A stretch of 35,088 nt of DNA from IMG/VR virus record IMGVR_UViG_3300030102_000728, positions 1 through 35,088 of that record; one strand, 5' to 3'. The notes under the pieces are model-generated. The model was not told where the DNA came from and did no database searches. It saw nothing but the letters and a program-made list of their open reading frames with translations. How positions within the stretch are numbered: the stretch's first letter is position 1; every line of letters begins with the position of its first letter. The position numbers and the translations under genes are program-made. The stretch is from a virus. This document shows, piece after piece, positions 1 through 35,088 of the stretch.

Positions 1-61
1 TAATAACAAATTGATTTGCTATTTTATTCCCATTGTTGCTTGTTATGTTTTCTACTTTCAT
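1..61 (-). CDS. 5' fragment of a 92-residue accessory protein cut by the window edge
   Basis: The ATG at 61 is preceded by the Shine-Dalgarno core AAAGGAAAC. The 20 readable codons start MKVENITSNNGNKIANQ and are identical to the first 20 codons of the complete gene at 34715-34993. This is the same gene met again after going round a circle, not a second gene. Its upstream neighbour here is the 70-residue gene at 125-337, whereas in the right-hand copy it is the zinc-ribbon-like gene. Confidence 0.85.
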   Translation of the reverse strand, partial: MKVENITSNNGNKIANQFVI

Positions 62-124
62 TTGTTTCCTTTCAGTTAATTAAAGTTAATAAATAAATAT
101 GGCTATAATTAGGCATTGTTTTTA

Positions 125-337
125 TTATAACCAAGGCTCAACATCACAAGTTGAGACAATATCTTCATCAGATTTTATATTAATTGGAAATCTAATATAA
201 TTTCTGAAATTTATGTTTTTAAAGTAATCAAAATTTTCTAATGAGTACATATACATAAATTCATTCGGTTTGTTTAAGCCTTTTAATTTAGCATTTTCAA
301 ATGCTTCTTTATGATTTCTTTGGTACATAGTTTTCAT
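125..337 (-). CDS. hypothetical accessory protein, 70 aa
   Basis: I do not recognise this protein. An in-frame GTG extends the reading frame upstream, but the ATG at 337 is preferred because AAAGGAAACT lies directly before it, as for its neighbours. The product begins MKTMYQRNHKEAF and ends DVEPWL; it is soluble-looking and rich in Asn, Tyr and Phe. It lies 10 bases downstream of the 52-residue gene. Both genes are absent from the alternative copy of the locus at the right end of the window, so it belongs to a two-gene cassette that comes and goes. Confidence 0.7.
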   Translation of the reverse strand: MKTMYQRNHKEAFENAKLKGLNKPNEFMYMYSLENFDYFKNINFRNYIRFPINIKSDEDIVSTCDVEPWL

Positions 338-347
338 AGTTTCCTTT

Positions 348-506
348 CTATTTGTTGTATTGTTGATTTTTAAAAATTTCACGTTTTAAATTTTTGTGAT
401 CTTTTTCTGTCATTTCATCTTCATATTTAAAAATATCAGCATAAGTTTTTACTGATGGATCAAATGGCGGATATTTAATTTGTATTAGTTTTCTTTGCTT
501 TGTCAT
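348..506 (-). CDS. hypothetical accessory protein, 52 aa
   Basis: The reading frame runs from ATG 506 to TAG, with AAAGGAAACT immediately upstream. The product starts MTKQRKLIQIKYPPFDPSV, contains an acidic/basic helix around residues 25-45 and ends QQYNK. It has no membrane segment and no cysteines. The stop codon lies just before the ribosome site of the next gene. It forms one removable unit with the 70-residue gene: the 444-bp difference between the two ends of the window removes both. Function unknown. Confidence 0.65.
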   Translation of the reverse strand: MTKQRKLIQIKYPPFDPSVKTYADIFKYEDEMTEKDHKNLKREIFKNQQYNK

Positions 507-523
507 AGTTTCCTTTCAGTTGT

Positions 524-742
524 TTATTTAATAAATTTAATTTGTTTTTGTGTCAATTTTGTGGCATGAAAACCGACAGCTTCAAGATCACTTGTAAAGA
601 ATTGGCAACTATCACACCTTTCAATATGTGGTTTATGATAAGGATCATTTTTTGAAATTAAGCCTGTACTCTTTACATCTTGAAAATATCCATAACCCTC
701 GCAATCTTTACAGTTATTTATTTTGTATTTATATTTTTGCAT
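524..742 (-). CDS. small zinc-ribbon-like protein, 72 aa
   Basis: Two CxxC pairs are visible: NCKDCEGYGYF near residues 10-20, which resembles half of a DnaJ CxxCxGxG repeat, and RCDSCQFF near residues 42-49. Together they could hold one zinc ion. Residues 51-72 form a basic, probably helical tail (ATKLTQKQIKFIK). The start at 742 overlaps the stop of the 116-residue gene by one base, so translation is probably coupled. The 3' part of this gene recurs at 35012-35088. Zinc binding is inferred from the cysteines; the role is unknown. Confidence 0.7.
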   Translation of the reverse strand: MQKYKYKINNCKDCEGYGYFQDVKSTGLISKNDPYHKPHIERCDSCQFFTSDLEAVGFHATKLTQKQIKFIK

Positions 743-1092
743 TATTTACCTTTTGTTGATTGAACATAATCTTTTAAAATATAAAAGTTAAAAGTATATT
801 CATTGTTTTTATTAAAATTATTTACAAATCTTTGAAATTCTTTTTTTGAACCTCTAAGAGTATGACAGGCACAATCTAAAAATTTTTCACCATTACAATT
901 TAAATCTTCAACATTAAGCCAATCAATATCGTTAATTAAATGTAAATGTTTTTTATAAATAATATGGTTTGACCATTGACCACCTTGATCACTAGCAATG
1001 AAGATAAAATTATTTAAAGGTGAAATTGCATACCAACTAGCATAACTTCCTCTAAAATTTTTTCTAGTTTTTTTCCAAATTAATTTTATCAT
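742..1092 (-). CDS. hypothetical accessory protein, 116 aa, first gene of the island operon
   Basis: The frame is open further upstream, but the ATG at 1092 follows a good ribosome site (AAAGGAAACT) and gives 116 residues starting MIKLIWKKTRKNF. The product has a Trp/Tyr-rich N-terminal half (SYASWYAI, GGQWSNHI) and a CAC motif near residue 75. I do not recognise it. It is the promoter-proximal gene of a leftward run of small genes that continues through the circular junction to 32913. The gene-free stretch 1093-1584 lies upstream. Confidence 0.7.
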   Translation of the reverse strand: MIKLIWKKTRKNFRGSYASWYAISPLNNFIFIASDQGGQWSNHIIYKKHLHLINDIDWLNVEDLNCNGEKFLDCACHTLRGSKKEFQRFVNNFNKNNEYTFNFYILKDYVQSTKGK

Positions 1093-1181
1093 AGTTTCCT
1101 TTGGTTGATTTGTTTTTTTTTGCATAATTAAAAGCATCTTAAATTAATAAGGCACAATTATGGCAGATACAAATAAGATAT

Positions 1182-1210
1182 ATTATTTATTGTGTGTGAT
1201 ATTATTGCAA
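1182..1210 (-). promoter_or_regulatory. candidate sigma70-type promoter for the leftward accessory operon
   Basis: On the minus strand TTGCAA (1210-1205; four of six to TTGACA) is followed after 17 bases by AATAAT (1187-1182; five of six to TATAAT). It would start RNA near 1175, upstream of the first island gene. In such AT-rich DNA chance matches are common, so this is weak. Confidence 0.25.
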
Positions 1211-1219
1211 CAGGTGTTG
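1208..1219. promoter_or_regulatory. palindromic operator candidate CAACAGGTGTTG
   Basis: Five-base arms CAACA and TGTTG are separated by GG. The site overlaps the -35 box of the candidate leftward promoter and lies 13 bases upstream of the plus-strand TATAAT. The position suits a regulator site. Its sequence differs from the palindrome at 30347-30358, so a different protein would be expected to bind. Confidence 0.25.
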
Positions 1220-1441
1220 TATATTTACAGTTTATAATGATTCTAAATTAATATGTGAGGTGTAAATATAATTAAGAAAGTTATTAAAAGATCCTATTTC
1301 AATTTATAGACAGCAATTTTTTTTCTCACGTCATAACAATCGGCAATTTAATCATTAACTATATAACGTTTGATAATCTTTATTTATCGCTAATCTAAAA
1401 AAGATATATATATAGAGTGCAACCCTCTTTTTTGCAAAATT

Positions 1442-1459
1442 TATACCCCCTATACCCCC
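1442..1459. repeat. tandem repeat, two copies of TATACCCCC
   Basis: Two perfect 9-bp units lie head to tail in an otherwise AT-rich region, followed by further C-runs (AAACACCCG, CCACCCC). The strand asymmetry is unusual for this genome. It could be iteron-like or part of a packaging recognition site; two units are few for either. Confidence 0.45.
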
Positions 1460-1528
1460 AGAAACACCCGCATTTTATATTATATATATATACCGAACTA
1501 GAGGACACCCTTACAGCCATCCACCCCT

Positions 1529-1537
1529 TTATACACA
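1529..1537 (+). promoter_or_regulatory. DnaA-box match TTATACACA
   Basis: This is a nine of nine match to the consensus TTATNCACA. It lies in the control region upstream of the structural operon. The phage itself encodes a DnaA-domain-IV protein, which makes the site more interesting. Eight of nine matches occur by chance elsewhere, for example at 15163-15171 and 32378-32386, so one perfect box is suggestive only. Confidence 0.35.
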
Positions 1538-1566
1538 TACATCTTTTCTGTTTTATTTTTTTTAAA

Positions 1567-1777
1567 ATACACTAGATATAGTATATGGATTACTTTAGTT
1601 CAGACGATTTAGATTCAGTTGCTTATATTGAAGAAGATACAAACAATGTCATAATTAAGTTCTATGGCTTTCCCAATAAATTAGCAGCTGAATTGTTTAT
1701 TAGTTATGCTATGCTCAATATGGGTTTTGATTACCAGCCTATATCTAGCACAAAGTCTGACATGATACACTAGATAT
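1567..1777. repeat. 13-bp direct repeat flanking the 62-residue gene
   Basis: ATACACTAGATAT occurs at 1567-1579 and again at 1765-1777. The left copy ends six bases before the start of the 62-residue gene. The right copy contains its TAG stop and overlaps the ATG of the terminase gene. Recombination between them would remove the small gene cleanly and leave the terminase start intact. Confidence 0.6.
1585..1773 (+). CDS. hypothetical protein upstream of the large terminase, 62 aa
   Basis: The product is acidic at the N-terminus (MDYFSSDDLDSVAYIEED), followed by a probable beta strand and a helix (KLAAELFISYAMLNMGF). Its stop lies two bases before the terminase ATG. No strong Shine-Dalgarno sequence precedes the start. 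The position just before the large subunit is where a small terminase might sit, but the sequence shows no helix-turn-helix and a better small-subunit candidate lies at 32439-32912. Function unknown. Confidence 0.6.
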   Translation: MDYFSSDDLDSVAYIEEDTNNVIIKFYGFPNKLAAELFISYAMLNMGFDYQPISSTKSDMIH

Positions 1778-3047
1778 GGATATTAAAATACCTTACACAC
1801 CAAGAAAACATCAAGCCTACTTGCACAAACAAATAGATAAAAACAGATGGAACGTATTGGTATGCCATAGAAGGTTTGGCAAAACAGTATGTATGATCAA
1901 TCACCTAATTAGGTCAGCATTACTGTCCAAACTAAAGAACCCTAGGTTTGCCTACATTGCACCCACCTTCAAACAAGCAAAGTCTATTGCATGGGATTAC
2001 ATGAAACAGTTCACCGCTAAGATACCCCACACTAAATTTAATGAAACAGAACTTCGTGTAGATTTACCTAATGGTTCTCGTATTACCTTGCTAGGCTCAG
2101 AATCGCCAGATGGTTTAAGAGGTATATACCTTGATGGCTGCGTGATTGATGAGTACGCAAACGTGAACAGTAAATTGTTTCCAGAAATAATTAGACCAGC
2201 ATTATCAGATCGTAAAGGCTACTGTGTGTTTATAGGTACACCAATGGGAATGAACAATAACTTTTATGAGTTGTACCAACACGCACAAGGTGCGGAAGAT
2301 TGGTTTAACTATAAAGCTAAAGCTAGTGATACTAAAATTGTTGATCAAGATGAATTAGATAAAGCAAAAGAAGTTATGGGTGAGAAGAAGTACCAACAAG
2401 AGTTTGAGTGTGATTGGATAGCGAACATTGAAGGTGCAGTATATGGGGATATTATTGCAAAACTAGATGATGACAAACAACTTACAAGAGTTCCCTACGA
2501 TCCTTCACTACCAGTATCTACTGCATGGGATCTTGGGGTCTCCGACCACAGTAGTATAATATTTTATCAACAGTTAGGTAGAAGCATTAATATAATAGAC
2601 TACCACGAAGAAAGAGGTCAAGGTTTACCATACTATGTTAAAATGGTTAATGACAAAGAGTATGTCTACAAAGATCATTTTGCACCACACGACATTGAAG
2701 TTACCGACTTTGGTAATGGTAAAACCAGAAGAGAAGTCGCCTATCAATTAGGAGTAAGATTTAAAGTTGTTCCAAAAATTCCATTAGAAGATGGCATCCA
2801 CGCAACCACAATGATCTTACCCAGATGTTGGATTGATACTGACCATTGCAAAAAGTTAATAGATGCGTTAAGACATTACCACAGGAAGTATATTGATAAA
2901 AACAGAATGTTTAGATCAAAGCCTGTACACGATTGGAGTTCTCATGCTTGTGATGCAATGCGTTATCTAGCAGTTGGACTACAAGAAATTAATACTAGAC
3001 AATCAGCTCCACAAAGTGTAGCAGATAATAGTTACAGGATTATATAA
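1776..3047 (+). CDS. terL: terminase large subunit
   Basis: This is the ATP-driven DNA packaging motor and nuclease that fills the prohead. The N-terminal ATPase shows a Walker A of the phage type, HRRFGKT (residues 31-37), a Walker B with catalytic glutamate, CVIDEY (122-127), and a coupling motif GTP at 154-156. The C-terminal RNase-H-like nuclease shows WDLG (Asp252) and the late acidic motif HDWSSHACDAMRY (385-397). At 423 residues it is short but complete for the Terminase_6 type. It starts two bases after the upstream small gene and is followed after two bases by the small linker genes. The docking protein is the connector at 3996. Its likely small subunit lies about 4 kb upstream on the circle, beyond the inverted accessory island. 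Confidence 0.93.
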   Translation: MDIKIPYTPRKHQAYLHKQIDKNRWNVLVCHRRFGKTVCMINHLIRSALLSKLKNPRFAYIAPTFKQAKSIAWDYMKQFTAKIPHTKFNETELRVDLPNGSRITLLGSESPDGLRGIYLDGCVIDEYANVNSKLFPEIIRPALSDRKGYCVFIGTPMGMNNNFYELYQHAQGAEDWFNYKAKASDTKIVDQDELDKAKEVMGEKKYQQEFECDWIANIEGAVYGDIIAKLDDDKQLTRVPYDPSLPVSTAWDLGVSDHSSIIFYQQLGRSINIIDYHEERGQGLPYYVKMVNDKEYVYKDHFAPHDIEVTDFGNGKTRREVAYQLGVRFKVVPKIPLEDGIHATTMILPRCWIDTDHCKKLIDALRHYHRKYIDKNRMFRSKPVHDWSSHACDAMRYLAVGLQEINTRQSAPQSVADNSYRII

Positions 3048-3049
3048 TT

Positions 3050-3274
3050 ATGGGTTCACTTTTTAAAACACCAAAAATGCCACCGCTGCCACCAGTTCAA
3101 CCTTTGCCAGAACCGCCTTCGGCAGAAGTTTCGCAAGAGGAAAAAGACAGGATTGCAGCAGAACAAAGAAAAATGGAGAGAAAAAGAAGAGGTCGTAAAT
3201 CTACAATTTTAACTGGACCACTAGGTGTTGAGGAAGAAGCTGAAACAGAAAACAAAACTTTATTAGGATCATAA
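3050..3274 (+). CDS. proline-rich N-terminus / LLG-tail small protein, 74 aa (paralogue A)
   Basis: The N-terminus is rich in proline (MPPLPPVQPLPEPP), followed by a basic charged helix (residues 29-48) and a conserved-looking tail GRKSTILTGPLGVEE that ends KTLLGS. The same tail plan recurs in the protein at 3464-3700. Tails of the form STILTG...LLG are known to me from small unassigned phage proteins near terminase and portal genes. It lies two bases after the terminase and overlaps the next start by one base. A minor head or neck role is a guess from position. Confidence 0.75.
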   Translation: MGSLFKTPKMPPLPPVQPLPEPPSAEVSQEEKDRIAAEQRKMERKRRGRKSTILTGPLGVEEEAETENKTLLGS

Positions 3275-3462
3275 TGTTTGAGACAATTAAAAAGATATTT
3301 AAAAAAAAACCAAAAGTAGAAAAAGAAAAAAGAACTTACGAAAAAGCTATAGATCATAGTAATGATATTACTTTTGAAAACGAAATTAAAAAACCAGAAG
3401 TTAAATCTGAAACAAAAGAAACAAAATCAGAAACAACTTCATCATTAACATTTGGAGAATAA
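3274..3462 (+). CDS. small highly charged protein, 62 aa
   Basis: The start overlaps the preceding stop (TAATG). The product begins MFETIKKIFKKKPKVEKEKR and is dominated by Lys and Glu; the last third is Thr/Ser-rich (SETTSSLTFGE). It appears disordered. The ending -LTFGE weakly recalls the LLG tails of its neighbours. The next gene starts at 3464, just after its stop. Confidence 0.65.
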   Translation: MFETIKKIFKKKPKVEKEKRTYEKAIDHSNDITFENEIKKPEVKSETKETKSETTSSLTFGE

Positions 3463-3463
3463 T

Positions 3464-3700
3464 ATGGGAGGAGCAGTAAGAAGAGTAATTAGACCTACAC
3501 CACCACCACCGCCACCTCCTGCACCTGTGCCAACTCCGGTTACACCAACAGTATCAGAAGTTTCACAATCACAAGCAGCAGATGCTTACGATCCAAGAAA
3601 GACAAAAGCTAAAGGCAGATCATCTACAATTATGACAAGTTCAAAAGGTGTAGAAGATGAAACATTAACACTAGGTCGTAGAAGTTTATTAGGTAAATAA
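3464..3700 (+). CDS. proline-rich / LLG-tail small protein, 78 aa (paralogue C)
   Basis: A longer form starting at 3452 is possible, but the ATG at 3464 fits the TAATATG junction after the upstream stop. The product starts MGGAVRRVIRP, continues with a run of seven prolines and a PAPVPTPVTP segment, and ends with GRSSTIMTSSKGVEDE followed by RRSLLGK. The last 28 residues align by eye with those of the protein at 3050-3274, so the two are paralogues that share a C-terminal motif behind different proline-rich leaders. Role unknown; position suggests a virion or assembly factor. Confidence 0.75.
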   Translation: MGGAVRRVIRPTPPPPPPPAPVPTPVTPTVSEVSQSQAADAYDPRKTKAKGRSSTIMTSSKGVEDETLTLGRRSLLGK

Positions 3701-3996
3701 TGATGGGAGCAGCAACACCATTTTCAAAATTAAAAAGACCAGATGATCCTAGACCAACTGGAGGACTTGCACAATATATGTTTGCAAAAGATGATGTTGA
3801 TAGTTTATCAAGAGCAAGACAAGGTTATGTTAAAAATACTGGTGGAAAATTAGGAGATGTAAGAAATGCTGGAATATATAAAAATTTTACAGAAGCACAG
3901 AAAAAAGAATATAGAAAAAGAAACCCACAAGATTTTGAAGAAGAAGAAGAAAAAAAAGGATATAAATTAGGCAAAAGAAGTTTATTAGGAGAATAA
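3700..3996 (+). CDS. LLG-tail protein, 98 aa
   Basis: This gene overlaps its neighbours by one base on each side. The body (residues 1-75) differs from the proline-rich paralogues: PFSKLKRPDDPRPTGG, then a YVKNTGGKLGDVRNAGIY stretch. An acidic run EEEEEKK precedes the C-terminus KLGKRSLLGE, which matches the end of the upstream paralogue. No known domain is recognised. The shared end suggests that all these products meet the same partner. Confidence 0.7.
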   Translation: MMGAATPFSKLKRPDDPRPTGGLAQYMFAKDDVDSLSRARQGYVKNTGGKLGDVRNAGIYKNFTEAQKKEYRKRNPQDFEEEEEKKGYKLGKRSLLGE

Positions 3997-5624
3997 TGGC
4001 AAGAACAGATTTATCAAAAAGTTTATTATCAAGATACGAAAAACTTGAAGGTCAAAGACAAAATTGGGAAACACATTGGCAAGAAGTTGCAGATTATATG
4101 CAACCAAGAAAAGCTGATGTTACTAAACAAAGAGCTAGAGGTGATAAAAGAATGGAACAAGTTTTTGATTCTTCACCTATACAAGCAGTAGAATTATTAG
4201 CAGCATCATTACATGGTATGCTAACAAATCCATCTACACCTTGGTTTACTTTAAGATTTAAAGATGCAGAAATTGACAATGAAGATGAAGCAAAACTTTG
4301 GTTAGAAGCATCTACAGATGCAATGTACACAGCATTTAATAGATCAAACTTTCAACAAGAAATATTTGAATTGTACCATGACTTAATTACATTTGGTACA
4401 GCTTGTATGTTTATTGAAGAAGATGATGATGATATTATAAAATTTTCAACAAGACATATTAACGAAGTATTTATTGCAGAAAATGATAAAGGCAGAATAG
4501 ATACAGTATTTAGAAGATTTAAAATAAGTGCTAGAGCTGCAGTACAAAAATTTGGTGATGCAACATCAACAGATATAAAAGGTATCTTTAATAAAGATCC
4601 ATACGAAGAAGTAGAAATACTACACGCAGTTTATCCAAGATCAGATTTTAATCCAAAGAAAAAAGATAAAGCTAATATGCCATTTGAATCTGTTTATTTA
4701 GAATATAAAAATGCTAGTGAATTATCTGTTGGCGGATTTAAAGAGTTCCCTTTCGTAGTACCTAGATATTTAAAAGCATCAAATGAAATTTATGGAAGAA
4801 GTCCAGCAATGACAGCATTGCCAGATGTTAAGATGTTAAATGAAATGTCAAAGACTACAATCAAAGCTGCACAAAAACAAGTTGATCCACCACTATTAGT
4901 TCCGGATGATGGCTTCTTACTTCCTGTAAGAACTGTACCGGGTGGACTAAACTTTTACAGAAGTGGTACAAGAGATAGAATAGAACCATTAAACATTGGT
5001 GCAAATAATCCACTAGGTTTAAATATGGAACAACAAAGAAGAGACAGCATTAGAGCTGTGTTCTATGTTAATCAACTTATGATGCAAGATGGTCCACAAA
5101 TGACAGCAACAGAAGTTATTCAACGTAATGAAGAGAAGATGAGATTACTTGGTCCAGTATTAGGTAGATTACAATCAGAATTATTAAAACCATTAATTGA
5201 TAGAGTGTTTGCAATATTGCTTCGTAACAATATGTTACCACAAGCACCAGAGTTTTTATCTGGCAGAGACATAGAAATAGAATATGTGTCTCCTCTTGCT
5301 AAAGCACAAAAATCTTCAGAGCTACAATCTATTATGAGAGCAATAGAAATATTAGGCTCAATGCAAAATGTTGCACCAGTATTTGATTATGTTAATTTTG
5401 ATAATCTTGTTAAACATCTAGCAGACATTGTTGGTATGCCACAAAAATTATTAAAATCACAAAATCAAGTAAATGCAGAAAGAGAACAAGCACAACAACA
5501 ACAACAAGAAATGCAACAGATGCAACAATTACAACAGGTTGCACAAGCAGGAGGAGATATAGCACCACTAGCGAAAGCATTGCCAGAAGAAGCAAAAGCT
5601 CTAGCAAATGCTGAAGTGGAATAA
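3996..5624 (+). CDS. head-to-tail connector (portal) protein, T7 gp8-like
   Basis: The 542-residue product matches the podovirus connector family in length and in several motifs: an N-terminal helix with RYEKLEGQRQNWETHWQEV, then YMQPRKAD, LAASLHGMLTNPSTPWF and, in the clip/stem part, RDSIRAVFY. It forms the dodecameric ring through which DNA enters and leaves. The C-terminal tail from about residue 490 is a Gln-rich coiled-coil-like run (QAQQQQQEMQQMQQLQQ), typical of the crown/barrel. It follows the LLG-tail genes and is followed after one base by the Bbp19-like gene. Confidence 0.93.
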   Translation: MARTDLSKSLLSRYEKLEGQRQNWETHWQEVADYMQPRKADVTKQRARGDKRMEQVFDSSPIQAVELLAASLHGMLTNPSTPWFTLRFKDAEIDNEDEAKLWLEASTDAMYTAFNRSNFQQEIFELYHDLITFGTACMFIEEDDDDIIKFSTRHINEVFIAENDKGRIDTVFRRFKISARAAVQKFGDATSTDIKGIFNKDPYEEVEILHAVYPRSDFNPKKKDKANMPFESVYLEYKNASELSVGGFKEFPFVVPRYLKASNEIYGRSPAMTALPDVKMLNEMSKTTIKAAQKQVDPPLLVPDDGFLLPVRTVPGGLNFYRSGTRDRIEPLNIGANNPLGLNMEQQRRDSIRAVFYVNQLMMQDGPQMTATEVIQRNEEKMRLLGPVLGRLQSELLKPLIDRVFAILLRNNMLPQAPEFLSGRDIEIEYVSPLAKAQKSSELQSIMRAIEILGSMQNVAPVFDYVNFDNLVKHLADIVGMPQKLLKSQNQVNAEREQAQQQQQEMQQMQQLQQVAQAGGDIAPLAKALPEEAKALANAEVE

Positions 5625-5625
5625 T

Positions 5626-5856
5626 ATGAAACAAGATAAACAACTAGAAAAATTTATAGCCGCATTAAAAAAAAATTATACATATATATTCAATACAGAC
5701 GAAGGCAAAGAGGTTTTGTCTGACCTTGAAAAAAGATGTCATTATCATTCTACCACTAATATAAAAGGTGATAGCCATGAAAGTGCATATATGGAAGGAC
5801 AACGTAGTGTCATTCTATTTATTAAATCAATGCTACGAAACGATAAGGAAAAATAA
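5626..5856 (+). CDS. Bbp19-like phage protein, 76 aa
   Basis: The ATG at 5626, one base after the portal stop, is chosen over an ATG inside the portal gene. The helical body contains FNTDEGKEVLSDLEKRC, a central His-rich segment and ESAYMEGQRSVILFIKSML. This is the pattern of the small Bbp19-type proteins that lie next to portal genes in podoviruses. Their exact role is not settled. Confidence 0.65.
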   Translation: MKQDKQLEKFIAALKKNYTYIFNTDEGKEVLSDLEKRCHYHSTTNIKGDSHESAYMEGQRSVILFIKSMLRNDKEK

Positions 5857-5858
5857 AA

Positions 5859-6722
5859 ATGTCAAATGAACAGATAACACAAGAAACTGTGCCTGTAGAA
5901 CAAGCGACTACAGAAACAGCACAACCTACAACAGCACCAGTAGCTACACCTACTGCACAACCAACATCATCTTGGAAAGATTCTATTAGTGAAGAATATA
6001 GAAATGATCCTAACATTGAAAAATTTACTGAAGCAGATTCTTTAGCTAAATCTTATATCAATGCAGTTAAAATGATTGGTCAAGATAAAATAGTTATACC
6101 TACAAAAAATTCTTCACAAGAAACATGGGATGAAGCCTATGCAAAATTAGGTAGACCAGAATCTGCAGACAAATATTCTTTAGATGTAAAATCAGATGTT
6201 GTTCCTTTTGATGAAACTGCAATTAAATCTTTTGCAGAACAATCACATAAACTTGGTTTAAATAATAAACAAGCTCAAGGTATATTAGAGTTTTATAAAA
6301 ATAATATGGAAGGCTCTGCACAACAAGCAAAAATAGATACTGAAACTGCTCAATCTCAAGCTGAACAACAGTTAAGACAAGAATGGGGTAGAGACTTTGA
6401 AGGTAAAGTAAAACAAGCTGGTGCATTAGCTAAAGCTAATATTAATCCAGAAATTTTAGATATGACTTTATCAAATGGTATAAGACTTGGAGACCATCCA
6501 GAAATTATTAAAGGCTTTGCAAAAATAGCAAACATGATGTCAGAAGATAAAATTATTGCAACTGAAAGTGAAAATGTAAATACAGTTGCAGATATTGAAT
6601 CTGAAATATCAGCTATTACTAATGATACTGATGGACCTTATTGGAATAAGCAACATCCAGATCACGATAAAACAGTACAACAAGTTTACACATTAAGAGA
6701 AATGTTAAATGCTGATCAATAA
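5859..6722 (+). CDS. capsid assembly scaffolding protein
   Basis: At 287 residues, with a disordered Thr/Gln/Pro-rich N-terminus (1-38) followed by SSWKDSISEEYRNDP and IEKFTEADSLAKSYI. After this comes KIVIPTKNSSQETWDEAYAKLGRPESADKY, the recognisable core of podovirus scaffolds (written here as three stretches: KIVIPTK, ETWDEAYAKLG, RPESADKY). The C-terminal half is helical and charged. It directs capsid protein assembly and leaves the head before or during packaging. The location between connector and capsid genes fits. The 56-residue gene starts inside its 3' end. Confidence 0.85.
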   Translation: MSNEQITQETVPVEQATTETAQPTTAPVATPTAQPTSSWKDSISEEYRNDPNIEKFTEADSLAKSYINAVKMIGQDKIVIPTKNSSQETWDEAYAKLGRPESADKYSLDVKSDVVPFDETAIKSFAEQSHKLGLNNKQAQGILEFYKNNMEGSAQQAKIDTETAQSQAEQQLRQEWGRDFEGKVKQAGALAKANINPEILDMTLSNGIRLGDHPEIIKGFAKIANMMSEDKIIATESENVNTVADIESEISAITNDTDGPYWNKQHPDHDKTVQQVYTLREMLNADQ

Positions 6723-6879
6723 TCTTAATGATAAAGAAATTCGGTTAGAAATATTGCGGTTGGTTAAGGAGACAGGATCTGAACTTCAGAAAAATGATCC
6801 CTTGCCAATCGCTGAAAAATATTATAATTGGATAGTAGGTAAGAAAATTCGCAAGAACCTTACTGGCAAGAAGGAATAG
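6709..6879 (+). CDS. small helical protein between scaffold and capsid genes, 56 aa
   Basis: The ATG overlaps the last 14 bases of the scaffold gene. The product starts MLINNLNDKEIRLEILRLV and contains PLPIAEKYYNWIVGKK, with a basic end (RKNLTGKKE). Small genes of this kind, with an LEILRLV helix and an AEKYYNW helix, occur before capsid genes in related marine phages as far as I know. Function unknown. It is clearly coding by overlap and composition. Confidence 0.65.
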   Translation: MLINNLNDKEIRLEILRLVKETGSELQKNDPLPIAEKYYNWIVGKKIRKNLTGKKE

Positions 6880-6980
6880 ACTTCTAGTCTAAAAGACTTA
6901 AAATCCAAGAATTGCCTGTCAATTAAGATGGATAACCTTTCTGATTTTTTTATAATAACAATAATAATGGAGAGACAATT
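6880..6980 (+). promoter_or_regulatory. structured leader of the capsid gene
   Basis: This 101-base gap is large for the genome. It can form two small hairpins: AGTCT/AGACT (6886-6890 with 6894-6898) and AATTG/CAATT (6910-6914 with 6920-6924). A TATAAT follows at 6951-6956 and the ribosome site GGAGAG lies just before the capsid ATG. A -35 box at proper spacing is not evident. It could be a capsid-specific promoter or an RNA stability element that raises capsid yield. Confidence 0.4.
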
Positions 6981-7835
6981 ATGTCATCACAAATAACTAC
7001 AGCATTTGTACAGCAGTATTCTGCTAACATACAAATGTTATCTCAACAAATGGGATCATTATTAAGAGACAAAGTCAGACAAGAAAGTGTTGTCGGAAAA
7101 AATGCTTTCTTTGACCAAGTTGGGTCGGTAACAGCTCAGTTAAAAACGAGCAGACACTCTGATACTCCACAAATAGATACACCTCACTCAAGAAGAAGAG
7201 TATCTCTTGCGGACTACGAGTATGCTGATCTTATTGATCAACAAGACAAAGTACGTCTTTTAATTGACCCTACATCATCTTACGCACAAGCCGCTGCTAT
7301 GGCAATGGGAAGAGCAATGGATGATGTTATTATCGCTGCTGCAACTGGAACTGCCTTTACTGGTGAAACTGGTTCAACAAGTGAATCTGCTCAAACAGCA
7401 ATCGCTGCGGGTGGTACTGGTTTAACAATCGCAAAATTAAGAACTGCAAAACAGAAGTTTGATTTAGCAAGTGTTGATCCCTCTATCCCTAGACACATTG
7501 TTGTAGGACCAGAGCAAATAACAAACCTTTTAGGAACAACTGAAGTAACTTCATCTGATTTCAATACTGTAAAAGCATTGGCAAATGGCGAAGTAAACTC
7601 GTTCCTTGGTTTTAACTTTACTGTATCAAATAGACTTAGCAAAACAGGTAACGATAGAACTTGTATTGCTTTTGCACAAGATGGTATCACTCTAGGAATT
7701 GGTAAAGATGTTCAAGCTAGAATAGATGAGAGAGCAGACAAATCGTATGCTACTCAAGTTTACTACTGCATGAGCATTGGTGCTACTAGAATGGAACAAG
7801 CAAAAGTTCTTGGTATAGTATGTCAAGAAGCATAA
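6981..7835 (+). CDS. major capsid protein
   Basis: The 284-residue product has the HK97-like podovirus capsid pattern seen in the Phage capsid family of marine phages: an N-terminal helix (residues 1-45), HSDTPQIDTPHSRRRVSLADYEYADLIDQ in the E-loop/P-domain region (key parts HSDTPQ and RRRVSL), DKVRLLIDPTSSYAQAAA, and AMGRAMDDVIIAAATG in the spine helix. It ends with a compact beta domain. It has a good ribosome site and follows a structured leader. It builds the icosahedral shell. The codon usage has more C and G than the surrounding small genes, consistent with high expression. Confidence 0.9.
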   Translation: MSSQITTAFVQQYSANIQMLSQQMGSLLRDKVRQESVVGKNAFFDQVGSVTAQLKTSRHSDTPQIDTPHSRRRVSLADYEYADLIDQQDKVRLLIDPTSSYAQAAAMAMGRAMDDVIIAAATGTAFTGETGSTSESAQTAIAAGGTGLTIAKLRTAKQKFDLASVDPSIPRHIVVGPEQITNLLGTTEVTSSDFNTVKALANGEVNSFLGFNFTVSNRLSKTGNDRTCIAFAQDGITLGIGKDVQARIDERADKSYATQVYYCMSIGATRMEQAKVLGIVCQEA

Positions 7836-7850
7836 TAGGAGGATATATAT

Positions 7851-8297
7851 ATGGCTAATTCAGTACAATACGCAAAAACTGTAGATACACCTTCTGTTAA
7901 GATAAGCACGACAGAACTACATGGTAGAGTAAGAGTAGCTTACGCAGATTTTACTGCGGATGCGGCTCAAGAAACTATTAATATGTTCAAGCTACCAGAT
8001 GGTGCTAGAATAATAGGTGGAAGAGTAAATCATGCAGCTTTAGGTTCAAGCACAACTCTGTCAATAGGTCATGCAGCATACGTTAATGCAGCAGGAACTA
8101 CTGTGGCAGCAGACGTGGATGAGTACAAAGCAGCAGCTGCTTCAACATCACTTACATCTTTTAACATTGCAACTACGACAGCATTGGGTGAAAACTCAGT
8201 TGTAGATGCACCGGATGGTTTAGTGGTTACTGCAACTACTGCAGGAGCAAATGCTACTGGTTTTATATCAGTACAAATGACTTACGTTCTAGACTAA
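7851..8297 (+). CDS. capsid-associated (decoration-type) protein, 148 aa
   Basis: The gene follows the capsid gene and has the strongest Shine-Dalgarno sequence seen here (TAGGAGG, 8 bases before ATG). The product is rich in Ala, Thr and Val with short beta strands (HGRVRVAYADF, GARIIGGRVNH, TTLSIGHAAYV) and ends ISVQMTYVLD. It looks like a secreted-style beta sandwich, as in head decoration or minor head proteins. The function is inferred from position, composition and expression signals. Confidence 0.6.
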   Translation: MANSVQYAKTVDTPSVKISTTELHGRVRVAYADFTADAAQETINMFKLPDGARIIGGRVNHAALGSSTTLSIGHAAYVNAAGTTVAADVDEYKAAAASTSLTSFNIATTTALGENSVVDAPDGLVVTATTAGANATGFISVQMTYVLD

Positions 8298-8309
8298 TAA
8301 ATAAAATTT

Positions 8310-8341
8310 TAGGCGGTGAAAGCGAGAGTGGAAGCCGCCTA
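8310..8341 (+). other. GC-rich intergenic RNA hairpin
   Basis: Perfect 7-bp arms TAGGCGG (8310-8316) and CCGCCTA (8335-8341) enclose an 18-base purine-rich loop. The stem is strikingly GC-rich for this genome. No U-run follows, so it is not a classical intrinsic terminator. It lies between the strongly translated decoration gene and the weakly signalled 66-residue gene and may protect the 3' end of the capsid mRNA or dampen read-through. Confidence 0.6.
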
Positions 8342-8347
8342 GAGTGC

Positions 8348-8548
8348 ATGAAGAAAATACAAGATTTAAAACCTGTATTACATTTTAAAAAAGATAATTA
8401 TGTGTATAGGTATGTGTTGGTAGATAGATTTAAACATGATACTAAATATCATTATGGTTTTGATACTAAACAAGAAAGAACAGAAGAAGAAATATTTGCG
8501 TTAAAAAAAGATAGACAAATAAGACGCAAGTATATTATAAGGAAGTGA
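8348..8548 (+). CDS. small basic protein, 66 aa
   Basis: The ATG lies six bases after the GC-rich hairpin, with no clear Shine-Dalgarno sequence. The product starts MKKIQDLKPVLHFKKDNY, is rich in Lys, Arg and Tyr, and ends RQIRRKYIIRK. Two short beta strands (YVYRYVLVDRF) are likely. It lies between decoration and tail tubular A genes. Function unknown; a head-completion or DNA-contact role is only a guess. Confidence 0.6.
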   Translation: MKKIQDLKPVLHFKKDNYVYRYVLVDRFKHDTKYHYGFDTKQERTEEEIFALKKDRQIRRKYIIRK

Positions 8549-8549
8549 T

Positions 8550-9131
8550 ATGGCATCAACAGTAGACATTTGTAATGGAGCATTAAATCAATTAGGTGCA
8601 ACAACTATTTTATCACTTACAGAAGATTCAAAAAACGCAAGACTTTGTAATTCAAGATACACTCAAGTAAGAGATAGTGTATTTAGATCACACCCTTGGA
8701 ACTGCTTACAGAAAAGAGTAGAAATAGCAGTAGATACTACAGCTCCTGCATGGGGTTTTAGTTTTGCTTATACTTTACCGGCAGATTGTTTAAGATTACT
8801 TCGTATATTAGATTTTGATTCAAACTACAAAGTAGAAGGTAGAAAAATATTAAGCAACGCATCTAGTATGAAAATATTATATGTTAGTAGAGTTACAGAT
8901 CCTAATGAATATGATGAATCATTAAGAGAAACTTTATCTGCTGCTTTAGGTGCAGACATTGCTTTTGCAGTTACTTCAAATAATACCACAGCAACAAATA
9001 TGTATAATTTGTTTCAAGATAAATTAAAAGATGCTAGATTTATAGATTCAACTGAAGGTCAGAATGTTGAACAAGATTTAGGTATGTCAGATGTTATAGA
9101 CGCAGGTACATTTATTAACTCAAGGTTTTAG
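8550..9131 (+). CDS. tail tubular protein A (T7 gp11-like)
   Basis: The 193-residue protein starts ASTVDICNGALNQLG and contains RYTQVRDSVFRSHPWNC and YTLPADCLRLLRI. These are hallmarks of podovirus tail tubular protein A, the adaptor ring joined to the portal. The family is usually 180-200 residues. It is followed three bases later by tail tubular protein B, the normal order. Confidence 0.9.
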   Translation: MASTVDICNGALNQLGATTILSLTEDSKNARLCNSRYTQVRDSVFRSHPWNCLQKRVEIAVDTTAPAWGFSFAYTLPADCLRLLRILDFDSNYKVEGRKILSNASSMKILYVSRVTDPNEYDESLRETLSAALGADIAFAVTSNNTTATNMYNLFQDKLKDARFIDSTEGQNVEQDLGMSDVIDAGTFINSRF

Positions 9132-9134
9132 ACC

Positions 9135-11699
9135 ATGGCTAGAGTTGCAGTTGAATTAACAAACTTTACAGGTGGCGAATTATCGCCAAGATTAGATGGC
9201 AGAACAGATTTAACTAAATATAGTTCTGGCTGTGCAACATTAGAAAATTTAGTAGTATATCCACATGGCTCAGCAGCTCGTAGACCCGGCTCTACATTTT
9301 TAGCAGAAGTTGCTAATAGTTCAAACAAAACAAGATTAATACCTTTTGAATTTTCTACAACACAAACTTATATGTTGGAGTTTTCTAATTTAAAAATGAG
9401 AGTGTATAAAGATAGTGGTGCTGTATTAGAAGGAGATAAAACTATAACTGCAATTACTAAAGCTAATCCTGCAGTAGTAACAGCAACTTCACATGGTTAT
9501 TCAAATGGTGATGAAATAGTTATTACTGGTGTTGGAGGAATGACAGAAGTTAATGGTAAAAGATTTTTAGTTGCAGACAAAACAACAAACACATTTGAAC
9601 TACAAGATAAAGATGGAGTTGATATAGACAGTTCATCATTTACCACTTATACTTCTGGCGGTGTATCTAATAAAGTTTTTGAACTAGCAACACCTTATAC
9701 TACTGCACAACTATTTGATATTAAGTTCGCACAATCGGCAGACGTAATGTACATTACACATCCAGAACATGAAGTAGAAAAACTATCTCGTACCGGTCAT
9801 ACTGCTTGGACATTAACAGATGTAGATTTTACTAAAGGACCAATGCAAGATGCTAACACAACAGACACAACTTTAAATCCCGGTCAAGCAGCAGTAGGTA
9901 CAGGTATAGCTTTAGTTGCTTCTGCAGTTACTGGTATTAATGGTGGTAGTGGTTTTCTTGCAACAGATGTTGGCAGATTTGTTTTTTTAAATGATGGTTA
10001 TGCAAAGATAACTGCTGTTACAAATACAACTAATGCAACTATAGAAATTTTAACAGCTTTAGATAATGCAAATGCTACAGCTAATTGGCAACTAGGAGCT
10101 TTTTCTGACACTACAGGTCATCCTTCTTGCGTAACTTTTTTTGAACAACGATTAGTGTTTGCCGGAACAACTAATCAACCACAAACAATATTTTTTTCAA
10201 AGTCTGGTGATTATGAAAACATGGATGCAAACATTGGTGGAACGATAGCTGATGATGATGCAATAATTTATACAATCGCATCTAACCAAGTTAATGCTAT
10301 TAGATTTATGACAGCAACAAGAACTTTAATTATTGGTACAGCCGGTGGTGAATTTACAGTAAGTGGTGGTGGTACAGATAGTGCAGTTACACCTACAAAT
10401 ATATTAATTAAAAAACAATCTAACCATGGTGCAGCTAATGTAGATGCTATAGCTGTAGGTAACGCAACATTATTTTTACAAAGAGCAAAAAGAAAAATTA
10501 GAGAACTAGCTTATAACTTTGATGTAGATGGTTATATTGCACCCGATATGACTATTCTTGCCGAACACATTAGTGAAGGTGGTTTAACACAGATTGCATA
10601 TCAACAAGAACCTAATCAAATTGTTTATGGAGTTAGAGGTGATGGTGAGTTAGTAGGATTAACTTATCAAAGAGAACAACAAGTAACTGCTTGGCATAGA
10701 CATATTTTTGGTGGCAGATTTGGTAATGCTACAATTACAGTTACTGATTTTGCAAATATAGCAAATGGCACAAGAATTATTTTAACAAAAGCAGATGGTA
10801 CGACTACAACATTTACATCCGCTACATCTGCTACTGCTGGAAAATTTCATACTACATCTAGTAACAATCAAACAGCTACAAACTTAAAAACATTAATAGA
10901 TGCTGATTCTAATTTTACAGCAACAGTTAATAGTAATGTAGTTACAATTACAGAGACATCACCATTATCTACAGGATTTTTAACTATTACATCTTTAGAT
11001 GATTCTACTAGATTAGCAAAAACTGATGAAGGTAAATCAGTATGTGAAAGTGTTGCGGTTATTCCAACTGACGATACTGAATATCAAGTTTATGTAATTG
11101 TTAAAAGAACAATCAATGGTGCAACTAGAAGATTTGTAGAAATATTAAATGTATTTGATTTTGATCAAACAGATAATACATCATTTAATTTTTTAGATAG
11201 TGCATTAAGTTATAGTGGTAGTGCTGTTACAACAATATCTGGACTAGATCATCTTGAAGGACAAACAGTTTCTATATTAGCTAATGGTGCATCACACCCA
11301 GACAAAACTGTAAGTTCTGGTAGTATTACTTTAGATCGTTCTTCCACAAGTGTTAAGGTAGGTTTAGCATATACATCTTTACTACAAACTATGAGATTAA
11401 ATGCTGGATCACAAAATGGTACATCACAAGGTAAAACAAAAAGAATATATGATATTACAGTTAGAATGTTTGAAACTATTGGTGTAGAAGTTGGACCAGA
11501 TTTAAATAATTTAGAGAGAATACCATTTAGAAGTTCTACTAATTTAATGGATGAAGGTATACCACCATTTACAGGAGATAAAGAAGTAGAATTTAGAGGA
11601 AACTATGAAACAGATGGTTTTATATTTGTTAGACAAACTCAACCTTTACCTTTTACAATTTTATCGTTATACCCAAGATTACAGACAAATGATGGATAA
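9135..11699 (+). CDS. tail tubular protein B (T7 gp12-like nozzle)
   Basis: The 854-residue protein carries the family's N-terminal signature NFTGGELSPRLDGRTDL at residues 9-25 and then CATLENLVVYPHGSAARRPG. The middle contains beta-rich inserts: one with HGYSNGDEIVITGVGG near residue 117 and one near 540-640 with Thr-rich repeats. It forms the tapered nozzle of the short tail below the adaptor ring. The next gene starts one base after its stop. Confidence 0.9.
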   Translation: MARVAVELTNFTGGELSPRLDGRTDLTKYSSGCATLENLVVYPHGSAARRPGSTFLAEVANSSNKTRLIPFEFSTTQTYMLEFSNLKMRVYKDSGAVLEGDKTITAITKANPAVVTATSHGYSNGDEIVITGVGGMTEVNGKRFLVADKTTNTFELQDKDGVDIDSSSFTTYTSGGVSNKVFELATPYTTAQLFDIKFAQSADVMYITHPEHEVEKLSRTGHTAWTLTDVDFTKGPMQDANTTDTTLNPGQAAVGTGIALVASAVTGINGGSGFLATDVGRFVFLNDGYAKITAVTNTTNATIEILTALDNANATANWQLGAFSDTTGHPSCVTFFEQRLVFAGTTNQPQTIFFSKSGDYENMDANIGGTIADDDAIIYTIASNQVNAIRFMTATRTLIIGTAGGEFTVSGGGTDSAVTPTNILIKKQSNHGAANVDAIAVGNATLFLQRAKRKIRELAYNFDVDGYIAPDMTILAEHISEGGLTQIAYQQEPNQIVYGVRGDGELVGLTYQREQQVTAWHRHIFGGRFGNATITVTDFANIANGTRIILTKADGTTTTFTSATSATAGKFHTTSSNNQTATNLKTLIDADSNFTATVNSNVVTITETSPLSTGFLTITSLDDSTRLAKTDEGKSVCESVAVIPTDDTEYQVYVIVKRTINGATRRFVEILNVFDFDQTDNTSFNFLDSALSYSGSAVTTISGLDHLEGQTVSILANGASHPDKTVSSGSITLDRSSTSVKVGLAYTSLLQTMRLNAGSQNGTSQGKTKRIYDITVRMFETIGVEVGPDLNNLERIPFRSSTNLMDEGIPPFTGDKEVEFRGNYETDGFIFVRQTQPLPFTILSLYPRLQTNDG

Positions 11700-11700
11700 T

Positions 11701-12153
11701 ATGCTATATATAATACCTTACACAAAAGAACATGGAAAAATAATATTATCATATCAGATGAATCATAAAATATTAGAAGCAGATAGAAAATATATTAACA
11801 TTGAAGGTGATGCTATAAATTTAGAAGAAGCTAATTTAGCTTTTACAGGTATAGTAAATAATAAACCTATCTTTGCTGCAGGTATGAAAATGATCTGGGG
11901 TCAAGTAGCAGAAGGTTGGGTTATAGCATCAAGTGATATGTGGAAATATCCTTTAGGTGTAGCTAAAGCAATTAAAAAAGATTTTGCTAGAGTTGCTAAA
12001 GAACACAATATAAAAAGAGTTCAAACTGCAATTAGAAAAGATTTTGTTAAAGGTCAAAGATTTGCAGAGTGGTTAGGTTTAGAAAATGAGGGTTTAATGA
12101 AACATTATGGTTTTGATGGAACAGATCAATACAGATATGCGAGGATATTTTAA
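11701..12153 (+). CDS. GNAT-like protein of the T7 gp13 / DUF2833 family, 150 aa
   Basis: A longer reading frame begins inside the nozzle gene, but the ATG at 11701 directly follows its stop and gives a family-like length. Typical motifs are IVNNKPIFAAGMKMIWGQ, WVIASSDMWKYP, and near the end FAEWLGLENEGLMKHYG followed by YRYARIF, as in the acyltransferase-fold proteins encoded after the nozzle in T7-like phages. In T7 the homologue is needed for virion assembly but is not an abundant structural part. Whether it binds acetyl-CoA cannot be told from the sequence. Confidence 0.75.
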   Translation: MLYIIPYTKEHGKIILSYQMNHKILEADRKYINIEGDAINLEEANLAFTGIVNNKPIFAAGMKMIWGQVAEGWVIASSDMWKYPLGVAKAIKKDFARVAKEHNIKRVQTAIRKDFVKGQRFAEWLGLENEGLMKHYGFDGTDQYRYARIF

Positions 12154-12590
12154 TGAGTTTTGTATTTGATATTGCTGCAGGACGACAACAATCTGCACTT
12201 GGTAAATATAATCAAGAAGTTTACAATAGAAATGCACTTGTAAAAGAACAAGAAGTTGAAGCAATAAAAAAACAAACTGAATTTGATATTGCTAAATTTG
12301 ATCAACAATTTGAACAACTAACAGGACAAACAAAAGTAGCTACATTAAAATCTGGTGTAGAATTATCTGGAAGTGCTTTAAATATTTTAAGATATAATAC
12401 TGAACAAGCAGAAGTACAAAAAGACGTAATGGAATATAATTCACAAGTTTCTCAAGCAAGAAAAATAGAAGAAGCAAACTTTGCAAGAATAAGCGGAGTT
12501 ATTGCAAAAAGAAGAGGTGATATTGCTGCACTTGGTTCTTATGCTAGAGCTGGAGAGAGTTTATTAAGAATAGGAAATGCTGGAAAATGA
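12153..12590 (+). CDS. internal virion protein, T7 gp14-like position
   Basis: The start overlaps the upstream stop (TAATG). The 145-residue product is largely helical: AAGRQQSALGKYNQEVYNRN at the N-terminus, a charged coiled coil over residues 35-110, and a Gly/Ala-rich end (ALGSYARAGESLLRIGNAGK). Proteins of this size and pattern (GLAGSALNILRYN-like centre, here SGVELSGSALNILRYNT) lie before the large ejection proteins of podoviruses. It is expected inside the head or in the ejected channel. Confidence 0.65.
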   Translation: MSFVFDIAAGRQQSALGKYNQEVYNRNALVKEQEVEAIKKQTEFDIAKFDQQFEQLTGQTKVATLKSGVELSGSALNILRYNTEQAEVQKDVMEYNSQVSQARKIEEANFARISGVIAKRRGDIAALGSYARAGESLLRIGNAGK

Positions 12591-12805
12591 GAAACTATAA
12601 ATCAGAATATAAAAATTATCACTCTACAACAAAACAAAAAAAAGATAGAGCTGGTAGAAATGGTGCAAGAAGAATTATGAAAAAAAAATATGGTAACAGT
12701 ATATTAGGTAGAGATGTAGATCACAAAGATAGAAACCCTAGAAATAACAGTAAAAATAATTTAAGATTACAATCTAAATCTTTTAATAGATCAAGGAATC
12801 AATAA
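12587..12805 (+). CDS. small HNH-like endonuclease, 72 aa
   Basis: The start overlaps the upstream stop by ATGA. After a basic N-terminus (residues 1-34) comes GRDVDHKDRNPRNNSKNNLR, with the DH pair, a central Asn and the NNLR motif of HNH nucleases. It is short, without flanking zinc cysteines, so it may be a minimal domain or a degraded form. It is wedged between two internal virion genes. Free-standing HNH genes often lie inside phage structural operons. Confidence 0.6.
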   Translation: MRNYKSEYKNYHSTTKQKKDRAGRNGARRIMKKKYGNSILGRDVDHKDRNPRNNSKNNLRLQSKSFNRSRNQ

Positions 12806-12852
12806 TGATATATAAATTTATAATAATCTTTTTTTTTGGAGTTTTTCAGTAA
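12805..12852 (+). CDS. possible 15-residue hydrophobic micro-ORF
   Basis: ATG 12805 overlaps the HNH stop (TAATG) and its own TAA overlaps the next ATG (TAATG) at 12852. It therefore fits the gap exactly and is coupled on both sides. The peptide MIYKFIIIFFFGVFQ would be a short membrane segment. Its 3' end contains GGAG, the ribosome site for the next gene. It may be a real micro-protein, a coupling device, or chance in a T-rich leader. Confidence 0.3.
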   Translation: MIYKFIIIFFFGVFQ

Positions 12853-14957
12853 TGCCTAAAATACCTACATTTACATCCGAAGCTAGACCTACAGCACAAG
12901 CTCCAAGTGTTGTATCTAATATACAAATACCTTTAAATGAAACTGTAGCAGGAGCATTAAGACCATTGGGTAAAGCTGCTGAAGATTATTATGTAAAAGA
13001 AAAAGAAATTGAAGCTAAAGTACAAGCTGGGGAACTAGATGCAGATGCAAGTGTTGAAGTTTTTAATGCAGCTGCAAAAGCAGAATTAAAAAATACACCA
13101 CAAGAAGGAATAGATTATTTTAATAAAGAATTTGAATCTATACAAAATAAATATAAAGCAAAAGCACCTAATAAAAATGCAGGAGACCTTTTCAATATTA
13201 CTTTTTCTTCAAACAAAAGTGTTTATGTTAATAACATTTTAAAAAAAACAAGAACTAATTTAGTTACTACTAGAGTTAATCAAGTAGATCAAAAAGTTAG
13301 ATCAAAAATTGCATCAGCAGTAGCTTCCGAAAATAAATTTGAATTTGATATTTTAGCTAAATCTGTAGAAACAGATTATCAAGGTTTAGTTGATGATGGG
13401 ATTATTAGTACAAAAGACCTTAAACTTTACAAAGAAAAATTACCTAATTTAGTTGAGGTTGCACAAGTTAGAAAAATAGCAACAAACAATGCTTCACAGG
13501 CATTTTTAATATTATCTGATTCAAAAAACTTTACTACAATTCAAGGTGAAGAAAGAAGAAAACTTATAAGCGAATTTGGTACACTTGCTAAACAACAAGC
13601 TGATGTAACAACTGCTTCTTTAAATAAAAGTATTATTGATAAATCAAAAGAATATATGAAAAAACATGGAGATAACAGACAATTTGGTTTTAGCACAGAA
13701 GAATTAGAAGAGTTTAAAACTGGAAACGAAGAAGCTGATAATCAAATAATAACTTTAAATGAAAAAATAGTTAATAAAGAATTTAGTTTTGATACAAACT
13801 TTAATACTAACACAGATGTAATAAAAAAAATAGCATCTGGTGAAATTAAAAATACTTCAACTAAATTTTTATTAGCAGGAGAAACAGAAGCTAAAAGTAT
13901 TATAGAAAGAGCTGGTGATAAAACTATTAATAGTAAAGATTTTAAATTTTTATCAGATGTTATTATAAGAAATAATAATGATACTTTTAAAAAACAAGAC
14001 CAACAATTTTTAAAATATTTTGAAAATCTTACACCACTACTTCAAGGTAATACTTTTTTAAATTACTTTGATAAAGAGTATAATGCTAAAGCTAGTGAGT
14101 TAAGACAAACACTACACGCAAGATACTTAAATGGATTAGCACAAGGTGTTCAACCAAATGATTTATTAAGTTACACATCTGAAAATTATATTGCTAAAGA
14201 TATAAAAAATTATTTACCTAAAACTTCAGACTTGGGTAGCATTATTGTTGAAATGGCTGCAGAAAACAATTTTACTATTGATGGACCACTAAAAATTGAA
14301 GGAGAAAATGCAGAACAATATTTAGAAAGAATTAAAAATAATCAAAACATTGACGTAGGTGATGACCCTAGTGCTATTTTAGATGTAGATAAAAATGTGC
14401 AACAAGTAGGATCTGTGGGAGATTTAATTTTAGGTAAAGATAGATTTTTAATTTCTAATTGGAATAAATATTATCAAACTGATAACAGTAAAGTAAACTT
14501 TATAAAAGCAAAAGAAAGATTAAGTAGAGATTATACAGTTCCAAATGAAGCAGTATCTGCAATAGAAAATGCTGCTACAAATTTTGCAGGTGATCGTGGT
14601 TTTTCAAAAGAAACTTTAATAGATTATTTAACTAAAATTGGTCAAATAGAAACACAATATGAAACAAAAATACAAAGAGGAAGTAATCCAGAAAAAGAAA
14701 ACTTTTATGCAAGATCATATTGGCAAATAGAAGTAGAGACAGCAAAAGATATATTAAAAAATTCTGTTCGTATATTTGGTAATAATTTTGAATCTACTTT
14801 TTCTAAAAAATATAAAGGAGAATATGAAACAGCAAGAGAAGGTTTATTAAATTTAGATGATAAAGATTTAGTTAATTTATTAGAAAAAGATGACACGTTA
14901 GCTGCTAACATTGCAGCAGCATTAATAGTAACTAGATTTGACATAGAAAAAGCATGA
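12852..14957 (+). CDS. large internal virion protein with lytic-transglycosylase-like C-terminus, 701 aa
   Basis: The sequence is helical and charged through most of its length, as in podovirus ejection proteins. Near residues 596-632 it shows KIGQIETQYETK and, after a short gap, NFYARSYWQIEVETAKDIL. This is the layout of a lysozyme/transglycosylase fold: a catalytic Glu in the first motif and the A-S-W-Q-I-E-x-x-T-A motif in the second. Such a domain would open the peptidoglycan as the genome enters. It overlaps the next gene by four bases. The enzymatic activity is a family inference. Confidence 0.6.
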   Translation: MPKIPTFTSEARPTAQAPSVVSNIQIPLNETVAGALRPLGKAAEDYYVKEKEIEAKVQAGELDADASVEVFNAAAKAELKNTPQEGIDYFNKEFESIQNKYKAKAPNKNAGDLFNITFSSNKSVYVNNILKKTRTNLVTTRVNQVDQKVRSKIASAVASENKFEFDILAKSVETDYQGLVDDGIISTKDLKLYKEKLPNLVEVAQVRKIATNNASQAFLILSDSKNFTTIQGEERRKLISEFGTLAKQQADVTTASLNKSIIDKSKEYMKKHGDNRQFGFSTEELEEFKTGNEEADNQIITLNEKIVNKEFSFDTNFNTNTDVIKKIASGEIKNTSTKFLLAGETEAKSIIERAGDKTINSKDFKFLSDVIIRNNNDTFKKQDQQFLKYFENLTPLLQGNTFLNYFDKEYNAKASELRQTLHARYLNGLAQGVQPNDLLSYTSENYIAKDIKNYLPKTSDLGSIIVEMAAENNFTIDGPLKIEGENAEQYLERIKNNQNIDVGDDPSAILDVDKNVQQVGSVGDLILGKDRFLISNWNKYYQTDNSKVNFIKAKERLSRDYTVPNEAVSAIENAATNFAGDRGFSKETLIDYLTKIGQIETQYETKIQRGSNPEKENFYARSYWQIEVETAKDILKNSVRIFGNNFESTFSKKYKGEYETAREGLLNLDDKDLVNLLEKDDTLAANIAAALIVTRFDIEKA

Positions 14958-17900
14958 AGTTAGCTGAACAAGAAACATTACTACATCAAGGTGGATTTAG
15001 CCAAAAAGAAATAGAAGATTGGAAAAAAGATAAAATATTAAAATTAAATAATGCTGGATTTAGTAATGCAGAAATATCAGAAGAGTTTGGTGTAGTCTCT
15101 GCAGAAAATAAAGCTAATAAAGAATATTTTAATAATGTAAAAGCTGAATTAGAAAACGAATACTATACACAAGAATCTATATCACCAGATGATGAACTAT
15201 TATATCAATCAAAAATAGATCAAGCTGATGCTCCATCTTTAAAAGAAATAGTAGTAGGTAAAGAATTTGATGGAGACGAAATATTAAAAAGAGGTTGGGG
15301 TAAAACACTATATGATATGACATATAGATTAGCTACTGATGGAGGTTTATCAGAAGCATTTACACAAGAAGAACCAGAAGATTATACTTGGTTTGAGGGT
15401 TTATTAGAAAGAGGTTTAACACTTGGTGCAGAGCTACCGATATATGGTGCAAGTTTTTTAGGAGGTACAGCCGCAACAGGTAATCCTATAGCTGGTGCAT
15501 TTACTGCAGGTGCTATTCCGGGTGCTGCAAGAGAAACATTATTAAAATCATTAGAACAACAATCTTATGGACAACCAGTTGAAATAGTAAAAAATTTTTT
15601 AAAAGATGGAATTATTGAAGGTGCTAAACAAGGAACTATATTTGCAACTGCTGCTATTGCTCCACAATTAAAAATACCTTTTGTTGGTAAACTTGCAGAC
15701 AGATACTTAACAAGAGTAGCATCACAACTTACAGCATTTGAAGGAGCTGGTGCAATACTTAATCAACAACTTCCAACATTAAGAGAGTTTAGTTATTCTG
15801 CAGTTATGTTTGGTGCATTAGGTGCTGTGCAACCTAAAAAAACTATGGAGAATAGAACTAAAAAAATATTTATAGATACAGGTAAAAAACCTAATCAAGT
15901 ATTTAAAGATTCTTTAGTTGATAAAACAATATTAGAAGATGTTTCATCAAGAAGTTATGTAAGAGCTTACAATAAATTATTAGATAGAAAAACTGTAGAA
16001 AAAAAAGTAAAACCAGAAAAACCAGAACAATTATTTAAAGATGAATTAGCAAACAAAGCTGCAGAAAATATTGCGTTTAAACCTAAAGTAGAAATACCAA
16101 CTGTTGAAAGATTAAAAGAAATGGGATCAACAGTTAAAAGAAAAACAATTATAGAAGGTATTGATACAAAATATCCTGTACTAGAAGCATTAAGAGAAGC
16201 AAAGGTAAACACTAAAACTGGTTTAGAAAAATTAAATTTATATGAACAAACAAGAATACTTGAAGGTATGCCAAATAGAGCTGCATACTTTATTGAATAC
16301 AATACTTTAAATGGAAAAACATTAGCAGACAAAGGTTTAGGATTAAAAGATATAACAGCAGATATTGTTAAAAAAGGTAAAAATGAAATGCAACTATTTG
16401 AAACTTATCTTACAAACAGAAGAGCAGTAGAATTAAATGCTAGAGGTATTGAAACAGGATTTGATATTGCAACTGCAAAAGCATTTACTAAAAAATATAA
16501 ATTACAATTTGAAGAAGCAGCAAAAAAAATAGACACATACAATAGACACCTTTTAGAATATGCTGTTGATGGTGGATTAATATCTAAAGATGCTTTTAAT
16601 GCTATGACAGAAGCAAATAAAAACTATGTTACATTTGCAAGAGAATTACCTAAAGATGGTAAAAAAGGTTATACTGAAGGATCAGTAAATCCTTTTAAAA
16701 GAATTAAAGGAAGTAAAGAAAGAGTATTTCCACCATTAGATGCTATTGTAAATAATACAAATAAAATTGTAAACCTTGCAGAACGAAACCAAGTTAAAGT
16801 TAATTTTATAGATTTTATAGCAAAGAAAAAAGGTGCGGCTGAAGCTGTTAATGCTCCAGATCCTTTTCCTTATATTAATAAAACAAAACCAATATTAAAA
16901 CCTATAAAAATTCAAAGAAAAGAATTAGAAAGATTTTTTGAAAAATCAGAAATAGATAAAATGTCAGATAAAGCTGTAAGTGAATTTACAATATTTAGAC
17001 AAGAATTTACAGCTACAGATAAAGGTCAAATACTTATTAAAAGAGATGGTAAAACAGAATCTTGGGATGTGGGTGTTGATTTAGCAAATGCTTTTAAAAC
17101 AATGGATCAACAAGGATCTAGTATGTTAATGAATTATTTGGGTGCTCCTGCAAGAACATTAAGAGCTGGTGCAATATTAATACCAGATTTTGCTGTACCT
17201 AACTTTTTTAGAGATACTATTCAAGCAAGTTTTTTAAATAAAGTTGGATTTGTTCCAATACAAGATTCAATTATTGGTGCATTTAATATTATTACAAAAG
17301 GTAATAATAAAAAAGCTATGGCAATGTATAAAAAATATGTGAAATCTGGTGGTATGCAATCTACATTGTTAGCTGTTGATAAACCAAATATATTTGATGG
17401 TAAAGTTTTTGACATATTAAATAAAGGACCAATAAGAAATTCAGATAGAGGTGTATTAGCTCCATTTAAAGCACTAACAAGATTGTCAGAGGAAATGACA
17501 AGATTTAGAATTTTTGAAAAAACTTATAAAAAAGCTATTGAAAAAGGTTTAACAGAAAAACAAGCTCTTGAAAGAGGAGGGTTTGAAGCTAGGAATCTTT
17601 TAGATTATGCTAAACGAGGATCACTAGGTGCAACTGTAAATAGATTAGTTCCATTTTGGAACGCAAGAGTTCAAGGTTTAACAAGGGTATATGAAGCATT
17701 TAGAGATCAACCCGGAAGAACATCTGCTATGATTGGTGCTTACATTGTAATACCAACACTAGGTTTTTATATGTTAAATAAAGATGATAAAGATTATAAA
17801 GAAGAACCAGAATGGATTAAACAAAATTATTGGTATTTTAAAATAAATGATAAACCATACAGGTTTCCAAAACCTTTTGAAGTAGGTACATTAGTTTCGT

Positions 17901-18715
17901 CTGTTATTGAAAAAACTTTAGATTGGGTAAGAACAAATGAACCTCAAGAATGGAAAAAATTTACATATAATTTCTTTATAAATAATGCAAAAGGATTTTA
18001 TCCTATTCCTACTGTTGCAAGACCTTTTATAGAAAATTTTATGGATTATAGTTTTTTTAGAGATGCACCGATAGTTCCAAAATCATTAGATAAAAATTTA
18101 CCTAATAAATTTTATTATACTGAATATACATCTGAAACATTTAAACTACTTTCAAAAACAATTAATGGATTAGTAGGAGATGACAGTTTTCTTGCAACAA
18201 AACCTATTCATGCAGAAAATGTATTTAGATCATGGACCGGTGGATTGGGTAGATATATTATAGATACTTTAGATTATGCTATAATTAAAGCTAAAATTAT
18301 AGAAGATCCTATAAAACCTACAGATACACTATCTAAAATACCAGTTGTTAGAGCATTTGACGTAAGAGATGTGCCGGGATATTCAGCTCAATCTATAGTT
18401 AGATTTTTTGAAGAATTTGAAAAAGTTGAGACTATTATAAATGGTATGGATTTTGCTAAAAAGGCAGGAGATTTTGAGGAATACCAAAGATTAAAAGAAA
18501 CATTAAATGTAGACGAAGTTCAATTATTAGAATATAGAAAATCAATAAAAGAGATAGATAAGCAGATAAGAAACATATATAACTTAAAAGAATTTCCAAA
18601 TGGTGATATACCAACACCAGATGAAAAAAGAGAGTTGATAGATGACTATTATAAATTAATGATAAATTTTGCTCAACAAGGCTTAAGTTATCTTGAACAA
18701 ACAAGAAAAAAGTAA
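14954..18715 (+). CDS. giant internal virion / DNA-ejection protein with LPD38-like region, 1253 aa
   Basis: This is the largest gene and lies where T7 encodes gp16. The N-terminus has two short repeats about sensing and helices (HQGGFSQKEIEDWKKD, NNAGFSNAEISEEFG). A Gly/Ala-rich hydrophobic stretch lies near residues 155-200. Around residues 875-915 is FEARNLLDYAKRGS ... NRLVPFWNARVQG, the hallmark of the large polyvalent-protein-associated domain 38, followed by a membrane-like segment (SAMIGAYIVIPTLGFYML, about 922-940). It probably leaves the virion with the DNA and helps span the envelope. Confidence 0.7.
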   Translation: MKLAEQETLLHQGGFSQKEIEDWKKDKILKLNNAGFSNAEISEEFGVVSAENKANKEYFNNVKAELENEYYTQESISPDDELLYQSKIDQADAPSLKEIVVGKEFDGDEILKRGWGKTLYDMTYRLATDGGLSEAFTQEEPEDYTWFEGLLERGLTLGAELPIYGASFLGGTAATGNPIAGAFTAGAIPGAARETLLKSLEQQSYGQPVEIVKNFLKDGIIEGAKQGTIFATAAIAPQLKIPFVGKLADRYLTRVASQLTAFEGAGAILNQQLPTLREFSYSAVMFGALGAVQPKKTMENRTKKIFIDTGKKPNQVFKDSLVDKTILEDVSSRSYVRAYNKLLDRKTVEKKVKPEKPEQLFKDELANKAAENIAFKPKVEIPTVERLKEMGSTVKRKTIIEGIDTKYPVLEALREAKVNTKTGLEKLNLYEQTRILEGMPNRAAYFIEYNTLNGKTLADKGLGLKDITADIVKKGKNEMQLFETYLTNRRAVELNARGIETGFDIATAKAFTKKYKLQFEEAAKKIDTYNRHLLEYAVDGGLISKDAFNAMTEANKNYVTFARELPKDGKKGYTEGSVNPFKRIKGSKERVFPPLDAIVNNTNKIVNLAERNQVKVNFIDFIAKKKGAAEAVNAPDPFPYINKTKPILKPIKIQRKELERFFEKSEIDKMSDKAVSEFTIFRQEFTATDKGQILIKRDGKTESWDVGVDLANAFKTMDQQGSSMLMNYLGAPARTLRAGAILIPDFAVPNFFRDTIQASFLNKVGFVPIQDSIIGAFNIITKGNNKKAMAMYKKYVKSGGMQSTLLAVDKPNIFDGKVFDILNKGPIRNSDRGVLAPFKALTRLSEEMTRFRIFEKTYKKAIEKGLTEKQALERGGFEARNLLDYAKRGSLGATVNRLVPFWNARVQGLTRVYEAFRDQPGRTSAMIGAYIVIPTLGFYMLNKDDKDYKEEPEWIKQNYWYFKINDKPYRFPKPFEVGTLVSSVIEKTLDWVRTNEPQEWKKFTYNFFINNAKGFYPIPTVARPFIENFMDYSFFRDAPIVPKSLDKNLPNKFYYTEYTSETFKLLSKTINGLVGDDSFLATKPIHAENVFRSWTGGLGRYIIDTLDYAIIKAKIIEDPIKPTDTLSKIPVVRAFDVRDVPGYSAQSIVRFFEEFEKVETIINGMDFAKKAGDFEEYQRLKETLNVDEVQLLEYRKSIKEIDKQIRNIYNLKEFPNGDIPTPDEKRELIDDYYKLMINFAQQGLSYLEQTRKK

Positions 18716-18729
18716 TATAGAAAAGTAAT

Positions 18730-20691
18730 ATGACAGTATCAAGCACAACAGTAAAAAATTCCTACTCCGGCAATGGTAGTACAACACAGTTTGCCTACAC
18801 ATTTAAAATATTTGCTGATTCAGATTTACAGGTAATTATTAGATCATCCACAGGAACAGAGACAACTAAAACTATAACTACACATTATACAGTAGCGGGT
18901 GCGGGTGATGCTAGTGGAGGTTCAATAACTTTCACATCTGGCAACACTCCTGCTTCTGGTGAGACAGTTGTTATTAGAAGGAATGTCCCGCAAACTCAAG
19001 CGATAGATTATATCGCTAATGATCCATTCCCTGCGGAGACACACGAAGAGGGTCTGGATCGTGCTACATTAGTTGCACAACAAATATCTGAAGAAGCTGA
19101 TAGATCAATAAAACTATCAAGAACAAATACAATGACTTCTACAGAGTTTACTATAGGTGCTACTGATAGAGCTAATAAAGTTTTATCTTTTGATTCTACT
19201 GGAGAACTAGCAGTTACTCAAGAGCTAGGTACATTCAAAGGTAATTGGAGTGCATCAACAACTTACGCAGTTAGAGATATTGTTAAAGATACTTCTACTA
19301 ATAATATATTTATAGCTAACACAGCACATACATCTTCTGGTTCACAACCTTTGACTACAAATACAGATTCAGCAAAATGGGATTTAATCGTAGATGCAGC
19401 TAGTGCAACTACTTCTGCAAGTGCAGCAGCGACTTCAGCAACAGCAGCAGCTAATTCGGCAACTGCCGCAGCAAGTTCTGCTACAACAGCATCTACACAA
19501 GCATCTAATGCTTCAACCTCTGCAAGTACAGCTTCTACACAAGCAACTAACGCAGCCAACTCTGCAACAGCAGCTGCAAGTTCAGCAACGTCTGCTGCAA
19601 ATTCTTTAGATACATTTGACGATACTTATCTTGGTGCAAAATCATCTGATCCAGCAACTGATAATGATGGTGATGCTTTAGCAGCAGGTATGCTCTATAC
19701 AAATACAAGTACAGGAAATTTAAAATTTTATAATGGTACAGCTTGGGTAAATGTTTCAACAGGATTAACTTCTATATCTGCTGATACTACACCTCAACTT
19801 GGTGGTAATTTAGATACTAATAATAAAGAAGTAGTCACTCTTTCAAATAGAAATTTAATTTTAGCTCCTAATGGTACAGGGGTTGTTGAAATAAAAGGAA
19901 ATACTAATGAAGGAACGATACAACTTAATTGTGAACAAAATTCTCATGGTGTTAAAATAAAAGCACCACCTCACTCTGCTGGACAATCGTATACTTTAAT
20001 TTTACCAACATCAGTTGGATCAGCAAATCAAGTTTTAGCTAGTAATGGTAATTCTACAAACCAATTATCTTGGATTGATGCAGCAGAAACTAAACCAACA
20101 GTAGCAGATGTATCTCAAACTATTTCACCAGCTACAGCTACAACAATAAATATTACAGGAACAAATTTTGTTTCAATACCAATAGTTCAATTTATTAATG
20201 GTTCAACTGGAGCAATAACTTCTTCTAATACTGTTAGTTTTACAAATGCTACAACACTTTCAGTTAATGTAACTTTAGCAAGTGGCAATTATTTTGTTCG
20301 TGTAGAAAATCCAGATGGAAATTCTGGGAGATCAACAAACAATATTTTAACAGCTTCTACTGCACCAAGTTTTACAACTGCTGCAGGATCACTAGGAGCA
20401 GTAGCGGGAAATTTTTCTGGTACAGTATTTACAGTTGTAGGTTCATCTGATAGTTCAATAACATTTAGTGAAGTTACATCTGGTGGAAATGTATTAACTA
20501 ACGCATCACAAGCTAATTGCAGTTTAGCTTCAAATGGTGTAATAACTACAAGTGATTTTGGTGGTAGTTCTACGACACCTACTACTTACACGTTTACATT
20601 AAGAATCACAGATGCTGAAGGTCAAACTGTGGATAGAGAGTTTAGTTTGACATCTAGTTTTGGAGCAAGTGGAGGAGGACAATTTAACTAA
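18730..20691 (+). CDS. tail fibre protein with T7-type N-terminal domain, 653 aa
   Basis: Residues 1-130 match the T7 tail fibre N-terminus that docks on the tail: NSYSGNGSTTQFAYTFKIF, then IRRNVPQTQAIDYIANDPFP and ETHEEGLDRATLVAQQ. Residues about 219-292 are an Ala/Ser/Thr heptad-like repeat, probably a trimeric coiled coil. A small beta module with YNGTAWVNVS follows. The distal part (from about 455) resembles an IPT/TIG-like strand set and an Ig/cadherin-like domain (YTFTLRITDAEGQTVDREFSL). No chaperone or tip domain is recognised, so the receptor-binding tip may be supplied by the next two proteins. Confidence 0.88.
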   Translation: MTVSSTTVKNSYSGNGSTTQFAYTFKIFADSDLQVIIRSSTGTETTKTITTHYTVAGAGDASGGSITFTSGNTPASGETVVIRRNVPQTQAIDYIANDPFPAETHEEGLDRATLVAQQISEEADRSIKLSRTNTMTSTEFTIGATDRANKVLSFDSTGELAVTQELGTFKGNWSASTTYAVRDIVKDTSTNNIFIANTAHTSSGSQPLTTNTDSAKWDLIVDAASATTSASAAATSATAAANSATAAASSATTASTQASNASTSASTASTQATNAANSATAAASSATSAANSLDTFDDTYLGAKSSDPATDNDGDALAAGMLYTNTSTGNLKFYNGTAWVNVSTGLTSISADTTPQLGGNLDTNNKEVVTLSNRNLILAPNGTGVVEIKGNTNEGTIQLNCEQNSHGVKIKAPPHSAGQSYTLILPTSVGSANQVLASNGNSTNQLSWIDAAETKPTVADVSQTISPATATTINITGTNFVSIPIVQFINGSTGAITSSNTVSFTNATTLSVNVTLASGNYFVRVENPDGNSGRSTNNILTASTAPSFTTAAGSLGAVAGNFSGTVFTVVGSSDSSITFSEVTSGGNVLTNASQANCSLASNGVITTSDFGGSSTTPTTYTFTLRITDAEGQTVDREFSLTSSFGASGGGQFN

Positions 20692-22049
20692 TGGCTAGTA
20701 CATATTTAACAAGAACACCATCATCCGGTGGAAACAGAAAAACATTTACTATAAGTGCATGGATTAAAAGATCTAAACTAAGTTCTACTCAAATATTTGT
20801 TCAAGCTGCAACAGATGGTTCAACTAGATCACAAATTACACTTAGAAGTGATGATATGTTAGAATTTTATAGTGAAAATGGTGGTGTTCAAAAAATAAAT
20901 GTTAGAACAAATAGAGTGCTTAGGGATACCAACGCATGGTATCATGTCGTTTTAGCAGTTGATACAACGCAAGCAACAGCTAGTAATAGAGTTAAAATTT
21001 ATATTAATGGAACACAAGAAACTTCACTTCATACAGCAGTATATGGAGACCAAAACTATGATACTCAGTTTAATCATACTGTAGCTCACACTATTGGTAG
21101 GAGAGATGCTTATAGTGACCAGTATTTTGATGGTTTAATGTCACATTTTCACATAATAGATAACACAGCTTACGCTGCATCAAATTTTGGTTCAACAGAT
21201 GGTACAACTGGAGAATGGAATATAAATACTCAACCAAGTGTAACTTATGGAACTAATGGTTTTTTTGTTTTAAAAGACACAAATTCTGGAACAGACCAAT
21301 CTACTAATACTAACAATCTTACAGTTAATGGTACACTTACTGCTACAAAAGATAATCCAAGTAATGTTTTTGCTACAATTAATCCTTTATTAGGTGCTGA
21401 TGTTATTGGAAGTACAGTTAATTATTATAATGGAAATACAAGAGTAGATGACCCTAGTGGTTCTGCATCTGGAATTAATCCAAATTTTATAAGCACACTA
21501 GGTATGCCGTCAAGTGGTAAATGGTATTGTGAATTAAAACCAAATAGTTTTTCAACAAGTTCTGGTCATAGTATTGGTATTTACAGAACAAAAGGTTCAA
21601 CTGATGATACAGGACTTGGAAATTTAGAAGGTAATGGAGCTAAAATAAGATACATCTATGCCGATACTTCAATTTATATTATTAAATATGGTACTAATGA
21701 CCAAACAGGATTAACATCAATTAGTTCTGGCGATATAGTAGGTATGGCTTTAGATTTAGATAATGGAACACTTCAATATTATGTTAATGGAAGTACAAGA
21801 GCCAATGCAATTACTGGCATAAATTCTGCTAATGATGGATATGATTATTTCTTTCATGCTGGTTTAGAAAGTTCTTCTTCTGGAAGATATGGCAGATATT
21901 ATTGGAATTTTGGAAATGGTTATTTTGCAACAACAGCAGTTGATTCAAACTCTGGTAATGGTTATCAAGATAGTAATAGTCAAGGAAAATTTCAATATCA
22001 ACCACCCACAAACTTTTTAGCTTTGTGTACAAAAAATTTAAATATATAA
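20691..22049 (+). CDS. lectin-like adhesin: LamG-type plus SPRY-like domains, 452 aa
   Basis: The start overlaps the stop of the fibre gene (TAATG). Residues 1-165 follow the concanavalin-A-like/LamG pattern: RKTFTISAWIKRS, WYHVVLAVDTT, VKIYINGTQE, FDGLMSHFHIID. Residues about 270-415 look like a SPRY domain: GKWYCELKP, SIGIYRT, GDIVGMALDLDNGTLQYYVNG. Both folds bind sugars or proteins, so a receptor-recognition role is likely. Such proteins are common in marine podoviruses and pelagiphages. Confidence 0.8.
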   Translation: MASTYLTRTPSSGGNRKTFTISAWIKRSKLSSTQIFVQAATDGSTRSQITLRSDDMLEFYSENGGVQKINVRTNRVLRDTNAWYHVVLAVDTTQATASNRVKIYINGTQETSLHTAVYGDQNYDTQFNHTVAHTIGRRDAYSDQYFDGLMSHFHIIDNTAYAASNFGSTDGTTGEWNINTQPSVTYGTNGFFVLKDTNSGTDQSTNTNNLTVNGTLTATKDNPSNVFATINPLLGADVIGSTVNYYNGNTRVDDPSGSASGINPNFISTLGMPSSGKWYCELKPNSFSTSSGHSIGIYRTKGSTDDTGLGNLEGNGAKIRYIYADTSIYIIKYGTNDQTGLTSISSGDIVGMALDLDNGTLQYYVNGSTRANAITGINSANDGYDYFFHAGLESSSSGRYGRYYWNFGNGYFATTAVDSNSGNGYQDSNSQGKFQYQPPTNFLALCTKNLNI

Positions 22050-22058
22050 GGATATATA

Positions 22059-23105
22059 ATGGCATACACAACAATTAATAAACATACAGATTTTTTTAAT
22101 ACTAAACTTTATACAGGTACAGGTGCTGAATTAGCAGTTACAGGAGTTGGTTTTCAACCCGATTTTACATGGTTAAAATCTAGGTCAGTAGCAGAGGGTC
22201 ATTATCTTCAAAATGCTGTTAGAGGTGCTACTAAATTTTTACACACTAACAATTCAGATGCAGAAGTAACTGGAGCACAGTTTTTAAAATCATTTGACAC
22301 AGATGGTTTTACTGTTGGAACTGAATCAGATATAAATACTAATAACAGTACAAATGTATCATGGAACTGGAAAGCAGGTGGTGGTCAAGGTTCATCAAAT
22401 ACTGATGGTTCTATAAACACAACATACACATCTGTTAATACAACAGCAGGTTTTTCAATATCTACTTACACAGGAAATGGTTCAGCAGGTGCAACGATTG
22501 GTCATGGATTAGGAGCTGTTCCCGATGTAATTATTGTAAAAAAATTAAGTGGTACAAGTGATTGGTCAAGTTATCACTCTGTTTTAGGAAATACAGGATA
22601 TATGAGATTTAATAATACTAATGCTTTTGCTACTGCATCAACATATTGGAACGATACAACTCCAACTTCAACTGTATTTACAGCAGGAACAACAGGAAAC
22701 ATTAATGGTAGTGGAGCTGATTACGTTGCTTATTGTTTTGCAGCTAAAAAAGGTTATAGCAAGTTTGGTTCTTATACTGGTAATGGAAATACTAATGGAA
22801 CATTTATTTACACTGGATTTAGACCATCATTTTTATTATTAAAACAAACTAATACAGGTGGTCAAACTTGGAGAATATTTGATTCTAAAAGAGATCCGGG
22901 TAATTTTGTATCAAGAGCTTTATTGCCAAATGCTAATGACGTAGAAGAAACAGCTGCATCTGCTGGAAGTCTTGATTTTTTATCAAATGGTTTTAAGTTA
23001 AGATCAGATTATGGTTCAAGAAATGCTTCTGGAGGAACATACGTCTACATGGCATTTGGTCAATCACTAGTAGGTAGTAATAATGTATGTTCAACAGCAT
23101 ATTAA
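22059..23105 (+). CDS. repeat-containing tail/adhesin protein, DUF7483-like, 348 aa
   Basis: Three diverged units share the pattern YTGxG...hGFxPxhhxhK: YTGTGAELAVTGVGFQPDFTWLKSR (about residues 18-42), YTGNGSAGATIGHGLGAVPDVIIVKK (about 137-162) and YTGNGNTNGTFIYTGFRPSFLLLKQ (about 241-265); the shared elements are YTG, G-F-x-P and the final K. A NAVRGATKFLHTN motif follows the first. This is the architecture of a widespread marine-phage tail protein family. It ends the adhesin group and is followed without a gap by a small exported-type protein. Confidence 0.75.
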   Translation: MAYTTINKHTDFFNTKLYTGTGAELAVTGVGFQPDFTWLKSRSVAEGHYLQNAVRGATKFLHTNNSDAEVTGAQFLKSFDTDGFTVGTESDINTNNSTNVSWNWKAGGGQGSSNTDGSINTTYTSVNTTAGFSISTYTGNGSAGATIGHGLGAVPDVIIVKKLSGTSDWSSYHSVLGNTGYMRFNNTNAFATASTYWNDTTPTSTVFTAGTTGNINGSGADYVAYCFAAKKGYSKFGSYTGNGNTNGTFIYTGFRPSFLLLKQTNTGGQTWRIFDSKRDPGNFVSRALLPNANDVEETAASAGSLDFLSNGFKLRSDYGSRNASGGTYVYMAFGQSLVGSNNVCSTAY

Positions 23106-23318
23106 ATGAAATTTATTTTAATGCTTTCAGTATGTTCATTTGTAACTGGAGAATGTAAAGATCCAATTACTTATGGACAAACATTTGATACATGGAAACA
23201 TTGTGCATTAACAGCTTTAGATACAAGTAGTAAATATTTATTAACAATGGATGATGAGACAGTTAATCAATTTCAATTATCAACTCAATATAGTTGTAAA
23301 CCACAAGATACAATTTAA
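23106..23318 (+). CDS. small cysteine-containing protein with signal-like N-terminus, 70 aa
   Basis: The ATG follows the upstream TAA directly. The N-terminus MKFILMLSVCSFVTGECKD is short and hydrophobic, like a minimal signal sequence or anchor. Further cysteines occur at about residues 33 and 64, which could form a disulfide outside the cytoplasm. Its stop overlaps the start of the next gene by one base. The family appears in marine phages, but its function is unknown. It could act on the envelope during lysis. Confidence 0.6.
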   Translation: MKFILMLSVCSFVTGECKDPITYGQTFDTWKHCALTALDTSSKYLLTMDDETVNQFQLSTQYSCKPQDTI

Positions 23319-23512
23319 TGCCTAAAAACTCTGCACTTGAAAGAATAGAATCACACGAAAAACTTTGTCGTATTATGCAAAAACAAACTCACCAAAAAAT
23401 TAACAATATAGAATTAGAAATTAAAGATATAAAGAAACATTTATATTATGCTATGTCAGCTCTTATAGGTGGTATGTTTACAATTATAGTTATATTATTT
23501 CAAAAACTTTAA
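23318..23512 (+). CDS. coiled coil plus C-terminal membrane segment, holin-accessory-like, 64 aa
   Basis: Residues 1-40 form an amphipathic charged helix (SALERIESHEKLCRIMQKQ, then KINNIELEIKDIKKHL). Residues 43-60 are one membrane span (YYAMSALIGGMFTIIVIL). The plan matches XhlA-like, holin-associated proteins. The position after the tail genes supports a lysis role, but no biochemical motif proves it. Confidence 0.6.
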   Translation: MPKNSALERIESHEKLCRIMQKQTHQKINNIELEIKDIKKHLYYAMSALIGGMFTIIVILFQKL

Positions 23513-23524
23513 CTTAAGGTCTTT

Positions 23525-23827
23525 ATGACTAGAAGAAAAACAGCAACTACTGGTCTAATAAGCGAAATGAAAGCACAAATGGAACTAGCAAAAGATCCTA
23601 ATATTCTTGTATTTATACCTCTTGGTGGTCTTGGTCCTGTAGATATTGTTACTTTAAATATGACTACAGGTAAGTATACTGGTTATGATGTTAAATCAAA
23701 AAATTATAGAAAAAAAAACTATATGGCTAAAGATGGTTATAAAAGAAATCTTACTGGATCTTTTATATCAAGAGGAAGAACTAAAGAACAAATAAAACTA
23801 AAGGTAAAAATCATATATGCAAAGTGA
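23525..23827 (+). CDS. putative PD-(D/E)XK-type nuclease, 100 aa
   Basis: Visible elements match a minimal Holliday-junction-resolvase-like core: Glu14 in an N-terminal helix (LISEMKAQMELAK), Asp40 at the start of a strand (GPVDIVTLN) and DVK at 55-57 in the next strand (YTGYDVKSKNYR). It is basic overall. It could cut branched DNA before packaging. The assignment rests on the arrangement of these residues only. It starts 12 bases after the preceding small membrane protein gene. Confidence 0.45.
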   Translation: MTRRKTATTGLISEMKAQMELAKDPNILVFIPLGGLGPVDIVTLNMTTGKYTGYDVKSKNYRKKNYMAKDGYKRNLTGSFISRGRTKEQIKLKVKIIYAK

Positions 23828-24023
23828 TAATTCATTGGATATAATTAACGAATATAAAGAACAAGTTAGAATATTAAAAGGTCAAATAGCAGAGCTTGAA
23901 GATGCAGGTAAATCTAAAGATGCCGCTAATAAAAGATGTTTGCAAAAGCTAGAGTTCTGTAATAAAGATTTAGATGATGCTTTATCTAAAATTAAAAAAT
24001 TAGAAGAAGATAAGAAAGATTAA
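23817..24023 (+). CDS. coiled-coil protein, 68 aa
   Basis: The gene overlaps the end of the nuclease-like gene by 11 bases. The whole product is predicted helical and charged: IINEYKEQVRILKGQIAELE, then CLQKLEFCNKDLDDALSKI and KKLEEDKKD. It has two cysteines but no membrane segment or signal sequence, so it is not a complete spanin. Possible partner of the adjacent membrane proteins; function unknown. Confidence 0.6.
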   Translation: MQSDNSLDIINEYKEQVRILKGQIAELEDAGKSKDAANKRCLQKLEFCNKDLDDALSKIKKLEEDKKD

Positions 24024-24024
24024 T

Positions 24025-24396
24025 ATGCTACCATATAATTTATTATTTAAAATAGGATCTAAAGCTGTCGGAGGTTTTATGACCAGACGAGCAGAAAAAA
24101 GTGAACGTAAACACCAGATAGCTTTACAAGAGATGCAAACTGGTAACGAAAGAGCTAAAAGAAATGGCTCATTAATTTTAGATTTAGTATTAGGTGCGTT
24201 CATATTAGCACCACTTGGCATACTCGCTTATGCTACATTCTATGGTGACATGGCTATGTTAAAAAAAGTAGAGTTTTATTTTGAGCAACTAAAAAATATT
24301 CCGGAAGTATATTTATATTTAATTTTTATAGTAGTAGGTGGAAACTATGGAATATCTGTTACTAATTTATTAAGTAATAAGAAGTTTAAAAAATAA
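24025..24396 (+). CDS. putative holin-like membrane protein, 123 aa
   Basis: A basic amphipathic N-terminus (residues 1-45, FMTRRAEKSERKHQIALQEM) is followed by two membrane spans, about 49-70 (LILDLVLGAFILAPLGILAYA) and 95-112 (YLYLIFIVVGGNYGISV), and a lysine-rich tail (NLLSNKKFKK). Size and layout resemble holins of the GTA/3TM group, which let lysis enzymes or protons across the inner membrane. A holin call from topology alone is tentative. It is the best such candidate in the window. Confidence 0.5.
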   Translation: MLPYNLLFKIGSKAVGGFMTRRAEKSERKHQIALQEMQTGNERAKRNGSLILDLVLGAFILAPLGILAYATFYGDMAMLKKVEFYFEQLKNIPEVYLYLIFIVVGGNYGISVTNLLSNKKFKK

Positions 24397-24399
24397 TAT

Positions 24400-24528
24400 A
24401 TGGCTCGTATCAAATTTGTACACTTTGTACCCAGAGATAAGCCACCTAAAAGACCAAGAAGGCATAAAAAAAACCTTAACAAATCTGAAAAAAGAAGCTA
24501 CAAGAAATATCATAGACAAGGTAGATAA
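24400..24528 (+). CDS. small basic protein, 42 aa
   Basis: The product starts MARIKFVHFVPRDKPPKRP and ends SEKRSYKKYHRQGR; it has about 17 Lys/Arg residues in 42. It follows the holin-like gene after three bases. Codon composition and tight packing support a real gene. It may bind nucleic acid or membranes by charge; no family is recognised. Confidence 0.6.
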   Translation: MARIKFVHFVPRDKPPKRPRRHKKNLNKSEKRSYKKYHRQGR

Positions 24529-24561
24529 TATCTTATATTAGAACATTCATAGGAGATAAAT

Positions 24562-24663
24562 ATGATTGATGAAATTAGAGACATGATCAAACATTATGTG
24601 GAAGATCATAAAACAGCAGTTATCGTTGTTGGTGTGCTATTAGTTATAGCTCTGATAATATAA
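24562..24663 (+). CDS. single-span membrane mini-protein, 33 aa
   Basis: A good ribosome site (AGGAGATAA) precedes the ATG. The N-terminal half is a charged helix (MIDEIRDMIKHYVEDHK) and the C-terminal half one membrane span (AVIVVGVLLVIALII). It belongs to a run of very small membrane proteins after the adhesin genes, where lysis functions are expected. Confidence 0.6.
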   Translation: MIDEIRDMIKHYVEDHKTAVIVVGVLLVIALII

Positions 24664-24683
24664 TTATTAATAAGGAATAACCT

Positions 24684-24773
24684 ATGGAGATAGAGAGGAT
24701 GAACTATTATTTTACAGGTGTTCTTATAATAATGATGACTTTGTTGGCTCTCTGCGGAGGTCCGGCAACATGA
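24684..24773 (+). CDS. membrane mini-protein, 29 aa
   Basis: The site AAGGAATAACCT lies before the ATG. The product has a polar start (MEIERMNYY), a membrane span (FTGVLIIMMTLLALC) and a short tail GGPAT. The sequence LLALCGG is close to, but not, a lipoprotein box, because the residue before Cys is Leu. The next gene overlaps its stop by ATGA. Confidence 0.5.
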   Translation: MEIERMNYYFTGVLIIMMTLLALCGGPAT

Positions 24774-24883
24774 TTGATAAATTTTTATATTCTTTCTTTG
24801 GAAAACTAGATAATTTAATTGCATTAGTAGACAGGTTATTTGCACCACGTTGTAAGTGTAAAAAGAAAAAAAGAAATGCCTAG
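24770..24883 (+). CDS. amphipathic mini-protein with basic CxC tail, 37 aa
   Basis: The start overlaps the previous stop (ATGA). Residues 1-25 are an amphipathic helix (MIDKFLYSFFGKLDNLIALV); the end is RCKCKKKKRNA. It may lie on the inner face of the membrane. Translation is coupled on both sides. Function unknown. Confidence 0.55.
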   Translation: MIDKFLYSFFGKLDNLIALVDRLFAPRCKCKKKKRNA

Positions 24884-24998
24884 ACCTGTACGTAAATGGA
24901 TAGTAAGATTAAGAATGTGGTATGCTGACATAAGAGGTCATCATGGCAAGAGATGGAATTATGAACCTTCAGATCACTACATGAAAGGAAAGAAATGA
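24876..24998 (+). CDS. small basic Trp-rich protein, 40 aa
   Basis: The gene overlaps the preceding one by eight bases and the next by ATGA. The product is MPRPVRKWIVRLRMWYADIR followed by GHHGKRW and a basic end. The amphipathic Arg/Trp pattern suggests membrane-surface or nucleic-acid binding. I do not recognise a named family. Confidence 0.6.
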   Translation: MPRPVRKWIVRLRMWYADIRGHHGKRWNYEPSDHYMKGKK

Positions 24999-25345
24999 AA
25001 GTATCAGATCAAACATCAGTTGCAATGCCTATCAAAAATATGATTGGTATTGTTGTTGCTGTTGCTATGGGTGTGTTTGCTTACACAGAAGTTACTGCTA
25101 GACTTACATCACTAGAGACATCAAGAGAATTATTTGAAAATGATTTGCTAAAAAAAAGTCAACAAGTACCTACCGACCAAGAACAATATATGTTGTTAGA
25201 ATCTGTATTTAAAGATGTAGAAAAATTAATTGAAAACCAAGAACAAAATATGACAAACAAAGTTAATATAGAGTTTCTTAAAGAGCAAGTACAAAAACTA
25301 CAAATTGATGTAGAAAAGTTAATTAGAAATGGGAGTGGACATTGA
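24995..25345 (+). CDS. membrane-anchored coiled-coil protein, 116 aa
   Basis: One membrane span lies at residues 16-30 (MIGIVVAVAMGVFAY), followed by a long coiled coil (residues 33-112) in which charged residues alternate with Leu/Ile/Val. The N-terminus SDQTSVAMPIKN is polar. This N-in, coil-out plan could reach across the periplasm, as inner-membrane spanins do, but no outer-membrane lipoprotein partner is visible. It overlaps both neighbours. Confidence 0.6.
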   Translation: MKVSDQTSVAMPIKNMIGIVVAVAMGVFAYTEVTARLTSLETSRELFENDLLKKSQQVPTDQEQYMLLESVFKDVEKLIENQEQNMTNKVNIEFLKEQVQKLQIDVEKLIRNGSGH

Positions 25346-25554
25346 TTGCAGAAATTGTAGCTTTGTTAATGATAATTGATCATGAGATCAAAGAACATAG
25401 AATACAACCATCTATGAGTGAATGTTTAAAAGGTAAAAGAATTGCTATGAGAAAAGTCTCTGATAATGTAGAATATAAATGTATCAAGTCTAAAGCAGAA
25501 CTTGAAGATAACATTGATGGAAGTAAATCAATTAAAAAATTAATATTAGAATAA
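25342..25554 (+). CDS. small protein with hydrophobic N-terminus, TTG start, 70 aa
   Basis: The start is a TTG that overlaps the previous TGA (TTGA); no ATG gives a better frame start. The N-terminus IAEIVALLMIIDHEIKEHRI is a short hydrophobic helix, followed by SMSECLKGKRIAMRKVSDNV and KCIKSKAELEDNIDGSKSIK. Two cysteines could pair if exported. I know similar sequences from marine phages, without an assigned role. Confidence 0.6.
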   Translation: MIAEIVALLMIIDHEIKEHRIQPSMSECLKGKRIAMRKVSDNVEYKCIKSKAELEDNIDGSKSIKKLILE

Positions 25555-25832
25555 TGGCAGATAAACAACCACCAAGAACTAAAAAATATTACAGATCTAC
25601 AAAGTCTGGTGCTGGTATGACAAGAGCTGGTATTAAAAAATATAGAAGAGACAATCCCGGATCAAAATTAAAATCAGCAGTAACAGGTAAAGTTAAACCG
25701 GGATCTAAAGATGCTAAACGTAGAAAGAGTTATTGTGCAAGGTCTGCCGGACAGATGAAAAAGTTTCCTAAAGCTGCAAGAAATCCTAACTCAAGATTAA
25801 GACAAGCAAGAAGAAGGTGGAAGTGCCGATAA
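25554..25832 (+). CDS. basic DUF6321-type protein, 92 aa
   Basis: Motifs follow the DUF6321 pattern closely: TKSGAGMTRAGIKKYRRDNP, GSKLKSAVTGKVKPGSKDAK, RRKSYCARSAGQMKKFPKAA and NPNSRLRQARRRWKC. About a third of residues are Lys or Arg. It is widespread in marine phages and function is not known to me; DNA binding or a virion role is plausible. It opens an array of basic mini-proteins and overlaps the next gene. Confidence 0.75.
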   Translation: MADKQPPRTKKYYRSTKSGAGMTRAGIKKYRRDNPGSKLKSAVTGKVKPGSKDAKRRKSYCARSAGQMKKFPKAARNPNSRLRQARRRWKCR

Positions 25833-26059
25833 AAAAGAAAACTTGGGTAAGAAAAAAAAATCAATCTTTAATCTGTGGCTACTGCGAGACTTGCAATAGA
25901 GAGCTTATGAGTGATGAAGGTGGCTGGATTATTACAGCTAATAGACAATATTTTTGCCATGATGGTAAAGATGGTAGTTGTTTTGACAACTATTGTGTGC
26001 TACAACTAAAGAAACAAAAGGAGAATAATTATGTATGGAAAAAAGAAGCCAATGGCTAA
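25817..26059 (+). CDS. Cys-rich, probably zinc-binding protein, 80 aa
   Basis: Translation probably starts at GTG 25817 or at GTG 25823 inside the preceding gene. Cysteines form CGYCETCNRE (about residues 20-29) and FCHDGKDGSCFDNYC (about 46-60), enough for one or two zinc sites. The middle has GGWIITANRQYFC. The array position links it to basic neighbours. A DNA- or RNA-binding zinc ribbon is a reasonable but unproven reading. Confidence 0.6.
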   Translation: MEVPIKKKTWVRKKNQSLICGYCETCNRELMSDEGGWIITANRQYFCHDGKDGSCFDNYCVLQLKKQKENNYVWKKEANG

Positions 26060-26117
26060 AAAAAAAGTTAAGAAGAAAGTAAAAAAAGTTAAAAAATCAA
26101 AAGGAAGAATGTACTAA
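26031..26117 (+). CDS. lysine-rich mini-protein, 28 aa
   Basis: It has a good ribosome site (AAAGGAG, 8 bases before ATG), placed inside the preceding gene. The product has about 16 Lys/Arg residues in 28 (MYGKKKPMAKKKVKKKVKKV and a short tail), like the tail of a histone H1-type protein. It overlaps the next start (TAATG). It could neutralise DNA charge. Confidence 0.6.
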   Translation: MYGKKKPMAKKKVKKKVKKVKKSKGRMY

Positions 26118-26242
26118 TGCCGGGTAAAAAACTTACAAAGAAACAAATGAAAATTGCTAGAGTTGCAGGTAATCCAAATAAAATAGATGCTGCTGACTTT
26201 AGAAAATTAAAAATGAATAAAAAGAAAAAAAGAAAATCATGA
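26117..26242 (+). CDS. small basic protein, 41 aa
   Basis: The gene is coupled by TAATG upstream and ATGA downstream. The product reads MPGKKLTKKQMKIARVAGN, then PNKIDAADFRKLK and a NKKKKRKS tail. The central part could be a short helical hairpin. Similar KLTxKQ...AR..GNP..IDAADF sequences occur in marine phages to my knowledge. Function unknown. Confidence 0.65.
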   Translation: MPGKKLTKKQMKIARVAGNPNKIDAADFRKLKMNKKKKRKS

Positions 26243-26382
26243 CAACTAAATCGGTAAAAGCACCAAAAGGTTTTCATTGGATGAAAAAAGGTTCAAGTTT
26301 TAAACTAATGAAAGGTACTTACAAACCACACAAAGGAGCTGTAAAAATGGCAAAGTTTACAGTACAAAAAAAACATGGCTAA
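26239..26382 (+). CDS. small basic protein, 47 aa
   Basis: The start overlaps the upstream stop by ATGA. The product contains KAPKGFHWMKKGSSFKLMKG and YKPHKGAVKMAKFTVQ, ending KKHG. The first half could be a beta hairpin of the KGxHWMxxG type. It overlaps the next gene by eight bases. No membrane segment. Probably acts with the rest of the array. Confidence 0.65.
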   Translation: MTTKSVKAPKGFHWMKKGSSFKLMKGTYKPHKGAVKMAKFTVQKKHG

Positions 26383-26515
26383 ATTATGTGCAAAGGGTAA
26401 AGCTGCTGCTAAAAGAAAGTTTAAAGTATATCCATCTGCGTACGCAAATATGTATGCAAGTGGTGTATGCTCTGGCAGAATAAAACCTAAAGGTACAAGA
26501 AAAAAAAGGAAGTAA
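26375..26515 (+). CDS. small basic protein, 46 aa
   Basis: The product starts MAKLCAKGKAAAKRKFKVYP and continues SAYANMYASGVCSGRIKPKG, ending in a basic run. The pattern A-K-x-K-A-A-A-K-R-K-F-K-V-Y-P-S-A-Y-A-N is familiar from marine phage proteins that occur beside DUF5872. The two cysteines may bind metal or be incidental. It is coupled by TAATG to the DUF5872-like gene. Confidence 0.7.
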   Translation: MAKLCAKGKAAAKRKFKVYPSAYANMYASGVCSGRIKPKGTRKKRK

Positions 26516-26760
26516 TGTCAAAAGGTTTACGATCTTGGGTACAAGCTAACTGGGTAGACATTGCTAATCCAAAGAAAGGTGGTGGCTTTCCAAAGTGTGG
26601 TCGTAGTGGTGGTGAGAAAAGAAGAAACTATCCTAAATGTGTACCTGCTGCAAAAGCTAGATCAATGTCTGCAAGTCAAAGAGCTGCCGCTGTATCAAGA
26701 AAAAAGAAAGCTGAAAGCAGAGGTAGAACAGGTAAGAAACCTAACTATGCTAGGACCTAG
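26515..26760 (+). CDS. basic DUF5872-type protein, 81 aa
   Basis: Motifs GLRSWVQANWVDIANPKKGG, FPKCGRSGGEKRRNYPKCVP and AAKARSMSASQRAAAVSRKK match the DUF5872 pattern. Two cysteines lie in equivalent KCG and KCV positions. It closes the rightward operon and its TAG lies inside a palindrome shared with the stop of the convergent DnaA-domain gene. Function unknown; basic and likely nucleic-acid binding. Confidence 0.75.
   Translation: MSKGLRSWVQANWVDIANPKKGGGFPKCGRSGGEKRRNYPKCVPAAKARSMSASQRAAAVSRKKKAESRGRTGKKPNYART
26750..26760. repeat. 11-bp palindrome carrying the stop codons of two convergent genes
   Basis: CTAGGACCTAG reads the same on both strands except for the central base. The plus-strand TAG (26758-26760) ends the DUF5872-like gene, and the minus-strand TAG (26752-26750) ends the DnaA-domain gene. 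The two genes therefore overlap by 11 bases. No intrinsic terminator is seen between the operons. Confidence 0.7.
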
Positions 26761-27286
26761 TTAGTTCGTCAAACTCCTGCCATATTGTTTGTTCATCACT
26801 CCAATAATATCTTCTATTCTGTTTCATTTGAATAGAATATAAAACTGTTGTATGATCTTGTCCAAAAATTCTACCTATATCTGACAAACTCATTTTATAT
26901 TTTTCATTTAATATATTTTGAATAATATTTCTGGCTCTAACAATGTCTCTAGTTCTAGCTTTAGTAAATAATTCTTTCTTACTAACTTCACATTTAATAC
27001 AAACTTTATTAATTACAGAATCTATTTCTGATTTTTTAGGTTTTCTAAACTGATAACCAACAATCTTTTTTTCTGTACTAATAGGTAGTATGTGTGTTTT
27101 TTTTATTTCTGAAATATGATTTGATATTTTTTTTTGTGCTAACTCAAAGCCTTTTTTAAATCCCTCTTCATAAAGTTTAAATTGTTGTTCTGACAATAAA
27201 TAAAAAGCTATCTTATGTTTATAAATAAAGTCATTGTTGTTTATTTTTTTAATATGTTTTTGAAATTCTTGTTTAAATAAAGTCAT
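26750..27286 (-). CDS. DnaA domain IV-only protein (replication initiator-like or DnaA competitor), 178 aa
   Basis: Residues about 86-155 match the DNA-binding domain IV of DnaA: ELFTKARTRDIVRARNIIQN, then MSLSDIGRIFGQDHTTVLYS, which contains the SDIGxxFGxxDHTTV signature that reads the DnaA box. Residues 1-80 are helical and basic (KHKIAFYLLSEQQFKLYEEG) and carry no Walker A or AAA+ module. Known DnaA is about 450 residues with domains I-IV; here only IV remains, fused to a novel N-terminus. It may recruit the host replisome or block host initiation. It is last in the leftward module; GGGGGAT precedes the ATG. Confidence 0.85.
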   Translation of the reverse strand: MTLFKQEFQKHIKKINNNDFIYKHKIAFYLLSEQQFKLYEEGFKKGFELAQKKISNHISEIKKTHILPISTEKKIVGYQFRKPKKSEIDSVINKVCIKCEVSKKELFTKARTRDIVRARNIIQNILNEKYKMSLSDIGRIFGQDHTTVLYSIQMKQNRRYYWSDEQTIWQEFDELTRS

Positions 27287-27333
27287 AGATCCCCCACGTT
27301 TTCCTTCAGTTTTTTTTAATAATTAACTAATGA

Positions 27334-27498
27334 CTAAATAGATGTCATTAATCGTTCTTTTGTCTGCTCTATCTTCCATATTAATCTGTAAGAATCTTTT
27401 TGATACTTACCGACTTTTTGTTTTGCTTCCAGATACTTCTCATGCTTCTTTGCTTGAAGATCCTTTAGCTTTTGCAGACGAGTTTTCAACTCTTCCAT
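27334..27498 (-). CDS. small coiled-coil protein, 54 aa
   Basis: GGAGAAAG lies before the ATG at 27498, inside the 3' end of the preceding gene. The product MEELKTRLQKLKDLQAKKHE continues as one long charged helix and ends RLMTSI. It overlaps the 73-residue gene by 59 bases. No function is recognised; a dimeric partner of the adjacent DnaA-domain protein would be a guess. Confidence 0.65.
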   Translation of the reverse strand: MEELKTRLQKLKDLQAKKHEKYLEAKQKVGKYQKDSYRLIWKIEQTKERLMTSI

Positions 27499-27661
27499 CT
27501 TTCTCCTTTTTTACTGTTGTAAAATCAATCCTCAAATTATCAATCTTACATTCTACAAGTTCTCCACTATTGGACACATTTGCAGCTTTCTCAACATCAT
27601 CAAACAGTTCTGTCATTGTAAAATGACACTCCCCATTGATAATTCTTTTAACTTTTGTCAT
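27440..27661 (-). CDS. hypothetical protein, 73 aa
   Basis: The start overlaps the stop of the DUF6378-like gene by four bases. The product starts MTKVKRIINGECHFTMTELF and continues DDVEKAANVSNSGELVECKI, a small alpha/beta core; the end from about residue 58 is Ser/Lys-rich and overlaps the coiled-coil gene, so it may be overprinted. Position suggests a role in replication or nucleotide metabolism. Not recognised. Confidence 0.6.
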   Translation of the reverse strand: MTKVKRIINGECHFTMTELFDDVEKAANVSNSGELVECKIDNLRIDFTTVKKEKDGRVENSSAKAKGSSSKEA

Positions 27662-27960
27662 ACTTTATCCTTTTTAGCAACCTCTTTTTTGTGTATCTCT
27701 TTAGTCATCTTGTTATATATACTTAAATCTGTATAATTATCGGCTTTAAAATTTCGTGTTGATCTATATAGCTTTAGTGCCATCATTAATTGACCTACTT
27801 GATGTGGCTTAATTCTTTTTTTTAAACTGTCTGCCAAGACAATCGTAAACATTTCGGCTAACATAATAAAGTTCTCTTGATAATTACCATAATCTTTTTG
27901 GCGATCATCAATGATCTTTTTTTCTATCTCTTGATCTATGTCTGTTATTTTCTTATCCAT
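27658..27960 (-). CDS. DUF6378-like phage protein, 100 aa
   Basis: The helical product shows DDRQKDYGNYQENF (residues 18-31), HQVGQLMMALKLYRSTRNF (53-71) and DNYTDLSIYNKM (74-85). The pattern R-x-x-x-Y-G-x-Y ... MxxLKLxR ... D-x-x-x-D-x-x-x-Y is that of DUF6378, often found in phage replication regions and sometimes compared with all-alpha NTP pyrophosphatases. Enzyme activity is not established. No clear Shine-Dalgarno sequence precedes the ATG; instead a stem-loop lies just upstream. Confidence 0.65.
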   Translation of the reverse strand: MDKKITDIDQEIEKKIIDDRQKDYGNYQENFIMLAEMFTIVLADSLKKRIKPHQVGQLMMALKLYRSTRNFKADNYTDLSIYNKMTKEIHKKEVAKKDKV

Positions 27961-27971
27961 ATAAGTTGAGG

Positions 27972-28026
27972 GTCTCGGGGAAGAAAACTACCGAAAGGGA
28001 ACTAGAAAGAAAAACTCCCCCAAGAC
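27972..28026 (-). promoter_or_regulatory. stem-loop in the leader of the DUF6378-like gene
   Basis: In the minus-strand RNA, GUCUUGGGG (from 28026) can pair with CCCCGAGAC (to 27972): nine pairs including one U-G wobble. The same DNA read as plus-strand RNA would have an A-C mismatch instead, so the structure favours the sense RNA of the operon. The 37-base loop is U-rich. It ends 12 bases before an ATG that lacks a good ribosome site, so it may control translation, or separate transcript levels of the genes on either side. Confidence 0.5.
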
Positions 28027-28058
28027 TAAATACAAATTAATTAAAACTGGAGTATTAA

Positions 28059-28370
28059 TTAAAACTTGTATTGAGGTTTATTACCATAATTAGGTTTGCT
28101 TTGAAACCCTTTATTTTGTGGTGCTGAAGGTTTGTCATTATTAAGATTAGGTGGTGATATTTTAACATTAATACCAATCAAATTACCTTCTTCATCTAAT
28201 TGATTCCATCCGGCTTGATTCCACCAAGCACCATCTGACATCTTTACACCTTTAGTCCATTTCTTTCCCTCTGGTGCATTTTCATTTGGTGGTGCTACCC
28301 AATCTGGTTGTTTCGCATCATTTTTATTTTCGTTTTTAACCAAGTTACACCATACTGCATCTTCACTCAT
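28059..28370 (-). CDS. hypothetical protein next to the ERF gene, 103 aa, possible ssDNA-associated
   Basis: AAAGGAGTAAAC precedes the ATG. Residues 20-65 carry an unusual Trp-rich module: QPDWVAPPNENAPEGKKWTK and MSDGAWWNQAGWNQLDEEGN. The last 35 residues (NNDKPSAPQNKGFQSKPNYG and on) are disordered and end in an aromatic/basic tip YKF. Trp-rich folds with disordered tails recall single-strand-binding proteins, and the place behind the annealing protein fits, but no known OB-fold motif can be claimed. Confidence 0.6.
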   Translation of the reverse strand: MSEDAVWCNLVKNENKNDAKQPDWVAPPNENAPEGKKWTKGVKMSDGAWWNQAGWNQLDEEGNLIGINVKISPPNLNNDKPSAPQNKGFQSKPNYGNKPQYKF

Positions 28371-28396
28371 GTTTACTCCTTTGTTATCGTCAGCTT

Positions 28397-29065
28397 TTAC
28401 TGACCATTGTTTAATTGTAATTCACGAGTTTCAGCAATGTCTGTGACTTGCCTGTATGCTCGTAAATTATTTCTTAGTAGATATTCAACATTTGCTCTGT
28501 GCTTTTCTTTAGCAATATTAAAATCTTTTAAAGATTTAGCACTTTTAAGTTCATGTTTTATATCTTCTACATCTATGGTTTCATCCATGTATGTAGGTTC
28601 TTCAACAGATTGCTCTGAAGAATTTTTTTTAGATGGCAATGTATCATATTTCCTTTCTAAAAATGGTACTGGCTCATAACCATCCTCATCTTTGATACCT
28701 GTTTTAAGATTTAATAAATTTAAGAACGCATACTTTCTTGAGTATGACATGGCATTACCAGTTCCAAATTTATCAAGATTACCAAATGCTGAACACCCAT
28801 CAACAAGTATATGTTGCGTTGGATCATCAACATCATAAACTTTCATAGTACATACGACCATTACTTGTTTTATGTTTGGTACAATCTCTGTCAGATAATT
28901 ACAAGTCGCATACAAACCATTGTCTAATAAGGCTTGTGTTGCAACTGCTTGTACATTATCATGTAGCAATGGGTTAAAGTGCATCCCATTTGCCTTTGCT
29001 CCTTTCTTGACACTCTTTGCACTTAAACAAGCATCATGTAGTTTTTGATATATATTTCTTTTCAT
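28397..29065 (-). CDS. erf: ERF-family single-strand annealing protein
   Basis: Residues about 99-130 contain KFGTGNAMSYSRKYAFLNLL followed by GIKDEDGYEP, the core signature of ERF recombinases (G-x-x-x-S-Y-x-R-[KR]-Y-x-L and the acidic D-E-D-G). The N-terminal part (FNPLLHDNVQAVATQALLDN) also fits. The 222-residue length is usual. It anneals complementary strands in phage recombination and genome circularisation. AAAAGGAAACA precedes the ATG. A PD-(D/E)XK nuclease gene lies upstream in the same operon, giving the classical nuclease plus annealase pair. Confidence 0.85.
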   Translation of the reverse strand: MKRNIYQKLHDACLSAKSVKKGAKANGMHFNPLLHDNVQAVATQALLDNGLYATCNYLTEIVPNIKQVMVVCTMKVYDVDDPTQHILVDGCSAFGNLDKFGTGNAMSYSRKYAFLNLLNLKTGIKDEDGYEPVPFLERKYDTLPSKKNSSEQSVEEPTYMDETIDVEDIKHELKSAKSLKDFNIAKEKHRANVEYLLRNNLRAYRQVTDIAETRELQLNNGQ

Positions 29066-29090
29066 TGTTTCCTTTTGTTTTTTTTATTAA

Positions 29091-29177
29091 TTAAAATGGT
29101 AATAGTCCCCATACTTTTTGTGCGTAAATAAAAGTATAAGTTCCTACTACTTTTGCTTTGTATACTAGCCAAGACAT
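29091..29177 (-). CDS. hydrophobic mini-protein, 28 aa
   Basis: A strong ribosome site (AGAAAGGAG) precedes the ATG at 29177. The product begins MSWLVYKAKVVGTYTFIYAQ and ends KVWGLLPF. It is amphipathic/hydrophobic with two basic residues near the N-terminus. It lies between an exported protein gene and the annealase gene. Too short for a family call. Confidence 0.5.
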   Translation of the reverse strand: MSWLVYKAKVVGTYTFIYAQKVWGLLPF

Positions 29178-29178
29178 A

Positions 29179-29394
29179 TTAGTTTGCTCCTTTCTTTAAT
29201 ACTTCACAGTTTTTTTTGTTTATATCTTTTTGCCAATCAGATTTTTTTTCTACAACCCATACATAAGAAGAAACTACTATTTCATTATTTAAAGTACACT
29301 TCTTACCAAATACAAGTTTAGTTTTTGGATCTTCATGTGCAAATGCACTTGTTGTCATAATTAAAGACAACAATACTATCATCATTTTATTCAT
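29179..29394 (-). CDS. small exported protein with signal peptide, 71 aa
   Basis: The N-terminus MNKMMIVLLSLIMTTSAFAH is a textbook signal peptide: lysine, hydrophobic core, and cleavage after AFA at about residue 19. The mature part of about 52 residues has two cysteines (KKCTLNN and KKNCEVL) that could form a disulfide, and a YVWVVEKK strand. It would act in the periplasm or membrane. Coming between recombination genes in the early-type operon, it may alter the host envelope, for example to exclude other phages; this is inference. It overlaps the nuclease gene by eight bases. Confidence 0.7.
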   Translation of the reverse strand: MNKMMIVLLSLIMTTSAFAHEDPKTKLVFGKKCTLNNEIVVSSYVWVVEKKSDWQKDINKKNCEVLKKGAN

Positions 29395-30310
29395 GTTTTA
29401 TTCCCCATAGGTTAGTTATTAGTTTTAATTGTTCATCTGCTAAATCCTTATAATAAAAAGGATGATACATATCCGGTGGCTCACACATTTGTGCAAGTTC
29501 GGACAGACTTCCTTTGCAGAACATAATCATACGTTCCCAAAGTAAAATCTTCTCAACCATTTTATAGTAAAGAAATTCCAGATGGTCTTTCTTCATTAAC
29601 TCATGTGTATTATCAAAGATAATATGTTCCTTATCATTTGTATAAATTAAATAAGGTATCTTCTTAGTACACATATAGTAGAACGAAGTCTGTGTAAGGT
29701 TATCTGTTGCAGGTTCAGTAGGCAATGGTTGTGTACTCATTGTCCACTCTTCCTTGTTCTTAACCTTTCTAATATTTGGTGGCTTTGTTTTTAATTCTAT
29801 AAATACTTTATCCGTAAGATAATCTACCTTACCTAAAATATCTTTTATCATTGTCATTTCTTTTTTTCTAACATGATATTCACAAATTAGTTTGTCATCC
29901 TTAACAATATCTTTAACAACTTTCTCTGTCACACCTATGCAATCAATCGCATATTCAATCATTTTTTCTCTAGCGAATTTATCCTTGTCATCTACCGGTG
30001 GTTTTTCATTTATAATACCAAGTTCATTTTGAAATATTTTATTAAAATCTCTATCCCACTTTTCTTCTTTCATGGTAGATGTTTTCCAAACTTCATGTCC
30101 AATTAATTTTTGTACTGTGTTGTTTACAAGATTGCCAAAGTTAGCTTTATATCTAAATGCAAAAGTTCTTCTGACTTCTTGTGGAAAAGTATAACCAATT
30201 AAATTTTTGGCAAAGGGTGTTGAGGTTGATGAGTATGACCAATGATCTAAACCCTTACCACCATTGAATATTGAAAATGCGTCTTGTATTAATTGTTCTT
30301 GTTTTTTCAT
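29387..30310 (-). CDS. PD-(D/E)XK family nuclease (RecB/exonuclease-like), 307 aa
   Basis: The catalytic core is visible: GKVDYL with Asp163, the strand FIELKTK with Glu172 and Lys174, and a downstream helix NLTQTSFYYMC with the Gln and Tyr typical of the RecB/lambda-exonuclease branch, followed by PYLIYTN. The N-terminal half is helical. It probably resects DNA ends to expose single strands for the ERF protein two genes downstream. It is the first gene of the leftward operon, 100 bases from the divergent rightward operon. Confidence 0.8.
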   Translation of the reverse strand: MKKQEQLIQDAFSIFNGGKGLDHWSYSSTSTPFAKNLIGYTFPQEVRRTFAFRYKANFGNLVNNTVQKLIGHEVWKTSTMKEEKWDRDFNKIFQNELGIINEKPPVDDKDKFAREKMIEYAIDCIGVTEKVVKDIVKDDKLICEYHVRKKEMTMIKDILGKVDYLTDKVFIELKTKPPNIRKVKNKEEWTMSTQPLPTEPATDNLTQTSFYYMCTKKIPYLIYTNDKEHIIFDNTHELMKKDHLEFLYYKMVEKILLWERMIMFCKGSLSELAQMCEPPDMYHPFYYKDLADEQLKLITNLWGIKHE

Positions 30311-30410
30311 AAGTTCCTAGTTTTTCACTATCTATACACATTATTATTTACTTGTAAAGCATTAAATATGATATATATACATACAAATCAGAGCAACAAA
30401 GAAAGGAAAT
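30311..30410. promoter_or_regulatory. divergent promoter/operator region of the two early-type operons
   Basis: On the plus strand TTGTAA (30352-30357) is followed after 16 bases by TATATA (30374-30379). On the minus strand TTTACA (30358-30353) is followed after 16 bases by TATAGA (30336-30331). Both -35 boxes lie on the palindrome TTTACTTGTAAA at 30347-30358, so one bound protein would control both directions. CTATACACA (30332-30340) is also an eight of nine DnaA-box match over the leftward -10 box. The Cro-like gene directly to the right is the obvious regulator candidate. Confidence 0.5.
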
Positions 30411-30641
30411 ATGACACTTGAAGAATACAGAAAAGAGAAAGGTCTATCCTATTATAATTTTGGGGTAGAACTTGGCATACGTGGAGTACAAAATCCCGGC
30501 ACGTCAGTTCAACGTTGGTGTTTAACTGCAAAGGTAAAACGTTTTCCCGATCCAGAAATGGTAAAGAAAATTTTAGAAGTCACAAAAAATAAAGTCACTA
30601 TAAAGGATCTATATGAAAGTTGGTGGAACACCAAAGTTTAA
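30411..30641 (+). CDS. Cro-like helix-turn-helix protein, 76 aa
   Basis: The product has the layout of a small phage HTH regulator: MTLEEYRKEKGLSYYNFGVE, then the likely recognition segment TSVQRWCLTAKVKRFPDPEM and a closing helix EMVKKILEVTKNKVTIKDLY. The N-terminal LEEYRKEKGLSYYNFGVELGI is the usual HTH entry. The ribosome site AAAGGAAAT precedes the ATG. It lies first in the rightward operon, next to a palindromic site, and probably represses or balances the divergent promoters. Confidence 0.65.
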   Translation: MTLEEYRKEKGLSYYNFGVELGIRGVQNPGTSVQRWCLTAKVKRFPDPEMVKKILEVTKNKVTIKDLYESWWNTKV

Positions 30642-30882
30642 ATACAAACGAGTAAGAATTTATTGGCAAGACATTGTATCTAATTCTGAATGGATGACAC
30701 TTGAAAAAGCTAAAGATCAAGTTTATTCTTTCTGTGAAGATACAGGTTATTTATTATACAAAGATCAAAAGAAACTTATTATATTTGCATCACATAGCTT
30801 TGATGATGATGGTACACTTACAGTTGGCAACACTACTGTATATCCTAGATCAGTTGTTAAAAAGATAGAGGTATTAAAATGA
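30613..30882 (+). CDS. hypothetical small alpha/beta protein, 89 aa
   Basis: The gene overlaps the Cro-like gene by 29 bases with AAAGGA before the ATG. The product contains RVRIYWQDIVSNSEWMTLEK, CEDTGYLLYKDQKKLIIFAS and TVYPRSVVKKIEVLK. This pattern (YWxDIVSxSxWxxLExAK ... GYLLxxD ... P.xVVKKIExL) is common in phage proteins of unknown function placed near early regulators. Confidence 0.65.
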   Translation: MKVGGTPKFKYKRVRIYWQDIVSNSEWMTLEKAKDQVYSFCEDTGYLLYKDQKKLIIFASHSFDDDGTLTVGNTTVYPRSVVKKIEVLK

Positions 30883-31052
30883 CCAATGATAAAATGTTTG
30901 ATGAGATAGGTTGTCCGGATGAGCTAAAGAAATGTAAGGAAGAAATTAAACGACATAAAAAACACATTGAGAAACTATCCAATCAGCTATTGGATTATGA
31001 AAGATTAATAGAAGAAAAAGATAACGAAATAATAATAATAAAAAACAGATGA
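30879..31052 (+). CDS. small coiled-coil protein, 57 aa
   Basis: The start overlaps the preceding stop (ATGA). After MTNDKMFDEIGCPDELKKCK the rest is one long charged helix (IKRHKKHIEKLSNQLLDYER) with an Ile-rich end IIIIKNR. No known family. It might dimerise; role unknown. Confidence 0.6.
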   Translation: MTNDKMFDEIGCPDELKKCKEEIKRHKKHIEKLSNQLLDYERLIEEKDNEIIIIKNR

Positions 31053-31062
31053 AAGGGTAAAG

Positions 31063-31155
31063 ATGATTGAAATATTTTTACAAGCACCAAAGGAACTACA
31101 AGTGTTGGCTTTATTTCTTGTAGTTTATGTCACTTGGAACTTTATTAATGGCTAG
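31063..31155 (+). CDS. membrane mini-protein, 30 aa
   Basis: The ATG follows AAAGGGTAAAG. The peptide MIEIFLQAPKELQVLALFLV plus VYVTWNFING has one hydrophobic span (about residues 13-27). Its TAG overlaps the start of the next gene, so it is part of the coupled operon. Function unknown. Confidence 0.5.
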   Translation: MIEIFLQAPKELQVLALFLVVYVTWNFING

Positions 31156-31522
31156 ACAAACCTACGCATTTTCTAATGGCGATTATAACGATTTTCATAG
31201 AAAATATAATGGCATTGCCATGATTGATATTGACAGTATTGAGTGCTGTCCACGTTGCTACGAGCCTTTAGCTATAATTGAGACGTGTTATGATAAAGGT
31301 CAGAAATATAAGGCTACAACCTTGTCAAAGATAGTCGCTAGTCGCCTAAATATACCCTGTTTTTTGGTATTCTATAAGAATTTGACCGACACCACCCTAA
31401 CTTTCCGTATCAAGCGAATAACGAGCTCTCCGACAGACTTTGAGTTAATGAATGAAGATCAGTGGGTATCCATCTTGCTAGACCTACAACAAAATCACAG
31501 GAAATTTTGCAACCATGAATAA
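31148..31522 (+). CDS. putative PD-(D/E)XK-like nuclease with CxxC motif, 124 aa
   Basis: An upstream ATG at 31127 is possible, but the ATG at 31148 fits the overlap with the preceding stop and the family-like start MARQTYAFSNGDYNDFHR. The core reads AMIDIDSIECCPRCYEPLAI followed by IETCYDKGQKYK and IPCFLVFYKN. Acidic residues at 27, 29, 32 and 45 plus Lys54, with a helix LSKIVASRLNIP, fit a PD-(D/E)XK-like fold. Similar GDYxxFHR...DIDxIE proteins occur in many phages and are often called nucleases without tests. CCPRC may bind metal. Confidence 0.5.
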   Translation: MARQTYAFSNGDYNDFHRKYNGIAMIDIDSIECCPRCYEPLAIIETCYDKGQKYKATTLSKIVASRLNIPCFLVFYKNLTDTTLTFRIKRITSSPTDFELMNEDQWVSILLDLQQNHRKFCNHE

Positions 31523-32210
31523 TACTCGTGCTTTTTTACACATAACCTATAAGTTATATGGACACCTTGATAAATTAAGCGGTACTAAAAAATCTAACTG
31601 TTTAAACTGCTATCTATCTTTAATGAAACACGCATGGAAAAAGAATAACTATGAATGTGGCTTGAGATATTCTACAATCGCCAAAGAAACTAAATTATCT
31701 CGTATAACTGTTAGACGTACCTTAGATACTCTAGAAAAATTACATATTATATCTACTGTCAGAGGTAGGTCCGGAAAAACCTATAAAATCAACGAGTTAT
31801 TTATTAAAACTGAATCAGATGGATCAATTTTATACACTAATAATAATAAGAAGTATAAAAAAGATCACTCTAATGTATATAAAAGATCAGTATTAGAAGA
31901 AACAATATATATTAATAATATAGAAAAAATTATAAGAGATAATAGAAATGATAAAGATAGTATGATACTAAACTTATCAAAGCTCCCCCTGTCAGACCTT
32001 AATTCAGATACTAACAATCCTTATTATGTTAAATTGGCTATTGAAAAGAAAGCTGAACTAGATCGTGAGAGTAAGGCAACCTACGTACATCCTCAAAAAG
32101 TAATTAATGAATTAAACAAGATAAGTAAAAATAGCAATCCACGATACCGAGAAAAAGTTTCTTTTAATAAACGTAATAATCTTGATTATAAAGGGAGACC
32201 TAAAAAATAA
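31515..32210 (+). CDS. winged-helix DNA-binding protein, possible replication initiator, 231 aa
   Basis: The gene overlaps the previous one by eight bases. Residues about 40-100 form a winged helix: GLRYSTIAKETKLSRITVRR with the recognition helix, then TLDTLEKLHIISTVRGRSGK as the wing. An N-terminal helical segment (LNCYLSLMKHAWKKNNYECG) is as in HTH_36-type phage replication proteins. The rest is charged and mostly disordered, ending in basic residues. With no polymerase or helicase in the window, it may load the host replisome, or it may be a transcription regulator. Confidence 0.65.
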   Translation: MNNTRAFLHITYKLYGHLDKLSGTKKSNCLNCYLSLMKHAWKKNNYECGLRYSTIAKETKLSRITVRRTLDTLEKLHIISTVRGRSGKTYKINELFIKTESDGSILYTNNNKKYKKDHSNVYKRSVLEETIYINNIEKIIRDNRNDKDSMILNLSKLPLSDLNSDTNNPYYVKLAIEKKAELDRESKATYVHPQKVINELNKISKNSNPRYREKVSFNKRNNLDYKGRPKK

Positions 32211-32638
32211 TGGTAGGTAGACCAATGCGTAAAGTATTCTGTCAAGGCTTTACTCGTGCTGGTAGACGTATTGGAAAACTAATACCATGTAAAATGAAAG
32301 GTTATGAACTTGCAAATGGCACATATTATTGTAAGTATCATGGTTATCAAAATGTCAAAGGCTTTAGAAAGAAAAACTATACACATGAAACAAGGATCAA
32401 ACAATTAAGTAAATTACAACAGTTTAGGAACTATACAGATGACCAACTCAAAGAATACTATTACAACCAAGTCAAAGTCAGAATTGATAACAACGAGCCA
32501 AGCCGATACAATTTGCGAAAAACTAACGAGAGGTTTAACTCTTACAGAAATACTAGAGGAAAAACAGTATCAGTTCAGCTTGATGAAATTTTATCATTTC
32601 TTAAAAAAAAATCCAGAACTGAACGAGAGGATAACTGA
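32210..32638 (+). CDS. Cys/His-containing phage protein overlapping the small terminase, 142 aa
   Basis: The start overlaps the preceding stop (TAATG). Residues 1-50 hold KVFCQGFTRAGRRIGKLIPC and YYCKYHGYQNVKGF, a Cys...Cys...CxxxH pattern, like phage proteins with a C-x-x-HG motif that often precede small terminases. The part from about residue 77 on is also read in another frame by the terminase gene and is low in recognisable structure. It could be a zinc-binding packaging accessory; not established. Confidence 0.6.
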   Translation: MVGRPMRKVFCQGFTRAGRRIGKLIPCKMKGYELANGTYYCKYHGYQNVKGFRKKNYTHETRIKQLSKLQQFRNYTDDQLKEYYYNQVKVRIDNNEPSRYNLRKTNERFNSYRNTRGKTVSVQLDEILSFLKKKSRTEREDN

Positions 32639-32912
32639 AGCTAGGAAGAATGGTGTTCAAACTTTAATAGATAAATTGCTGCAAGTCTTTCAATATCAAG
32701 AGATAGAAAATCCTAATCAAATACTATGGATTAGAGAAAAAACTAAATTTATTACCTTCCTCGCTAACAAGCTAACAGATTTATATTCAGATAATAAAGT
32801 CCAGAATGTTAAGACAGACCAATCAATTAAAATTTCATGGGAAGATAATCAATCGGATATGATTGATGTATCAGAGGATATAGTTGATATACCCTCTGAT
32901 AATAAAGATTAA
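32439..32912 (+). CDS. terminase small subunit-like protein, 157 aa
   Basis: Residues 20-70 look like the DNA-binding helices of small terminases: SQADTICEKLTRGLTLTEIL followed by FSLMKFYHFLKKNPELNERI and TEARK, the S-xx-xFY-FLxxNPExxxRxxxAR layout. Then come IREKTKFITFLANKLTDLYS and a tail (IKISWEDNQSD), as in Sf6-type small subunits. It would recognise the packaging site and load the large subunit. The first 200 bases overlap the 142-residue gene in another frame. Its stop abuts the stop of the convergent accessory island. Confidence 0.7.
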   Translation: MTNSKNTITTKSKSELITTSQADTICEKLTRGLTLTEILEEKQYQFSLMKFYHFLKKNPELNERITEARKNGVQTLIDKLLQVFQYQEIENPNQILWIREKTKFITFLANKLTDLYSDNKVQNVKTDQSIKISWEDNQSDMIDVSEDIVDIPSDNKD

Positions 32913-33080
32913 TTATTTTAAATCACAAATTCTGCAAACAGTTTCATTTTCATAAGTAAAAAACATATTGTCAGTTTGCTCATCTAAAATATTATTATCT
33001 GGTTTTTCTCCTAAATATTTTTGTATTTGTTTAGGTGTTATTTCGTGGTCAGTTATTCCACATTTATTACATTCACTCAT
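32913..33080 (-). CDS. small zinc-ribbon-like protein, 55 aa, last gene of the island
   Basis: The product starts MSECNKCGITDHEITPKQIQ and ends ETVCRICDLK: two CxxC pairs at the two ends, 42 residues apart, as in a compact zinc ribbon. Its start overlaps the upstream stop (TAATG). Its stop codon begins at the base after the stop of the convergent small terminase gene, so no untranslated base separates the operons. Confidence 0.65.
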   Translation of the reverse strand: MSECNKCGITDHEITPKQIQKYLGEKPDNNILDEQTDNMFFTYENETVCRICDLK

Positions 33081-33304
33081 TATTCCCTTTCCTTTGGATC
33101 TTCAAAGCTAACATGAACAACACAATCTTTTCCCTCGTGTTCATGCCATGCGTCATCTAAATCAGAAAGTAATTGTAAAAACTTTTTACCTCTCATTCCA
33201 TGATCTTGGTTATAACAGCTTTTAGTTATTTCAGCTTTCTTATTTTGTTTTCCATTGTTCCACTTTCTACTCCATGAAACAATCTCGTATTTGTCAATGT
33301 ACAT
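33080..33304 (-). CDS. hypothetical accessory protein, 74 aa
   Basis: AAAGGGAACT lies before the ATG. The product contains MYIDKYEIVSWSRKWNNGKQ, HGMRGKKFLQLLSDLDDAWH and KDCVVHVSFEDPKE, a small alpha/beta plan. It is coupled to the next gene. Not recognised. Confidence 0.6.
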   Translation of the reverse strand: MYIDKYEIVSWSRKWNNGKQNKKAEITKSCYNQDHGMRGKKFLQLLSDLDDAWHEHEGKDCVVHVSFEDPKERE

Positions 33305-33325
33305 AGTTCCCTTTCTTGTTGTTGT

Positions 33326-33526
33326 TTATATTTTTTTAAAACCAAAACATATTTCATTAGAGTTCTCTCCTTGTTCTGTTGAAAATACTCCAATAGGTTT
33401 TAAAGTTTCTATTTCTTCATCACCATTTTCATCTAATATTGAAAATTGAATAGGTGTTTTTAAATTGCAAGTTTCATTACAATTAAAAACATTATTTAAC
33501 AATTTTCTTATTGTCCATTGTTTCAT
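33326..33526 (-). CDS. hypothetical accessory protein, 66 aa
   Basis: The ATG at 33526 follows AAAGGGAACTAA. The product starts MKQWTIRKLLNNVFNCNETC and ends EICFGFKKI; a mostly beta body with three cysteines. The preceding gene overlaps its start by 35 bases. Its leader shares 20 bases with the leader of the 74-residue gene. Confidence 0.6.
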   Translation of the reverse strand: MKQWTIRKLLNNVFNCNETCNLKTPIQFSILDENGDEEIETLKPIGVFSTEQGENSNEICFGFKKI

Positions 33527-33644
33527 TTAGTTCCCTTTCTTGTTGTTTATAATAGGTGTATATTACACCCCTTGCATTTAAAATATTTATGAGAGTTAAT
33601 CTCATAAGTTCTTCTAAATTTTGTTTTTGTAGTTGTTTATTCAT
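33492..33644 (-). CDS. hypothetical helical mini-protein, 50 aa
   Basis: The start ATG overlaps the stop of the 49-residue gene (ATGAATAA). The product MNKQLQKQNLEELMRLTLIN continues with LNARGVIYTYYKQQERELNE and ends inside the next gene. The first 24 residues form an amphipathic helix. The overlap with a neighbour and lack of its own strong ribosome site lower the certainty. Confidence 0.45.
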   Translation of the reverse strand: MNKQLQKQNLEELMRLTLINILNARGVIYTYYKQQERELNETMDNKKIVK

Positions 33645-33786
33645 CATCTTCAGTTTCTTGTATTAATTCACCTTGATCATAACCTTGTTTAATTAATTCT
33701 GCAATATGCTCAAGATCAGCATCATTTGGTTTATAGTTTGGGTAATCATCTATTGTTAGTTTCCACCAGCTTCTTTTTGTTTCCAT
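33637..33786 (-). CDS. hypothetical acidic mini-protein, 49 aa
   Basis: The ATG at 33786 is preceded by the long repeated leader with AAAAGGGAAA. The product METKRSWWKLTIDDYPNYKP continues as NDADLEHIAELIKQGYDQGE and ends with an acidic tail. It resembles small phage proteins with a D-x-x-L-E-H-I-A-x-L-I-x-x-G-x-x-x-G-E helix, of unknown role. Confidence 0.6.
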   Translation of the reverse strand: METKRSWWKLTIDDYPNYKPNDADLEHIAELIKQGYDQGELIQETEDDE

Positions 33787-33820
33787 TTTATTTTTCCCTT
33801 TTGTTTAGTTGTTTATTCAT
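33784..33820 (-). repeat. 37-bp leader repeat, copy 1
   Basis: This block is identical to 34026-34062. In the coding direction it carries the last codon and stop of the upstream gene (GAATAA), a spacer, the ribosome site AAAAGGGAAA and the ATG of the next gene. The second copy does the same for another pair of unrelated genes. Confidence 0.9.
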
Positions 33821-34028
33821 TGTCTTTTTTTAATGGAATATTATCTTGTAGTGATTCAAATAAATTTAAACAGCTACAAATTAATTCTGCTCTATGAACA
33901 GAATCACAAAATGCAACAGTTTCAATTTTACCATTTTGTAAATCATAATTAACACCATTAAGATCACAAAAATAATTACCCTCAAAATATTCTTTGTCAA
34001 TCATATCTATATTTATATATTTAGTCAT
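33813..34028 (-). CDS. hypothetical accessory protein, 71 aa
   Basis: The product starts MTKYINIDMIDKEYFEGNYF and has VAFCDSVHRAELICSCLNLF in the second half, ending KKDNE. Three cysteines lie in a helical hairpin-like part. Both of its ends lie inside the 37-bp repeats, so the gene sits between two identical seams. Function unknown. Confidence 0.6.
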   Translation of the reverse strand: MTKYINIDMIDKEYFEGNYFCDLNGVNYDLQNGKIETVAFCDSVHRAELICSCLNLFESLQDNIPLKKDNE

Positions 34029-34062
34029 TTTATTTTTCCCTTTTGTTTAGTTGTTTATTCAT
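34026..34062 (-). repeat. 37-bp leader repeat, copy 2
   Basis: Identical over 37 bases to 33784-33820; the flanks differ at once on both sides. The two copies are 242 bases apart and bracket the 71-residue gene. Confidence 0.9.
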
Positions 34063-34210
34063 AAGTCCAATCACCTATAAGACATTCATTCCAGTCATAA
34101 TTTTCATGGTTTTCATCAGCTAGTTTCAATGCTTCTTCCATTGAATTAGCTTCTATTTCTGCTTCATGATGTATTGATTGTATTCCGTATACTGTATATT
34201 TTTTTTTCAT
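34055..34210 (-). CDS. DpnD/PcfM-like mini-protein, 51 aa
   Basis: A start further upstream is open, but the ATG at 34210 has AAAGGAAAA before it and gives a family-like product. It reads KKKYTVYGIQSIHHEAEIEA, then NSMEEALKLADENHE and a polar end. The strand-strand-helix layout V-x-x-EIEANSxEEALKLA is that of the DpnD/PcfM-like family of small proteins. The role of that family in phages is unclear. Confidence 0.6.
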   Translation of the reverse strand: MKKKYTVYGIQSIHHEAEIEANSMEEALKLADENHENYDWNECLIGDWTYE

Positions 34211-34211
34211 T

Positions 34212-34391
34212 TTATTTTTCCTTTCTATTTGCTTTGTCAATTATATCATCTGGCAAAGGTTCTATATCGTAGTCGTAATGTATGGCTAAACTGTGTTCAT
34301 CTAGTTCTATTTCCTTTCTTAATCTAGCCAAATAATCATTGAAGTCTTTTATTGTTTTACCTATTTTATCGTAGCTACTATCATCACTCAT
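34212..34391 (-). CDS. hypothetical acidic helical protein, 59 aa
   Basis: The start directly follows the stop of the upstream gene. The product MSDDSSYDKIGKTIKDFNDY continues LARLRKEIELDEHSLAIHYD and ends DKANRKEK; the codons for the last residues also form the AAAGGAAAA ribosome site of the next gene. Mostly helical. Not recognised. Confidence 0.6.
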   Translation of the reverse strand: MSDDSSYDKIGKTIKDFNDYLARLRKEIELDEHSLAIHYDYDIEPLPDDIIDKANRKEK

Positions 34392-34407
34392 TTATTCCTC
34401 GCTTTCT
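34389..34407 (-). repeat. 19-bp seam repeat CATTTATTCCTCGCTTTCT, copy 1
   Basis: Copies lie at 34389-34407, 34563-34581 and 34698-34716. In the coding direction each contains AGCGAGGAA (ribosome site), the stop TAA and the next ATG. In the first two the same bases encode the C-terminal Ser-Glu-Glu of the upstream protein; in the third the site lies just after the stop of the 92-residue gene. Confidence 0.9.
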
Positions 34408-34565
34408 TCATAACTTTCAGTAATTTGAAAGTGATCTCGTTCTATTATTTCATCACCGGAAAAATCACCACTGTTCACAATCTCTTTTGCTTTCTCTAAT
34501 GTTTCAGCTTTTATTTTTACTTGTGATGTACACTCTTCAATAAATGTTATATTATATACTTTCAT
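34392..34565 (-). CDS. DpnD/PcfM-like mini-protein, 57 aa (second copy)
   Basis: The product reads MKVYNITFIEECTSQVKIKA, then ETLEKAKEIVNSGDFSG and an acidic end ESYEESEE. It has the same strand-strand-helix plan as the 51-residue protein two genes away (V-x-I-x-A-E-T-L-E-K-A-K-E-I-V), so both may be distant paralogues. The gene lies exactly between two copies of the 19-bp seam repeat. Confidence 0.6.
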   Translation of the reverse strand: MKVYNITFIEECTSQVKIKAETLEKAKEIVNSGDFSGDEIIERDHFQITESYEESEE

Positions 34566-34581
34566 TTATTCCTCGCTTTCT
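34563..34581 (-). repeat. 19-bp seam repeat, copy 2
   Basis: Identical to the copy at 34389-34407. It joins the 44-residue gene to the 57-residue gene; TAA and ATG are adjacent without any base between. Confidence 0.9.
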
Positions 34582-34700
34582 GGCTCATTAACAAATCTTA
34601 CTACCATGACTATTCCATTTTCATCTACATGTTCTACTTCAATCTTATGTGTAGGACATTCATTGATCCATTTATTTATTTCTTCATCATATATTTTCAT
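34566..34700 (-). CDS. hypothetical mini-protein, 44 aa
   Basis: The product MKIYDEEINKWINECPTHKI continues EVEHVDENGIVMVVRFVNEP and ends ESEE. A short helix is followed by two strands. The gene sits between copies 2 and 3 of the 19-bp seam repeat. Its last residues equal those of the 57-residue protein because of that repeat. Confidence 0.6.
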   Translation of the reverse strand: MKIYDEEINKWINECPTHKIEVEHVDENGIVMVVRFVNEPESEE

Positions 34701-34716
34701 TTATTCCTCGCTTTCT
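34698..34716 (-). repeat. 19-bp seam repeat, copy 3
   Basis: Identical to the copies at 34389 and 34563. Here it follows the 3' end of the 92-residue gene, so the stretch AGCGAGGAATAA lies between two genes rather than at the end of one. Confidence 0.9.
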
Positions 34717-34993
34717 ATTTGTTTAAGTCTGTTAAGATATACTCACCGCTTTTTATTTTGGCTCGTGTATCTTTTATAGTTTCACCTAAAAATATATTTC
34801 TATATTTGCCTGTGGTGTTGCTATAATTCCAATATTTTTTATCTAATTCCACAGGTTTTAAATAATAAGAATTATATTTTTTTACAATCATTGAATTATA
34901 AGATTGAAAAAATTGATTCCCATTATCATCAGTAATAACAAATTGATTTGCTATTTTATTCCCATTGTTGCTTGTTATGTTTTCTACTTTCAT
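34715..34993 (-). CDS. hypothetical accessory protein, 92 aa
   Basis: AAAGGAAACA precedes the ATG. The product contains NQFVITDDNGNQFFQSYNSM, then IVKKYNSYYLKPVELDKKYW and RNIFLGETIKDTRAKIKSGE. The beta-rich first half (VITDDNGNQFFQSYNSMI) suggests a small barrel; not recognised. This is the complete copy of the gene that is cut at the left edge of the window. Confidence 0.7.
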   Translation of the reverse strand: MKVENITSNNGNKIANQFVITDDNGNQFFQSYNSMIVKKYNSYYLKPVELDKKYWNYSNTTGKYRNIFLGETIKDTRAKIKSGEYILTDLNK

Positions 34994-35088
34994 TTGTTTC
35001 CTTTCAGTTGTTTATTTAATAAATTTAATTTGTTTTTGTGTCAATTTTGTGGCATGAAAACCGACAGCTTCAAGATCACTTGTAAAGA
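34933..35088. repeat. terminal repeat of the window, in an alternative (444-bp shorter) arrangement
   Basis: Bases 34933-35009 are identical to 1-77. Bases 34996-35088 are identical to 508-600. The two matches share the 14 bases GTTTCCTTTCAGTT, present at 64-77 and 508-521. The right end therefore closes the circle but skips 444 bp of the left end, which hold the 52- and 70-residue genes. By subtraction the circle is 34932 bp with them or 34488 bp without. Confidence 0.95.
35012..35088 (-). CDS. 3' fragment of the zinc-ribbon-like gene, cut by the window edge
   Basis: This is identical to 524-600, the last 25 codons and stop of the 72-residue zinc-ribbon-like gene. It is the same gene in the alternative arrangement, where it lies directly upstream of the 92-residue gene. 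Confidence 0.85.
   Translation of the reverse strand, partial: FTSDLEAVGFHATKLTQKQIKFIK

What the first reader, a model, noticed from the sequence alone, without database searches (positions are those of the whole stretch)
32913..35088. Accessory island built of cassettes whose seams are repeated stop/ribosome-site/start blocks
Between unrelated small genes the junctions recur: a 37-bp block at 33784 and 34026; a 19-bp block at 34389, 34563 and 34698; TAGTTCCCTTTCTTGTTGTT at 33304 and 33528; CATAGTTTCCTTT at 335, 504 and 1090. Repeats end where the unrelated genes begin. Homology at start regions would let the phage's own ERF and nuclease swap, delete or insert single genes without breaking frames. 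Together with the 444-bp difference at the ends this suggests a gene-shuffling system with seams that are also translation signals.
Basis: partly seen in the sequence, partly recalled or inferred. Interest (0 to 1): 0.75.

Follow-up and report, generated by a model that had tools for sequence, protein, structure and literature searches.

The report
Phage genes swapped at ribosome-site seams
In viruses of the ocean's commonest bacteria, a block of tiny genes is gained and lost one gene at a time, and the joins fall in short repeated sequences that also tell the ribosome where one gene ends and the next begins.

Summary
The repeats are real and at the stated coordinates. The window is an uncultured HTVC010P/Skadi-type pelagiphage. 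The island is the minus-strand small-gene array between TerS and TerL and continues past the contig end (32913-35088 plus 1-1137). In 64 related islands it runs from 1.4 to 4.7 kb with 238 gene families; the 22 islands most like the window share only two families in half or more. The seams carry stop, Shine-Dalgarno and start, and belong to map positions rather than to genes. The contig ends are two alleles differing by exactly 444 bp (two genes) at a 14-bp seam repeat. A same-strain contig carries one extra gene (264 bp, 12-bp repeat) and a third allele (10-bp repeat). Eleven of about 20 gene-sized island differences (flanks ≥95%) have 10-26 bp junction homology; four differences in other genes have 0-3. 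ERF involvement is inferred, and whether the seams evolved for shuffling is unknown. Enrichment of breakpoints at gene starts is not special to the island; junction homology and position-specific seams are the real evidence.

The parts
32913..35088 (-). Right part of the cassette island: small minus-strand genes (55, 74, 66, 49, 71, 51, 59, 57, 44, 92 aa and the 51-aa ORF 33492-33647) downstream of TerS
1..1137 (-). Left part of the same island (genes 125-337, 348-506, 524-742, 742-1092) up to the stretch before TerL
34698..34716 (-). Seam type A copy 1 (AGAAAGCGAGGAATAAATG)
34563..34581 (-). Seam type A copy 2; encodes the C-terminal ESEE* of the upstream gene 34566-34700
34389..34407 (-). 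Seam type A copy 3; encodes the C-terminal ESEE* of the upstream gene 34392-34565
34026..34062 (-). 37-bp block copy 1: last codon + stop + spacer + seam type B (AAAGGGAAAAATAAAATG)
33784..33820 (-). 37-bp block copy 2
34208..34225 (-). Seam type b (GAAAGGAAAAATAAAATG) after backbone gene fam0
33634..33645 (-). 12-bp GATGAATAAACA, site of a 264-bp single-gene insertion in same-strain contig L271
33304..33323 (-). 20-bp seam, one copy; junction of the 224-bp single-gene difference seen in L014
33528..33547 (-). 20-bp seam, other copy
33326..33526 (-). 66-aa gene absent from L014
34996..35009 (-). 14-bp seam GTTTCCTTTCAGTT at the junction of the short allele
64..77 (-). 14-bp seam, one copy flanking the two-gene segment in the long allele
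508..521 (-). 14-bp seam, other copy flanking the two-gene segment in the long allele
125..337 (-). fam81 (70 aa), absent from the short allele and from one L271 allele
348..506 (-). fam80 (52 aa), absent from the short allele
34715..34993 (-). Backbone gene fam1 (92 aa, phrog_21575)
34212..34391 (-). Backbone gene fam0 (59 aa)
34392..34565 (-). Cassette fam50: 97.4% identical single-gene block in L034, both ends in the 19-bp seam
32439..32912 (+). TerS (left anchor)
1776..3047 (+). TerL (right anchor)
28397..29065 (-). ERF-family single-strand annealing protein, candidate recombinase
   Evidence: PF04404, 37.2 bits, cut-off 25
29387..30310 (-). Counterpart of the gene annotated 'putative nuclease' in Skadi phages; no Pfam family here

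Best explanation
The island is a polycistronic array of small, mostly non-homologous genes between TerS and TerL. Single genes or short runs are gained, lost and exchanged by recombination at the seams. A seam is a 10-40 bp stretch with the last codons and stop of one gene, the Shine-Dalgarno site and the ATG of the next. Each map interval has its own seam type: A, GAAAGCGAGGAATAA|ATG, between fam1 and fam0; B, AAAGGGAAAAATAAA|ATG, after fam0; C/D, AAAGGAAAC(A/T), before fam1. Any cassette recombined at the seam keeps stop, ribosome site and start in place. SHOWN: the repeats; the content turnover; position-specific seams shared by unrelated genes; cassettes more similar than the flanking genes; same-strain alleles whose junctions are the longest available short homologies. 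INFERRED: that the event is short-homology annealing between direct repeats or between co-infecting phages, most likely helped by the phage's ERF protein and nuclease; that the seam's main selected function is translation, probably coupled stop-start, with recombination as a consequence; that cassettes serve host takeover or counter-defence (one is an Ocr relative).
ERF present; the seam A 18-mer is found in 89 viral stretches but only as scattered singletons in 257 Gb of cellular genomes.
Against: About 9 of 20 gene-sized island differences between contigs with flanks of 95% or more show 0-4 bp exact homology; some may be older or multi-step events. Block ends also cluster at gene starts outside the island, so selection against broken genes contributes. 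Evidence comes from metagenome contigs without reads; one allele sits next to an N-gap in a scaffold (L271). Gene calls are heuristic. No experiment ties ERF to these events. Eight cultured Skadi isolates from one site show essentially the same island layout, so variation is not seen in every small sample.
Confidence: 0.8

Rival explanations
1. Random illegitimate recombination plus selection: breaks happen anywhere, but only those at gene boundaries survive because genes abut.
For: Block ends also cluster at gene starts in the early and late regions of the same phages. Some island indels lack junction homology.
Against: It predicts junction homology near 0.5 bp. Three same-strain junctions have 14, 10 and 12 bp, each at or next to the best of thousands of viable or local alternatives, and eight more events have 10-26 bp. 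It does not explain position-specific seams.
Confidence: 0.12
2. Convergence: the seams look alike because each gene needs a strong Shine-Dalgarno site in an AT-rich genome; no recombination signal.
For: The shared core is the Shine-Dalgarno/ATG. Average seam similarity between random genes is already 44%.
Against: Seams of equal function differ by map interval (GAGG, AAGGGA and AAGGAA cores) yet are identical within one, over 15-20 nt and with rare codons. Random seams share 12 nt in only 4% of pairs.
Confidence: 0.05
3. Tandem gene duplication followed by rapid divergence of the bodies, leaving identical seams.
For: Adjacent genes share seams more than distant ones. A few neighbours look vaguely alike (34392-34565 and 34055-34210).
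Against: Adjacent pairs with shared seams are homologous by blastp in 2 of 80, against 5 of 398 without. Empty sites and moved cassettes exist.
Confidence: 0.05
4. Assembly artefact: the alternative ends and joins are chimeras made by the assembler at repeats.
For: The contig breaks in the island. L271 contains N-gaps, one next to an alternative join.
Against: The joins share only 10-14 bp, shorter than assembly k-mers in common use (own knowledge). The same cassettes occur in different backgrounds in many metagenomes. Gene-content variation is seen across dozens of continuous contigs.
Confidence: 0.05

Closest known systems
PeSL cassettes of T4-type phages (Arbiol 2010, Comeau 2014; known here only through PMC4503421)
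   Same: Short repeated regulatory sequences between small accessory genes of a lytic phage mediate gene-by-gene shuffling
   Different: PeSLs are early promoter plus stem-loop. Here the repeat is stop + Shine-Dalgarno + start, without stem-loop or promoter excess, and of several position-specific types
Start-Associated Sequences (SAS/ESAS) of Cluster K mycobacteriophages (PMC3203893)
   Same: Short repeats at the ribosome-site position upstream of many unrelated non-structural genes; the upstream stop codon sometimes lies inside the repeat
   Different: SAS is one 13-bp consensus (GGGATAGGAGCCC); a translation role was proposed and, in the passages read, no exchange was linked to it. Here several AT-rich types vary by map position and junctions of gene gain and loss fall in them
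Short boundary sequences between modules of lambdoid phages (own knowledge)
   Same: Homology at module edges used for exchange
   Different: Here the edge is the translation signal itself and the unit is a single small gene
Relaxed recombination by Rad52-like phage recombinases including Erf (PMC3945230)
   Same: An ERF protein is encoded; such enzymes recombine short, diverged homologies
   Different: The assays read there used substrates of hundreds of bp; 10-26 bp seams are far shorter
Hypervariable region of HTVC010P-type phages (PMC10504331)
   Same: Same phage group, variable region
   Different: The published region is in virion/tail-fibre genes, not this TerS-TerL island

Membership tests
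HTVC010P/Skadi-type pelagiphages | Gene content and order matching cultured members | tested here: met
   Nearly all matches are pelagiphages; Skadi 81% and HTVC203P 76% over 70% of the region 29300-35088, with matching gene order
T4 PeSL shuffling cassettes | Stem-loop in the repeat | tested here: not met
   Three seams fold at 0 to -0.4 kcal/mol, no better than shuffles
T4 PeSL shuffling cassettes | Early promoter in the repeat | tested here: inconclusive
   Promoter-like sites in the island are no more frequent than in shuffles; the scan covers sigma-70 consensus only
T4 PeSL shuffling cassettes | Repeats delimit exchanged genes | tested here: met
Cluster K SAS | 13-bp GGGATAGGAGCCC consensus | tested here: not met
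   Seam consensus is AT-rich AAAGGAAAC / AAAGGGAAAAATAAA / GAAAGCGAGGAATAA
Cluster K SAS | Repeat occupies the ribosome-site position before unrelated genes | tested here: met
ERF single-strand annealing proteins | PF04404 above its curated cut-off | tested here: met
   37.2 bits against cut-off 25 for 28397-29065
ERF-driven exchange | Seam events depend on ERF | not testable with these tools
   needs an ERF-minus phage

The most novel reading that the evidence does not exclude
The seams are under selection as recombination sites: a dual-use code in which position-specific stop/ribosome-site/start sequences keep frame and expression and also act as addressable docking sites, so that a population keeps a shared pool of interchangeable single-gene cassettes and reassorts them through the phage's own annealing protein, like an integrase-free integron.
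Probability: 0.25. Interest if true: 0.88.

Novelty: new variant of a known kind. Interest (0 to 1): 0.64.

Why it matters
How phage mosaics arise, by homology at gene edges or by random breakage plus selection, is a long-standing question. Here same-strain alleles show single genes entering and leaving at 10-20 bp homologies that double as translation signals, in one of the most abundant virus groups in the sea. It makes the question countable from metagenome reads and testable in cultured pelagiphages (HTVC203P and the Skadi isolates). It also points to a rich pool of tiny candidate host-takeover genes, one of them an Ocr relative.

Tried and rejected
Paralogue explanation for shared seams: rejected. 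RNA structure in seams: none. Promoters or terminators at seams: none above shuffles, apart from one palindrome at 33555. Breakpoint position as proof of seam use: weakened by the control regions, so the argument was moved to junction homology. Host origin of seams: the 18-mer in 257 Gb of genomes gives 18 unrelated singletons, about chance level. Variation among Skadi isolates: essentially none seen in island layout. Moved families within the fam1/fam0 group: too few (three families) for a formal test of whether they take the local seam. Literature search for ribosome-site microhomology in phage mosaicism: no paper held. The PeSL papers themselves are not held. Defence-system library on 80 cassette proteins: no match. 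Exact single-gene differences bounded by the 37-bp pair were not found among relatives with flanks of 95% or more.
Full report
WHAT IT IS. The window is an uncultured pelagiphage of the HTVC010P/Skadi group. The finding's region is the right part of a minus-strand array of small genes that runs from TerS (32439-32912) across the contig ends to the stretch before TerL (1776-3047).

OBSERVATION. Each covers the end of one gene, the Shine-Dalgarno site and the ATG of the next. Seam A is read in frame as the last residues of the upstream protein: 28 proteins of 23 unrelated families end in ESEE*. Of these, 25 use the same 15 bases although AGC is about 16% of serine codons and GAG about 21% of glutamate codons, so the constraint is on nucleotides.

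RELATIVES. TerS and TerL searches in IMG/VR gave about 140 loci; 64 distinct TerS-TerL islands could be cut out (the 64 include the Skadi-1 isolate and the two window alleles). They range from 1.4 to 4.7 kb and hold 574 called genes in 238 families, 116 of them single. In the 22 islands of the window's group (with fam1 and fam0) there are 113 families; only those two occur in half or more, and 71 occur once. At 90-97% nucleotide identity of the flanking genes, islands share only about 13-15% of families.

SEAMS BELONG TO POSITIONS. Type A lies between fam1 and fam0, type B after fam0, and types C/D before fam1. Seams with both neighbours of different families, compared between genomes, are at least 80% identical in 12.6% of same-interval pairs and 0.8% of different-interval pairs; a permutation of interval labels within genomes puts the observed excess about nine standard deviations above the null. 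Neighbouring genes share 12 or more seam bases in 16.7% of cases against 6.0% after shuffling gene order, and this is not due to paralogy. The 18-mer of seam A occurs in 89 stretches of viral contigs and only as scattered singletons in cellular genomes.

GAIN, LOSS AND EXCHANGE AT SEAMS. (1) The two contig ends are alleles: removing 444 bp (fam80 and fam81) from one gives the other exactly, with a 14-bp repeat at the junction; of 60,671 distinct deletions that keep both neighbours and a Shine-Dalgarno site, two have homology that long. (2) Contig L271 is the same strain (99.5-100%). It holds one piece in which fam80 is joined directly to fam1 (fam81 missing, 10-bp repeat, the only one of 21,040 alternatives that long) and another with fam80-fam81-fam1. 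(3) L271 also has one extra 81-aa gene: a 264-bp insert at window 33634-33645 with a 12-bp repeat, the best of 3,515 local alternatives. (5) Over all fetched contigs with flanks of 95% or more there are about 20 gene-sized island differences. Eleven have exact junction homology of 10-26 bp, nearly always the best of about 9,500 local alternatives; the rest have 0-4 bp. Four differences in other genes, free of N-gaps, have 0-3 bp. (6) Recent exchange: fam50 (34392-34565) is 97.4% identical in L034 over 194 bp, from 16 bases before its ATG to 4 bases past the next ATG, both ends in the 19-bp seam, whereas TerS and TerL of the two phages are 87% and 89% identical; other cassettes behave alike.

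CONTROL. Ends of homologous blocks lie in the seam zone in 69% (3' ends) and 46% (5' ends) of cases against 15% expected. They also cluster at gene starts in the early and late regions. Position alone therefore shows mainly that broken genes are weeded out; the junction homology and the position-specific seams carry the argument.

MECHANISM. Most likely, strands that share a seam anneal. Within a genome this deletes the gene between two seams; between co-infecting phages it inserts or replaces one. Because the seam holds stop, ribosome site and start, every product is expressed. The phage encodes an ERF annealing protein, and Rad52-like phage recombinases including Erf recombine short and diverged homologies better than RecA (PMC3945230). 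That ERF acts here is inference. Replication slippage would explain deletions but not transfers.

FUNCTION OF CASSETTES. Mostly unknown. One family is an Ocr DNA-mimic relative (PF08684); Ocr blocks restriction in T7 (own knowledge). Weak leads are a DpnD/PcfM-like gene (34392-34565) and an RNA-polymerase-inhibitor-like gene (34055-34210). A host-takeover and counter-defence role fits but is inferred.

COMPARISON. It works like the PeSL cassettes of T4 phages (as described in PMC4503421) but lacks their stem-loop. It resembles the SAS repeats of Cluster K mycobacteriophages in position (PMC3203893) but not in sequence, and the passages read there do not link SAS to exchange. The published hypervariable region of this phage group is elsewhere, in virion genes (PMC10504331).

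VERDICT. A real and well-supported case of single-gene turnover at translation-signal seams; a new variant of a known kind. Whether recombination is a selected function of the seams is open.

Noticed in passing
window 33555-33569: Palindrome GGTGTAATATACACC, conserved at the same map position in many islands of the group; operator- or terminator-like, and it marks the end of the type B interval.
   Followed up: partly
L142 1483-1797 (minus): A cassette in this island position encodes an Ocr-like DNA mimic (PF08684, E 9e-8), an anti-restriction protein family.
   Followed up: partly
window 1569-1775: A repeated ACACTAGAT box lies before the gene at 1585 and before TerL, the plus-strand side of the island.
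   Followed up: no
window 34055-34210 and 34392-34565: Two cassettes have weak matches to an RNA polymerase inhibitor family (phrog_1307, E 0.0013) and DpnD/PcfM (E 0.0015).
   Followed up: no
L183 10806-11049: A similar gene-sized difference with 13-bp homology at a gene start in a contig with few matches to this island's proteins, suggesting that seam exchange is not limited to this island.
   Followed up: no
window 33492-33647: A 51-aa ORF starting MMNKQLQKQ overlaps the 110-base spacer; its first bases ATGAATAAACAACTA recur at the front of both 37-bp blocks, as if inserts duplicate them.
   Followed up: partly

Follow-up and report, generated by a model that had tools for sequence, protein, structure and literature searches.

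Probably coexisting gene-content versions, joined at start-leader repeats, at a small-gene locus of an HTVC010P-type pelagiphage

The window analysed here is the whole of IMG/VR virus record IMGVR_UViG_3300030102_000728, 35,088 bp in length. It is collinear in one place with HTVC010P (62% of positions 1-24000 covered, at 84% identity), which identifies it as an HTVC010P-type pelagiphage, and it also matches Skadi and HTVC203P. A leftward-transcribed module of small genes spans the two ends of the record (Table 1), and on the coding strand its long form reads A, B72, C52, D70, a 53-bp linker, E92, F44, G57, H59 and onward, with the long-form E92 starting at 61 and crossing the circle to 34932-34715. 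None of the variable genes received a usable functional assignment from defence, Pfam or PHROG searches. E92, the fixed gene downstream of the variable joint, has distant relatives in phages of Acinetobacter, Proteus, Edwardsiella and Shewanella (37-47% identity), and is thus a widespread phage gene. Elsewhere in the window lies a gene for an Erf-type annealing protein, and near it a phage protein (26750-27286) whose C-terminus holds a DnaA helix-turn-helix domain (Pfam PF08299, 65 bits).

Table 1. Features of the leftward module and related positions; coordinates refer to the window except in the last row, where they refer to the loci named.
Feature	Position	Strand	Remarks
A, first gene of the module, leader CCAAAGGAAACT before ATG	742..1092	-	
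B72, upstream neighbour of the variable joint	524..742	-	
14-bp direct repeat, copy 2, C52 leader	508..521	-	
C52, small gene, in long and middle versions	348..506	-	ORF; relatives L056, L114, L115
D70 leader GAAAGGAAAC; joint partner of 64-73 in the C52-E92 version of L085	339..348	-	
D70, small gene, long version only; also paired with C52 in L056	125..337	-	
Stop-to-start linker GCCTAATTATAGCCATATTTATTTATTAACTTTAATTAACTGAAAGGAAACAA	62..114	-	66 distinct copies in related phages
14-bp direct repeat, copy 1 (AACTGAAAGGAAAC), E92 leader, end of linker	64..77	-	
Right-end (short) version: E92 first 20 codons and leader joined to B72 3' end	34933..35088	-	exact match
Repeat copy remaining at the short junction	34996..35009	-	string comparison
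E92 (phrog_21575), fixed gene downstream of the variable joint	34715..34993	-	long-form start at 61
12-bp GATGAATAAACA, second presence/absence site (two copies flank the extra gene in L005)	33634..33645	-	
Erf-type single-strand annealing protein	28397..29065	-	Pfam ERF 37.2 bits (cut-off 25), PHROG 155
Skadi substitution blocks	L107, L109, L112 ~6391-6914; L108 2361-2553		

The two ends of the window carry two versions of this locus. By exact string comparison, 34933-35009 is identical to 1-77 and 35010-35088 to 522-600, with zero mismatches, such that the final 156 bases repeat the first 77 bases and then jump to 522, omitting 444 bp (78-521). A match of this length with a single clean internal gap is not a chance occurrence. 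The sequence common to both switch points is exactly 14 bp, GTTTCCTTTCAGTT, reading AACTGAAAGGAAAC on the coding strand immediately 5' of a start codon. What the right-end version lacks is two complete open reading frames with their leaders, C52 and D70, as well as most of the ~53-bp intergenic linker; B72 is thereby joined to E92, and the stop, ribosome site and start of both flanking genes are intact. An earlier note on this DNA had described the skip of a two-gene, 444-bp cassette, its switch at a 14-bp direct repeat in the ribosome-site region before a start, and the clean presence or absence of two whole genes (52 and 70 residues) beside neighbours that keep their starts and ribosome sites; all of this proved correct to the base. 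It did not mention that the whole small-gene module uses this repeat as its standard leader, nor that the missing stretch includes a portable linker. An exact test for end repeats would overlook circularity in this record, whose ends match only with the 444-bp gap, and more generally circularity can go undetected when a contig ends in a gene-content variant.

The closest other record of the same phage, IMGVR_UViG_3300030103_001547, contributes a third version and a second variable site. Its two pieces, L085 and L005, differ from the window by one substitution in the first 1,271 bp and by none in the first 1,670 bp, respectively. In L085, C52 is joined straight to E92, with the joint falling within the 10-bp core GAAAGGAAAC and with D70 and most of the linker missing; this piece stops exactly at window base 1 and is followed by a 10-base scaffold gap, after which L005 restarts in the tail of C52 and continues through D70, linker and E92. 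Three versions are thus known (B-E, B-C-E and B-C-D-E), with the caveat that the D70-less version sits in a scaffold with a gap just past its joint. L005 also has an additional complete gene of 81 residues between two copies of GATGAATAAACA, of which the window has one. That difference may represent a gain, because a relative (L007) has the gene order lacking the 81-residue gene.

Among relatives the joint upstream of E92 is a hotspot. A search of the viral collection located E92 in 228 stretches, and within the best 80 of these 228, the 50 non-redundant loci with a recognisable leader have at least 34 different upstream neighbours of E92. We compared pairs of loci whose E92 starts are alike but whose DNA beyond the joint region is unrelated (870 pairs drawn from 52 loci, which share loci and are not independent). 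In these pairs similarity ends either 0-23 bases upstream of the AAGGAA core, in the leader, or 46-59 bases upstream, at the far end of the linker; it ends at 30-33 bases in 5 of 870 pairs and beyond 59 in none. Relatives carry a variety of other genes after B72, and the C52-D70 pair recurs in L056 at 82-87% identity. No relative was found with B72 directly before E92, and the B72-E92 joint itself (77/522) is absent from every other contig searched, having been seen in one contig, near its end.

The cultured Skadi phages offer a more static picture. In nine isolates the gene order at the locus is unchanged, with no gene difference seen, and seven isolates compared at the base level show 0-51 substitutions and nothing else; because gene order is constant and only substitutions occur, turnover is not visible in this set. 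Relative to Skadi-4, differences in near-identical isolates fall mainly in tight substitution blocks near a gene annotated 'transcriptional regulator' or near terminase, and these blocks look like possible recombination tracts.

Repeated start leaders are a general property of the module. Counting direct repeats of 14 bp or longer whose copies lie no more than 1 kb apart, we find 14 pairs in it where a Markov model predicts 0.3, and in 11 of the 14 both copies lie in start-codon leaders. Most genes of the leftward module are preceded by such a leader, with a core of AAAGGAAAC or a near variant a few bases before ATG and the consensus (A)ACTGAAAGGAAAC. Across 60 related loci AAAGGAAAC occurs 177 times, versus 6 in Markov sequences, and ATG follows within 8 nt in 169 of 188 copies in related loci (17% by chance). 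The sequence GAAAGGA is able to pair with UCCUUUC at the alphaproteobacterial 16S rRNA 3' end, and on account of this possible pairing we take the leader core as a ribosome site. The conserved bases flanking the core exceed what a ribosome site needs, which parallels the argument made for the SAS repeats of cluster K mycobacteriophages. The longest leader repeat is a 37-bp perfect direct repeat, ATGAATAAACAACTAAACAAAAGGGAAAAATAAAATG, before two adjacent genes (33784-33820 and 34026-34062, minus strand); being the longest in the module, it is a likely next place for deletion. A different arrangement is seen in AGAAAGCGAGGAATAAATGA, present in three copies within 34388-34716 (minus strand) and spanning one gene's last codons and stop and the next gene's start (F44, G57, H59); it is a coding-plus-leader repeat.

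The linker upstream of E92 extends the leader back to the preceding stop, and in relatives such a longer linker often stands before genes of this module. It has the form GCCTAAnTnnAGnCATAnTnATTTATTAAnTTTAATTAACT(AAC)GAAAGGAAAC, a short spacer and ATG, and a second, more diverged type exists. We collected 66 distinct copies with both neighbours: ATG follows in 66 of 66, and the GCC-TAA of the linker supplies the TAA stop of the upstream gene in 49 of 66, the stop otherwise lying 4-13 bases before GCC. The neighbours comprise 41 protein families in 56 different ordered gene pairs; ten families occur on both sides of the linker, while E92 is always downstream. By degenerate match the linker is present in 45 viral-contig stretches; it also occurs in the isolates HTVC203P and Skadi, whereas a scan of bacterial and archaeal species genomes found it in none. 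We found no description of it in the pelagiphage literature, in a search that covered subscription papers in part, and it appears so far undescribed in pelagiphages. The linker also contains TTAAC-N5-TTAACTGA. In marine Beggiatoaceae and some cyanobacteria, start codons are known to be immediately preceded by direct TAACTGA repeats (PMC4679880), a likeness that may be due to chance.

What the linker does is less readily read from its sequence, which leaves a promoter, a translation leader or merely homology kept by recombination as candidate roles. Matches to sigma70-type promoters at the linker and the locus are at the level expected by chance in AT-rich DNA, and 1-1800 contains one terminator-like site, inside D70. 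A structured RNA was rejected: RNAalifold placed no base pairs in 12 linkers, no conserved pairing was seen in the alignment, and there was no Rfam match. We also considered a 14-codon mini-ORF (MPNYSHIYLLTLIN) running through the linker. Its frame is kept in many copies, yet these bases are better read as the stop of the preceding gene; the sequence ahead of the mini-ORF varies and has no conserved ribosome site, and its first base varies among A, T and C.

The known versions differ by whole genes, with joints that lie in repeats and preserve gene boundaries. We consider it probable that the window ends represent two versions, present side by side, of a small-gene locus that is hypervariable in nature in an HTVC010P-type pelagiphage and is subject to repeat-mediated turnover, and the most likely cause is natural turnover of gene cassettes by short-homology recombination or deletion at the leader repeats. 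Repeat copies would anneal or slip against one another as phage DNA replicates, and the intervening genes would be deleted or exchanged, using perhaps 10-14 bp of homology within one genome and up to ~50 bp of linker when two different phages are involved. Since a joint at a repeat always keeps the stop, ribosome site and start, the products would be functional and could persist, and selection would retain the joints that do no damage to genes. A plausible candidate helper of such exchange is the Erf-type annealing protein. An Erf recombinase from phage D3 matched Red-beta in efficiency on both identical and diverged DNA (PMC3945230); a role of Erf at repeats of 10-14 bp is hypothetical. Slippage without any recombinase is equally possible for the deletions. 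More tentatively, and on balance doubtfully, the linker may be a general gene-docking site at which any small gene that it flanks drops in and out without harm to the neighbours, with Erf swapping cassettes so frequently that several versions are present together in a single population.

The same repeats may explain why the contig ended here, with an assembly graph presumably forking at the shared sequence. Positions 1-77 are exactly the sequence shared before the versions diverge, and 524-600 are 77 bases counted from the B72 stop codon. Both contig ends would be branch vertices in an assembly graph with K = 77, a reading that is arithmetic on coordinates rather than assembler output; if it is right, it suggests a further, unseen version diverging just after the B72 stop.

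Turnover could have run in either direction at this joint. In a gain scenario, C52 and D70 would have entered together, by way of the leader repeats, an ancestor in which B72 adjoined E92; the extra 81-residue gene of L005, which resembles a gain when set beside the L007 order, and the various other genes that follow B72 in relatives are consistent with this. We nevertheless regard insertion of the pair as rather unlikely, as the C52-D70 pair is old, no B72-E92 relative was found, and B-C-E is an intermediate that fits stepwise loss. On such comparisons we tentatively favour loss over gain of C52 and D70, given their old pairing in L056 and the intermediate form.

The earlier note had held that either of the readings it entertained, a mixed population or an assembly joining two forms, implies real variation at this point, thereby overlooking a chimera produced in library amplification. 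The short junction would then be an artefact of template switching between leader repeats, kept by the assembler for want of another exit for the path around the circle. Chimeras would be expected at short direct repeats, 79-93 bp separate the junction from the contig end, and the junction was matched in no other contig. Such a chimera is possible for the B-E joint, yet it does not account for the second contig, where another junction was formed at these leaders and an entire additional gene sits internally, or for the natural variation of relatives at exactly the same joint, and we judge both the template switching and its retention by the assembler to be unlikely. That the switch point is a place of real variation is well supported, since the near-identical sister contig has a third version and a second whole-gene difference and the joint is a hotspot in 50 relatives; for the two-gene-less junction in particular, the window remains the one instance.

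It is also worth considering whether the linker could be the dedicated site of a site-specific recombinase, akin to an integron cassette system, being compact, oriented and fixed in place between many different flanking genes. This seems very improbable: the linker has no foldable structure, joints also occur at leaders without it, and none of ten proteins scanned from 26.7-32.9 kb gave an integrase or resolvase match. A physical terminal repeat of packaged DNA, for which the 125-bp direct terminal repeat reported for some Skadi assemblies (PMC10504331) offers a precedent, was rejected as scarcely credible, because such a repeat should be identical at both ends and here there is a 444-bp gap at gene joints, the Skadi repeat is reported to include the terminase gene and not the variable locus, and the sister contig runs across the place. 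The Skadi records themselves (OP131293-OP131302) begin at different genes, despite the repeat reported for several of them; that repeat might be an assembly overlap and not a physical end.

Pelagiphages are among the most abundant viruses of the sea, the host group of HTVC010P-type phages being the abundant marine SAR11 bacteria, and micro-variation breaks their short-read assemblies. This locus offers a concrete anatomical reason for such breaks, in that the start leaders are themselves recombination-prone repeats. With joints known to the base, and with cultured carriers of the linker in HTVC203P and Skadi, accessory-gene gain and loss in lytic phages becomes directly testable, and the linker is a ready marker for finding cassette genes whose function is unknown.

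Several known systems resemble this one in part. In the same phage group, HTVC010P-type genomic islands are low-coverage variable regions that break short-read assemblies, but those described in the accessible portions of PMC3909814, PMC6487183 and PMC10504331 concern the tail fibre, ribonuclease and internal virion region and are given there with no joint sequence. The marine cyanophage S-PM2 likewise lost a block of unknown genes, its 'ORFanage', with both forms detected in lysates by PCR; that deletion removed 9.5 kb in one event in which its authors think PeSLs unlikely to be involved (PMC4503421), whereas the pelagiphage versions differ by single genes or pairs at 10-14-bp leaders. Halovirus HF2 has AT-rich intergenic repeats of 56-58 bp in an early-middle gene region, but it is an archaeal virus whose repeats are promoters by reporter assay, with no link to cassette exchange described in the text available (PMC8707807).

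The closest parallels are found in two other phage groups. According to the available part of PMC3203893, the SAS and ESAS of cluster K mycobacteriophages are short repeats with an extended Shine-Dalgarno core before the starts of unrelated small genes, some copies overlapping the upstream stop codon and about half having an extended upstream part; the pelagiphage leader and linker are likewise start-adjacent repeats with a Shine-Dalgarno core before many unrelated genes. The SAS consensus is GGGATAGGAGCCC and ESAS is a 17-bp inverted repeat, whereas the pelagiphage linker lacks structure, and the role that text describes for SAS is translation initiation, whereas in the pelagiphages near-identical phages are seen to carry versions that differ at the repeat. 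The PeSL cassettes of T4-type phages (Arbiol 2010, Comeau 2014), as outlined in the accessible part of PMC4503421, are intergenic repeats that mediate shuffling of small early genes between phages, and the pelagiphage linker and leader similarly lie at the borders of shuffled genes, with 56 ordered pairs over 66 copies and breakpoints in the leader or at the end of the linker. A PeSL consists of a promoter and a stem-loop terminator, whereas the linker has no detectable stem-loop and its sigma70-type promoter matches stay at chance level. By analogy, the pelagiphage element would work like the PeSL of T4 and look like the SAS of cluster K, with the HF2 repeats as a third parallel, while by sequence and structure it belongs to neither PeSL nor SAS. 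The kind of phenomenon is thus already known from SAS and PeSL, and what appears to be new is the pelagiphage linker.
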